From Muribaculaceae bacterium Isolate-104 (HZI) (GTDB lineage: Bacteria > Bacteroidota > Bacteroidia > Bacteroidales > Muribaculaceae), in assembly GCA_003762715.1 (NCBI GenBank), contig RIBJ01000045.1:1-39740 (forward strand): a stretch of DNA of 39,740 nucleotides, read 5' to 3'. How positions within the stretch are numbered: the stretch's first letter is position 1; each line of letters opens with the position of its first letter. The notes beneath the pieces were generated by a model that worked only from the letters and a program-made list of their open reading frames with translations, had not been told where the DNA came from and ran no database searches. This document shows positions 1-39,740 of this stretch, piece after piece. Both the position numbers and the translations under genes were made by a program.

Positions 1-87
1 CCGCTTGGGGAACTCTTTGACAAACCTAACAACAATATTATCAATGAGCTTGATGATTCAAGTGAACCAAATTTGTTTAATTGTTAA
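1..87 (+). CDS. C-terminal fragment of an unidentified forward gene
   Basis: Frame 1 is open from the window edge for 28 codons and stops at a TAA (85-87), encoding an Asn/Asp/Leu-rich tail ending in NLFNC. It converges on the minus-strand TerB-like gene, with a hairpin in between, which suits the end of a real gene. No domain is visible and the family cannot be named. Such a short open frame could also be chance. Confidence 0.4.
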   Translation, partial: PLGELFDKPNNNIINELDDSSEPNLFNC

Positions 88-100
88 ACTTATATAAACC

Positions 101-120
101 GTCCACAATTTTTAGTGGAC
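101..120. terminator. Hairpin between converging genes
   Basis: GTCCAC (101-106) and GTGGAC (115-120) form a perfect 6-bp stem around an A/T-rich 8-nt loop. It lies between the forward tail ending at 87 and the minus-strand TerB-like stop codon (112-114), which falls in the loop. A possible bidirectional terminator; the flanking T-runs are weak. Confidence 0.4.
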
Positions 121-774
121 ACACATGTTGTTACAGAGTAAATCCTTGCAGAAAACACCAGTTGTCATCTTCATAAGTGACTTATAGGCATTCTCTATAC
201 CAGACTCGCTCATTGAAGGAGCGAGGAATGAAAGTATCTGATGAAACAGTTTAGAGTCAGTGTCTTGATAATGTTCAATTATCTTAGGCGGATATACGAA
301 GTGGAAGCCGGCCAGCTGAAACTCTTTGAACAGCGAGCGATAATTCTCACGTATTGCCTCATTGGTAGCGGCATCATAATCACTCTCGATATAAAGTGAT
401 GTTGCTATGTCGATATTAAAACTTGCCTTGGGAATAGAGAACGTCTCAACCCTGAAAGGTTGTTCCGAGTCAAGCATCAATATCAGTGCTATCAATATCA
501 GTGCTTCGGAATGAGCGCAGAAGCCATCGCTCACGGTCATTGAACGGCAATCGCTCAATAGGTCTTCTTTCAAGCCCTGAACACCGGAATTGCAAATAGA
601 TACCAATGCGTCAGAAAAAGACAAGTATTGCGCTTCTGTTTCGATTTCCTTGTCAATAGAATATTTTGCGCAAACCCGATTCCAGCATTCCATCTCACCC
701 GTATCAATGATACGGTCAGCTTTAATCAAGTCTGCAAATATCCGGGCGATTGCTATTTTATGAACCCTTAGCAT
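112..774 (-). CDS. TerB-like protein, last gene of the cargo operon
   Basis: This 220-aa soluble protein resembles the helical TerB/TerB-like fold. Near the N-terminus is a segment of the type IARIFADLIKADRIIDTGE, matching the family pattern of a hydrophobic helix, an acidic D/G turn and a following Glu. A second similar unit, DGFCAHSEALILIALILMLD, starts near residue 83. TerB proteins are metal-binding and act with TerC/TerD proteins near the membrane in stress and phage-inhibition phenotypes. The C-terminus is Cys-rich (three Cys in the last dozen residues) and may bind metal or form disulfides; this is inference. It follows the lipoprotein gene by 23 bases and closes the ten-gene operon. 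Family assignment is by motif only, and the middle of the protein is unassigned. Confidence 0.6.
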   Translation of the reverse strand: MLRVHKIAIARIFADLIKADRIIDTGEMECWNRVCAKYSIDKEIETEAQYLSFSDALVSICNSGVQGLKEDLLSDCRSMTVSDGFCAHSEALILIALILMLDSEQPFRVETFSIPKASFNIDIATSLYIESDYDAATNEAIRENYRSLFKEFQLAGFHFVYPPKIIEHYQDTDSKLFHQILSFLAPSMSESGIENAYKSLMKMTTGVFCKDLLCNNMCVH

Positions 775-797
775 TAACTGTTAATAGAAAGGAAAGG

Positions 798-1391
798 TTA
801 CTTCATGAATTCAGACTCTGAGATTTCGATAGTCCCGAAACTATTCTGAAGTTCACTATCCACGACATTTATTTGAAGTAGATAATTCACTACGTTTGAA
901 GAGTTCTTTTTCCCAAAGTCAAAAATGTCGGTACTCCTATCGTAAGTTACGTTTGAAGTGAATTTGGCGTTAAGAGTTCCGTTTCCATTGTCATACTCCA
1001 TCCAATCTTTACCATACGCTAACTTCAGATAATATTTGCCTTGTGGAATCATCTGAATATTTGCCGATGAGTTTTCTGGTACAAAAACATATCGGATACA
1101 TTTATCTGTAGCAACATCCATTATTTTTATTGCTACATCACATCCTTTACCAATCCCTATATCAAAGTAATTGTCCTGCTGGCCAAATTTGCTTTTGACT
1201 CCATATTCTTTTGGCAACTCTCCCGATGGTTTTATCTTTGGAATATACCAGCCTTCGCTAATGAGCTTATTTTGAGAATCTGATAGTGTTATTGTCTCTG
1301 ATTGGTTATTAGACACATTATTAGCACATCCGCCAATAGTTATAGAAACGAATACAACGAGTAGTGAAAGTAGTATCTTATATGTTTTCAT
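798..1391 (-). CDS. Predicted lipoprotein of the Ter-like operon
   Basis: This 197-aa protein starts with a lipoprotein signal peptide: basic MKTYK, a hydrophobic core, and a lipobox ending TIGGC with the lipidated Cys near residue 22, followed by an Asn/Ser-rich linker. The mature part looks beta-rich, with alternating aromatic/hydrophobic strands and a KYYLKLAYG segment, suggesting a small periplasmic or surface beta domain. I do not recognise the family. Its start codon overlaps the stop of the small membrane gene upstream (shared bases 1389-1390), so the two are translationally coupled. The operon therefore encodes two lipoproteins, this one and the vWA-like one at its head, suggesting an envelope-facing module. 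Confidence 0.65.
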   Translation of the reverse strand: MKTYKILLSLLVVFVSITIGGCANNVSNNQSETITLSDSQNKLISEGWYIPKIKPSGELPKEYGVKSKFGQQDNYFDIGIGKGCDVAIKIMDVATDKCIRYVFVPENSSANIQMIPQGKYYLKLAYGKDWMEYDNGNGTLNAKFTSNVTYDRSTDIFDFGKKNSSNVVNYLLQINVVDSELQNSFGTIEISESEFMK

Positions 1392-1564
1392 TGAAAAAGG
1401 GATGTCAAATAGTTAAGAATACACACAACTATAATTGCTATGCCAATTATTCGGCACAACATAGCAATTGCTTTTTTGTATGATTTCTTTTTCACCATAT
1501 CATTGGTCAGGATAGGAACCACCAACCATACTACAAGACCGATAATTATAGTTATTATGCTCAT
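1388..1564 (-). CDS. Small two-TM membrane protein (58 aa)
   Basis: Translation from the ATG at 1564 gives a 58-residue protein starting MSIITIIIGLVVWLVVPIL. It has two hydrophobic helices (about residues 3-19 and 38-53) separated by a Lys-rich loop (KKKSYKK). Its TGA overlaps the ATG of the following lipoprotein gene, the typical sign of a real operon member. It fills what would otherwise be a 247-base gap in a tightly packed operon. No family is recognised. By the positive-inside rule the loop would be cytoplasmic with both termini outside. Start and frame are supported by coupling and composition, not by homology. Confidence 0.65.
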   Translation of the reverse strand: MSIITIIIGLVVWLVVPILTNDMVKKKSYKKAIAMLCRIIGIAIIVVCILNYLTSLFQ

Positions 1565-1638
1565 ATATTTGATAATAACATAGGTGAAGAAGTTTTGTCA
1601 TTGACTCCACTCCTTCACCTATGTGATATTAGGAATGA

Positions 1639-2214
1639 TTAGAATACGCCTTCACGTTTCAGTTCATTTACTCGATTTTGAATCGGCTGATATTTTGCGC
1701 CAAGTTTATCTTTACGTTCCTGACCGATACCATACTCACCACGGATAACTTTTATCGCCTCTGCCTCAACATCATTAGAGACTGATGCTGATTCTGTAGC
1801 TTTTGGTTGTGTTTGTTCGGTCACAACGTTCGTTACAGGAGCTTCAGCTTTAGGCTCTGCAGCGGGTTGTTCAGTCTGAGTTGCTTCGGATGCTTCTTCG
1901 GAGTTGGCCTCATCTTGAACACCTTCAGGTTGATCAGTAGCTTCATCAACACTTTCAACGGCTGAGACCTCTTCTACAACCTCTGTTTCGGTTTGAGCAG
2001 GTTGCTCTTTTTCCGATTTTGAGAATAAGAAGTATCCGATGATGCACAGAACAATCACGCCAACTACCCACCAAATCCATTTGTTGGACTTGGAGTTTTC
2101 CGGCTCGAGAGTAGGAGTTGACTCGGGCTTAGGCGCAACAACAGGCTGAGGTTCTTCTTCAACCTTCTTGCGAAGTTGAACCTTGTGCTTGAGTTTTACG
2201 TCCGAATTGGCCAT
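1639..2214 (-). CDS. Single-TM protein with CW_7-like cell-wall-binding C-terminus
   Basis: This 191-aa protein has four parts: a basic N-terminal motif VKLKHKVQLRKK (residues 6-17), a Pro/Glu spacer, one TM helix at about residues 47-66 (WIWWVVGVIVLCIIGYFLF), and a long Glu/Pro/Ala/Thr-rich linker of about 80 residues. The C-terminal 40 residues carry the pattern VIRGEYGIGQERKDKLG followed by QNRVNEL. This matches the consensus of the CW_7 (Cpl-7) repeat, which binds peptidoglycan in phage and bacterial lysins. A cytoplasmic basic tail, membrane anchor, flexible linker and wall-binding tail would tether the operon's cytoplasmic machinery to the cell wall. The N-terminal motif is shared with the TerD-like neighbour, whose stop overlaps this ATG by one base. 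CW_7 is assigned by pattern only. Confidence 0.65.
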   Translation of the reverse strand: MANSDVKLKHKVQLRKKVEEEPQPVVAPKPESTPTLEPENSKSNKWIWWVVGVIVLCIIGYFLFSKSEKEQPAQTETEVVEEVSAVESVDEATDQPEGVQDEANSEEASEATQTEQPAAEPKAEAPVTNVVTEQTQPKATESASVSNDVEAEAIKVIRGEYGIGQERKDKLGAKYQPIQNRVNELKREGVF

Positions 2215-2795
2215 CAGTCTTCACAAATGAGAGCAAAGCCGGGGATTTCGTCGAACGCCTTACCGAGACTCATAACTCGGCTTTCATTCTTAAGTGCGAA
2301 CTCACCACCTTTGTTCTTGATTGAACATACGCAGTAAACGTGACCTTCATCTGATGAGTCAGCGAGTACTTCCAGATAGTCACCGCTGTCGCTCTTGACT
2401 TCGATACGACCGCCTTCTTCAGCGTAAGTAACATCGTCTCCTTCGATAGCAGCACCGTAATTGACGATGCAAACGAAAGCCTCATCTATGTCATCAAGTT
2501 TGGCTATATTGATTTGTTCGCTTTCTTCACCACCGGGAGCGGGTTCCTTGTTGTCCCCGAGATGGAGCATGAACGGGAACTTTTCGAGTGAGCCAAGGTC
2601 ACTCTTTTTCTGACGGTACTCGTTGGAGAATACGCCACCTACTTCACCGTCTTTCTTACGGAAGAAAAGACATAAGTCGAGGTCTGTGTCTGAGGTCCAG
2701 TAGAGGTTGACCTTGAGTTTTCCGCCAAAAGTGAAGGCGGCTTCCTCCTGCTTGCGGCGGAGGGTAATTTTCTTTTTAAGTTTTACTTCTGCCAT
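2214..2795 (-). CDS. TerD-domain protein
   Basis: This 193-aa protein has a TerD/CABP-like beta-sandwich. The core starts near residue 25 with KLKVNLYWTSDTDLDLCLFF, the family signature: a beta strand followed by an acidic D-x-D-L-D loop that binds Ca2+ in TerD homologues. Later come the conserved GGEESEQINIAKLDDIDE segment (near 88-105) and further strands. TerD proteins are associated with tellurite, phage and colicin resistance and with membrane stress. The first 15 residues (AEVKLKKKITLRRK) precede the domain and resemble the N-terminus of the next gene product, so they may be a shared docking or membrane-surface peptide. It overlaps the next gene by one base and follows the TPR gene by 12. 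The family call is fairly safe; the function here is inferred. Confidence 0.8.
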   Translation of the reverse strand: MAEVKLKKKITLRRKQEEAAFTFGGKLKVNLYWTSDTDLDLCLFFRKKDGEVGGVFSNEYRQKKSDLGSLEKFPFMLHLGDNKEPAPGGEESEQINIAKLDDIDEAFVCIVNYGAAIEGDDVTYAEEGGRIEVKSDSGDYLEVLADSSDEGHVYCVCSIKNKGGEFALKNESRVMSLGKAFDEIPGFALICED

Positions 2796-2807
2796 ATTGT
2801 TATGTTA

Positions 2808-5291
2808 TTAAAAATTGAAGTCATCGTTAGTTGTACGTTTGGTTGGTTGATGATCTCCAACCCGATTTGAGTTATTGTCAAAGAAGTCATCAGTCTTCTT
2901 TGGAGTAATAGAATTTGTTCTCTTTTGCTGCATATTCTGTTTAGCTCTTTTGGGAGTTTCAGGAATAGCAAAGAATTCATCTTCTGTGTTACTTTCAGAT
3001 TGGGGTGAGTTAAACCCTATACGTGTACGTTTAGGAGTCTCAACTGTAGTATGCGCCGTAGCACCTCCGAAAGAAAAGATTTTACGTCGTAAGTCTTTTA
3101 CGGTAGCTTGTTCAGATGGATAATTTTGAGCAAACCTGTTTAGCTCAACTTCTGCCTCATTCATTCGCTGGTCTAAAATCAGCTTATTTATGGTTGCAAG
3201 GGCTTTTTCTTTAGCTTCTCTTACGCGGGTTTCTTCCAGTCGTTTTTTTGCCTTCAATAAGAATTGTGACACTAAATTATCCGATGATATACTAAGATAG
3301 TTCTCGCAGAGTAATTTGAGTTTAGTCCAATCCTCATCATAATGTGCCTTGTTTATGTCTTCCTTGAGCGCTGCAAGTTTACGCTTATTTTCATCATGTT
3401 CTTTACGAAGGGAAATGAGCCGTTCCTTTTTTGAAGTCCATTTGGAGAGATTGGCTACATCTTCCTCTATTAGAACTTCGCAAATCTGAATTGCCGCATC
3501 AAAGTCATTAGCAGCCTCCGACTCCCTCAGTCTTGCCACAAACTCCTGAACTTTCTCTTCTTGCTTAGAACGCACATCCGAAATACGACGCTTTATGGAT
3601 TTAGCCTCTGCATTTGAAGGGTCAAGATTAAGTACTTTGCCCACTTCCTCAAGAGCCTCGTCATAAAGTTTTTGAGCAAAAAACATATCCGCACGATTAA
3701 GGAAATTAGTTACTTTTTCCTTAATATCAAGTTGACGCTTAGAGTCGCGTTTGATTCGTAGTGCTTCCTCAGAATCTGGACGCAGTTCCAATGCCATATC
3801 ACTTTGAGAAATGGCATCGTTCCATCTACCTTCGGAATAAGCATTTTTTATTCTTTGAAGAATAGTTGAAAAATGCTTATTATTGGCTCTTTGCTCCGCG
3901 AGTAATTGTTGAGCGAGAGCTTGTTTCTCTTTGGCATATTCATCATCGGGATGATGAGTTAACGCAATTCCGGCCCACTCACGCATATTTTCGTAGTCAT
4001 GTTCACTTTCGTAACGTTCTACGTTTTCTATCGCGTTCTTATATTCCTTTTCAGATTTCAGAGCAGCATCTTTCTTTGCCTGCTCTTCTTGAGCAGCAGC
4101 CATTGCAGCCTCCTTTCGTGCCGCTTCTTCTCTTGCATGACGATTAAGTTCCTCCTGAAGTTTTGCATCTTTTACAAAATCCTCAGTTGCCTCCTTAAAC
4201 TGAGCGCAATCGATTTGTGCATAAACACTAACTACTTTAGGCAACTCAACTTCACGATATTTCACAAGCTTATTCTCACTTACTATGAACTTACTGTTTA
4301 TAGCAGCTGAGAATTTTGTATTTGTAAAGGTATTGCCGATGAATACAATACCCTCTATTTCGTGAGATTTAACATTGTTAGAGCGCACAAAATCTGCAAT
4401 TTTACGAACAATTTCGTCAACTAATCCTTCAGTACGCTGGTCTAAATCTATTGGTTTGATAGGTACAGTGTAAGGATTATTGGGAGCAACTGCAAAAGTG
4501 ATATTGGGCAGACTCACGGGAATACCCGGACGACGGTTCGCAATTTGGCTCAACCAATTATCTGCAAATCGTTCCTGTCGTTTGTATTCTTTTGCAAATT
4601 CGTCTGACGTTGATAAGAATCGTGTTGTTCGGTTTATGTTCTCAACAACTGATTCAATCAAAGCTCTTTTTCTGACATCAAGTCCAAAGCCGAGCAAAGT
4701 TGACTCGTTTACTCTGACAAATAGATTTTCTACCGACTTATACAAAGAGAAGTGCATGTTGTCATTGGTCGCAACAAGCACAAGATACATTCCGGGGGTA
4801 GTGAATACTCCTCGTTTTTTCGATTCCTCGAGACCAAGATGAGAAATTCGTGCAACGCTCTCGATAACATTGAAATTCGCCTCTTCCAGTTCTTGAAGGA
4901 ATTTCCAACGTGCTACGTCAGAGATGTCGGCAGAGAATGAGATATATGTATCTACTTTCCCCTGTTCTTGAATAGCCTCATGAAGATGACTGAAGATATT
5001 AGCCACTTTGAATATCTCTCTCATCTCCTCCGGCCGATTGTCATAACGAGTGAAATGGTTGTCGTCAGACTCTATCAATGGGAAAATGTCACCGAAATAA
5101 TGCGGTTCCTTATCTCTATAATTGTCCTCAAACGTTTTTCCGTAAACTATTCTATTGTTTGCAGTATCTTCATGGAAGAACAACCATACGCGATCCTCTC
5201 CATTTGGCAAAGTGAGGGGTATCACGTTACCGTCGATGTTGACGGCAACCGTGATGAACCATTTGTCTATATATAGAGAGAGTGATTTCAT
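2808..5291 (-). CDS. Degenerate ASKHA-like / coiled-coil / TPR scaffold protein
   Basis: This is an 827-aa protein. Residues 1-365 look like a diverged Hsp70/actin-fold (ASKHA) domain: an opening SLYIDKWFITVAVNIDG strand pair in the phosphate-1 position, and near 315 IEGIVFIGNTFTNTKFSAAI, which resembles the adenosine-motif region of Hsp70s. The catalytic Gly/Asp motifs are eroded, so it may not hydrolyse ATP. Residues 375-430 form an Ala/Glu/Lys coiled coil. Then come TPR-like helical pairs to about 740 (for example GRWNDAISQSDMALELRPDSEEAL and KLYDEALEEVGKVLNLDPSN). The last 80 residues are disordered, with repeated TPKR/TPKK and acidic-Phe motifs (DEFF, DDFF, NDDFNF). It sits between the large ASKHA gene and terD, with gaps of 9 and 12 bases. 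A scaffold role is inferred; the ASKHA reading is tentative. Confidence 0.6.
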   Translation of the reverse strand: MKSLSLYIDKWFITVAVNIDGNVIPLTLPNGEDRVWLFFHEDTANNRIVYGKTFEDNYRDKEPHYFGDIFPLIESDDNHFTRYDNRPEEMREIFKVANIFSHLHEAIQEQGKVDTYISFSADISDVARWKFLQELEEANFNVIESVARISHLGLEESKKRGVFTTPGMYLVLVATNDNMHFSLYKSVENLFVRVNESTLLGFGLDVRKRALIESVVENINRTTRFLSTSDEFAKEYKRQERFADNWLSQIANRRPGIPVSLPNITFAVAPNNPYTVPIKPIDLDQRTEGLVDEIVRKIADFVRSNNVKSHEIEGIVFIGNTFTNTKFSAAINSKFIVSENKLVKYREVELPKVVSVYAQIDCAQFKEATEDFVKDAKLQEELNRHAREEAARKEAAMAAAQEEQAKKDAALKSEKEYKNAIENVERYESEHDYENMREWAGIALTHHPDDEYAKEKQALAQQLLAEQRANNKHFSTILQRIKNAYSEGRWNDAISQSDMALELRPDSEEALRIKRDSKRQLDIKEKVTNFLNRADMFFAQKLYDEALEEVGKVLNLDPSNAEAKSIKRRISDVRSKQEEKVQEFVARLRESEAANDFDAAIQICEVLIEEDVANLSKWTSKKERLISLRKEHDENKRKLAALKEDINKAHYDEDWTKLKLLCENYLSISSDNLVSQFLLKAKKRLEETRVREAKEKALATINKLILDQRMNEAEVELNRFAQNYPSEQATVKDLRRKIFSFGGATAHTTVETPKRTRIGFNSPQSESNTEDEFFAIPETPKRAKQNMQQKRTNSITPKKTDDFFDNNSNRVGDHQPTKRTTNDDFNF

Positions 5292-5300
5292 ATTATCACG

Positions 5301-8300
5301 TTATTGATTAAAGACCTTGCGAACGAGGGATTTGAGGAAACAAGCACCCTCAGCTATGATAATAGGCTGGTGATAGTGGAATCCATCGCCATTCTTACTA
5401 TTACGTGATGCTTTCTTGTATTCCTGATCACTTGTACAGAAAGGTATAATCCTGTTGGGAAGATCATCGAGTTCATCACGAAGTTGCTCGTCAGCCTTCT
5501 TATAGAGATTTGTCCGCTTGCTTACAAAATCAATGAATAAATCCATATATTTCTCAAAGTTTTGAACCCCTGAGAAATCAAAATTACTCATATCGTCAGC
5601 AAACTGGTCTCCTGTAATTTCTTCATCTGGAGCTATGGAGATATTGATACCATCACGTAGGAATGTTACGCCGGTTTCACCACATATATCCGAATCTGAC
5701 AGCGTTGATACTACTGCAAGTTCTTTCTGCTCACAAAGTCCTCTTGCAACTTCAGTCTTGTTATCGTTCTCAATTTCCTCACGATATGTGACTTTCACAT
5801 TACTCTCGGGCATTACGAGTTTTAGACCTGTGTTTACACAGTTATTGTAGAACTCATTCGTAGTTCGTGTGCTTGTTGCATGACGTAGCCAATGGAAGAT
5901 GCGACCACCTTTGCCGAAGGGGAGCAAATCCACTTTCTCAATATTGCCAAGACGATTCTCCTTGATTGACTTACCAATGAGCATTCCTGAATAGAACAGC
6001 AACAAGCCGCAGACATAAGCCGGTATTGTGAATACGAACTTGGCGTTTGCTGCCAACGAATCGTAGAATACATCATATTCTTCCTGAGTTTTGAGCTGGT
6101 CAAAGATATTGTTCAAGAAATATGGTGCTTTATCCGGATGAGTAAGAACATCCTTTATATTTTCTACGTGGACATTTGTATTATGTCCTTCGTGGAAGTC
6201 AACGAGGGCTTGACGGAATTGCTCTGATTTAATAACTGCATCAAAGAATACTCCGGCAGCAAGGCGGACAGAACTTTCTCTAAAGAGAGAAGGCTTATTG
6301 CTGTCTTGTGGGTTCTTTGCGATTAGTAAGATATCACTAGTACTTCCGCCGACGTCTATTCCAAGGAACATGTTGTTTCCGGATAAACCGAAATCCTGTG
6401 ACATTGCATAACTGCAAACAGCCTCCGCTTCTGTGATAAAATCACCTGGAAGTTCCGGCTTGCGACCAAATGGCGTAATTTTACACAAGTCTTCATAAAT
6501 TCTTTCCAGTTCGTCTCTGTCAGATGGCATCATTGAACCCGGAAAACTCCAGAAAATTTCTTCTGGTCGAATACGGTTTGTATAAAGGAAAGCACAGGCT
6601 TGAAGCCATATTGATTTGAGGAAAGCTCTTTTCTTTTCACGACCTTTGTCATTGTCAAGCCACTTCATATTGTAATGAAGTGTACCTGCCTGAGTCTTTA
6701 TTTCAAACTCGTTCATTTCTTGAACTCGCACATTCGGTCTGTTCACCGGAACGCCTCCGGCGACTTCCTCCGATTGATTGGGGCCAACATAGCGTGAGTC
6801 GTGTTCATGAAGCCAAGATTTGAGTTGTCCGTTCTCAGAAGGATAATTTGTGAAGAACAAGAGTTCGTTATTCTCAGCCACAGCACGTTTGTCGTTATTT
6901 TCTCGTCCTACCAAAACGGCGCGGTAGTTACCAAAGACCATTGGCCTTGCACCACGGTCATTGGCATTGTAGAACAGACAGGTGTTATTACTGCCAAAGT
7001 CCACACCAACTACTGCCGGCGAGTTCATATCAACTGATGTCAAATCCTTGACAACATCTTGACGCATCATTAAGAATCCAGCCCCCATTGTCTTGCCCGT
7101 AACACGAACAACTGCATAAAGGCCGCACATAGGCTTATTGGAAGCAATGATATTATATTTCGGTAGATTATCACTTTGTCCACTCGGGAATGTCACGAGT
7201 TTCTTAATATCTACCTGCTTTTCCTCTTCAGGAGTAGGTTCGTAACGCGAAGTCAAGAACTGACCATCAATAGTTTTAAGTATCTCACCCTTTGTCTTAT
7301 ACAATGGCAAGAACTGTTCTGTATCAGTGTCCGTGAATTCTGAGAATAGGTAATACTTGTTCCATTTCTCTGAAACGAAGTTTGGCCAAGCGATAACCTT
7401 ACCTTGATTCTGAACCCAGTGAATGTTGTACTCGCGGTCGTTTAGAGTAACACTTTCACCATCAATCTCGACTACCAACGATACACTGAGCATCCCGGCA
7501 TCGGTAAGATGACAGGTCAATCGTGTATTGGAGTTTCCACTATATCCGAGAATAGTGTCAAACTTATTTTGGAAAATGTCTATGCCAATTTCAGACAATG
7601 GAACGCTGAAATAGAATGTTTCACCTGTCTGAATATCATTGAACGACAGATAGTAAACTGGCGAATCGGAAAGTTTTGGACGCTGTGCTTTAGGTTCAAT
7701 CCAACCTACAACATATTCATCACGACTAAGAAGTTCTTGAATATCTCCGATGGTCTGATAATCACCTTCATTCACATAAGTGAAAGTGAAATCCGGTTTT
7801 AGATATACCGGCACATCGCTCTTGAATAGCCCGGCAAATGGTTCTTGAAGACCACCGTATTGTGCAACGGGTCCAACTTTCTTCAAACCATTACCTTTGT
7901 CGGTAAGTTCCTGCTCCCACTTACGGGCCATTCCCTTGAAGCCGGAAAGATTGATTGTCTTTTTCCCTCCTCGCTGAGAGTTAATCATAGTCTCAAACTG
8001 TGCAACATTTTTATTCAAGTTCTGAATAAAAAGAAATACTTTCTGTAGTTGCTGGGGAGTTAGGTAGCGAGTAGGATCCTCAAATTTACCATTTCTATAC
8101 CAATTGATATCTGAAGCGGTATCGCCCAATCCTGAGTAGTTGACCCCGGTGAAAACTCCTGTTAATGGCGATGTTCCACCGACAAGTTGATTGCGGTAGT
8201 AAATCAGATGTACAAAAGGTTGTGCATCAGGATTCTTTGCCAGTTCCTGTTGGTTAGACCACACGTCTTTGTCATCAAATAGCATCCTGCCAAAAGCGGA

Positions 8301-8681
8301 GGCTATCCCATAGTCATCACCTTTTATATTCATGTGAACCGGAGCAGAGAATCGTATGCGGTCGGGATAGAGTGCTATTGTGGCTAACAACCCACGCCAT
8401 TCACCATGAAGTATCTCATAGAAATTGAGAAGTCCTCCATTATCAATATTGGGATTAGGATTGTTTATTGTATCAAGAGCATACTTGAATAGTTTGGCTC
8501 GAGCCCACGGAGAAGGCACACCAGAGATGAGTGCACTCAAAGTCTGGGCATTTACATTGCCGAGAATGTCGCCTGTCTGGATACCCTGAATATAGGAATT
8601 CGCCATATTCAGCTCATTCCATTCACCTTGTGTTCCGGTGTTCAGAGTGGTGTAACTCTGGATGAGAAGTGCTTTAGACAT
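5301..8681 (-). CDS. Large Hsp70/actin-superfamily (ASKHA) ATPase
   Basis: In this 1126-aa protein the C-terminal half carries ASKHA motifs: phosphate-1 GVDFGSNNT (559-567), a connect-1-like FITEAEAVCSYA (749-760) and phosphate-2 GIDVGGSTSD (774-783). Unlike the neighbouring scaffold protein, these nucleotide-binding residues are intact, so ATP binding is likely. The first 550 residues precede the ATPase and match no family I can name; they may be the effector or partner-binding part. The general shape recalls very large SrfB-type Hsp70-like proteins, but I cannot show homology. It is 8 bases from the tubulin-like gene and 9 from the TPR gene, so it probably forms a complex with both. It is the largest gene of the operon. 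No signal peptide or TM helix is visible, so it should be cytoplasmic. Confidence 0.7.
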   Translation of the reverse strand: MSKALLIQSYTTLNTGTQGEWNELNMANSYIQGIQTGDILGNVNAQTLSALISGVPSPWARAKLFKYALDTINNPNPNIDNGGLLNFYEILHGEWRGLLATIALYPDRIRFSAPVHMNIKGDDYGIASAFGRMLFDDKDVWSNQQELAKNPDAQPFVHLIYYRNQLVGGTSPLTGVFTGVNYSGLGDTASDINWYRNGKFEDPTRYLTPQQLQKVFLFIQNLNKNVAQFETMINSQRGGKKTINLSGFKGMARKWEQELTDKGNGLKKVGPVAQYGGLQEPFAGLFKSDVPVYLKPDFTFTYVNEGDYQTIGDIQELLSRDEYVVGWIEPKAQRPKLSDSPVYYLSFNDIQTGETFYFSVPLSEIGIDIFQNKFDTILGYSGNSNTRLTCHLTDAGMLSVSLVVEIDGESVTLNDREYNIHWVQNQGKVIAWPNFVSEKWNKYYLFSEFTDTDTEQFLPLYKTKGEILKTIDGQFLTSRYEPTPEEEKQVDIKKLVTFPSGQSDNLPKYNIIASNKPMCGLYAVVRVTGKTMGAGFLMMRQDVVKDLTSVDMNSPAVVGVDFGSNNTCLFYNANDRGARPMVFGNYRAVLVGRENNDKRAVAENNELLFFTNYPSENGQLKSWLHEHDSRYVGPNQSEEVAGGVPVNRPNVRVQEMNEFEIKTQAGTLHYNMKWLDNDKGREKKRAFLKSIWLQACAFLYTNRIRPEEIFWSFPGSMMPSDRDELERIYEDLCKITPFGRKPELPGDFITEAEAVCSYAMSQDFGLSGNNMFLGIDVGGSTSDILLIAKNPQDSNKPSLFRESSVRLAAGVFFDAVIKSEQFRQALVDFHEGHNTNVHVENIKDVLTHPDKAPYFLNNIFDQLKTQEEYDVFYDSLAANAKFVFTIPAYVCGLLLFYSGMLIGKSIKENRLGNIEKVDLLPFGKGGRIFHWLRHATSTRTTNEFYNNCVNTGLKLVMPESNVKVTYREEIENDNKTEVARGLCEQKELAVVSTLSDSDICGETGVTFLRDGINISIAPDEEITGDQFADDMSNFDFSGVQNFEKYMDLFIDFVSKRTNLYKKADEQLRDELDDLPNRIIPFCTSDQEYKKASRNSKNGDGFHYHQPIIIAEGACFLKSLVRKVFNQ

Positions 8682-8689
8682 ATCCTATA

Positions 8690-10297
8690 TCAATTAAAGT
8701 TATATAGTTTTGTGAGTGTATCGTAGATAAGTTTATACAACTGCTCTCCTCGGTTTGTGATTCCTTTACTTCCTTCACCATGAAGTTCTTGCAGGAACAA
8801 CTTTTTGAAACTGTTGAACTTACTTCCAAACATACCGGTAGAGTACTTGTTATCTTTACCAATGCCTTCATTCCGATAGAGGTTCTTGTTCCAGTCAAGT
8901 TTCATCAGTTCCTTCCGAGACTGTGGAGCAAATAGTTTCGGGTTAAGAAGGAATTTATCCCCACCACCAGCTGAACGGTGAAGTTGACGGAGCCACCCTT
9001 CTTCCAAAGCTCCTCCTTCAATCATACGAGCGAAGAATAACCGGAAATAATCTTTAAGATATTTAACCTGCGATGGATCTATTTCCTCAAATCCTACGAC
9101 CTCCTTGTCTTCTCCGGAGCGGGCTTTCTCTACGAAATCGTCTTCTCCATTGTTAAACAACGCGAATGCTACAAGGCAACCAAGTTTCTTAGCAAATTCA
9201 GTCTGTCTTTCCTTTCCGACAAAGTCTTGAAAATCGAATTTGTCATTATCCTCAACGGCACGATAAAGATACTCTGTTTTATAGTTGTCCTTATCTTGTT
9301 GTAGCTTGTCCTCGTCAGTATTCAAGAAATCAAGAGCCGCGCTTGCAGCAAGCAATTCTATATAATGCGAATCGTTCTTTTGTTGGGATCCCCCCGTAAG
9401 TGTTTTGTTGGAGCTTTTATCTTCAGTCTGCATAGGGTTCCAATTTAAGCCATCAGTGCCCATCATATAGAAACGCTGATAAATGCTTCTAACAGTAGCA
9501 TCATCGTCATAGAACATCATTGCCACTTGCGAATTAAGCGCAAACTTGTCACTTGTAGCAATAATCTTCTGTTGGCTTATTTCTCCAGCTGTAGGAAGAG
9601 TAAAATTAAAATATGCTGTAAGCAACGTAGAACCGAAATAGGCATTTTTCAAAATATCCGCACTACCATTGCTTATGATTTGTGCGGCACGAGACAAAGC
9701 CTGTGGAATAATGGGAATAGAGGAAGCCCCTGTGCCACCAAATACTGATCCAAGGATAAATACCTTAGCCTTCCCGGAGGTTGTTTCCGTAATAAGTGCA
9801 CTAACAAATTCCTTTAGACCATTGGGAAGACGTGATTTAGAAGCCTCTACGATGGACTGATACATCATCATCGAACCCAGATGGGTTTGTGCGCGATAAC
9901 CATGTTGAAGATTAAACTCTTCAACATTACGGTCAAGCACAAGGTCTGCTAAATCAGTTTCCTCGCGGTGGTTATACTGAGTGTCTCCATAGTTGAAGAC
10001 CTCTTTGAATGTACTTTTTGTTTCATAGTCCGGAGAGAACTCGTAATATTTTATGTTTGCTGAGAAGAAAGTTTCTTTATGCGCAACACGACTTTCTGCT
10101 TTGAGGCCCTTAGCGTTGACATAAGCTTCTTTCAACTCTTTGAGACGCCCGAAATTGCCATTGTTTTTATCAGTATCGAGTGCGAGAAGATGAATATCCG
10201 TGTCATCGAACATTCCCATTGCACAAAGGTGAATAAGGCTTTCTATGCACCTCATGCCTGTACCGCCTATTCCGAGGACAAAAAATTGTTGTGCCAT
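8690..10297 (-). CDS. Tubulin/FtsZ-like GTPase
   Basis: This 535-aa protein shows the hallmarks of the bacterial tubulin-like family (Pfam 'Tubulin like' type). They are an N-terminal nucleotide loop VLGIGGTGMRCIESL (residues 7-21), a following beta strand LLALDTD (37-43), and the tubulin signature loop FILGSVFGGTGAS (180-192), equivalent to the GGGTGSG phosphate-binding loop. A Tyr/Phe-rich helical C-terminus follows. Such proteins may polymerise or act as GTP-dependent switches. It is not housekeeping FtsZ: the length, loop sequence and operon are wrong. Co-transcription with an ASKHA ATPase (8-base gap) and a 3-TM protein (3-base gap) suggests a membrane-linked complex with two NTPases. 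Fold assignment is fairly secure; polymerisation and function are not known. Confidence 0.8.
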   Translation of the reverse strand: MAQQFFVLGIGGTGMRCIESLIHLCAMGMFDDTDIHLLALDTDKNNGNFGRLKELKEAYVNAKGLKAESRVAHKETFFSANIKYYEFSPDYETKSTFKEVFNYGDTQYNHREETDLADLVLDRNVEEFNLQHGYRAQTHLGSMMMYQSIVEASKSRLPNGLKEFVSALITETTSGKAKVFILGSVFGGTGASSIPIIPQALSRAAQIISNGSADILKNAYFGSTLLTAYFNFTLPTAGEISQQKIIATSDKFALNSQVAMMFYDDDATVRSIYQRFYMMGTDGLNWNPMQTEDKSSNKTLTGGSQQKNDSHYIELLAASAALDFLNTDEDKLQQDKDNYKTEYLYRAVEDNDKFDFQDFVGKERQTEFAKKLGCLVAFALFNNGEDDFVEKARSGEDKEVVGFEEIDPSQVKYLKDYFRLFFARMIEGGALEEGWLRQLHRSAGGGDKFLLNPKLFAPQSRKELMKLDWNKNLYRNEGIGKDNKYSTGMFGSKFNSFKKLFLQELHGEGSKGITNRGEQLYKLIYDTLTKLYNFN

Positions 10298-10300
10298 AGT

Positions 10301-10687
10301 TTAGTTCTTTTTCTTGCCCAAGATAGAGCCTAATTTAGTATTGCGAAACCCGAGCATCAGCAGGATGCCGGCAACAAAATATATAACTATGGAGACAAGA
10401 AGAACCTTAAGATTTGTCTCTTCAAACATACTCTGAAAACCGGGATTGGAGATTTTCGGGACAATGGCTTGCATATTGTAGAACCAATAAGCGGCGGGCA
10501 TAACAAGACCGATTACGATAAAACAAATACGACGAGTGATGAAGTCGCGGCGATCGCTTCTCCAATTTATGATGAATGCAATAGCAATAGCCAATGCAAG
10601 CGCTATGCCGCAAACGATTAGTCCGTACACCCAAGCATCGGCTTGTGTCTGTTGTAGCTGAAGTGGAGTTCTAATGATGGTATTCAT
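10301..10687 (-). CDS. Three-TM membrane protein
   Basis: This 128-aa integral membrane protein has three hydrophobic helices at about residues 20-41, 52-70 and 93-114. A basic loop (NWRSDRRDFITRR) follows the first helix, and the C-terminus is basic (LGKKKN). By the positive-inside rule the loop and C-terminus would be cytoplasmic. No family is recognised. It lies 6 bases after the vWA-like lipoprotein gene and 3 before the tubulin-like gene. It is a natural candidate for linking the periplasmic lipoprotein to the cytoplasmic NTPases; this is inferred from order and topology only. Confidence 0.7.
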   Translation of the reverse strand: MNTIIRTPLQLQQTQADAWVYGLIVCGIALALAIAIAFIINWRSDRRDFITRRICFIVIGLVMPAAYWFYNMQAIVPKISNPGFQSMFEETNLKVLLVSIVIYFVAGILLMLGFRNTKLGSILGKKKN

Positions 10688-10693
10688 TGCTTT

Positions 10694-12046
10694 TTAGTAT
10701 TTGTCAGATTTAACGTAGATAGTGTAGAGTGTTTTACCGTTTAATTGCTTTAGCAATTCCGGGTCAAAAACACAGTTTTTCAAGCTTTCGGATATTGACT
10801 CGTTGGTTGTACCACTTTGGACGATGGAATCGAAATTAAACATATCAATACTGTTGCCGAGGATGTTTTCAAGTTCTTTTACCGATATCACAATCTTAAA
10901 GTAATTGAATGGCTTACCATTAAGCACCGGAGCAAAATTGTTGATGTCAAAATAAAGGTCAACATTCCCATGTTGCTTGAACTCCTTAGTATCAGCTATG
11001 ATGAAATTTGGAATTTCCATGGGCTGTATTTCAGTATGACCAACCTTTTCTCCAGACTCTATACGATTGTATATGTCAAAATAATCATTGTTAATGTCAT
11101 ACACCTTTATGTCTATATCCTTAATGCGATAGCAACCGAAGGCATTTTTATTGATTTTAAGACCGCCGATAAGCTTTTCCCCATTGAGGAGTGGACTCCC
11201 TTGCTCATCTACGCCATTCATTATGAAATTCAAGATGTTTTTCCAATTAACTTGCCAGTCCTGAATTTCCATAGGACCATATCCTTTAAGCTCGGCGGCA
11301 AGCACTGGGTTGGGAATAGACGTAATACCATTCTGTGTTACTGCCCATGGGTAATTTCCGCTAAGATGAAACTCATCAATTTGAGGGAAATCTTCCAGAT
11401 TAACCACTTCGCTTATTCGGCTATAAATATTGCCTTCAAGCCGGTCATCGGTAAAGATGATGTAAAAACGTTTCTTGTTAAATGTTTGCCCTTTGTACAC
11501 TTCTTGATATGGTTCTGCAATGATATGGATGTCATGTCCTTTAAGCAACCATTTCTTAAAAGCTGCGTGCATATATGGGTTATTGGGATTGTTCTTGGTC
11601 GCCGTTTGAGTAAAAAGCTCTCCATCCGTAAGCATTACAGACTCTCCATCTCGTTCTGCCATCAGATTGATAGCATTGTCAAGGGCTGCATAGTCTTCTT
11701 CTTTAACATTATTCAGCAATTCAAAAACTTTTCCATCCTCCTTCTGAATGTCTTTACCCTTGATTGACCAATATTCTTTAGTGGCTGCTGTAAGAGGGGA
11801 CACCATCTTCTGATAAAATGGTGAGGACATTCCTTTTGCGATGCAGTTAGAATAATCCACAAAAAGCGACAACTGATTATTAGGCAAATCTGTATTTTCC
11901 ACATCTTCTGTAAGGACATGGAATTCAGCCATATGATTAGTGTCATAGGGAACATTGTCCTTCTTGCAAGACACGAATGATAATCCGGCAATGAATATGC
12001 CGATTACAGCTACTATCAGAAGCGATATTTTGTTATGGTATGTCAT
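10694..12046 (-). CDS. vWA-like lipoprotein, first gene of the cargo operon
   Basis: This 450-aa protein has a lipoprotein signal (hydrophobic residues 7-24, lipobox LSFVSC, Cys27). After it comes a domain that looks like a von Willebrand A fold: strand LSLFVDYSNC (60-68) with Asp64 and Ser66 in MIDAS-like positions, strand SVMLTDGELF (136-145) with Asp141, and a later strand HDIHIIAE. The canonical DxSxS is incomplete (D-Y-S-N-C), so metal binding may be altered. vWA proteins recur in Ter-type operons, although usually cytoplasmic; an exported version is unusual. The downstream 200 residues are unassigned. The start codon is 31 bases from the nearest inverted site (12078-12094), so this gene would be the first one switched by inversion. 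The vWA call is motif-based and moderate. Confidence 0.6.
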   Translation of the reverse strand: MTYHNKISLLIVAVIGIFIAGLSFVSCKKDNVPYDTNHMAEFHVLTEDVENTDLPNNQLSLFVDYSNCIAKGMSSPFYQKMVSPLTAATKEYWSIKGKDIQKEDGKVFELLNNVKEEDYAALDNAINLMAERDGESVMLTDGELFTQTATKNNPNNPYMHAAFKKWLLKGHDIHIIAEPYQEVYKGQTFNKKRFYIIFTDDRLEGNIYSRISEVVNLEDFPQIDEFHLSGNYPWAVTQNGITSIPNPVLAAELKGYGPMEIQDWQVNWKNILNFIMNGVDEQGSPLLNGEKLIGGLKINKNAFGCYRIKDIDIKVYDINNDYFDIYNRIESGEKVGHTEIQPMEIPNFIIADTKEFKQHGNVDLYFDINNFAPVLNGKPFNYFKIVISVKELENILGNSIDMFNFDSIVQSGTTNESISESLKNCVFDPELLKQLNGKTLYTIYVKSDKY

Positions 12047-12077
12047 TCTTCGTGTAATAATTGGTTTTTAAGTCCAT

Positions 12078-12094
12078 ATCTCTTGGCAAGAGAT
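12078..12094 (-). repeat. Inversion-site candidate 1 (spacer TGGCA)
   Basis: A 17-bp site with arms ATCTCT/AGAGAT around a 5-bp spacer TGGCA. It sits in the centre of a 25-bp palindrome (12074-12098) that is perfect apart from its middle base. The spacer is the reverse complement of that in the site at 12252-12268, so the two are inverted relative to each other. There is no T-run beside it, so it is not a terminator. It lies 31 bases upstream of the operon's first ATG. Confidence 0.65.
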
Positions 12095-12172
12095 ATGGAT
12101 GCGAAATACAGGGCTGTCAGTCAATATTTTATCACATACAAATTCAGCGAACTGCTAAACAAATAGGATGCG

Positions 12173-12180
12173 CAAAATTA
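12173..12180 (-). promoter_or_regulatory. Weak minus-strand promoter box inside segment 1
   Basis: On the minus strand this reads TAATTTTG, which fits TAnnTTTG. No -33 element is visible. It could give basal transcription of the cargo operon in the current orientation, with a leader of about 120 nt. Confidence 0.2.
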
Positions 12181-12230
12181 TGAAACCTAATTTTCGGAGC
12201 TAATTTTATATCTATTTCAAATATTTTTTG

Positions 12231-12238
12231 TAACTTTG
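12231..12238 (+). promoter_or_regulatory. Bacteroidetes -7 promoter box in segment 1
   Basis: TAACTTTG matches the Bacteroidetes -7 consensus TAnnTTTG exactly and follows an A/T-rich tract (TATTTTTTG). No clear -33 TTTG is seen at the right spacing. It points right, where the next 400 bases hold no forward gene, so in this orientation it drives nothing visible. Confidence 0.6.
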
Positions 12239-12251
12239 TGATTGGGTAAGT

Positions 12252-12268
12252 ATCTCTTGCCAAGAGAT
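12252..12268 (+). repeat. Inversion-site candidate 2 (spacer TGCCA)
   Basis: Same arms (ATCTCT/AGAGAT) with spacer TGCCA, exactly the reverse complement of site 1. It is 13 bases downstream of a TAACTTTG promoter element. The stretch from that promoter through the site to CTAAACAA (12280-12287) is repeated in direct orientation around site 4. Confidence 0.65.
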
Positions 12269-12381
12269 TTGGATGGTTACTAAACAAGACAGGACATTGT
12301 GTGACGCAACTTGGGGCAACGTCCTTAGGTATCTGGAATATGATTGTACGTTTCGTCATGCCGATATGGTTGTTGATAGTT

Positions 12382-12398
12382 AACTCTAAACAAGAGAT
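12382..12398 (-). repeat. Inversion-site candidate 3 (spacer AAACA)
   Basis: Arms AACTCT/AGAGAT (one mismatch in the left arm) around spacer AAACA, which is the reverse complement of the spacer TGTTT in site 4. Fifteen consecutive bases (12384-12398) are the exact reverse complement of 12569-12583. Confidence 0.6.
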
Positions 12399-12546
12399 TG
12401 GGACTCTTTAGGGCTTGCTGATAATCATATAGATATGGGTATTGCCCCATGATATTTGCTCAACAAAGTAGTCGTAAAGGATTGATATGTTGCAAAGCAT
12501 AATAAATTTCGTTAAAGGTTTCAGCCCTCATTTCCAGATTTTTTTG

Positions 12547-12554
12547 TAACTTTG
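12547..12554 (+). promoter_or_regulatory. Bacteroidetes -7 promoter box in segment 2
   Basis: TAACTTTG preceded by a T-run, in a stretch that repeats the 12220-12287 region (promoter, site, TTTGGATGG, CTAAACAA). It points right into the convergent recombinase terminator, so it is also apparently unproductive as read. Confidence 0.6.
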
Positions 12555-12568
12555 CAATCTGAATAAGT

Positions 12569-12585
12569 ATCTCTTGTTTAGAGAT
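12569..12585 (+). repeat. Inversion-site candidate 4 (spacer TGTTT)
   Basis: Arms ATCTCT/AGAGAT with spacer TGTTT, pairing with site 3 and not with sites 1 and 2. It sits 14 bases after a TAACTTTG promoter element and just before the recombinase gene's terminator. Confidence 0.6.
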
Positions 12586-12600
12586 TTGGATGGATGCTAA

Positions 12601-12632
12601 ACAAAAGAGCCTCGATGCCGGAGCACCGAGGC
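12601..12632 (-). terminator. Intrinsic terminator of the recombinase gene
   Basis: On the minus strand GCCTCGGTGC and GCATCGAGGC form a 10-bp stem (one G-T pair) with a TCCG loop, followed by TCTTTTGT. It lies 11 bases past the recombinase stop codon. It separates the recombinase and tra transcripts from the switch region and cargo operon, so the cargo operon needs its own promoter. Confidence 0.8.
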
Positions 12633-12643
12633 GTTAGTGTGTT

Positions 12644-13846
12644 TTATAGGGATTTTAGGATTAGGCTGTTGGCTTTGTCAACGACTGAGGTGTCGAGGGA
12701 GGCGAGGTAGATTTGGGTGGTGGCTTCGGAGTCGTGGCCCATGCCTTCGCTGATTACGCTGAGGGGAATGCCCTTTGCTTTGGCTGCACTGGCCCATGAG
12801 TGGCGGGCAACGTACATCGTCAAAGGGATGTTGATACCGACCATACCGGCTATCTTCTTCAAATTGTGATTGATGTTGTAGCCGATGTTGCGGTAGGCAC
12901 ATCGCTCATTGATGCCCTCTGTTTTGATGATGGGCAGGAGATATTGCGTAGGATTGTCGGGATATTTGTCAAGTATGGCTTGCATTTCCGGTGCCCATGC
13001 TATTGTGAGTTGCTGGCCGGTCTTGCGTCGGCGATAAACAATCGAGCCGTTTTTGAGGTCGGTTTTCTTCAGGAATGTCATATCTATGAAACTCATTCCC
13101 CGAAGATAAAAACTCATCAGGAACATATCGCGGGCATAGTCTAATGGCGGGGAGAGCGATAAATCCAATGCCTTGATTTTCTTGATGTGAGGTAATGAGA
13201 TAGCGCGTTTAACTGTTTTATCCACTCCCGTATAGACATGACGGAAGGGATTGCGATTCTCAATTATGTCATCCTCAACTGCCCGGTGATAGACTGCCCG
13301 GAGAATACGGGTGTAGAATGATATGGTGTTAGGGGAATTGCCGCGTTGCTTGTGCCATGCCTCGTATGCCTCCATTATCTCGGAGGTCAGACAATCGAGC
13401 ATGATGTCCTCATCTTTCCGGAACTTTTTGAAGCTGTTGAGGGCGGCGGTATAGGTTTCTGATGTTCTTGCCTTACCATTCTGCTTGAACTTGATAATCA
13501 AGTTCTCCATGAAATTGAACAGTGAGTACTCGCTTGCATATCTGCGGAACTCATCAATTACATCATCGGCAGTATAGGATAAGCCTTCTGCGTCAAGTCG
13601 TTTGTCAATCTTGGTTAGACGCTCAACATCCCAGCGGATTCTCTCGCGGATTGAGAGAATGAAAGATTTTCTTACACTGGATTGTTTGGTTGTTACCATT
13701 GAGCGACTTTCATCCCATTCATCCGGCATCACATGATACTCAGTGTTGAGTTGACGAACTTTCCTTTCGTGGATAATCTGGTAGTAGATTGCACCTTCAT
13801 GGTCGGCAATCGTCGATGGTCGGTATTTTACTTTTATTGAGGCCAT
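12644..13846 (-). CDS. Tyrosine site-specific recombinase (integrase/invertase)
   Basis: This 400-aa protein has three domains: an N-terminal arm-binding region (about 1-90, starting KVKYRPSTIADHEG), a SAM-like core-binding domain (about 105-205) and a catalytic domain. Catalytic residues are visible as R249 (FYLRGMSF), K275 in the YRRRKTG beta hairpin, R348 (VARHSW), H371 (GMGHDS) and nucleophile Tyr380 (TQIYLAS). The usual first His of HxxR is Tyr345. The YLRGMSFID form of box I is common in Bacteroidales recombinases that act on local invertible promoters as well as in element integrases. Four inverted sites lie directly downstream (12078-12585), favouring the invertase role. Alternatively it is the ICE integrase and these are attachment-related repeats. 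It is flanked by terminators on both sides. Confidence 0.9.
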   Translation of the reverse strand: MASIKVKYRPSTIADHEGAIYYQIIHERKVRQLNTEYHVMPDEWDESRSMVTTKQSSVRKSFILSIRERIRWDVERLTKIDKRLDAEGLSYTADDVIDEFRRYASEYSLFNFMENLIIKFKQNGKARTSETYTAALNSFKKFRKDEDIMLDCLTSEIMEAYEAWHKQRGNSPNTISFYTRILRAVYHRAVEDDIIENRNPFRHVYTGVDKTVKRAISLPHIKKIKALDLSLSPPLDYARDMFLMSFYLRGMSFIDMTFLKKTDLKNGSIVYRRRKTGQQLTIAWAPEMQAILDKYPDNPTQYLLPIIKTEGINERCAYRNIGYNINHNLKKIAGMVGINIPLTMYVARHSWASAAKAKGIPLSVISEGMGHDSEATTQIYLASLDTSVVDKANSLILKSL

Positions 13847-13877
13847 GGTGTATCGTTTTTTAGTCTATAAGATACGA

Positions 13878-13910
13878 CAAAGGGATACACCCCGAATGGA
13901 GTGCATCCCT
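13878..13910 (-). terminator. Terminator at the end of the tra operon
   Basis: On the minus strand AGGGATGCACTCC pairs with GGGTGTATCCCT (two G-T pairs) around a short ATTC-type loop, followed by TTTG. It lies 25 bases after the lysozyme stop and 32 before the recombinase start, ending the tra transcript and isolating the recombinase gene. Confidence 0.6.
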
Positions 13911-13934
13911 TCGACGCAACTTGTTAGACTGAGA

Positions 13935-14465
13935 TTAAGGAAGGAAAAGTGCACCAAGTTCCGTAAGCCTACGGTTATATAACCCTTTGTGCCATTTGCC
14001 TTTGTAGTGGCAGTGGGAGGTGTAGGCTTTGAAGATGTTGCGGTTGCCGGATTTGAGCATTTTATAGACGCTGGACTTGTTTACGGCACCTGGGCCGATG
14101 TTGTAGGCCAATGCTCCGAGGAGGACGCTATCCTTGCCCAAGTCACGGTAGAGGGCGCAGAATTTACGGAGGTCTTTGCGGAGAAGTACATCGGCTTCGC
14201 GCTCACTCATCTTGTAGCCACGGAAGTATTTTTCGCCGGGTAGTTTTCTATGACCATAACCCAAGTAGGGCCAGTGGCGGCGAGAGTCATGTAACGTCTC
14301 AAATTTCTTGATTATGAGAACTGCACGCTCAAATAACGGCAGTTCCATTATGCTTCGTTTTGTGTGTTGCTCCCTTGCGGGGGCAGTTCGCTGTGAGGCG
14401 GCATTGCCTGGCATCGTTCCCACAATGGAGAACAATGCCACAAAGAGTATCAGGAGTTTCTTCAT
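13935..14465 (-). CDS. Conjugation-associated lysozyme (GH24-like)
   Basis: This 176-aa exported protein has a signal peptide (MKKLLILFVALFSIVGTMPGNA). The mature part resembles phage-type lysozymes of family GH24. IIKKFETLHD carries the likely catalytic Glu near residue 56, followed by the YLGYGH motif (66-73) equivalent to the TIGYGH/Thr-loop region, and the ALAYNIGPGAV helix typical of the family. It would locally cut peptidoglycan so the conjugation channel can cross the wall. It overlaps traQ by 4 bases, so it is co-translated as the last gene of the tra operon. A lysozyme gene in this position is standard for CTnDOT-like elements. Confidence 0.85.
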   Translation of the reverse strand: MKKLLILFVALFSIVGTMPGNAASQRTAPAREQHTKRSIMELPLFERAVLIIKKFETLHDSRRHWPYLGYGHRKLPGEKYFRGYKMSEREADVLLRKDLRKFCALYRDLGKDSVLLGALAYNIGPGAVNKSSVYKMLKSGNRNIFKAYTSHCHYKGKWHKGLYNRRLTELGALFLP

Positions 14466-14983
14466 TGGCTAACGGGTGTTATTGTTCCGGGATTGATTGG
14501 AGTCACAATCAGACTTCCCGTGCCGCCGTTGTCTTTGTTATTGAACTCAAAGGTTTGTTCCCAATGAGTCCCATAGTTGTCCTCAATCGTTATCAGAAGT
14601 TCGTGACTTTCTGAGGAGTGAGCGGTATAGTTGAGTCGGAATTGCTTGGATTCGAGGAGGACGCGGTCATTGTTGACGAGTGTCGGGCCATCGACAAGTT
14701 TAAGCGAACCTTTGCCCTCATACTGGAAGTAGCGGATTGTATAGAGGGTGTTGGTGTAGTTACCTTCGGGGACGATTGTCATGCGCAGTTCGACGGTTTC
14801 GCCGTTGGCGATTTTGTCACCGTAGGGCATGACTTCCACGGTGAAGGGATATGACTGCTGCACATCGAGGTCATCATCGCAGGAGGTGAGGGAGAACACG
14901 AGAGCGAAGAGGATTGCCCAGAAGCCGAAGAACCGGGCGGGAGTGACGCGGGTTGCGCCGATTCTATTGAGGATTGTTTTCAT
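14462..14983 (-). CDS. traQ: TraQ (DUF3872) conjugation lipoprotein
   Basis: This 173-aa protein has a TM/signal segment (residues 19-35) ending in a lipobox-like FSLTSC, then a beta-rich domain of the DUF3872 type (FTVEVMPYGDKIANGETVELRM). In CTnDOT-type elements TraQ is a late tra gene affecting transfer, probably at the envelope. It sits between traP and the lysozyme gene, overlapping the latter by 4 bases. Confidence 0.85.
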   Translation of the reverse strand: MKTILNRIGATRVTPARFFGFWAILFALVFSLTSCDDDLDVQQSYPFTVEVMPYGDKIANGETVELRMTIVPEGNYTNTLYTIRYFQYEGKGSLKLVDGPTLVNNDRVLLESKQFRLNYTAHSSESHELLITIEDNYGTHWEQTFEFNNKDNGGTGSLIVTPINPGTITPVSQ

Positions 14984-14986
14984 TTT

Positions 14987-15859
14987 TCAGAGTTTGAGTT
15001 TTGATTTTGTTGTCTGTTTGGGATAGAGCGACATAAGAAAGTCGTTCAGATCCTTGTGATTGGGGTAGAGTGCGGACTTGTCCATTACCTTGTCGCCTAA
15101 CTCCTGTTGGAACTTGGCAACAGCGGCTCGTCCGGCATTGTCGTTGTCAAGATAGCAACTGACCACGCTGTATTCTCTCAGTGGCGCAATGGCTTTATTC
15201 AGATTGGATACTGAGTTTAGCACGATTGTATCAGTGCCGTCATTATATCCGAGTCGTTCTGCTGAGAGAAAGTCGATGAAGCCTTCAAAGACATTGCATC
15301 GGGCGTTGCCATTGTCAATGTGGGTTATGTGCTTAGGGGGATAAGAACCTTTGAAGAAACTGTTTTTTAATTCAAATCCATGTGCATTATTCTCAAAGCC
15401 GATAGCATAATACCTCTTACCGTGCAATTCATAATCGACCTGCACACAATATCGTTGGGCTATGTCGCGTGGTATGCCACGGTCAGCAAGGTATTTAAGC
15501 AGAGCCGGAGCCTCCAGTCTGGAAATCTCAACATTCTCAAATGTCGGTTCTTCCTTGAACAGCATTGGCTTATAGGGACTCTCCACGGGCAACTGCATCT
15601 TTTGGGCGATGAACTCCGCACGTTTGATGAAGTCTGTTTCACCTGTCAACTCTCCGGCAAGATTGAAGATGTCGCCACCAGCACCGCTCCCAAAATCGTA
15701 CCATAAATTTTTGCGCGGGTTGACATGGAACGACGGCTTACGTTCATTGCGGCAGGGAGAGTAGAACCACAGTCCTTTGCTGTCACGACCTGTCGGCTGA
15801 TAGCCGAGGTGGTTGAGAAAATCCACCAACGGTATTTGTCGGATAGAGTCGATGTTCAT
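14987..15859 (-). CDS. traP: TraP, DNA primase-like protein
   Basis: In this 290-aa protein the N-terminus (1-75) has the outline of a CHC2 primase zinc-binding domain (YSPCRNERKPSFHVNP then WYDFGSGAGGDIFNL). Only one of the usual Cys/His ligands remains (C36; the second Cys pair is YDFGSG), so it probably does not bind zinc. A TOPRIM domain follows, with its acidic centre in SCYLDNDNAGRAAV near residues 229-242. TraP would prime or handle the transferred strand in the recipient or donor. It overlaps the upstream gene by 4 bases; that neighbour repeats the same N-terminal fold twice. Confidence 0.85.
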   Translation of the reverse strand: MNIDSIRQIPLVDFLNHLGYQPTGRDSKGLWFYSPCRNERKPSFHVNPRKNLWYDFGSGAGGDIFNLAGELTGETDFIKRAEFIAQKMQLPVESPYKPMLFKEEPTFENVEISRLEAPALLKYLADRGIPRDIAQRYCVQVDYELHGKRYYAIGFENNAHGFELKNSFFKGSYPPKHITHIDNGNARCNVFEGFIDFLSAERLGYNDGTDTIVLNSVSNLNKAIAPLREYSVVSCYLDNDNAGRAAVAKFQQELGDKVMDKSALYPNHKDLNDFLMSLYPKQTTKSKLKL

Positions 15860-16521
15860 AGGCGCATTTTTCGTTTGGGTTTTGGAGGTTTTTCTTCCGG
15901 TTTGGGTGTCTGCTTTTTCTGAAAAGCATTCATTTCACCGGCAATATATCGGTTGAGTTCCGACTTGTTGGCGCAGCCTGTCAACTCATACGCGAGGTCG
16001 TAGATTCCACCGTTGGCTCCTGTTTTTGTATCTCGCCATAGATTTGTGCGGATGTTGACAACCATAGTGCCTTTGGCTGATGAATCGTAGGGAGAATTGT
16101 AGATTCTCAAATCGCCGTCAGCTGCTACCGGGTGTTCCTGACCCAACGCCTTCATAAAGTCTGTGAGCGGAATCTTGGCAATATCAAGGTGAACCACCTG
16201 AGGGTCAATGGCTCTTTTTGTGAGCATTTCTTTGGCGATCTCATTCTCGTTAATCATCTTGACGATATAGCCGTTAATGTTCTCACGGAGATCTCCTCTG
16301 GCAGTAAGTTTCGCCAAATCATATAAATCCCCGGATTCATCAGTCCCGTGGTCATACCAATTATTCATTTTGGTGTCAACCACAAATAATGCCTCTGCAT
16401 CATCGCGGTACGGAGCATAGTAAAGTTTCAAATATCCATAGCCGCCAACTGACTTTTCGCCGAGGGCATCCAAGAATGCCGTAATCGGCATCCTCGGAAT
16501 ATCCTTTTCTGTGTATCTCAT
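15856..16521 (-). CDS. Tandem zinc-less CHC2-like protein, companion of TraP
   Basis: This 221-aa protein is built of two copies of a module that is also TraP's N-terminus. Copy 1 (about 8-80) runs IPRMPITAFLDALG ... NNWYDHGTDESGDLYDLAKL. Copy 2 (about 114-185) runs IAKIPLTDFMKALG ... TNLWRDTKTGANGGIYDLAYEL. Each keeps the order IPxxxFxxxLG, a Y-x-P-Y/Y-x-S-P-Y loop, a short strand, W-(Y/R)-D and G(D/G)(L/I)YDLA. All CHC2 Cys/His ligands are gone. The C-terminus is basic and Pro/Lys-rich (KPEEKPPKPKRKMRL). It is coupled to traP by a 4-base overlap. The modules probably bind DNA or partner with TraP; this is inference. Not one of the classic Tra letters. Confidence 0.7.
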   Translation of the reverse strand: MRYTEKDIPRMPITAFLDALGEKSVGGYGYLKLYYAPYRDDAEALFVVDTKMNNWYDHGTDESGDLYDLAKLTARGDLRENINGYIVKMINENEIAKEMLTKRAIDPQVVHLDIAKIPLTDFMKALGQEHPVAADGDLRIYNSPYDSSAKGTMVVNIRTNLWRDTKTGANGGIYDLAYELTGCANKSELNRYIAGEMNAFQKKQTPKPEEKPPKPKRKMRL

Positions 16522-16527
16522 AGTCTG

Positions 16528-17112
16528 TCAATCTATCATAAGGCGAATGCCCAATCCGTAGGAGAATCGGCAATGTCCCGTTGTGTTACCGAAAACAAAT
16601 CTCTCTTTGAGGTTGGCTGTCAGTGCAATTCTATCCGAGAGGTAGAAGTCCGCCTGAATGTTGACGGCCCCACCATAGATGAATGCGTCCGAGTTGTGGA
16701 GCGTTGCACCGTCAGGCAACAGTGCCTTTCCCCAGTTGACCGTTTCATATCCGACAAGTGCTGAAATACCTCCATAGAGGTGAAAGAATTGCGAGTAGTT
16801 GCTGTAAAGGTGGAGATTATATCCAGCTTCGCCTGTAAATTCAGCCACAGGGATTCTACCATTTTCTCCGTATGGCTTGTAACTCTGGAGATATTCTCCG
16901 CCGAAAATCCACTCATGGGCGTTGTTGCCTTTGAACACGGAGTAATATACTCCGAAAGAATAACCACAATCACGGGATGAGCCGGTATAGAAACCATCAA
17001 CCATACTCGCCTTTATTTCCACCGACTTCATGCCGGGGAGTGTTCGCTGGGCCATTGCCCGACCTCCGAAGAGGCTGAGCATGGCTATTGTTGCAATAAG
17101 AAATTTCTTCAT
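16528..17112 (-). CDS. traO: TraO, conjugation outer-membrane-type protein
   Basis: This 194-aa protein has a cleavable signal (MKKFLIATIAMLSLFGGRAMA) followed by alternating amphipathic beta strands rich in Tyr/Phe/Gly. The QRTLPGMKSVEIKASMVDGF start of the mature part is characteristic of TraO of Bacteroides conjugative transposons. It is likely a small outer-membrane beta protein of the mating apparatus. It follows traN by 4 bases. Confidence 0.85.
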   Translation of the reverse strand: MKKFLIATIAMLSLFGGRAMAQRTLPGMKSVEIKASMVDGFYTGSSRDCGYSFGVYYSVFKGNNAHEWIFGGEYLQSYKPYGENGRIPVAEFTGEAGYNLHLYSNYSQFFHLYGGISALVGYETVNWGKALLPDGATLHNSDAFIYGGAVNIQADFYLSDRIALTANLKERFVFGNTTGHCRFSYGLGIRLMID

Positions 17113-17116
17113 AGGC

Positions 17117-18124
17117 TTACTGAATGCTTAGTTCGTCAATTACATTGGCTCTTACGATGTCCTCGTTATCAACCACGAAAGACTGGTGGCGACCACCTTC
17201 TTTTTCAGCAATCTCTATAATGAGCTGCTTATCATCGGGAATTGTGAATTTCTCCAAAGCGAACACGGTGTGTTCCGTAGATTTACCGTGTACCACCGTC
17301 ACATAGTTCTGGGCGCGGAGCGGTTCAAGAACCTGCTCCTGCATGGCTGTACGTTTGATAACTTTCTTATCCACAATCTTGAACATCACATAGTCGATGT
17401 CAAAAGCGATATTGGACGTGTTCTTCAGTTCGGTGTGGAAATAGAGCAAACCATTGTTGGTGTAGATTGATTTGAGAAGGAACTGCACCCCGAAGCGTTT
17501 ACTGCCGATATGTTTGATTTCACGCTTGTTCTGTTTGTAAATACTCTTCATGATCAGTTTTACAAGCATGGGCGATTCCTGGCCAAGTTTTTCCAGATAG
17601 ATCTCCTGTGCGTTGTTGGGGCGATTGACCGCTTCGCCGTCATGGAGGAAGTCGGTCATTTCGATGCTGAGTAACAGCGGCTCTTTGGCGAATTTGACGT
17701 TAAATGTGTAGTAGCTACCATCTTCCGTGATGACCGAAAGATTGGTTTCCTGCTTGAATGACTTGAAAGCCGATTTTACACGCAGCACGTTCTTAGCACC
17801 GTCGGCAAGTCCGGCAACAAGGTTCTCATTGCCCAAGTCCACATAGGTGATTTCTGCCGGGAAGATGATGTGTGTGGTCTTGTTGTAGCAAACCTCCAGA
17901 GCATGAGGCGGAATCATCCGGTCGAAGCCAACCTTTCGGGTCAGACCATCGAATTTGTCGCCGTCAGTGTAGTTTGCGCCGTACACGTTCATGTCGTGTT
18001 CAGCGATCGTTTCAGTGTCAGACGACACGTTATTATCGGTGTTTTTGACTGTTTTGGCGTTGACAGCGGTGGCTGCTCCAAAGAGCGCCACTGCCGCAAC
18101 GAAGAGTTTTGTGATTGTTTTCAT
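17117..18124 (-). CDS. traN: TraN (DUF4138, VirB9-like)
   Basis: This 335-aa protein has a signal peptide (residues 1-23, ending AVNA). The mature protein fits TraN/DUF4138: a strand-rich N-terminal half (HIIFPAEITYVDLGNENLVAG, residues ~88-108) and a C-terminal domain with DIDYVMFKIVDKK and REIKHIGSKRFGVQFLLKS segments. It forms the periplasmic/outer-membrane core with TraM (VirB10-like). It is preceded by traM with a gap of 26 bases, the largest in this part of the operon apart from the methyltransferase junctions. Confidence 0.9.
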   Translation of the reverse strand: MKTITKLFVAAVALFGAATAVNAKTVKNTDNNVSSDTETIAEHDMNVYGANYTDGDKFDGLTRKVGFDRMIPPHALEVCYNKTTHIIFPAEITYVDLGNENLVAGLADGAKNVLRVKSAFKSFKQETNLSVITEDGSYYTFNVKFAKEPLLLSIEMTDFLHDGEAVNRPNNAQEIYLEKLGQESPMLVKLIMKSIYKQNKREIKHIGSKRFGVQFLLKSIYTNNGLLYFHTELKNTSNIAFDIDYVMFKIVDKKVIKRTAMQEQVLEPLRAQNYVTVVHGKSTEHTVFALEKFTIPDDKQLIIEIAEKEGGRHQSFVVDNEDIVRANVIDELSIQ

Positions 18125-18150
18125 TCGTTGTTGTTGGGGTGTTTTGTTGA

Positions 18151-19338
18151 TTACTGCTCAACCTGTTTGAGCATCACTTTATAGCCGGATTTAAGATGAA
18201 CTTTCACCTGACGGACTTTCTTTGTCAGGTATTGGCCTACGCCATTGAGTAAGCCACGGCCTACATCGGAGACAATCTGTGCTCCGGCATTGGTAGAGAT
18301 ATTTATCGAACTGCCGACTGTACTACCCATGTTTGCACCAATCTCTTTCAGTGCGTCAGACTCCATAGAGTTGGGAATATTGATACCCTCCTGACCGTCT
18401 GAGTCATAGACTGCGAGGTCAACATCCATTATACAGCCCAATGCCTCAATGCTTTCAATCGTGATTTCAAGGCGTTCTCCTTGCAATCGTGCCGAGCCGA
18501 CAATGGTTGTATTCTTGGGCAGCAGAGAGTTGCCAATCCACATCGGTTCAAGAGTCCTCAGTTTCACGCTCTGACCGTCAATAACCGACTGGTCAGAGGC
18601 GATGCACGCCGAAATGGTGTTCTTGAAGTTCTGATGCTTGCCGCCGACAGCGGTGGAGAATGACCGTTCAGATGTTGCTGCACTGAGAGAGGAAACCACA
18701 TTGCGATTGACTTGATTGACAGGCATTATTTTACGCTCCTTCTCCGGCTCATCCACAAAGACCGCTTGCTGACCGCCATTGCCAGTGCCGAGATACTGCG
18801 CCGCCAACTGATAAGACTTCTCCATCAACTCCACTTCATTGGGATGCTGAGTCTGTTGCTGGGCGTAGGCATTCTGCATTTCCAGTTCATCAATCCTCGC
18901 TTGCAGTTCAGAGACCTGTGCCGCAGATTGGTCTTCAGGAATGTAGAAATCTTCGAGTGACGCTTGTACTGACTGGTATGCCTGAGCAGAAGATTCAATT
19001 TCTGTCGGTACTGAATCCGGTTGAGAAACGATGGTATCAGTAACCGACTCCAGTGATGCTGCATCTGCGGCACGTTGATTATGTTCGGCTTCAAAAGCCT
19101 CCGCTTCATAAGCCTCAATCTTGCGCTCGTGCATTTCCTCCGAGGATCCATCAGGTAATTCCGTATTGGCACGGCCACGGGAAGAATCATCGTCAGACGA
19201 AGGACTGAATATCAGCCAAAGACAGGCGATGCACGATAGGAACATCAGAGGAAATACAATCAGATATTTCTTCATTTTCTCCTTTTCAGCTGCATTCTTC
19301 GGCTTCAGTTTTGCTTTGAGGTCATCAATCCACTTCAT
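18151..19338 (-). CDS. traM: TraM (VirB10-like) channel protein
   Basis: This is a protein of about 395 aa: a short basic cytoplasmic start (MKWIDDLKAKLKPKN), one TM helix (KYLIVFPLMFLSCIACLWLIF), a long Glu/Gln/Ala-rich periplasmic linker with coiled-coil character, and a C-terminal TraM/VirB10-type beta domain (from about residue 235, including SVKLRTLEPMWIGNSLLPKN). It spans the periplasm and couples inner- and outer-membrane parts of the conjugation channel. An ATG four codons upstream (19350) is also possible; both overlap the end of traL, showing translational coupling. Confidence 0.9.
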   Translation of the reverse strand: MKWIDDLKAKLKPKNAAEKEKMKKYLIVFPLMFLSCIACLWLIFSPSSDDDSSRGRANTELPDGSSEEMHERKIEAYEAEAFEAEHNQRAADAASLESVTDTIVSQPDSVPTEIESSAQAYQSVQASLEDFYIPEDQSAAQVSELQARIDELEMQNAYAQQQTQHPNEVELMEKSYQLAAQYLGTGNGGQQAVFVDEPEKERKIMPVNQVNRNVVSSLSAATSERSFSTAVGGKHQNFKNTISACIASDQSVIDGQSVKLRTLEPMWIGNSLLPKNTTIVGSARLQGERLEITIESIEALGCIMDVDLAVYDSDGQEGINIPNSMESDALKEIGANMGSTVGSSINISTNAGAQIVSDVGRGLLNGVGQYLTKKVRQVKVHLKSGYKVMLKQVEQ

Positions 19339-19612
19339 GGGCAGTCGCATTTACGGGTTGCTGAATATCTATTCCTTCAATGTGCTCGATGTCGAATGTC
19401 TGTCGGGCTTGGCGTGCGCCCATTTTGTAACAGGCATTGCCGAACACAAAGAAGGCTATGAGAATAAATACCGAGAGTAGAGCAGTTACGACCATAAGCT
19501 GTTGCTTATGGGGCAACTCATCACACTTCCCTTTAAGGAAGGCATAGAGTCGAGTTTTCGGGGAGTGCCACACCTTATTATATATGGCACTCCGTATGTT
19601 GGATAATTTCAT
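19325..19612 (-). CDS. traL: TraL (DUF3989)
   Basis: This 95-aa protein has one TM helix (LMVVTALLSVFILIAFFVFG) after a basic N-terminal region, and ends with a short tail (DIEHIEGIDIQQP) that is characteristic of TraL/DUF3989. It is an inner-membrane component of the CTnDOT-type secretion channel, located between traK and traM as expected. Confidence 0.9.
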   Translation of the reverse strand: MKLSNIRSAIYNKVWHSPKTRLYAFLKGKCDELPHKQQLMVVTALLSVFILIAFFVFGNACYKMGARQARQTFDIEHIEGIDIQQPVNATAHEVD

Positions 19613-19620
19613 CTTGTTGT

Positions 19621-20244
19621 TTAGCGTTTGACGGTCTGTAAATCTTTGTTTTCAAGAATTGTCAGACCCTCGATTATAAATCCGTTTGGATTATCGTCGG
19701 AGCGGGAAGAGTTTGTGAGCCTACAGGTCGTAATCAAACTTCGCATAGTCACATTGCTCTGGCGTATAATCATTTCTTTCGCGTATGTCTTGGCGATATA
19801 GGGATAATTGTTAAAGTCGCATACAACGCTGTCAACCTGAAGAACTTGGTTGATATTACCGGCGATAATGCGGTTGTAATATCCCTTTTCGACAAAATCG
19901 GTATAGTAGTTGTATGCACTCTTGTCGGCCAGTATCAGCGCACGGTCAATGTTATGCTGAATTGCTGATTTGTCCGGAGATAGAGTGAAAAACAACTCAT
20001 GGAAACGGCGCACGTGTTCGCGAGCCTCCGCCGGGCGGTTTTGACTCATGTCCTGTGACAAGGCAAGCATTAGAGACTTGCCATTGTCAAGGACATAAAT
20101 TTTCTCGCGCTGCTTCTCTGCAAAACTGAAGGAGAAACATACCGACGAAATGGCAATCACAGCACAAGCACACAGCATCACTATCCCGAACAGCCTGATC
20201 TGGCGAAAGGAGGTTTCTATGTTTTTGAGTGATTTGAATTCCAC
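19621..20244 (-). CDS. traK: TraK (VirB8-like)
   Basis: This 207-aa protein starts MEFKSLKNIETSFRQIRLFG, the typical TraK opening, followed by one TM helix (about 18-42) and a periplasmic NTF2-like domain with the DSVVCDFNNYPYIAKTYA segment seen in this family. It assembles the inner-membrane platform. In CTnDOT traK directly follows traJ; here a DNA methyltransferase gene is interposed, with gaps of 23 and 14 bases. Confidence 0.9.
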   Translation of the reverse strand: MEFKSLKNIETSFRQIRLFGIVMLCACAVIAISSVCFSFSFAEKQREKIYVLDNGKSLMLALSQDMSQNRPAEAREHVRRFHELFFTLSPDKSAIQHNIDRALILADKSAYNYYTDFVEKGYYNRIIAGNINQVLQVDSVVCDFNNYPYIAKTYAKEMIIRQSNVTMRSLITTCRLTNSSRSDDNPNGFIIEGLTILENKDLQTVKR

Positions 20245-20267
20245 GTAAATTTAATTAGTAAATGTTT

Positions 20268-21425
20268 TTATAAAAATTGCAGGATGTGGCTTATAACATC
20301 CACCGTCCATCCGTTGCCGAGCATTTTATAGATCTGAGGTTCACTACATACCCATTCATACCAGTCTGGAATTGTCTGAAGACGGCAACATTCTTTTGGA
20401 GTCAGCCGCCTCAGCACCATATCATCACCATTGATAATCAGGCAAGCCGCTGAATTACTTGAAGTGGCAAGCAGACAAGGGGCTTTACCAGATAATATAG
20501 GTCTGAATCCTCCGCCAAACTGTGGCGACACTATGGCACCGGAGATAATTACGGTTGAATCAGTTTTCGATGAACAATCTCTGATTGCTTTGCCGTTTTG
20601 TATGGCAGACACCGGGAATCTCTCAATCTCGGGAGACGGACGGATAGTATGGTTTGAGATCCAATTTTCCGGACAGAAACAAGATACAGGAGCCAATGTG
20701 TAAGTTTCACAAAAATCAATATCACAGAACAGTTCCATGAATCGTTCTACTGGTATTGACTCTTGCCTTTCAGATTCATAGGCAATCTGTTTTTCCAATT
20801 TCTCAATGTCCTTCCTTGAAAGAAAAAATCGAGTGTCAGCCACATCATCAAGCACATCACGAAGGTATATTCCCTTATCCTTGGGCTGAGGGATTGCCGT
20901 GAAAACTGTTTCGCCAAAGAGATGCGGAGTTGTAGTGGTCAGTATGTTTGTCCAATAAAGTCGGAGACGGTTTTGTGCTGATACAAGAGATGAATTGATT
21001 GCGACAGGCTGTAGTCCCAGATGGCTGCTTATGACATTCTCATACTCAGCACGCATCCTGACATTTTCCAAAAGGAATTTTACATCGGGATTGTAGGCCC
21101 TTATCTCATTGAGAATTCGGACATATTCAAAAAACAGCACGCTTCGCGGATCTTTGAAATTCATCTGTTTGCCGGCAAAACTGAATCCTTGACATGGAGA
21201 GCCTCCAATCAGCAGGTCTATCTTGGGCAGATTAGCAGCCGAAAGATTTACAACGCTTCCCAGTTGAATGGTGTCGGGAAAATTATGAGTTGCCTGAAGT
21301 ATGGCAGCCTTATCAATCTCTGATGCAAAATATTGTTTGACCTTTATTCCGGCTTCCCGTAGGGCGATAGCACCGCATGACATGCCGTCGAAAAGAGACA
21401 GCACTGTCAAACCATTGCTGTCCAT
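20268..21425 (-). CDS. C5-cytosine DNA methyltransferase inserted in the tra operon
   Basis: This 385-aa protein has the C5-MTase motifs in order: I (LSLFDGMSCGAIAL, 9-22), IV (GGSPCQGFSF with catalytic Cys78), VI (LLENVRMR, Glu120), VIII (QNRLRLYW, about 151), IX (RRLTPKECCRLQTIPDWY) and X (MLGNGWTVDVI). The target-recognition region between VIII and IX is long and variable, so the recognition sequence cannot be read. No restriction endonuclease or Vsr gene is adjacent, so it is an orphan. It may guard the element against host restriction on entry or regulate element genes; this is inference. It lies between traJ and traK in the same direction, breaking a normally conserved gene order, so it was probably inserted later. 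Confidence 0.93.
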   Translation of the reverse strand: MDSNGLTVLSLFDGMSCGAIALREAGIKVKQYFASEIDKAAILQATHNFPDTIQLGSVVNLSAANLPKIDLLIGGSPCQGFSFAGKQMNFKDPRSVLFFEYVRILNEIRAYNPDVKFLLENVRMRAEYENVISSHLGLQPVAINSSLVSAQNRLRLYWTNILTTTTPHLFGETVFTAIPQPKDKGIYLRDVLDDVADTRFFLSRKDIEKLEKQIAYESERQESIPVERFMELFCDIDFCETYTLAPVSCFCPENWISNHTIRPSPEIERFPVSAIQNGKAIRDCSSKTDSTVIISGAIVSPQFGGGFRPILSGKAPCLLATSSNSAACLIINGDDMVLRRLTPKECCRLQTIPDWYEWVCSEPQIYKMLGNGWTVDVISHILQFL

Positions 21426-21439
21426 AGTCGTATATAAGG

Positions 21440-22468
21440 CTATTTGAGCAATTTCCCGGCTCTACCTGCAACATTCCCAGCGACTCCACCTGCAACAGAA
21501 CCTACCCATGAGCCACCTTGGAGAGCGGCATTATTGACATTTCTGTTGTAACTGCCCATGCCACCGGCCTGAATTATCCAACCTGCCACAGTGGGGATTG
21601 TGAAGTATCCGATTATGCCGATAATCATGAAAATCACATAAGCACTGTTCGTTCCATCAATGTCAACATTCGGATTATTAGTCAGTTCCGAGATGTCATT
21701 CTGGAGCATCAGAACTTGAATTTTTGCAAGTATCGTACTGAATAGGTCGGCAACCGGGAGCCAAAGATATGTCTGGATGTAACGGCAGATCCATTGGGTA
21801 AGCGTTGACTGAAAACCATCCCAGACTGAAAGAGCAAAGGCAATCGGTCCGAGAATTGACAGCACCACCAAGAAGAATGTTCGTATGGTATCTATCGTTA
21901 GGGATGCAGCTTGGAAAAGCATTTCCAGAAGTTCGCGAAAGAAATTCTGAATAGCTTTCTTCACCTTATACATTCCTCGTTCGATATACATTCCGGCCGC
22001 ACTTCCTATTTCAGTCACGCCCAATTCGTCAATCTGCCTGTCAAATTCAGCATCATCAACCAAGTAAGCGGTGGAGGGGTCATTCATCATCTGTTCATAC
22101 TCCAAACGGTCTTTTTCCTCTCGATACTTTTGCATATCGAGTGTCTGACCTTCAAGCATTGAGGCCGTACCCTGCACAATCGGAGACATTACCGTGTTGA
22201 TTGTTCCTAACACAACTGTCGGGAAGAACATGATACAGAATCCGATAACAAAGGGTCGAAGCAGAGGGAATACATCAATCGGTTCGGCCCTTGCGAGTGA
22301 CTGCCATACGCGGTATGCCACGTAGAATAGCGCACCTAATCCGGCAATTCCTTGAGCTACCCCCGACATCTCCTCACACAACGGCATCATCTCATCATAG
22401 AGTGAGCGAAGGATGGTATGCAGATTTGAAAAATCAATAGCACATAAGATAGTATTGGGCATAGGCAT
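21440..22468 (-). CDS. traJ: TraJ, polytopic channel protein (VirB6/TrbL-like)
   Basis: This 342-aa inner-membrane protein has several hydrophobic helices (about 45-60, 70-100, 195-225, 275-300) and a Gly/Ala-rich C-terminus. The sequence LYDEMMPLCEEMSGVAQGIAGLGALFYVAYRVW region is typical of Bacteroides TraJ. It is part of the inner-membrane translocation pore. Its start overlaps the traI stop by one base; an alternative start lies two codons inside. Confidence 0.9.
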   Translation of the reverse strand: MPMPNTILCAIDFSNLHTILRSLYDEMMPLCEEMSGVAQGIAGLGALFYVAYRVWQSLARAEPIDVFPLLRPFVIGFCIMFFPTVVLGTINTVMSPIVQGTASMLEGQTLDMQKYREEKDRLEYEQMMNDPSTAYLVDDAEFDRQIDELGVTEIGSAAGMYIERGMYKVKKAIQNFFRELLEMLFQAASLTIDTIRTFFLVVLSILGPIAFALSVWDGFQSTLTQWICRYIQTYLWLPVADLFSTILAKIQVLMLQNDISELTNNPNVDIDGTNSAYVIFMIIGIIGYFTIPTVAGWIIQAGGMGSYNRNVNNAALQGGSWVGSVAGGVAGNVAGRAGKLLK

Positions 22469-23106
22469 TACCAGTATTTTTCAGATCCGTCTCCATACAA
22501 GCTGACAACCCGCTGTGTATCGGCCTTTTTCTTGGCGCGGAGATAGGACACGCTGATGTTCTTGTTGGTGTAGTATGCCGTCAGATTCTTCAACCGCTTC
22601 ATCTCCTTGTAGCAATCATCGACAACATCCATACGATCTTTATCAGTCATGGATAGAGTCGTTATATTGACAACCTGCTTCAAATCTCCAAGCACACCAT
22701 TGGCTTCTTCCAATATTCGGGTATAACCGGACGCGATTGCCGAAAGTTCCGACGATGTAAAGTTCGGATCCGTGAGCATCTTTTGGAAGTTGTTGACGTA
22801 ATAGCCGGAGATATTTCCAAGCATCAGGATTGTCTGCTGCACCTTTCGGGCATCGCGGACAAGGTTGTTGACAGACTGGAGAGCATCGTAATACTTCTTC
22901 GCCTGCTGGTAAATTTTCACGGTCTCCTGAAAATTTTTAATCATATTCTGGGCCGTAGAGGTTTCCTGTACAAGTGATTTTGAGTTATTTACGATACTCT
23001 GGGCAATGTTTGACGGGTCAATCACCGTCCACTGGGCATTCGCTTTGCCCACTCCAAAGAGTAGGGCAAAAGCAAATACCGTGAGAAGGATTTTTAATTG
23101 CTTCAT
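22468..23106 (-). CDS. traI: TraI (DUF4141, VirB5-like)
   Basis: This 212-aa secreted protein has a signal (MKQLKILLTVFAFALLFGVGKANA) followed by the DUF4141 helical bundle. The mature start is QWTVIDPSNIAQSI, then VRDARKVQQTILMLG and the conserved C-terminus NKNISVSYLRAKKKADTQRV. These features are those of TraI in CTnDOT-like elements, which resembles the periplasmic VirB5 group. It precedes traJ with a one-base overlap. Confidence 0.92.
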   Translation of the reverse strand: MKQLKILLTVFAFALLFGVGKANAQWTVIDPSNIAQSIVNNSKSLVQETSTAQNMIKNFQETVKIYQQAKKYYDALQSVNNLVRDARKVQQTILMLGNISGYYVNNFQKMLTDPNFTSSELSAIASGYTRILEEANGVLGDLKQVVNITTLSMTDKDRMDVVDDCYKEMKRLKNLTAYYTNKNISVSYLRAKKKADTQRVVSLYGDGSEKYW

Positions 23107-23116
23107 TTTAGTCCGA

Positions 23117-23464
23117 TTATATGATTGTTACTTTAGGTGCATCATCGGGATTGATTCCTTTTGCATCCTCGTTCTGTTTGTCAGCTGAGTGATAGTCGGT
23201 CATGAAGACTCCCTGTGGTGTCACGAAAATCTCATCACCACTTGCGGTGATTCCGATTGTTACCGGCCCGTTAGTCCCGTTGAATGTTGCCACACGGTCT
23301 GAGCTGGTAGGGGTAAGAATGTATGAACGCTCTTTGCTTCTGAAGCAGCCATACTGTTTTACATTCACGACATGAATGCCTTTGATTTCATCGAACTCAA
23401 AGACCATGTCTTTGTTTTGAGTCCACCAACTACGGTGTTTTAAGTTTTTGAAAAAATTATTCAC
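23117..23464 (-). CDS. Small conserved-position protein between traG and traI
   Basis: The frame is open further upstream, but a GTG at 23464 gives a 115-aa product beginning VNNFFKNLKHRSWW, starting just after the small TM gene ends at 23476. This is preferred because the upstream part would overlap that gene in another frame. The C-terminal half looks like a compact beta domain (SYILTPTSSDRVATF, GPVTIGITASGDEIFVTPQG), and the end is acidic and Asp/Pro-rich. It may fill the TraH position of CTnDOT, but I do not recognise the family. The gap to traI is 10 bases. Confidence 0.55.
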   Translation of the reverse strand: MNNFFKNLKHRSWWTQNKDMVFEFDEIKGIHVVNVKQYGCFRSKERSYILTPTSSDRVATFNGTNGPVTIGITASGDEIFVTPQGVFMTDYHSADKQNEDAKGINPDDAPKVTII

Positions 23465-23475
23465 GTTATAGAGTT

Positions 23476-23613
23476 TTAGTTGATTTTGGAAGCTGCGCCT
23501 CCGATTATCTTTACTCCCACATAGAGCAGGAGCAAAGGGAATGTTATTAGAATTGTCACACTTGCCAATATCCAGAGAGTGAGAGCACCGATAGTTTTCA
23601 GAAGAATTTTCAT
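23476..23613 (-). CDS. Small single-TM protein (45 aa) after traG
   Basis: From the ATG at 23613 the frame encodes MKILLKTIGALTLWILASV and continues as one long hydrophobic helix (residues 8-37), ending GGAASKIN. It overlaps the end of traG by 4 bases (ATGA-type), so it is translationally coupled to it. It is too short for most gene finders. Likely a small membrane subunit or adapter of the traG ATPase; this is inferred from position. Confidence 0.6.
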   Translation of the reverse strand: MKILLKTIGALTLWILASVTILITFPLLLLYVGVKIIGGAASKIN

Positions 23614-26147
23614 GTCGCACCTTCCCTTCTCGCCTGTGCCATCATGCGGATAGCCATTTCGAGGTTGCCTCCGAGTTTGGCGGCGAGCCGCTGCACCTCG
23701 ACCTTCTCCGTCTCTTCAGTGGTGTAGCAGTAGTATTCCTCACCCGACACCTCCGTGGCATAGACTGCGGATTGTGTGCCTCCGAGTCCAATCCACACCT
23801 CTTTATATAGTCGGCTTGGATTGTTCGCCATATTGATACTGAGAATCTGGGCTTTCTCCTTGTCGGTGAGACCGAGCAACTCCTGAATCTGGTCGAAACG
23901 GTTCATGTATTTGCGCTGATCCAGAAGTATCTTGCAGTCGGAGTTGTTGATGATGGTTTCTTTCACAATCGGCGACGAGATAATATCGTCAACCTCCTGT
24001 GTAACTACCACAGCCTCACCGAAATACTTGCGGACGGTCTTGAACATATACTTCAGATACTCGCTCATAGTGCTGGTTGACAATGCTTTCCATGCCTCCT
24101 CACAGATAAGGACTTTGCGGATACCTTTGAGCCTTCGCATCTTGTTTATGAAAGCCTCCATGATGATGATTGTCACCACCGGGAAAAGTTCCTTGTTGTC
24201 CTTTACTTGGTCAATTTCAAAGACTACGAAGCGTTTGTTGAGCAAATCTACGTTCTCCTTTGAGTTGAGAAGGAAGTCAAAACGGCCTCCGTGATAGTAT
24301 TGCCGCAGCGTAGTCAGGAAATTGTCAATGTCGAAGTCCTGTCTGTAGATGGGGATCGGACGGTTTGCCATTTCAACCTTATATTCGTCGCGCATGAACT
24401 CATAGAATGAGTTGAAGCAGGGGACGATTTCCTTGTCTTTCGCCATCTTGTCGAGGAACATTGACAATGCCGAGCCTAACTCACCGGATTCCGTTTTCGT
24501 CACCCTGTCATCCTCAGATTTCCAGAGGGTCAGCAGCAGCGTCTTGATGGAGTCTTTCTTCTCCACATCGAACACTCCATCATCAGTAAAAAACGGATTG
24601 AATGATATGGGATTATCCTCCGTATAGGTGTAGTAAATCCCGTCTTCACCGTGGGTACGGTTGTGGATCAGATTACACAGACCTTCGTATGAATTACCCG
24701 TATCAATAAGCAATATATGCGAGCCTTGCTCGTAATATTGTCGTACAAGGTGGTTGGTGAAGAATGACTTTCCGCTACCCGATGGTCCCAAGATGAACTT
24801 GTTGCGGTTGGTGGTTATGCCGCGCTTCATCGGTTCATCGGAGATGTCGAGATGCACCGGCTTTCCTGTCAGCCTGTCCACCATCTTTATTCCGAATGGA
24901 GATAGTGATGAGCGGTAGTTGGTCTCGGCAGTGAAGAAGCAAACGGCAGGCTCAATGAAAGTGTAGAAACTTTCCTCCGCCGGGAAGTCTGCCTCATTGC
25001 CGGGCATCGCCGACCAGAACAGTGTCGGGCAGTCGATGGTATTGTGCCGGGGCATACACCCCATTGTCGCCAGCTGACCACCGACCTCGTTCTTGATCCG
25101 TCGCAATTCCTCAGCATCATCTGACCAAGCCATGATGTTGCAATGGCAGCGCACCGAGATAAGGCTGTAAGAATGAGCCTCGTTGAGATAACGGTCTATC
25201 CATTCCTTGTTGATTGCATTGCTACGGCTGTACTTCGAGAGGGAATTCATATTCCTTGCAGTCTTCTCAAACCTTGCCAAGTTCTCGTCATGGTCATCAA
25301 TCAGGATATACTGATTGTAGATATGGTTGCAGGGAAGAAGTAACCCCACGGGGGAAGCGAAGCTCAATCGGCAGTCAGAGCGGTCAGTCGATAACCGCTC
25401 ATATCGGTTGTCGGTGCTGACTTTGCCGGGCAGATCATTTGTGTCAGAAAGCGTGTGAAGGCACAGCATCTTATCTCCAATTCTCATCTCCTTCGCCGAG
25501 AGGTCAATGTCTTCAAGGCAATTTACATCACCCATTGACAGCGACATATACCGTTCAATCAATCCGGATGAATTGTCCGTGCCAACAATTTCATCATCGG
25601 TCAGGCGACGCAGCTTGATATAGCCTGTGTCGTTGATGATTCGCTCAAACTGTTCGACTGACTCCATGAACTTCACCACCATCTCATGATTCAGTTCCTT
25701 TGGAGTGAGCCTTCCTCTGCATAGTGTTGAGAAGTTGCTCTGCTGGCGCATCCTCTCCTTCGTTGTCTTGGTAAGGAACAGGTAGCATTTGTGGGCGAGA
25801 TATGGCCGCTCGTTGAAGTGACGTTCAAAACTCCGGTCAAGGAATGATAAATCCTCGTTCTTGGCAGAGCCAAGCGACTTCGTCGATGACTGGAGTTCCG
25901 GCTTGTAGGTCTCGCTCATGAACCAGTCCTGCTTATGAACCACCGAGAAGTGAGGCAACACCTTGATTGCCTTGCACCATGCGGCGTGCATTGACTCATA
26001 TTCGGCAGAGGTTACGGTGAAAAGTTCCGGGAGGCTCACCTCAAAGGCCACGGTGATGTCCGCGTCCTTTGAGATGATGCAACCGTGTTCCACCGCAAGC
26101 AGCGGGAGTTTTGATTCCAGCGTTGTAGCTCGTAGTGTGTTTCTCAT
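23610..26147 (-). CDS. traG: TraG, VirB4-type conjugation ATPase
   Basis: This 845-aa protein has a Walker A motif GPSGSGKS near residue 455 and a Walker B KVLICEEAW near 690. The flanking sequence (IDTGNSYEGLCNLI, VVVTQEVDDIISSPIVKETI) belongs to TraG of Bacteroides conjugative transposons, the VirB4/TrbE-like motor that powers channel assembly and substrate transfer. The length is normal and no frameshift is seen. It overlaps traF upstream and the small TM gene downstream by 4 bases each. Confidence 0.95.
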   Translation of the reverse strand: MRNTLRATTLESKLPLLAVEHGCIISKDADITVAFEVSLPELFTVTSAEYESMHAAWCKAIKVLPHFSVVHKQDWFMSETYKPELQSSTKSLGSAKNEDLSFLDRSFERHFNERPYLAHKCYLFLTKTTKERMRQQSNFSTLCRGRLTPKELNHEMVVKFMESVEQFERIINDTGYIKLRRLTDDEIVGTDNSSGLIERYMSLSMGDVNCLEDIDLSAKEMRIGDKMLCLHTLSDTNDLPGKVSTDNRYERLSTDRSDCRLSFASPVGLLLPCNHIYNQYILIDDHDENLARFEKTARNMNSLSKYSRSNAINKEWIDRYLNEAHSYSLISVRCHCNIMAWSDDAEELRRIKNEVGGQLATMGCMPRHNTIDCPTLFWSAMPGNEADFPAEESFYTFIEPAVCFFTAETNYRSSLSPFGIKMVDRLTGKPVHLDISDEPMKRGITTNRNKFILGPSGSGKSFFTNHLVRQYYEQGSHILLIDTGNSYEGLCNLIHNRTHGEDGIYYTYTEDNPISFNPFFTDDGVFDVEKKDSIKTLLLTLWKSEDDRVTKTESGELGSALSMFLDKMAKDKEIVPCFNSFYEFMRDEYKVEMANRPIPIYRQDFDIDNFLTTLRQYYHGGRFDFLLNSKENVDLLNKRFVVFEIDQVKDNKELFPVVTIIIMEAFINKMRRLKGIRKVLICEEAWKALSTSTMSEYLKYMFKTVRKYFGEAVVVTQEVDDIISSPIVKETIINNSDCKILLDQRKYMNRFDQIQELLGLTDKEKAQILSINMANNPSRLYKEVWIGLGGTQSAVYATEVSGEEYYCYTTEETEKVEVQRLAAKLGGNLEMAIRMMAQARREGAT

Positions 26148-26464
26148 TTTCTTTTACTCCTGATTAGTCGTGTGAGGCGGAGGCGGTTGATGATGTAACG
26201 CGGATGGTATTTCACAGCCGACAGTTTCATCAGACCATATTCGCCATACTTGGCATTGAGGTGGAAGGTGAGCCACACAAGGATTGAGGTTGCCGTGACA
26301 CCGAAACCGATGCAGATCCATTGTGATATTCCTATGATATACATGATGACGAACACCACGAACATTGCCAATAGACCTCCGGCAAAGATGAACAGATACT
26401 GCGCTTTCAATCCTTTGTATTCCACCGACCTTCCAATACCTTTGTTGATATTGTACTCAGCCAT
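26144..26464 (-). CDS. traF: TraF (DUF4133)
   Basis: This 106-aa protein, starting MAEYNINKGIGRSVEYKGLK, has two TM helices and a basic end (RLTRLIRSKRK), fitting TraF/DUF4133, a VirB3-like subunit. A longer open frame exists upstream, but this start is preferred because its ATG overlaps the traE stop by one base and because family members begin here. Confidence 0.92.
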   Translation of the reverse strand: MAEYNINKGIGRSVEYKGLKAQYLFIFAGGLLAMFVVFVIMYIIGISQWICIGFGVTATSILVWLTFHLNAKYGEYGLMKLSAVKYHPRYIINRLRLTRLIRSKRK

Positions 26465-26802
26465 CAGAGGAAGAATGAGCGGAGGATTGTGGCGGCTACA
26501 ATCAGGAAGATACAGGCACCGAACCATGAGGCGGCAGTCTTGCTGGTGTCGGGGTCGCCACTCGACCATTTGGAGTAAACCTTGATGCCGCCGATGAGAC
26601 CTACAACGGCACCGATTGCGTACACCAATTTCGTCCCTGGGTCAAAATAGGAGGTGACCATTGAGGTGGCTTCATTGATGCCACTCAGACCGTTACCGGC
26701 AGCGGACGCACGGGTTACGCTGAGAAGCGCGGTGAGAAGTGCCAGAGTCAGACGGCACTTGATAATTGAGAGTTTATCTTTTAAATATTTGATGGGATTC
26801 AT
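26464..26802 (-). CDS. traE: TraE (DUF4134)
   Basis: This 112-aa protein has an N-terminal signal/TM segment and two further hydrophobic helices. The sequence SYFDPGTKLVYAIGAVVGLI and IKVYSKWSSGDPDTSKTAAS is diagnostic for TraE/DUF4134, a VirB2-like pilin candidate of CTnDOT-type systems. It follows traD with a gap of 13 bases. Confidence 0.93.
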   Translation of the reverse strand: MNPIKYLKDKLSIIKCRLTLALLTALLSVTRASAAGNGLSGINEATSMVTSYFDPGTKLVYAIGAVVGLIGGIKVYSKWSSGDPDTSKTAASWFGACIFLIVAATILRSFFL

Positions 26803-26815
26803 CTTGTTGTAGAGG

Positions 26816-27523
26816 TTAAGGTTTGGATTTTGGGATAAAATCAGAGATTATAAACTCGTCGAATGAATTGACTGAGACCTTTTCAGGAGCGGTTGTCTCA
26901 ACCTTTACTCCAAGGGCTTCAACCTTACGTTGGCACTCATCGAGTTTATCAAGGATGTATCGGGGAATATGATCCATCAGTTCGGTATTCTTGAAATTCG
27001 CAAAGACGCGAACCACATACTGATGTTCCTCTGTTGTCGGCTCAGTCTTACGGCCAAGAATCAATTCAGCACGGGCAAGTTCATCGAAGTCAGCGCCTGT
27101 AGCATTGGGAGTAGCGATGGAATCATCACTGTCTGATATTTCATCAGCAATGCGCTGGTCTGTCTCAAATGCAGCTTTTATCTCTTCCGGGGAGAGTTGG
27201 GCAGGTTGTACAGACGATTCTGTTTCGTCAAACTCAACATCTTCAATGTCCATCTCTTCAAGAAACTCAGAGACTGCATTTTCAGATGCTTTCGCGGCAA
27301 TCCTGCGTACATCATCCATTGAGAATTTGCTTTTGCCGACACCTGCCTTGCGTGCTGGTGCGGATGTAGGCTCATGCTCTGTTACATCTTTGGGATTCTC
27401 ATCTGCATCGACATTCTTATCAACTGATTGATTGGTTTTGTACCTCTTCAGAAAATCTATGGCAAATAGGACGATGAAACCCATGTTGAGCATGAATACC
27501 ACTGAAAGAAGTATATCTCTCAT
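26816..27523 (-). CDS. traD: TraD-position membrane protein
   Basis: This 235-aa protein has one N-terminal TM helix (about 4-24), then a long acidic, disordered cytoplasmic region (Asp/Glu-rich 34-150), and a more ordered end with VVRVFANFKNTELMDHIPRYI. It occupies the traD position between traC and traE of CTnDOT-like operons; the symbol rests on position more than on motifs. Its start overlaps the traC stop by 4 bases. Confidence 0.7.
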   Translation of the reverse strand: MRDILLSVVFMLNMGFIVLFAIDFLKRYKTNQSVDKNVDADENPKDVTEHEPTSAPARKAGVGKSKFSMDDVRRIAAKASENAVSEFLEEMDIEDVEFDETESSVQPAQLSPEEIKAAFETDQRIADEISDSDDSIATPNATGADFDELARAELILGRKTEPTTEEHQYVVRVFANFKNTELMDHIPRYILDKLDECQRKVEALGVKVETTAPEKVSVNSFDEFIISDFIPKSKP

Positions 27524-28047
27524 GGCTGACTGTTAAAAACATCAGACTTCATGGATTCAAGCAACTCTTTGTTCTCTGCAAGGTGCGTCTTGATGATTGC
27601 CTCTGCGAATGATCCGATGGTGACACCATTATCGGTCCAAGATGCGATTTGCTTCAGAGCATCTGCACAGTCAGCATCAAGATGTACCCACGCCTCATTG
27701 CGAGACTCAATACTGGGTTGCAGATATTGTTCTGCATACTTCTCGTATGTTGGCTGGAACTTTTCAAGGTCACCGACAAGTATCTTGTTATACATTGCCC
27801 GACGCATATATTCGTGCAGGAACTTGTATTCCTTGAGATGGTCGGTGATGACAGCGCTCACGTATGCCCGAACAGTAGTGCCACCCATTGCAATCAGATT
27901 GACAACGTCCTTGATTTCTTCAAGCATATCGGTGGTGACACCAATGCAGCGTTGGTGACGAATCGGCCGCCGGGTAAAATACTTCCGAGCATATTCATCT
28001 TTTGTCCAGAATGAGATACCGGATTTATTGGAAGAATTGTTATTCAT
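27520..28047 (-). CDS. traC: TraC-position protein with duplicated DUF3408-like unit
   Basis: This 175-aa soluble protein has two repeats of a beta-helix-helix unit resembling the DUF3408 pattern. Copy 1 (about 34-82) is CIGVTTDMLEEIKDVVNL then AYVSAVITDHLKEYKFL. Copy 2 (about 122-168) is WVHLDADCADALKQIASW then SFAEAIIKTHLAENKELL. The units resemble ribbon-helix-helix DNA-binding folds, so it may regulate the operon or act in the relaxosome; this is inference. It overlaps traB by 8 bases. Confidence 0.7.
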   Translation of the reverse strand: MNNNSSNKSGISFWTKDEYARKYFTRRPIRHQRCIGVTTDMLEEIKDVVNLIAMGGTTVRAYVSAVITDHLKEYKFLHEYMRRAMYNKILVGDLEKFQPTYEKYAEQYLQPSIESRNEAWVHLDADCADALKQIASWTDNGVTIGSFAEAIIKTHLAENKELLESMKSDVFNSQP

Positions 28048-28498
28048 CGTTTTGGTTAAAAGGGTTTGGTGTTGACTGCCTGCTCATCATGCCATTGATT
28101 AGCCCTGAGAACTGGGCAAAATGGTATTCAAGCAGGTTGTGAATGAAAACCGACAATGGGAACCGGTCATAGCCTTCTCCGAAGCAGCGCATAAGAGCCT
28201 TCAACTTTTTGCAGTCATCACGGCTGACGTAATAGGTCTTGCCATATCGCATTGACTCACCAAGGTTGGGTCGAAGAAAAATCTCCTGATACTCCAATGG
28301 TGTCATCTCCACATCATTGTCCCGGCTCTGTAAAATGATACTCTCAGCTTCTCTTTCATTATTTTGTGCCTTTTCCACCGTGGTGAGTTCGGCTTTCGCT
28401 TCGGTAGTCCCTCGGTCTCCTTTTCGTTGAGGTGATACGGGCTTGTATGAGTCGAGGAAATTGTCGGGTGTAATCTCGCCATTGTTCTTCTTCGTCAT
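28040..28498 (-). CDS. traB: TraB (DUF3408)
   Basis: This 152-aa protein has a disordered N-terminal half and a C-terminal DUF3408 domain (YYVSRDDCKKLKALMRCF and LSVFIHNLLEYHFAQF). These domains are common just after traA in Bacteroides elements and may be ribbon-helix-helix-like DNA-binding proteins. It follows traA with a gap of 4 bases. Confidence 0.85.
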   Translation of the reverse strand: MTKKNNGEITPDNFLDSYKPVSPQRKGDRGTTEAKAELTTVEKAQNNEREAESIILQSRDNDVEMTPLEYQEIFLRPNLGESMRYGKTYYVSRDDCKKLKALMRCFGEGYDRFPLSVFIHNLLEYHFAQFSGLINGMMSRQSTPNPFNQNDE

Positions 28499-28502
28499 AG
28501 CG

Positions 28503-29261
28503 TTACATTGCAGTGATTTTTAGAAACTCATCGACCAGTTCCTCAACACCGCTTCCACGGAGCTGTGTCTTGTCTGGCGGTATCAGAGTTGACCGGAAGA
28601 TAGCGCGTTTGAGTTCTCGGCTTCCCTCACGGCGGAAACGGACACTATTGGGTAGGCGAGTCTCCATCACATTGATGTTCAGTTCTGCCATGAATTCATC
28701 GTAGATACGATAAAGTTCAGTGCGTTCACGTGGGTCAACCATATTCCAGACTACACTAAGTTGGCGGATAGCGGAATTGCCGGGCGTAATCAGAGCATTG
28801 TTGACATAGTTGCAGAAACTGATGCCGCTTTCGAGTGCGTATCTGTCTGCTGTCATGGGGCAGAAGACATAATGCACATTGCGCAGTATGTCCACAACAT
28901 CAAAGTTGTTGATTGTGCCGTGAAGGTCGAAGAACAAAAAATCAGGGATACTGTTTCCGTCGAGGTACTCCTGAGCGGTGGCCAGTGCATCGTTGAGCGA
29001 TGACATCAGAATCGGATATGCCCGTTTCTGAGTTTTCTGGAACACATCGAAAACCTGCTTGCGTAGAAATTCACTTTCCTCGCAATCCTTGATTTCCCTC
29101 TCCCTTTCGAGATAGAGGCTATGCTGGGGTGAGTCGCAATCCACCACGGCCACTTCGTAGCCTTTGACGAAATGCAGGTAGCTTGCGAGAAGAACGGTAA
29201 GGGTTGATTTGCCGACACCTCCTTTCTGAGAGGACACGGCAACGAGAATGGGTTTATTCAT
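28503..29261 (-). CDS. traA: TraA, ParA/MinD-type ATPase
   Basis: This 252-aa protein starts MNKPILVAVSSQKGGVGKST, with the deviant Walker A KGGVGKST at residues 13-20. Later come the Walker A' strand VAVVDCDSPQHS and the Walker B strand FLFFDLHG. It is the first gene of the tra operon and may position transfer components or DNA. An in-frame ATG 19 codons upstream exists but would add a non-conserved tail; the chosen start puts the P-loop where the family has it. Confidence 0.92.
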   Translation of the reverse strand: MNKPILVAVSSQKGGVGKSTLTVLLASYLHFVKGYEVAVVDCDSPQHSLYLEREREIKDCEESEFLRKQVFDVFQKTQKRAYPILMSSLNDALATAQEYLDGNSIPDFLFFDLHGTINNFDVVDILRNVHYVFCPMTADRYALESGISFCNYVNNALITPGNSAIRQLSVVWNMVDPRERTELYRIYDEFMAELNINVMETRLPNSVRFRREGSRELKRAIFRSTLIPPDKTQLRGSGVEELVDEFLKITAM

Positions 29262-29309
29262 CTCAACATGTGTTAAGGGTGAAACTTCAGTTGCATAATC
29301 GCCTGACCG

Positions 29310-29835
29310 CATTTTCACTCAGTTGAGCAGGCATCTGATTGGTTGACTGCCCATATAGGCGAGCAGACAATCAGTTGATTGGTTGAAGCCCTGACTAATC
29401 AGAACATCAACTAATCAGTTGACCAATCACGTAATTACGCAATCGGTTGATTGATTGGGTATGGCTTCAGTCAAGCGGAGATGTGATTAACCAGTTAATC
29501 AATCATGCAGTCAATCGCAATCCTGCCGATTTCGGCATTAGCGGTATTGACGTTCTGACTAATCAATCAGGCACACAATCACCCGGCTGACGAGGCAGGC
29601 ACACAATCAGTTGATTGAGGCTTTACCCGGTCAATCTATCAGATGAGTAATCAATTGGGTGGGAAACCGATTGGATAATTATTCGGGACCGGCAACACTA
29701 CATTGCCAAATGGATCCAAACGGTGGTCAGAGGGGCGGTAACATTTACCATCCACGCATAAGTCAAGACTTACTGCGCTGAAAATCAATAGTGCATTGAC
29801 GATGCTTTAATCAATTGCTTGATTGGCTAATCAGT
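29310..29835. repeat. Dense TGATTG/CAATCA repeat region between tra and mob operons
   Basis: About 525 bases without a gene are full of short, overlapping copies of CAATCA / TGATTG / GGTTGA in both orientations, for example around 29336-29347, 29368-29390, 29395-29450, 29490-29520, 29560-29617 and 29808-29835. Such iteron-like clusters are typical of protein-loading sites for replication, partition (traA is ParA-like) or oriT/relaxosome assembly. The sequence gives no clear period, so a canonical iteron array is not proven. Confidence 0.65.
29568..29617 (+). repeat. Exact repeats within the iteron-like region
   Basis: CAGGCACACAATCA occurs at 29568-29581 and 29596-29609, 28 bases apart. The palindrome CAATCAGTTGATTG is found at 29604-29617 and again at 29368-29381. 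These are the longest exact repeats noticed in the region and the best candidates for protein-binding sites. Confidence 0.7.
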
Positions 29836-30050
29836 CATGCGACCAAAAAATCATAGTATTAAAAGAGAATTCTCGTGTCAATAGGTTCAGGATTTTTGCC
29901 CCTGATGAGAGGGCGTTTCCTGTCGTTGACGGTGCAAAGTAAGGCATAATTCCCGGTTCCGACCAAACATTTTTGGCCGGATATAGCACAAGGTTGTACA
30001 TGTATATCTCGGTATATATTTCGTATAGCACCACCACCGGAAAACTCATA
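29640..30050. other. Gene-free stretch with an imperfect hairpin upstream of the mob promoter
   Basis: Apart from the last repeats (to 29835) this stretch shows one imperfect inverted repeat, CCGACCAAA (29959-29967) with TTTGGCCGG (29972-29980). It is 72 bases upstream of the mob promoter box and could be an operator. Short open frames here look random. No other signal is seen. Confidence 0.35.
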
Positions 30051-30051
30051 G

Positions 30052-30059
30052 TAACTTTG
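30052..30059 (+). promoter_or_regulatory. Promoter of the mob operon
   Basis: TAACTTTG matches the Bacteroidetes -7 consensus, in a G-TAACTTTG-C context. It points to mobA, whose ATG lies about 280 bases downstream, leaving an unusually long leader that contains a terminator-like hairpin and other hairpins. Confidence 0.65.
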
Positions 30060-30095
30060 CATCGAGCAACCGAAGCAAGTTCTTCAGTGCATCAA

Positions 30096-30132
30096 AGGCT
30101 CATCCAATCGGGACCGGATAGAGCCTCTTTTT
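30096..30132 (+). terminator. Terminator-like hairpin in the mob leader (possible attenuator)
   Basis: AGGCTC-ATCC pairs with GGAT-(A)-GAGCCT to give a 10-bp stem with one bulged A, directly followed by CTTTTT. It lies about 30 bases after the expected start of the mob transcript and 215 bases before mobA. A terminator here would stop most transcripts unless read through, so it may control mob expression by attenuation. Confidence 0.6.
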
Positions 30133-30182
30133 ACAGGTTACTTTCTTTATAAGGATTGTGTCCACAAAGACACAGCAAGGTG

Positions 30183-30232
30183 TCCAAACAGTTACCGTTT
30201 GGATTTCGGGTAACTCTGCCGTTACCACGAAA
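30183..30232 (+). other. Candidate oriT hairpin pair
   Basis: There are two adjacent inverted repeats: TCCAAAC (30183-30189)/GTTTGGA (30197-30203), and TTTCG-GGTAAC (30204-30214)/GTTACC-A-CGAAA (30221-30232). A GC-rich block (about 30236-30275) follows. Paired hairpins just upstream of mobA/mobB are where oriT is expected in Bacteroidales elements. The nick site cannot be identified by eye. Confidence 0.45.
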
Positions 30233-30347
30233 TGACCTTGCCGTGCCGGGGGCTTGGGACCGCTCCAAAGTCGCAATCCCCATAGAAAACCTGCGGTGCC
30301 ATAAGAATGAATAGAGCTCGTTGCGCAATCCCAAAAACAGAAATACA

Positions 30348-30770
30348 ATGAAATCAGATAAAACCGTGGGACGACCTCAGTCGCCCAACAGATGCACCCA
30401 TTGCGTCATGGTGAGGTTTGATGACCTCGAATTTGACGCTTTACAGCGCATGATGGAAAAGGCCGGCGAAACCGTAAAGGCCACTTTCATCAAGCAGCAC
30501 CTCGCCAATAAGCCTTTCAAGGTGCTTGTGACTGACAAGACCCTCAGCCTTTACACAGCAAAGTTGGGCGAATTTTTCGCCCAGTTCCGCACGTTGGGGG
30601 TCAATTATAACATAGTGGTAAGGGAACTCCGCACCGGATTCAATGAGAAAAAGGCTCTCAGCCTTCTTTATAATCTGGAGAAAGCTACTCGCGACATGAT
30701 AAAAATCATGGAGGAGGTAAAGGAACTTACCCAGAAATTTGATGAGGCATGGTCGCAAAAATCAGTATAG
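30348..30770 (+). CDS. mobA: MobA, relaxosome accessory protein
   Basis: This 140-aa basic protein starts MKSDKTVGRPQSPNRCTHCV. It carries a ribbon-helix-helix-like N-terminal region (MVRFDDLEFDALQRMMEKAG) and a C-terminal helix pair typical of MobC/MobA accessory factors (QFRTLGVNYNIVVRELRTGF). It would bind oriT and help the relaxase. A TTG nine codons upstream is in frame but the ATG is preferred. It overlaps mobB by 22 bases. Confidence 0.87.
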   Translation: MKSDKTVGRPQSPNRCTHCVMVRFDDLEFDALQRMMEKAGETVKATFIKQHLANKPFKVLVTDKTLSLYTAKLGEFFAQFRTLGVNYNIVVRELRTGFNEKKALSLLYNLEKATRDMIKIMEEVKELTQKFDEAWSQKSV

Positions 30771-32065
30771 GTTCTTCTCTCTACGGAGCAATCTCATATA
30801 ACGGGGAGAAAATCAATGAAGCAAAAGGGAGGATTCTCGGCTCTAACAAGGTCGTGATTCCTCCCGATGGTCACGTTGATGTCGCACGTATGGTTGAGGA
30901 CTTCAAGAGTTTCATGCCGAAAATGGGTCGAACAAAAAAGCCTGTATTGCATATCTCATTTAATCCGCACCCCGATGATAGACTCACCGACCAAGATTTT
31001 GAAATCTTGGCCCGTGAGTACCTTGACAAACTGGGATTCGGAGAGCAGCCGTGGGTAATGTATAAGCACGAGGACATCGACCGTCACCATATACATATAG
31101 TGACCGTCAATGTCAACGAGCAGGGCAAACGTCTTAATCAGGCTTTCCTGTTCCGACGGAGCAAGAAAATAACAAGTGATCTTGAAGAAAAATATCATCT
31201 CCATAAGGCCCAACGAGAAAGAATTACGCCGGATACTCCCATTATCAAACTTGACCCTGCTGGCGATATAAAGCGACAGCTCGCCAATATTGTCAAACTT
31301 GTCGGTATGCGTTGGCAGTTCCAGACCTTGGGCGAATACAACGCCATTCTCTCCTTATATAATATAAGGTGTGAGGCAACTGACGGTAAGGTAAATGGTC
31401 GCGAGTATCATGGATTGGTATATTTTGCCACTAATGATGCTGGAGAGACTATCGCCAATCCCTTCAAGGCTTCGAGGCTTGGCAAGTTTGCAAGTCGTTC
31501 AGCAGTCGAGAATAAGTTCGAGAGGTCAGCGACGAGCATCAATCTCAAACCGTCAAGAAGAATCATCTCGTCAGTTATCAATGACTCCTCCGGCAAGGAT
31601 GATTTCATTGCCAAACTTAGGGAGAAAGGTATTGATATTCTCATCCGTGAGAATAATGATGGTAGAATCTATGGAGTCACTTTCATTGACCACAATACCC
31701 ATACAGTTCTCAATGGCTCACGACTTGGCAGAGAGTTCTCGGCAAATGCCCTTGAACGTTGGTTCAACGGTGACGGTCAGAAGCCTCAAATCACAATGCC
31801 TAATCAGTCCAATGTACCGAACCGGACACAATCGACAAGTCAGACGCAATCAGGAGGTACAGCATCTTCAAACAGTTCTTCAAACCATCAAAACAATCAA
31901 GCAAGTCAACAGACATCTTCTTATTCAACCGACTTTGACCAACCTTCACTTCCCGGATTGGATCTGTTCCAGCTCGGTCCCGGCTTCGATGCCGAACAGG
32001 AGGCTATGAACCGAGAAATGGAGCGTCGCAAGAGAAAGAAGAAACGCCGTGGCCCACATTTGTAA
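30749..32065 (+). CDS. mobB: MobB, relaxase
   Basis: This 438-aa protein is a relaxase/mobilisation nuclease (PF03432 type). The N-terminal YGAISYNGEK carries the likely nucleophile Tyr, and YKHEDIDRHHIHIVTVNV (about residues 105-122) is the metal-binding three-His motif III. It nicks oriT, attaches covalently to the 5' end and pilots the strand. The C-terminal 100 residues are low complexity (Ser/Gln/Asn/Thr) and end in a basic KKRR patch. The start overlaps mobA, so the two are translated together. Confidence 0.93.
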   Translation: MVAKISIGSSLYGAISYNGEKINEAKGRILGSNKVVIPPDGHVDVARMVEDFKSFMPKMGRTKKPVLHISFNPHPDDRLTDQDFEILAREYLDKLGFGEQPWVMYKHEDIDRHHIHIVTVNVNEQGKRLNQAFLFRRSKKITSDLEEKYHLHKAQRERITPDTPIIKLDPAGDIKRQLANIVKLVGMRWQFQTLGEYNAILSLYNIRCEATDGKVNGREYHGLVYFATNDAGETIANPFKASRLGKFASRSAVENKFERSATSINLKPSRRIISSVINDSSGKDDFIAKLREKGIDILIRENNDGRIYGVTFIDHNTHTVLNGSRLGREFSANALERWFNGDGQKPQITMPNQSNVPNRTQSTSQTQSGGTASSNSSSNHQNNQASQQTSSYSTDFDQPSLPGLDLFQLGPGFDAEQEAMNREMERRKRKKKRRGPHL

Positions 32066-32087
32066 AATCACTTAACACCCGATAAAA

Positions 32088-34091
32088 ATGTCGCAACAAG
32101 AAGACGACCTCAGGGCATTGGCTAAAATCATGGATTTACTCCGTGGTTTGAGCATACTCGTTGTGGTCACAAATATCTATTGGTTCTGCCAAGACCTCAT
32201 AGGGGAATGGCAGTTCCACCCTCAGACAATGAAAATCCTGCATGGTCTTGACGATGCCGGGAAACTCTTTCATAACCCTTGGAACGCCAAATGGTGGTCT
32301 TTGTTACTTCTTACCCTTTCGTGCTTCGGCACGAAGGGGGTCAAGAATGAGAAGATCCAATGGCACCAGATATGGATAATATTGAGTATAGGAGCCGGAT
32401 TATTTTTTCTAAACTGGTGGATGGTTGCCGCCGGCCTACACCTTATTTATATAATAACTACTGTAGCCGGATATGTCTGTCTGCTATTGGGAGGTGTATG
32501 GATGAGCCGAATGTTGAAGAACAATATGATGGATGACCGTTTCAACGAGGAGAATGAATCCTTCATGCAGGAAACAGAACTTAAAGAGAATGAGTATTCA
32601 GTCAATCTTCCTACCAAGTTCTATTACAAAAAGAAATGGAATAGAGGCTGGATAAATGTTGTCAATCCGTTTCGTGCCTCTATTGTGCTTGGCACTCCCG
32701 GTTCAGGTAAGTCATACGCAGTGGTCAATAATTTCATTAAACAGCAGATAGAGAAAGGATTTGGCCTGTATGTATATGATTACAAGTATCCGGATTTGAG
32801 CACAATAGCGTACAACCACATGCTCAATAACCAGAAGGGATATGGTGAAAATCCACCGGAGTTCTATGTAATCAACTTCGATGACCCGGAGAGGAGCCAT
32901 AGATGCAATCCTATCCATCCGGCGTTCATGACCGATATAGCGGACGCATACGAATCGGCATACACTATCATGCTCAACCTCAATAGAAGTTGGGTGCAGA
33001 AACAAGGTGACTTTTTTGTGGAGTCTCCGATTGTACTCTTCGCTGCAATCATCTGGTATCTTCGATGCTTTGAGGATGGTAAGTACTGCACATTCCCTCA
33101 TGCCATCGAATTCCTGTGCCGTCGCTATGAGGATATTTTCCCGATTCTGACGAGTTATCCACAGCTGGAGAATTACCTTTCTCCATTCATGGACGCATGG
33201 CTTGGAGGCGCGGCAGAGCAGTTGGCAGGACAAATCGCATCTGCAAAGATTCCTTTGTCGCGTATGATTTCACCACAACTCTATTGGGTAATGACAGGAG
33301 ATGATTTCACTCTTGACATCAATAATCCTGAGCACCCTAAAATACTATGTGTAGGCAACAATCCCGACCGTCAGAACATCTACGGCGCGGCATTAGGACT
33401 CTACAATTCTCGAATTGTAAAACTCATCAACAAGAAGGGAATGCTGAAGTCCGGTGTCATCATAGATGAGCTCCCGACCATATATTTTAAGGGTTTGGAC
33501 AATCTAATTGCCACAGCACGAAGCAATAAGGTCGCTGTATGCCTCGGCTTTCAGGACTTCTCTCAGTTGAAGCGTGACTATGGTGATAAGGAAGCCGCTG
33601 TGGTGATGAACACCGTTGGCAATATCTTCTCCGGGCAGGTCGTTGGCGAGACCGCCAAAACACTCTCCGAGCGATTCGGCAAGGTTCTACAGAAACGCCA
33701 GTCAATCTCAATCAACCGTCAGGATGTTAGTCATTCTTTCAATACCCAATTAGATTCTCTCATCCCGGCAAGTAAAATATCAACCTTAACTCAGGGTATG
33801 TTTGTCGGTGCTGTCTCCGATAACTTCGACCAGCGCATAGGCCAAAAGATTTTTCATGCCGAGATTGTGGTTGACAGTGACGCGGTAAATAAGGAAACCG
33901 CCGCTTACCAGCCAATCCCTGTAATAACTGACTTCAACGATGATACTCCAGACAAATCCGGCATGAAAGCCGAGATTCAACGCAACTATGACCAGATAAA
34001 GATTGATGTGATAGACATCGTAAGACGCGAGACTGCACGCATTGCAGCAGACCCAAACCTCCGTCATCTGTTGGATATGAAACCACGATAG
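32088..34091 (+). CDS. mobC: MobC, type IV coupling protein (VirD4/TraG family)
   Basis: This 667-aa protein has N-terminal membrane segments (about 20-35, 68-80, 94-110 and 115-138) and then the cytoplasmic ATPase: Walker A GTPGSGKS at 202-209, Walker B in VIIDELPTIY (about 463-472), and a QDFSQL motif III. It links the relaxosome (MobA/MobB) to the TraG-TraJ channel. It is the usual length and 22 bases from mobB. A strong terminator follows. Confidence 0.94.
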   Translation: MSQQEDDLRALAKIMDLLRGLSILVVVTNIYWFCQDLIGEWQFHPQTMKILHGLDDAGKLFHNPWNAKWWSLLLLTLSCFGTKGVKNEKIQWHQIWIILSIGAGLFFLNWWMVAAGLHLIYIITTVAGYVCLLLGGVWMSRMLKNNMMDDRFNEENESFMQETELKENEYSVNLPTKFYYKKKWNRGWINVVNPFRASIVLGTPGSGKSYAVVNNFIKQQIEKGFGLYVYDYKYPDLSTIAYNHMLNNQKGYGENPPEFYVINFDDPERSHRCNPIHPAFMTDIADAYESAYTIMLNLNRSWVQKQGDFFVESPIVLFAAIIWYLRCFEDGKYCTFPHAIEFLCRRYEDIFPILTSYPQLENYLSPFMDAWLGGAAEQLAGQIASAKIPLSRMISPQLYWVMTGDDFTLDINNPEHPKILCVGNNPDRQNIYGAALGLYNSRIVKLINKKGMLKSGVIIDELPTIYFKGLDNLIATARSNKVAVCLGFQDFSQLKRDYGDKEAAVVMNTVGNIFSGQVVGETAKTLSERFGKVLQKRQSISINRQDVSHSFNTQLDSLIPASKISTLTQGMFVGAVSDNFDQRIGQKIFHAEIVVDSDAVNKETAAYQPIPVITDFNDDTPDKSGMKAEIQRNYDQIKIDVIDIVRRETARIAADPNLRHLLDMKPR

Positions 34092-34140
34092 ATTGTTTAC
34101 TGCCACAAATTCAGTAATATACGTGTGGTAGTCTATGATA

Positions 34141-34194
34141 AAAGAGGACTTTTGAGAAAAATGAAATTTTTTTTCAAAAAAGTTCTCTTTTTTT
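34141..34194 (+). terminator. Terminator of the mob operon
   Basis: AGAGGACTTTTGA (34143-34155) pairs with TCAAAAAAGTTCTCT (34174-34188) with small bulges, followed by a T-run to 34194. It lies 50 bases after the mobC stop. The A-tract on the opposite side would let it work in both directions. Confidence 0.75.
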
Positions 34195-34251
34195 CTTCTG
34201 CCAATTCAACAAGTTAGAGATGCCGTCGAAAAAAAGTTGATTTTTTATGTA

Positions 34252-34273
34252 GTAGAGTCTATATATACTCTAC
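34252..34273. repeat. Inverted repeat upstream of the HTH gene promoter
   Basis: GTAGAGT (34252-34258) and ACTCTAC (34267-34273) are perfect 7-bp arms around an 8-bp TATA-rich centre. It sits 23 bases upstream of the -7 box at 34296, the position of an operator. It might be bound by the HTH protein itself, which is inferred only. Confidence 0.55.
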
Positions 34274-34295
34274 AATCGGGGGATTTTTTACGCTA

Positions 34296-34303
34296 TAATT
34301 TTG
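34296..34303 (+). promoter_or_regulatory. Promoter of the HTH-topoisomerase operon
   Basis: TAATTTTG fits the Bacteroidetes -7 consensus and is followed by the HTH gene's ATG 28 bases later. The -33 region is only T-rich. This gives the second plus-strand operon its own start after the mobC terminator. Confidence 0.6.
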
Positions 34304-34330
34304 CAGCATAATCTTCAAAAACAAAGAATT

Positions 34331-34744
34331 ATGCACACTGGAATATTAACCCCCTTCATCGCCGGAATGCAACCTCAGCATACAGCCGATGACTCAATGA
34401 GAGACCTGCTTGAGGACATCAATGAGAAACTCCAAATTCTCATCGAGATTCAGCAGGCTCGTCAACCTCCCTTCCACAGTCAGCCCGAAGTCAGGGCTGA
34501 ACGTGACGAGATAGACATCAGTTGGATTGATCCTCACCGCTGGTATGACAACGGCCATTTCTGCCGAATTTTCGACATTGCTAAGATAACCGCTCAAAAG
34601 TGGCGTTCCAAGGGTCTCATATCCTATATCAAGTTGGGCAGGAATGTCCGCTATCCCGGCCACGAGATAATCCGCTTCATCAATGTCTATGCGTCACCAC
34701 GCAACTACGCAGTCATCAGGATTGCCGAAGTTGATGAAGAATAA
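34331..34744 (+). CDS. Helix-turn-helix (HTH_17-like) regulatory protein
   Basis: This 137-aa protein has a disordered N-terminal half, then an excisionase/MerR-like HTH domain at about 78-125 (HFCRIFDIAKITAQKWRSKG followed by IKLGRNVRYPGHEIIRFI). Such proteins are common in Bacteroides elements, either as Xis-like directionality factors or as regulators of the operon. The upstream inverted repeat (34252-34273) is a plausible target. The ATG at 34331 is used; an upstream in-frame TTG is too close to the promoter box. Confidence 0.8.
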   Translation: MHTGILTPFIAGMQPQHTADDSMRDLLEDINEKLQILIEIQQARQPPFHSQPEVRAERDEIDISWIDPHRWYDNGHFCRIFDIAKITAQKWRSKGLISYIKLGRNVRYPGHEIIRFINVYASPRNYAVIRIAEVDEE

Positions 34745-34785
34745 ATCACAGAATTTTAATCAAAACAAATACACCTACTTCAAAA

Positions 34786-36267
34786 ATGGAAACCATCCAG
34801 CAAGAAGAAGTGCTGATTGCCCGAAATAACGAGACAGGGCAGGTAGGCGCAGTGACCGGACTCAACGAGGACGGCACACCAAAGATGACCGATGTCAAAT
34901 CGGCAAAACTATCCGACCTTGTGAAATTCACAAAAGGTCAGAATCCACTCGAAGCATTCATGTCGAATTTCATGCGTCAGTGCAAGAATCCAACGACATT
35001 CGGCTTCTTCAAAGTCCCGGCTGACCGATACGAAAGTGTTGGCATGGCAATGGCAGACTTTATAAAGGACCCTGAAACAAACGCTGAGATTCTCAAAGAC
35101 TTCAAGGTAGAACAACCTTCAGTCGAGAAGTCGCAAGCAGAGGCCATGACAGAAACTCCAACCGAAGAAAGACCTGTAGTAGAGCAAGAAAAGCCCGGCG
35201 GCAAGCTATCTGCGATTGATGAAAGCAAAATCGACTGGAGCAACATCAAGCAGAAATGGGGCATCGACAAAAATGCAATCGACCCGAAAGACCTCACGGA
35301 AATGCTCCACAATCGAAAGTCGAAGCTCATGACACTCAACGCCGATTATTTCGGTGAGAAGTTCGACATCGAAGCACGTCTCTCTTTCCAGACCAATCCT
35401 GACGGTAAGGTGACAGTTAAGCCTCACTTCATCAGAACCGAACCTGACTTGTCTCAGGAGTTCTGCGGTGTGAAGTTCACCAAGGAGGACAAGGAGATGC
35501 TCAAAAATACCGGCAACCTCGGCCGTGTAATGGAAATCACAGATGCCAACGGCAACAAGATTCCTTCGTTTGTCAGCATCGACCGCATGACTCACGAGTT
35601 GCAGGCTTCCCCGGCGAACATCTATATCCCCAATAAAATCTCCCAAACCGAACTTTCTCCCAAGGATATTGCCATTCTTAAATCCGGGAAACAGTTACCC
35701 AAGGACTTCACCGACTCCAAAGGAGCTACATATCCTGTCGTGCTTCAGTATAGTGCAGCCGAGCAGAAAGTCGAATTTGTTCCCCGTCCGTGCCGTCTTG
35801 AAAATATCCTGAAACAGGAGGAGGTCAAGAAGGGGAATCAATCCGAGACCCTCAACAACAGCGCCAAGGAGCAGGAGAAGAAACAGAGCTGGACTCTCGA
35901 AGACGGCAGCATCAAGCCAATCGGTAAATGGAGCAATGTTCATTTCACCGACCAGCAGAAGGCTGATTATGTCGCCGGAAAAACGGTGAAAGTCGAAGGC
36001 TATATCGACAAACAGGGCAATGAGTCAACTGTCTATGTCAAGTTTGACCCGGTCAAGGGACGTCCATTCCCTCATTCCACCAATCCTGATGAGGCTCAAT
36101 CCATCAAACCCGCCGCTGAGAGTGAGACCCAGTTCGCCGTGAACAACGAGGGCAAGACCAACGAGGCTACCAAGAATGTCAATGAACCTCTCCAAAAGGG
36201 TCAGACCTCCCCGAAAGATGATGAACAGCAGAAGCAACAGCGTAAGCCCAAAGGTCCCAAAATCTAA
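34786..36267 (+). CDS. DUF4099/DUF3945 protein
   Basis: This 493-aa protein has a DUF4099-like part (about 150-290: IDWSNIKQKWGIDKNAID, then GVKFTKEDKEMLKNTGNLG) and DUF3945-like segments: LSPKDIAILKSGKQLP (about 290-305) and FTDQQKADYVAGKTVKVEGY (about 387-406). The N-terminal region (1-110) is conserved-looking, the rest linker-like, and the C-terminus Lys/Gln-rich. These domains occur repeatedly next to topoisomerase and helicase genes in Bacteroidales ICEs; their biochemical role is unknown. The gap to the HTH gene is 41 bases. Confidence 0.85.
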   Translation: METIQQEEVLIARNNETGQVGAVTGLNEDGTPKMTDVKSAKLSDLVKFTKGQNPLEAFMSNFMRQCKNPTTFGFFKVPADRYESVGMAMADFIKDPETNAEILKDFKVEQPSVEKSQAEAMTETPTEERPVVEQEKPGGKLSAIDESKIDWSNIKQKWGIDKNAIDPKDLTEMLHNRKSKLMTLNADYFGEKFDIEARLSFQTNPDGKVTVKPHFIRTEPDLSQEFCGVKFTKEDKEMLKNTGNLGRVMEITDANGNKIPSFVSIDRMTHELQASPANIYIPNKISQTELSPKDIAILKSGKQLPKDFTDSKGATYPVVLQYSAAEQKVEFVPRPCRLENILKQEEVKKGNQSETLNNSAKEQEKKQSWTLEDGSIKPIGKWSNVHFTDQQKADYVAGKTVKVEGYIDKQGNESTVYVKFDPVKGRPFPHSTNPDEAQSIKPAAESETQFAVNNEGKTNEATKNVNEPLQKGQTSPKDDEQQKQQRKPKGPKI

Positions 36268-36285
36268 GCACCCCTATAACCCAAC

Positions 36286-36319
36286 GAGTGCCGGCAGATG
36301 ATGCCGTCTGTCGGCACTC
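36286..36319. terminator. Strong intergenic hairpin before the topoisomerase-like gene
   Basis: GAGTGCCGGCAGA (36286-36298) and TCTGTCGGCACTC (36307-36319) give a 13-bp stem with one G-T pair. Only TTAAAAA follows, so termination would be partial. It may reduce expression of the downstream genes or stabilise the upstream message. Confidence 0.5.
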
Positions 36320-36362
36320 TTAAAAATCAACCCAATAAAAATTTCTAAAAATACATACTACT

Positions 36363-38369
36363 ATGATTACCGTAATCGCACAATCCGCACGTATCGCACG
36401 CACAATCTCTTACGCTCTCGGCGCAGACTTCGAGTATAATGGCTACTATGCCAACGAGAAATACTTCATCACATGGACCTATGGTCACATGGTGGAACTT
36501 TCAGCACCCGGCATGGGACGCGACTTCTGGCTCTCGAACCAGTCGTTCCCAATCCTCCCGGAGAGCTTCCCTCTCACTCATGCACCTTCCCAGCACGCCT
36601 CAGGTCGCAACATGCCCGACCCACAACTCACTGTCATCAAGCACCTGCTTGAAAAGAGCAAGAAGGTGATTCTTGCGACAGACCCTACCGACCGTGGCGA
36701 CCTTATGGCCGGGTATCTTCTCCGCTTCCTCAATTTTGAGGGAAAGATGGTCAGAGTTGCACTCAACGATCTGATGCACGAAACAATCAAGAACGCTATT
36801 ACCTATCCATCGGATAACACCTCCGGATTTGCCGACAATATGAGACAGCTGGAACTTTACGACCGTATGGACTGGCTCACAAATCTCAACATCAACCGTG
36901 CCATCGCCTTCTCTGTAGGTCGCAATACATACCCCGTGTCCCGCACATCGCTTCCAATTCTGCACCTTGTGGCAGAGCGCGAAAAGGCAATTAAAGAAAT
37001 TTTGCCCAAAAAGTCGGTAATCCCGACAATCACAGTAAGGGATTCAGACGGAGGCGTATTCTCATTCCGCTGCGCTGATGAATGGGATGAAATTCCTGAG
37101 GGTTTCAATGAGGCGGTTAAGGCCGGTGCACCCGTAGAGGTTGTCTCTATCGAAACGGAGCAGGTCGATACAAAATCGCCTAAGTTGCTGAACATCGAAG
37201 AACTCCAGAAAATGGCTGCGCTCCATTTTGGAATGGATCCACTGGAGACATACCGCATAGCAAGGGGACTGTATGAGAAGAAAAGAATCTCATTCCCCGG
37301 CAGCTCACGAGCGGGTTTGATTCGTCGGGATTTCGATGATTTCAAGAAGGATGTATATCCGGCGATGTGTAACGCCAAGTGCTTCAAGTCACTGATGGGT
37401 GACAGCTACTCTCCATACTATACTACTTCCGCAAAATCCTTGTACAACAGGCCTCATGGCATTGTGCTCACCGCTTTCCCCTTTGTGGGATTATCAGATG
37501 ATGAGCGAAAAATCATCTATCTTGTCGGAAGAGGTATGCTCGCTACCTTCCAACGTAGCTTCCGCAGAAATGTAACGAAAGTAACCCTCGCTTGTGGTGG
37601 TTACACGTTCATCTCCAAGTATGTGAAGATTGTTCGCACTGGCTGGGTGAGACTATTCGATGACACTATCAAGTCTTCACGAGCTGTACCCAATGTGGAG
37701 ATAGGTCAATCCCTGACCGTTGAGTCAGTCGGCGAGATTGGGCGAACCACGAAGCAGCCGGTACCAATGGTTGACTTCACATTGCTCAAAACGGCACTCT
37801 CACTGCATGAGCCGGACTGTAGAGAGAATGTAGTGAAAGATATTCGCTATCTGCGTTCACACGGGTATCTCCACCGAAATCTTGCCGGGGAGTATTCCTT
37901 GACGGAAAAGGGGCAGGCTCTCGCATATGTCACTCGCGATATGAAAATCGCTTCGGCTGATGATATTAAGTTTTGGGAATCGGCTGTATATCAAGTCGCA
38001 ACAGACCAACTTCCCGAATCCGTTTTCAATGACATCCTTCACAAGTATGTGACTGATGTAACCAACGAACTTCTCGCATCACACAAACTATCGAAACCGA
38101 TGGGCGTAGAGGAAGTCTGCCCCAAGTGTGGACACGGCAAAATGAGAATCTTTGGTAAGATTGCCAAATGCAACAATCCGGAATGTGGACACTACATCCA
38201 TCGACAGATCCAAGGTGTAACACTCAGCAGCCGGGAGATTCGCAATCTTCTCTCGATAGGTTCAACCTCTACTATCAGAGGTTTCATCGGGGCGGACGGC
38301 AAACCGTTCGCCGGGAAGGTAACGCTTGATGATAATCATAGCCCTATTGTTATTCAAGTGAGTAAATAA
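36363..38369 (+). CDS. Type IA topoisomerase-like protein with degenerate active site
   Basis: This 668-aa protein follows the topoisomerase III plan: N-terminal TOPRIM (1-130), SVGR motif (184-187), the LYExK...P active-site segment (303-313), and a C-terminal four-Cys zinc ribbon (CPKCGHGK ... CNNPECGH) with a topoisomerase C-terminal repeat. All three catalytic elements differ: the TOPRIM Glu is Gln7 (VIAQSARIA), DPDREG is DPTDRGD (107-113), and the active-site Tyr is Phe311 (RISFPGSSR instead of ITYPRTDS). It is therefore unlikely to cut DNA and may be a DNA-binding or excision-complex protein. CTnDOT's Exc is a topoisomerase III-like excision factor whose cleavage activity is reportedly dispensable for excision. 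The reading frame is intact. Confidence 0.88.
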   Translation: MITVIAQSARIARTISYALGADFEYNGYYANEKYFITWTYGHMVELSAPGMGRDFWLSNQSFPILPESFPLTHAPSQHASGRNMPDPQLTVIKHLLEKSKKVILATDPTDRGDLMAGYLLRFLNFEGKMVRVALNDLMHETIKNAITYPSDNTSGFADNMRQLELYDRMDWLTNLNINRAIAFSVGRNTYPVSRTSLPILHLVAEREKAIKEILPKKSVIPTITVRDSDGGVFSFRCADEWDEIPEGFNEAVKAGAPVEVVSIETEQVDTKSPKLLNIEELQKMAALHFGMDPLETYRIARGLYEKKRISFPGSSRAGLIRRDFDDFKKDVYPAMCNAKCFKSLMGDSYSPYYTTSAKSLYNRPHGIVLTAFPFVGLSDDERKIIYLVGRGMLATFQRSFRRNVTKVTLACGGYTFISKYVKIVRTGWVRLFDDTIKSSRAVPNVEIGQSLTVESVGEIGRTTKQPVPMVDFTLLKTALSLHEPDCRENVVKDIRYLRSHGYLHRNLAGEYSLTEKGQALAYVTRDMKIASADDIKFWESAVYQVATDQLPESVFNDILHKYVTDVTNELLASHKLSKPMGVEEVCPKCGHGKMRIFGKIAKCNNPECGHYIHRQIQGVTLSSREIRNLLSIGSTSTIRGFIGADGKPFAGKVTLDDNHSPIVIQVSK

Positions 38370-38393
38370 GTCTTAATCAACGCAATAAGACTT

Positions 38394-38424
38394 GGAAAGG
38401 GCTCCTCATAAGGGAGTCTTTTCC
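38394..38424. other. Hairpin in the gap before the DUF1896 gene
   Basis: GGAAAGGGCTCC (38394-38405) pairs with GGAGTCTTTTCC (38413-38424) with two G-T pairs. It lies between the topoisomerase-like stop (38369) and the chosen start at 38452. It could influence ribosome access or be a processing site. Confidence 0.4.
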
Positions 38425-38451
38425 ATTTCTATGCAACATCCAAACCTCAAT

Positions 38452-38919
38452 ATGAAAATCAAAAACTTACCACCATATCCATCTCTCGACAGATATATTC
38501 TATGTCTGTTGAACTATATGGAGGAACATAAATTCCCCAAAACGCCGGATTATTCTGAAGTCGAACAACAGGCAGACAGAGCCATTGACGCTTTTTGTGA
38601 AGCTCGTCTGAATGGCAAAAGTGTGAGTGCCGCCTCCGAAACAGCAACGCAAATTCTCTTTGAAAATATCGGCGAGTCGGAGTATGAGGTTGTTGAAAAA
38701 ATTCTCACCGAAAATTTCTCTTTCACAGTTGATTTGACCGAAGACGAATGGGTTGACTACTGGGTCAACCGCATCCTTGAAGATGTACCTGACCTTTTCG
38801 ATGGCTGTGAGTTCCTCTCATACGGAATCTCGGCGGCAGATATAGATATAATGAACGATGAAATCATCGGTCGAATAACAAACTACTTTGAAACACTCGG
38901 ATTCAATGGCATACAATAG
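38452..38919 (+). CDS. DUF1896 protein
   Basis: This 155-aa acidic protein starts MKIKNLPPYPSLDRYILCLL and has the DUF1896 layout: an N-terminal helix, then ADRAIDAFCEARLNGKSVSA, then ILFENIGESEYEVVEKILTE. DUF1896 genes commonly precede the large helicase gene in Bacteroidales ICEs; function unknown. An ATG seven codons upstream (38431) is also possible; the chosen start lies past the hairpin and has the family-like opening. It overlaps the next gene by 14 bases. Confidence 0.82.
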   Translation: MKIKNLPPYPSLDRYILCLLNYMEEHKFPKTPDYSEVEQQADRAIDAFCEARLNGKSVSAASETATQILFENIGESEYEVVEKILTENFSFTVDLTEDEWVDYWVNRILEDVPDLFDGCEFLSYGISAADIDIMNDEIIGRITNYFETLGFNGIQ

Positions 38920-39740
38920 ATTACAAACCATGCGCAACAACATTGAGGCGATTCGCGTCGCGTTTCGCCTCGGTGTCGAGAAGCGACCGCCTACCGCAGA
39001 TGAACGCGAGGCGTTGGGCAGGTATGCCGGATTCGGTGGGTTGAAGTGCATACTCAACGATGCCAATGAGCTTGCAGACGCTGCCAAGTGGAGCAAATCT
39101 GATATTGAGTTGTTCGCTCCTACGGTTGAACTGCGTCGCCTTATCCATGACTATTCCAAGAATAACAAGGAGTTTTCGGCTTACATGGATTCGCTGAAAG
39201 CGTCCGTTCTGACAGCATTCTACACTCCGTCACCCGTAATTGATGCCATCGCTGACTCCTTGAAGTCTAATGGTGTTGAAGTAAAGAGTTTCCTTGAACC
39301 GTCTGCCGGACAGGGCACTTTTGTCGATTCTTTCCTGCAACGCTATCCCGGAGCAGAGACTCTGGCATTTGAGAAAGATTTGCTGACGGGCAAAATCTTG
39401 TCTGCGCTTCATCCCTCAATATCAACCGAGATAAAAGGTTTTGAGAAGATTGATCCTGATTTTGAAGGATATTTTGATGTGGCTGCATCAAATATTCCAT
39501 TTGGAGATTTTGCAGTTGCCGACCCTCGATATGCCACAAGCAAGGAGATTGCTTACCGTCAGTCAACTAAGGCTATCCACAATTATTTCTTCTTGAAGTC
39601 ATTGGACACTGTGCATGAGGGTGGTATCGTCGCTTTCATTGCCTCACAGGGTGTGATGAATGCCGCCTCTCCCTTTGTGCGCATGGAGATGATGCGCCGT
39701 GCTGATCTGGTTGGAGCCTTCCGTCTGCCGAATAACACTT
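38906..39740 (+). CDS. N-terminal part of a large helicase / N6-adenine methylase-like protein
   Basis: This partial gene runs off the window end (278 codons present) and starts MAYNRLQTMRNNIEAIRVAF inside the DUF1896 gene. It contains an N6-adenine methyltransferase-type domain: the SAM-binding motif FLEPSAGQGTFVDSFL (about 130-145) and a catalytic NPPY-like SNIPFGDF (about 196-203; N-I-P-F, a variant). YAGFGGLK and LTAFYTPSPVIDAIA are typical openings of the very large SNF2-type helicase/methylase proteins carried by Bacteroidales ICEs. The helicase part would lie beyond the window. It could act in restriction avoidance or in DNA processing. Confidence 0.85.
   Translation, partial: MAYNRLQTMRNNIEAIRVAFRLGVEKRPPTADEREALGRYAGFGGLKCILNDANELADAAKWSKSDIELFAPTVELRRLIHDYSKNNKEFSAYMDSLKASVLTAFYTPSPVIDAIADSLKSNGVEVKSFLEPSAGQGTFVDSFLQRYPGAETLAFEKDLLTGKILSALHPSISTEIKGFEKIDPDFEGYFDVAASNIPFGDFAVADPRYATSKEIAYRQSTKAIHNYFFLKSLDTVHEGGIVAFIASQGVMNAASPFVRMEMMRRADLVGAFRLPNNT

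Follow-up and report, generated by a model that had tools for sequence, protein, structure and literature searches.

Do the ten same-strand genes at one end of a 39,740-nucleotide stretch of Muribaculaceae DNA (the window) constitute a single conserved system, and what might such a system do? An initial annotation had proposed that they form a candidate new, mobile, envelope-linked operon combining Ter proteins with a tubulin-like GTPase and Hsp70/actin-fold proteins. The operon is real and conserved, though it differs somewhat from this earlier description. The reading that we favor, with a probability of about 45%, is that it encodes a modular envelope-spanning stress-response machine with an exchangeable Ter module, in which TerD would be tethered to the cell wall and triggered by an ion. 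The features of the operon are listed in Table 1.

Table 1. Operon features and the adjoining integrase gene, numbered from the first nucleotide of the window
Feature	Position	Strand	Details
vWA-like lipoprotein (450 aa), probable periplasmic sensor	10694..12046	-	Lipobox Cys27; MIDAS-like D64xS66 and T140-D141-x-E143
Small multi-span membrane protein (128 aa), between vWA and TUB	10301..10687	-	
TUB, FtsZ/tubulin-fold GTPase (535 aa)	8690..10297	-	GGTGAS loop
ASK1, Hsp70/actin-fold ATPase	5301..8681	-	ASKHA region is residues 553-1021
ASK2, TPR scaffold (827 aa)	2808..5291	-	
ASK2 tail, three acidic-aromatic repeats (TEDEFF, TDDFF, NDDFNF)	2808..3074	-	
Divergent short TerD-like protein (193 aa)	2214..2795	-	
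TerD N-terminal motif EVKLKKKITLRRK	2748..2789	-	
Single-span membrane protein with CW_7 end	1639..2214	-	TM at about residues 47-65
TerD-like motif DVKLKHKVQLRKK, N-terminus of the CW_7 protein	2164..2202	-	
CW_7 cell-wall-binding repeat	1660..1758	-	PF08230, E 5.5e-11
58-aa single-span protein, in some loci only	1388..1564	-	15 family ORFs in 84 loci including the window
Lipoprotein (197 aa), in some loci only	798..1391	-	11 ORFs in 84 loci; L030 copy 67% identical
220-aa gene, "TerB" of the initial annotation	112..774	-	Outside the conserved set
Tyrosine integrase of adjoining conjugative element	12644..13846	-	Neighbour, outside the machine

Among the best 80 of 161 relatives, seven genes recurred in the same order in many Bacteroidota, encoding the vWA-like lipoprotein, a small membrane protein, TUB, ASK1, ASK2, TerD and a peptidoglycan-binding single-span protein. 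Two small envelope proteins followed this set in part of the loci. When loci with 2.5 kb upstream of TUB were considered, the vWA-like gene was present in 53 of 63 and the small membrane protein gene in 51 of 63. ASK1 was found in 56 of the 61 loci with 4.5 kb downstream, and ASK2, TerD and the CW_7-type protein were found in 44, 34 and 33 of the 56 loci with 7 kb downstream, respectively; these counts include operons left incomplete by the 10-kb flanks, omit three loci without a labelled TUB (L070, L075 and L083) and count the single contig of L015 and L057 twice. As the gene order recurs across loci, a set of chance neighbours was ruled out. The recurring set does not extend to the tenth gene of the initial annotation. 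Its 220-aa product, annotated as TerB, had no match in Pfam, NCBIfam or PHROG; most of its distant relatives measure about 400-500 aa, and a 462-aa relative was also without a Pfam match.

Proteins with FtsZ and Hsp70/actin folds use nucleotide to assemble or remodel proteins. Two of the folds assigned initially to this operon were confirmed: TUB has a GTP-binding T4 loop and an FtsZ/tubulin fold, and ASK1 has an Hsp70/actin (ASKHA) fold with phosphate-1 and phosphate-2 loops. Residues N308 and E314 of TUB are invariant and lie near the start of a predicted helix (312-325), where they likely mark the T7 loop site. The N-terminal half of ASK1 (residues 1-545) had no separate match among the matches listed, and the first 400 aa of ASK2 gave no profile match to the ASKHA half of ASK1 (E 0.71). 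In the vWA-like protein, Cys27 was present in 42 of 45 aligned sequences, and D64, D141 and E143 were each present in all 45. The conserved MIDAS-type DxS and TD-x-E residues, together with a remote profile match (hhalign E 5e-4, probability 32%), suggest a distant vWA relationship. PDB profile searches with TUB, the vWA-like protein and the short TerD returned nothing significant.

The TerD family includes solved members that bind Ca2+. To our knowledge, the function of TerD is still open despite long work on tellurite, phage and colicin resistance. The short TerD of the window had no Pfam match to PF02342 at E values up to 1, and profile comparison (hhalign E 1.2e-5, probability 81%; PHROG 5698, E 2e-4) points to remote TerD kinship. 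Pfam confirmed TerD, TerC and the cation ATPase in the relatives tested, TerD being confirmed in those of the canonical class.

The wall-anchored protein consists of an N-terminal motif, one transmembrane segment and a periplasmic CW_7 or OmpA end, OmpA (PF00691) replacing CW_7 in L015, L090, L091 and L108. Its N-terminus would be cytoplasmic. We found that the start of this protein repeats the N-terminal motif of the TerD encoded at the same locus. Over 33 loci, the same-locus score was 39.1 compared to 28.6 (sd 1.57) when loci were shuffled, and none of 10,000 shuffles reached the same-locus value. Crossing the motifs between the members of four close pairs reduced the scores from 33-59 to 12-23. 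Eight control segments of operon proteins were negative, and TerD residues 60-100 scored only 20.9, which rules out the match as a general property of the operon's proteins. Within the short-TerD class, to which the window belongs, no finer matching was detected (41.7 versus 41.6, with 4,933 of 10,000 shuffles reaching the observed score). Recent copying of the start of TerD into the CW_7 gene was ruled out by codon usage, because the same codon was used at 116 of 276 identical residues, close to the 111.5 expected from locus usage. The repeated motif may serve as a trans-envelope tether for TerD.

The TerD class agreed with the motif in 32 of 32 loci and with the ASK2 tail in 32 of 32, with motif and tail classes defined as patterns written after inspection of the sequences. 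L101, which has a split GTPase, stands outside these 32 loci; in the tail count L040 was omitted for its split ASK2, and L045, L088 and L101 have no tail call. By comparison, the CW_7 or OmpA end agreed with the TerD class in only 24 of 32. All four independent pairs switched TerD class, motif and tail the same way, a number of pairs that puts p 0.05 out of reach. Between L048 and L049, TUB is 95% identical and TerD 30%, and both tail and motif are switched. Because TerD, motif and ASK2 tail are encoded side by side, a single block exchange carries them all; identity falls gradually through ASK2 with no sharp break. The concordance may reflect linkage or fast divergence.

The switching of the tail together with TerD also bears on a variant of the same machine in which the shared motif is a short linear motif bound by a third part, such as the ASK2 tail in its acidic DDFF-type or proline-rich form, and does not dock on TerD. 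Basic KLKKK motifs go with acidic-aromatic tails and FNLSK motifs mostly with proline-rich ones, and some wall-anchored proteins have two or three motif copies, all as third-part binding would have it. However, neither type of tail is present in L030, L049 or L109 (L100 and L103 narrowly miss the proline threshold), and in canonical TerD the matching segment lies inside the domain, aligning to the start of solved domain 2kxt. As the motif is part of the canonical domain, it may be less free for third-party binding. We regard this variant as possible but somewhat unlikely.

Of the 27 TerD-type loci whose downstream sequence exceeds 9 kb, 20 encoded a P-type Ca2+-ATPase or, in Pedobacter only, TerC, and neither was found in the other 7. 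Among all 35 TerD-type loci, 14 had the Ca2+-ATPase, 7 had TerC (all Pedobacter; Pfam E 3e-55 for that of L091) and none had both. The earlier statement that there is no TerC is true of the scanned operon genes of the window, but one or the other protein belongs to the set in most of these longer loci. The contig ends 111 bases past the last operon gene, and the window contains neither gene. Two chromosomal Ca2+-ATPase genes of the same genome were considered as a missing end of the operon; they are 57-58% identical over the main segments but lie in other contexts, which did not bear this out. In a phage collection 39 records matched the Ca2+-ATPase, and among the matches listed (20 of 39) most were short and unannotated and were given no weight.

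These ion partners would fit a metal homeostasis machine in which TerD, TerC and the Ca2+-ATPase load or clear divalent metals at the envelope, conferring oxyanion or metal tolerance with no anti-phage role. The available text of PMC12096827 describes TerC-family proteins in metal transport and in metalation of exported proteins. Such a function has no apparent need for an FtsZ-fold GTPase, an Hsp70-like ATPase, a vWA lipoprotein or a peptidoglycan tether, and elsewhere the core is paired with other genes, as described below. We consider this explanation unlikely.

In other genomes the core is paired with DO-GTPase/GAP1-N2 or kinase/PP2C genes in place of Ter. DO-GTPase and GAP1-N2-like genes lay beside the core, or beside as much of it as the contig contains, in seven loci, as counted with profiles seeded on L087, which itself is over the Pfam cut-off for DO-GTPase and under that for GAP1-N2. 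TerD and DO-GTPase occurred together in none of the 56 loci with 7 kb downstream; 14 of the 56 had no TerD, DO-GTPase or same-strand kinase, and one of these, L065, has PP2C. No DO-GTPase or GAP1 match was obtained in the window's operon with Pfam, which like PADLOC was run on nine of the ten genes (all except the 58-aa gene).

The seven DO-GTPase loci raise the question of whether the operon is dedicated to phage defence, as a conflict system of GTPase/tubulin/HSP70 type in which TerD would sense a second messenger or an ion. Neighbourhoods of tubulin and HSP70/vWA genes are classed as conflict systems in the sections available of Kaur et al. (PMC7159879), and ter operons are tied to phage inhibition and colicin resistance in the accessible part of PMC8123226. 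Moreover, vWA and TerD are far more divergent than TUB and ASK1 in two close pairs. Jug huge phages, with Bacteroides/Phocaeicola as predicted hosts, possess terD genes alongside a Bacteroides/Phocaeicola-type Ca2+-ATPase, as if the pair were contested; in the available text of PMC12363816 the pair is phage-borne in one clade and the authors draw no connection to a host operon. Against this explanation, the phage data are associations only, no killing effector was recognised, and no core protein matched a PADLOC family, the only PADLOC matches being weak ones on a low-complexity stretch of the CW_7 protein. We regard a dedicated anti-phage system as possible but somewhat unlikely.

Mobility, also claimed initially, found partial support: of 35 TerD-type loci, 5 had an integrase gene just upstream and 2 a relaxase gene, and the operon may lie inside such elements; no integrase was found there in the other 30 (some on short contigs). 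No TUB relative was detected in 50,697 phage records at E 1e-5; one viral contig (L014) has a TUB relative and bears an integrase and a relaxase gene. TUB relatives were found in six plasmid records (five cyanobacterial, one Prevotella). ASK1 relatives were absent from plasmids at E 1e-5, and on two cyanobacterial plasmids reached via TUB a neighbouring gene is faintly like ASK1 (E 2e-4). The integrase and relaxase genes could point to a TubZ/ParM-like system for segregating or maintaining a mobile element. Much of the gene set, however, encodes envelope proteins, and in the nine genes scanned Pfam identified no DNA-binding adaptor. We consider this explanation extremely improbable.

In the modular envelope-spanning machine that we favor, the vWA-like lipoprotein and the small membrane protein would face the periplasm, while inside the cell the FtsZ-fold GTPase and the Hsp70/actin-fold ATPase would cooperate with the TPR scaffold. 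The C-terminal end of ASK2 would be the plug for the exchangeable module, which in the window is Ter. TerD would be held at the envelope by the single-span protein, the cytoplasmic end of which would imitate the N-terminal segment of TerD while the periplasmic end grips peptidoglycan. An envelope breach, i.e. phage DNA entry, pore-formers or wall damage, would admit Ca2+ or another metal. This influx would alter the hold of TerD on its tether, and the GTPase/ATPase pair would assemble at the site. In fuller relatives the Ca2+-ATPase or TerC would reset the ion. The machine would thereby act in stress response or defence.

A further reading, which we judge decidedly unlikely, is an alarm for envelope breach. 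In it, strand mimicry would clamp a Ca2+-binding TerD hub to the wall from inside, with the wall-anchored protein presenting copies of the first strand of TerD; Ca2+ entry through the breach would change the exchange, and TerD would license FtsZ-fold/actin-fold assembly there. The wall end (CW_7 or OmpA), TerD type and downstream module (Ter, DO-GTPase/GAP1 or kinase/phosphatase) would then be interchangeable cassettes, and huge phages infecting the same hosts would carry TerD and the Ca2+-ATPase to blunt the alarm.

The gene set supplies a concrete physical connection that can be put to the test, running from TerD through a named motif to a membrane protein bound to peptidoglycan, and the naturally swapped pairs serve as controls. 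It may also explain why huge phages of the gut have TerD alongside a Ca2+ pump. Its one exchangeable core brings together three literatures, on ter, on FtsZ-like operons and on tubulin/HSP70 conflict systems.

The operon shares the TerD family with ter systems; TerC is present in Pedobacter relatives, and a TerB-like acidic family occurs in seven loci, with one member just above the TerB cut-off. The window differs in its short, divergent TerD and in lacking TerC and a supported TerB, and we know of no ter operon with a tubulin/Hsp70/vWA core or a peptidoglycan tether. In the literature accessible to us, no paper joined TerD with this core; Anantharaman et al. 2012, reportedly a study of Ter systems, may mention the linkage.

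The FtsZl1/Tubulin_2 (PF13809) operons of Makarova and Koonin (2010, PMC2875224) likewise place an FtsZ-like gene beside vWA, membrane and OmpA-family genes, and their proposal would make the present operon a cytoskeletal membrane-remodelling or vesicle machine. As a difference, the description of FtsZl1 includes a long coiled coil, and the proposal in its available text includes no Ter part, Ca2+-ATPase or Hsp70-like part. TUB itself scored below the PF13809 cut-off (10.1 versus 27 bits); a cyanobacterial relative (L027) passed with 40.8. We consider membrane remodelling quite improbable.

As in the GAP1-N2 GTPase-centric conflict systems (Kaur et al. 2020, PMC7159879), tubulin, HSP70, vWA and PP2C/kinase parts recur here in one kind of neighbourhood, but the window has neither DO-GTPase nor GAP1. 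Section 29 of that paper, in its available form, assigns the tubulin theme to Firmicutes and Actinobacteria, with tubulin and HSP70 themes non-overlapping; the main text contains neither 'tellurite' nor 'calcium' and names TerD once, in another section. Since the core is paired elsewhere with DO-GTPase/GAP1-N2 or kinase/PP2C genes, the window operon belongs, as a variant, to the tubulin/vWA/Hsp70 systems for which a conflict role has already been proposed. The description as a candidate new system needs narrowing: tubulin, vWA and membrane operons and tubulin/HSP70/vWA conflict systems are already in print, and the new observation is the match between the wall-anchored protein and the TerD motif.

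Relatives of TUB, the FtsZ/tubulin-fold GTPase of the window operon, were present in 13 of 395 whole genomes sampled from the phylum, the window's own genome counted. The best 80 of 161 relatives in a species-level genome collection and one viral contig were also considered. Open reading frames were labelled with profiles built from the window and chosen seeds in 84 loci including the window (L-numbers denote loci or contigs compared with it), and the GTPase was labelled in 81. Counting only loci with enough sequence, we found the vWA lipoprotein gene in 53/63, the small membrane protein gene TM in 51/63, the Hsp70/actin-fold ATPase gene ASK1 in 56/61, and ASK2 (a TPR scaffold), TerD and the CW_7-type protein in 44/56, 34/56 and 33/56. 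The gene set does occur together in other genomes, a check that the initial annotation had set. Two further genes occurred in some of the 84 loci only, namely that for the 58-aa protein (15 ORFs) and that for the second lipoprotein (11 ORFs). A complete run of nine genes in order was present in the window, L030, L032, L038, L050 and L058, interrupted in L038 by one extra gene. Carriers of the operon include the laboratory strain Phocaeicola sartorii JCM 17136 and, in Pedobacter, P. cryoconitis DSM 14825. TUB relatives in L067, L069 and L105 lie near a 1361-aa gene, with no labelled ASK1 neighbour. The arrangement on two cyanobacterial plasmids (see table) is possibly a deep branch of the core.

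Checking the window ORFs confirmed the described run of ten closely spaced minus-strand genes. Scans covered nine of these, all but the 58-aa gene. The only Pfam match over cut-off was the CW_7 end of the wall-anchored protein, no NCBIfam family passed its cut-off, and PADLOC gave weak matches only, all of them in the low-complexity part of the CW_7 protein. To the right of the operon are a tyrosine integrase gene and then a Bacteroidetes conjugative element. The window is an entire contig of the 2.84 Mb genome, so the operon stops at a contig boundary and may lack its final portion.

Coordinates of features in the window and in compared loci
Feature	Location	Strand	Description
Operon	12046 to 112	-	ten genes
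Leftmost gene (initially called TerB)	112-774	-	220 aa; matches only the first half of its longer relatives
Wall-anchored protein gene	1639-2214	-	CW_7 end
Short TerD gene	2214-2795	-	
Divergent block, window/L030	about 3550 to 1750		DNA identity 37-57%; ~70% again at CW_7 domain
Conjugative element	13935-38369		TraM, TraG P-loop, DUF4138, Toprim/primase, MobA-like relaxase, YWFCY/TraG coupling protein, topoisomerase
Phage-type lysozyme gene	13935-14465		in conjugative element stretch
Cyanobacterial plasmid L027	14520-22803		small gene, TUB relative, weakly ASK1-like gene
Cyanobacterial plasmid L028	10017-19183		small gene, TUB relative, weakly ASK1-like gene
Plasmid relative of leftmost gene	L130:12941-14329		462 aa; no Pfam match
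TerB-family-like fusion gene	L047:12651-13559		acidic N-terminus fused to UPF0114 membrane domain; between small TM gene and Ca2+-ATPase

The leftmost gene had been described as a TerB-type member of the operon. This assignment did not hold, as no member of its family turned up among the ORFs of the remaining 83 loci. Distant relatives of this gene mostly encode 400-500 aa, and the surroundings of the one relative inspected contained no annotated Ter gene. In an acidic, TerB-like family from the relatives, one 122-aa protein scored just over the Pfam TerB cut-off, a second member had no Pfam match, and in a third there is a UPF0114 membrane domain.

Involvement of Ter proteins in this kind of operon was supported in the relatives by Pfam matches to canonical TerD (E 8.5e-60) and TerC (3e-55), together with a cation P-type ATPase. 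Among 35 TerD-type loci, 14 contained a Ca2+-ATPase gene and seven, all from Pedobacter, contained TerC; none contained both. When loci with more than 9 kb of downstream sequence were counted (n = 27), 20 had one or the other and seven had neither. For seven of 13 downstream ATPase genes, the start is no more than 122 bases from a labelled operon gene; the remainder lie 256-1315 bases away, in some cases with other ORFs intervening. In L040, L041 and L044 the ATPase gene is 10-54 bases upstream of vWA.

The C-terminal end of the wall-anchored protein is CW_7 in the window, L049, L052 and L088 (Pfam-checked), and OmpA in other relatives including Pedobacter (L015, L090, L091 and L108; E 5e-16 to 8e-20). 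The protein has one predicted span, and in 29 of 33 cases the stretch before it carries a net positive charge, from which we infer that the start of the protein faces the cytoplasm. The N-terminal motif of the TerD protein from the same locus recurs in this start: KLKKK-type with short TerD, FNLSK-type with canonical TerD, and a third type in L030. Across 33 loci the same-locus motif score was 39.1, a value reached in 0/10,000 shuffles; the score for shuffled loci was 28.6 (sd 1.57). Eight control segments (the middle and end of the wall-anchored protein, both ends of ASK2, and the starts of ASK1, TUB, vWA and TM) gave no signal. The match was still locus-specific within the canonical class (35.9 vs 28.9; 0/10,000), including the ten loci left after removing five Pedobacter repeats (38.7 vs 30.0; 0/10,000). 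No such locus specificity was observed within the window's own class, that of short TerD (41.7 vs 41.6). Identical residues in the matches used the same codon in 116 of 276 cases, with 111.5 expected; thus, the motif is a protein-level likeness, and a recent DNA copy was ruled out as its source. The solved TerD structure 2kxt aligns through the motif segment of a canonical TerD.

On a GTPase tree of 39 rows built by a quick method, TerD class, motif class and the class of the ASK2 tail (its C-terminal end) each changed five times. TerD class agreed with the motif in 32/32 loci and with the tail in 32/32, whereas the periplasmic end (CW_7 or OmpA) agreed in only 24/32 and does not track it. Independent pairs went in one direction in 4/4 cases (sign test p 0.125, n being too small to reach 0.05). 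Between L048 and L049, TUB is 95% and ASK1 91% identical, TerD is 30% identical, tail and motif differ, and the CW_7 end is conserved. The window and L030 share 91% identity in TUB and 25% in TerD. In both pairs the divergent block starts inside ASK2, with gradual decay and no sharp break, and stops inside the wall-anchored gene. Tail, TerD and motif thereby switch together as a single cassette, and the position of the block limits within both flanking genes suggests that the three may form a functional unit. Their joint change could also come from linkage or fast divergence alone. In the L048/L049 pair, vWA, an envelope-facing gene, is 51% identical compared to 95% for TUB, and looks fast-evolving or separately exchanged.

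We read the set as a machine that would tie TerD to the cell wall from inside and couple it to the FtsZ-fold/actin-fold pair, with ion handling by Ca2+-ATPase or TerC; its trigger and output are conjectural. A defence role is plausible, since phage inhibition and colicin resistance have been associated with ter operons (PMC8123226) and since terD and Ca2+-ATPase genes are reported from huge phages with Bacteroides/Phocaeicola as predicted hosts (PMC12363816). Among these phages, each of three transcribed genomes is reported to hold three terD genes, and a Ca2+-ATPase with high transcription to occur in 60.4% of the curated genomes; for both genes the nearest relatives are those of the hosts. 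Of the 11 phage or viral-contig loci with TerD that were inspected here, five (L138, L141, L142, L145 and L146) had a Ca2+-ATPase-family gene close to TerD, although some of these loci may be bacterial DNA; L142 is from a 355-kb contig. Metal homeostasis and membrane remodelling are live rivals for the role of the gene set.

The core also has other partners. In seven Bacteroidota loci (L079, L080, L081, L083, L087, L089 and L099), DO-GTPase and GAP1-N2-like genes take the place of Ter behind the vWA-TM-TUB-ASK1-ASK2 core, which was scored as far as it is labelled in each contig. These calls used profiles seeded on L087, in which Pfam DO-GTPase1 exceeded its cut-off with 38.1 bits and GAP1-N2, at 17.8 bits, fell short of the 24 required. 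TerD and DO-GTPase occurred together in 0/56 loci. Protein kinase and/or PP2C genes accompany the core in L065, L068 and L072, with PP2C in L065 and L068. Fourteen of 56 loci had no TerD, DO-GTPase or same-strand kinase, L065 with its PP2C being counted among these.

The accessible text of Kaur et al. (PMC7159879) describes GAP1-N2 systems, mainly from other phyla and called conflict systems, with tubulin, HSP70/GrpE and kinase/PP2C themes. FtsZl1 is described with vWA and OmpA genes in that of Makarova and Koonin (PMC2875224), and vWA and, in some relatives, an OmpA end are present here too. On the strength of these descriptions, we conclude that the window operon is a variant, coupled to Ter, of a theme already known.
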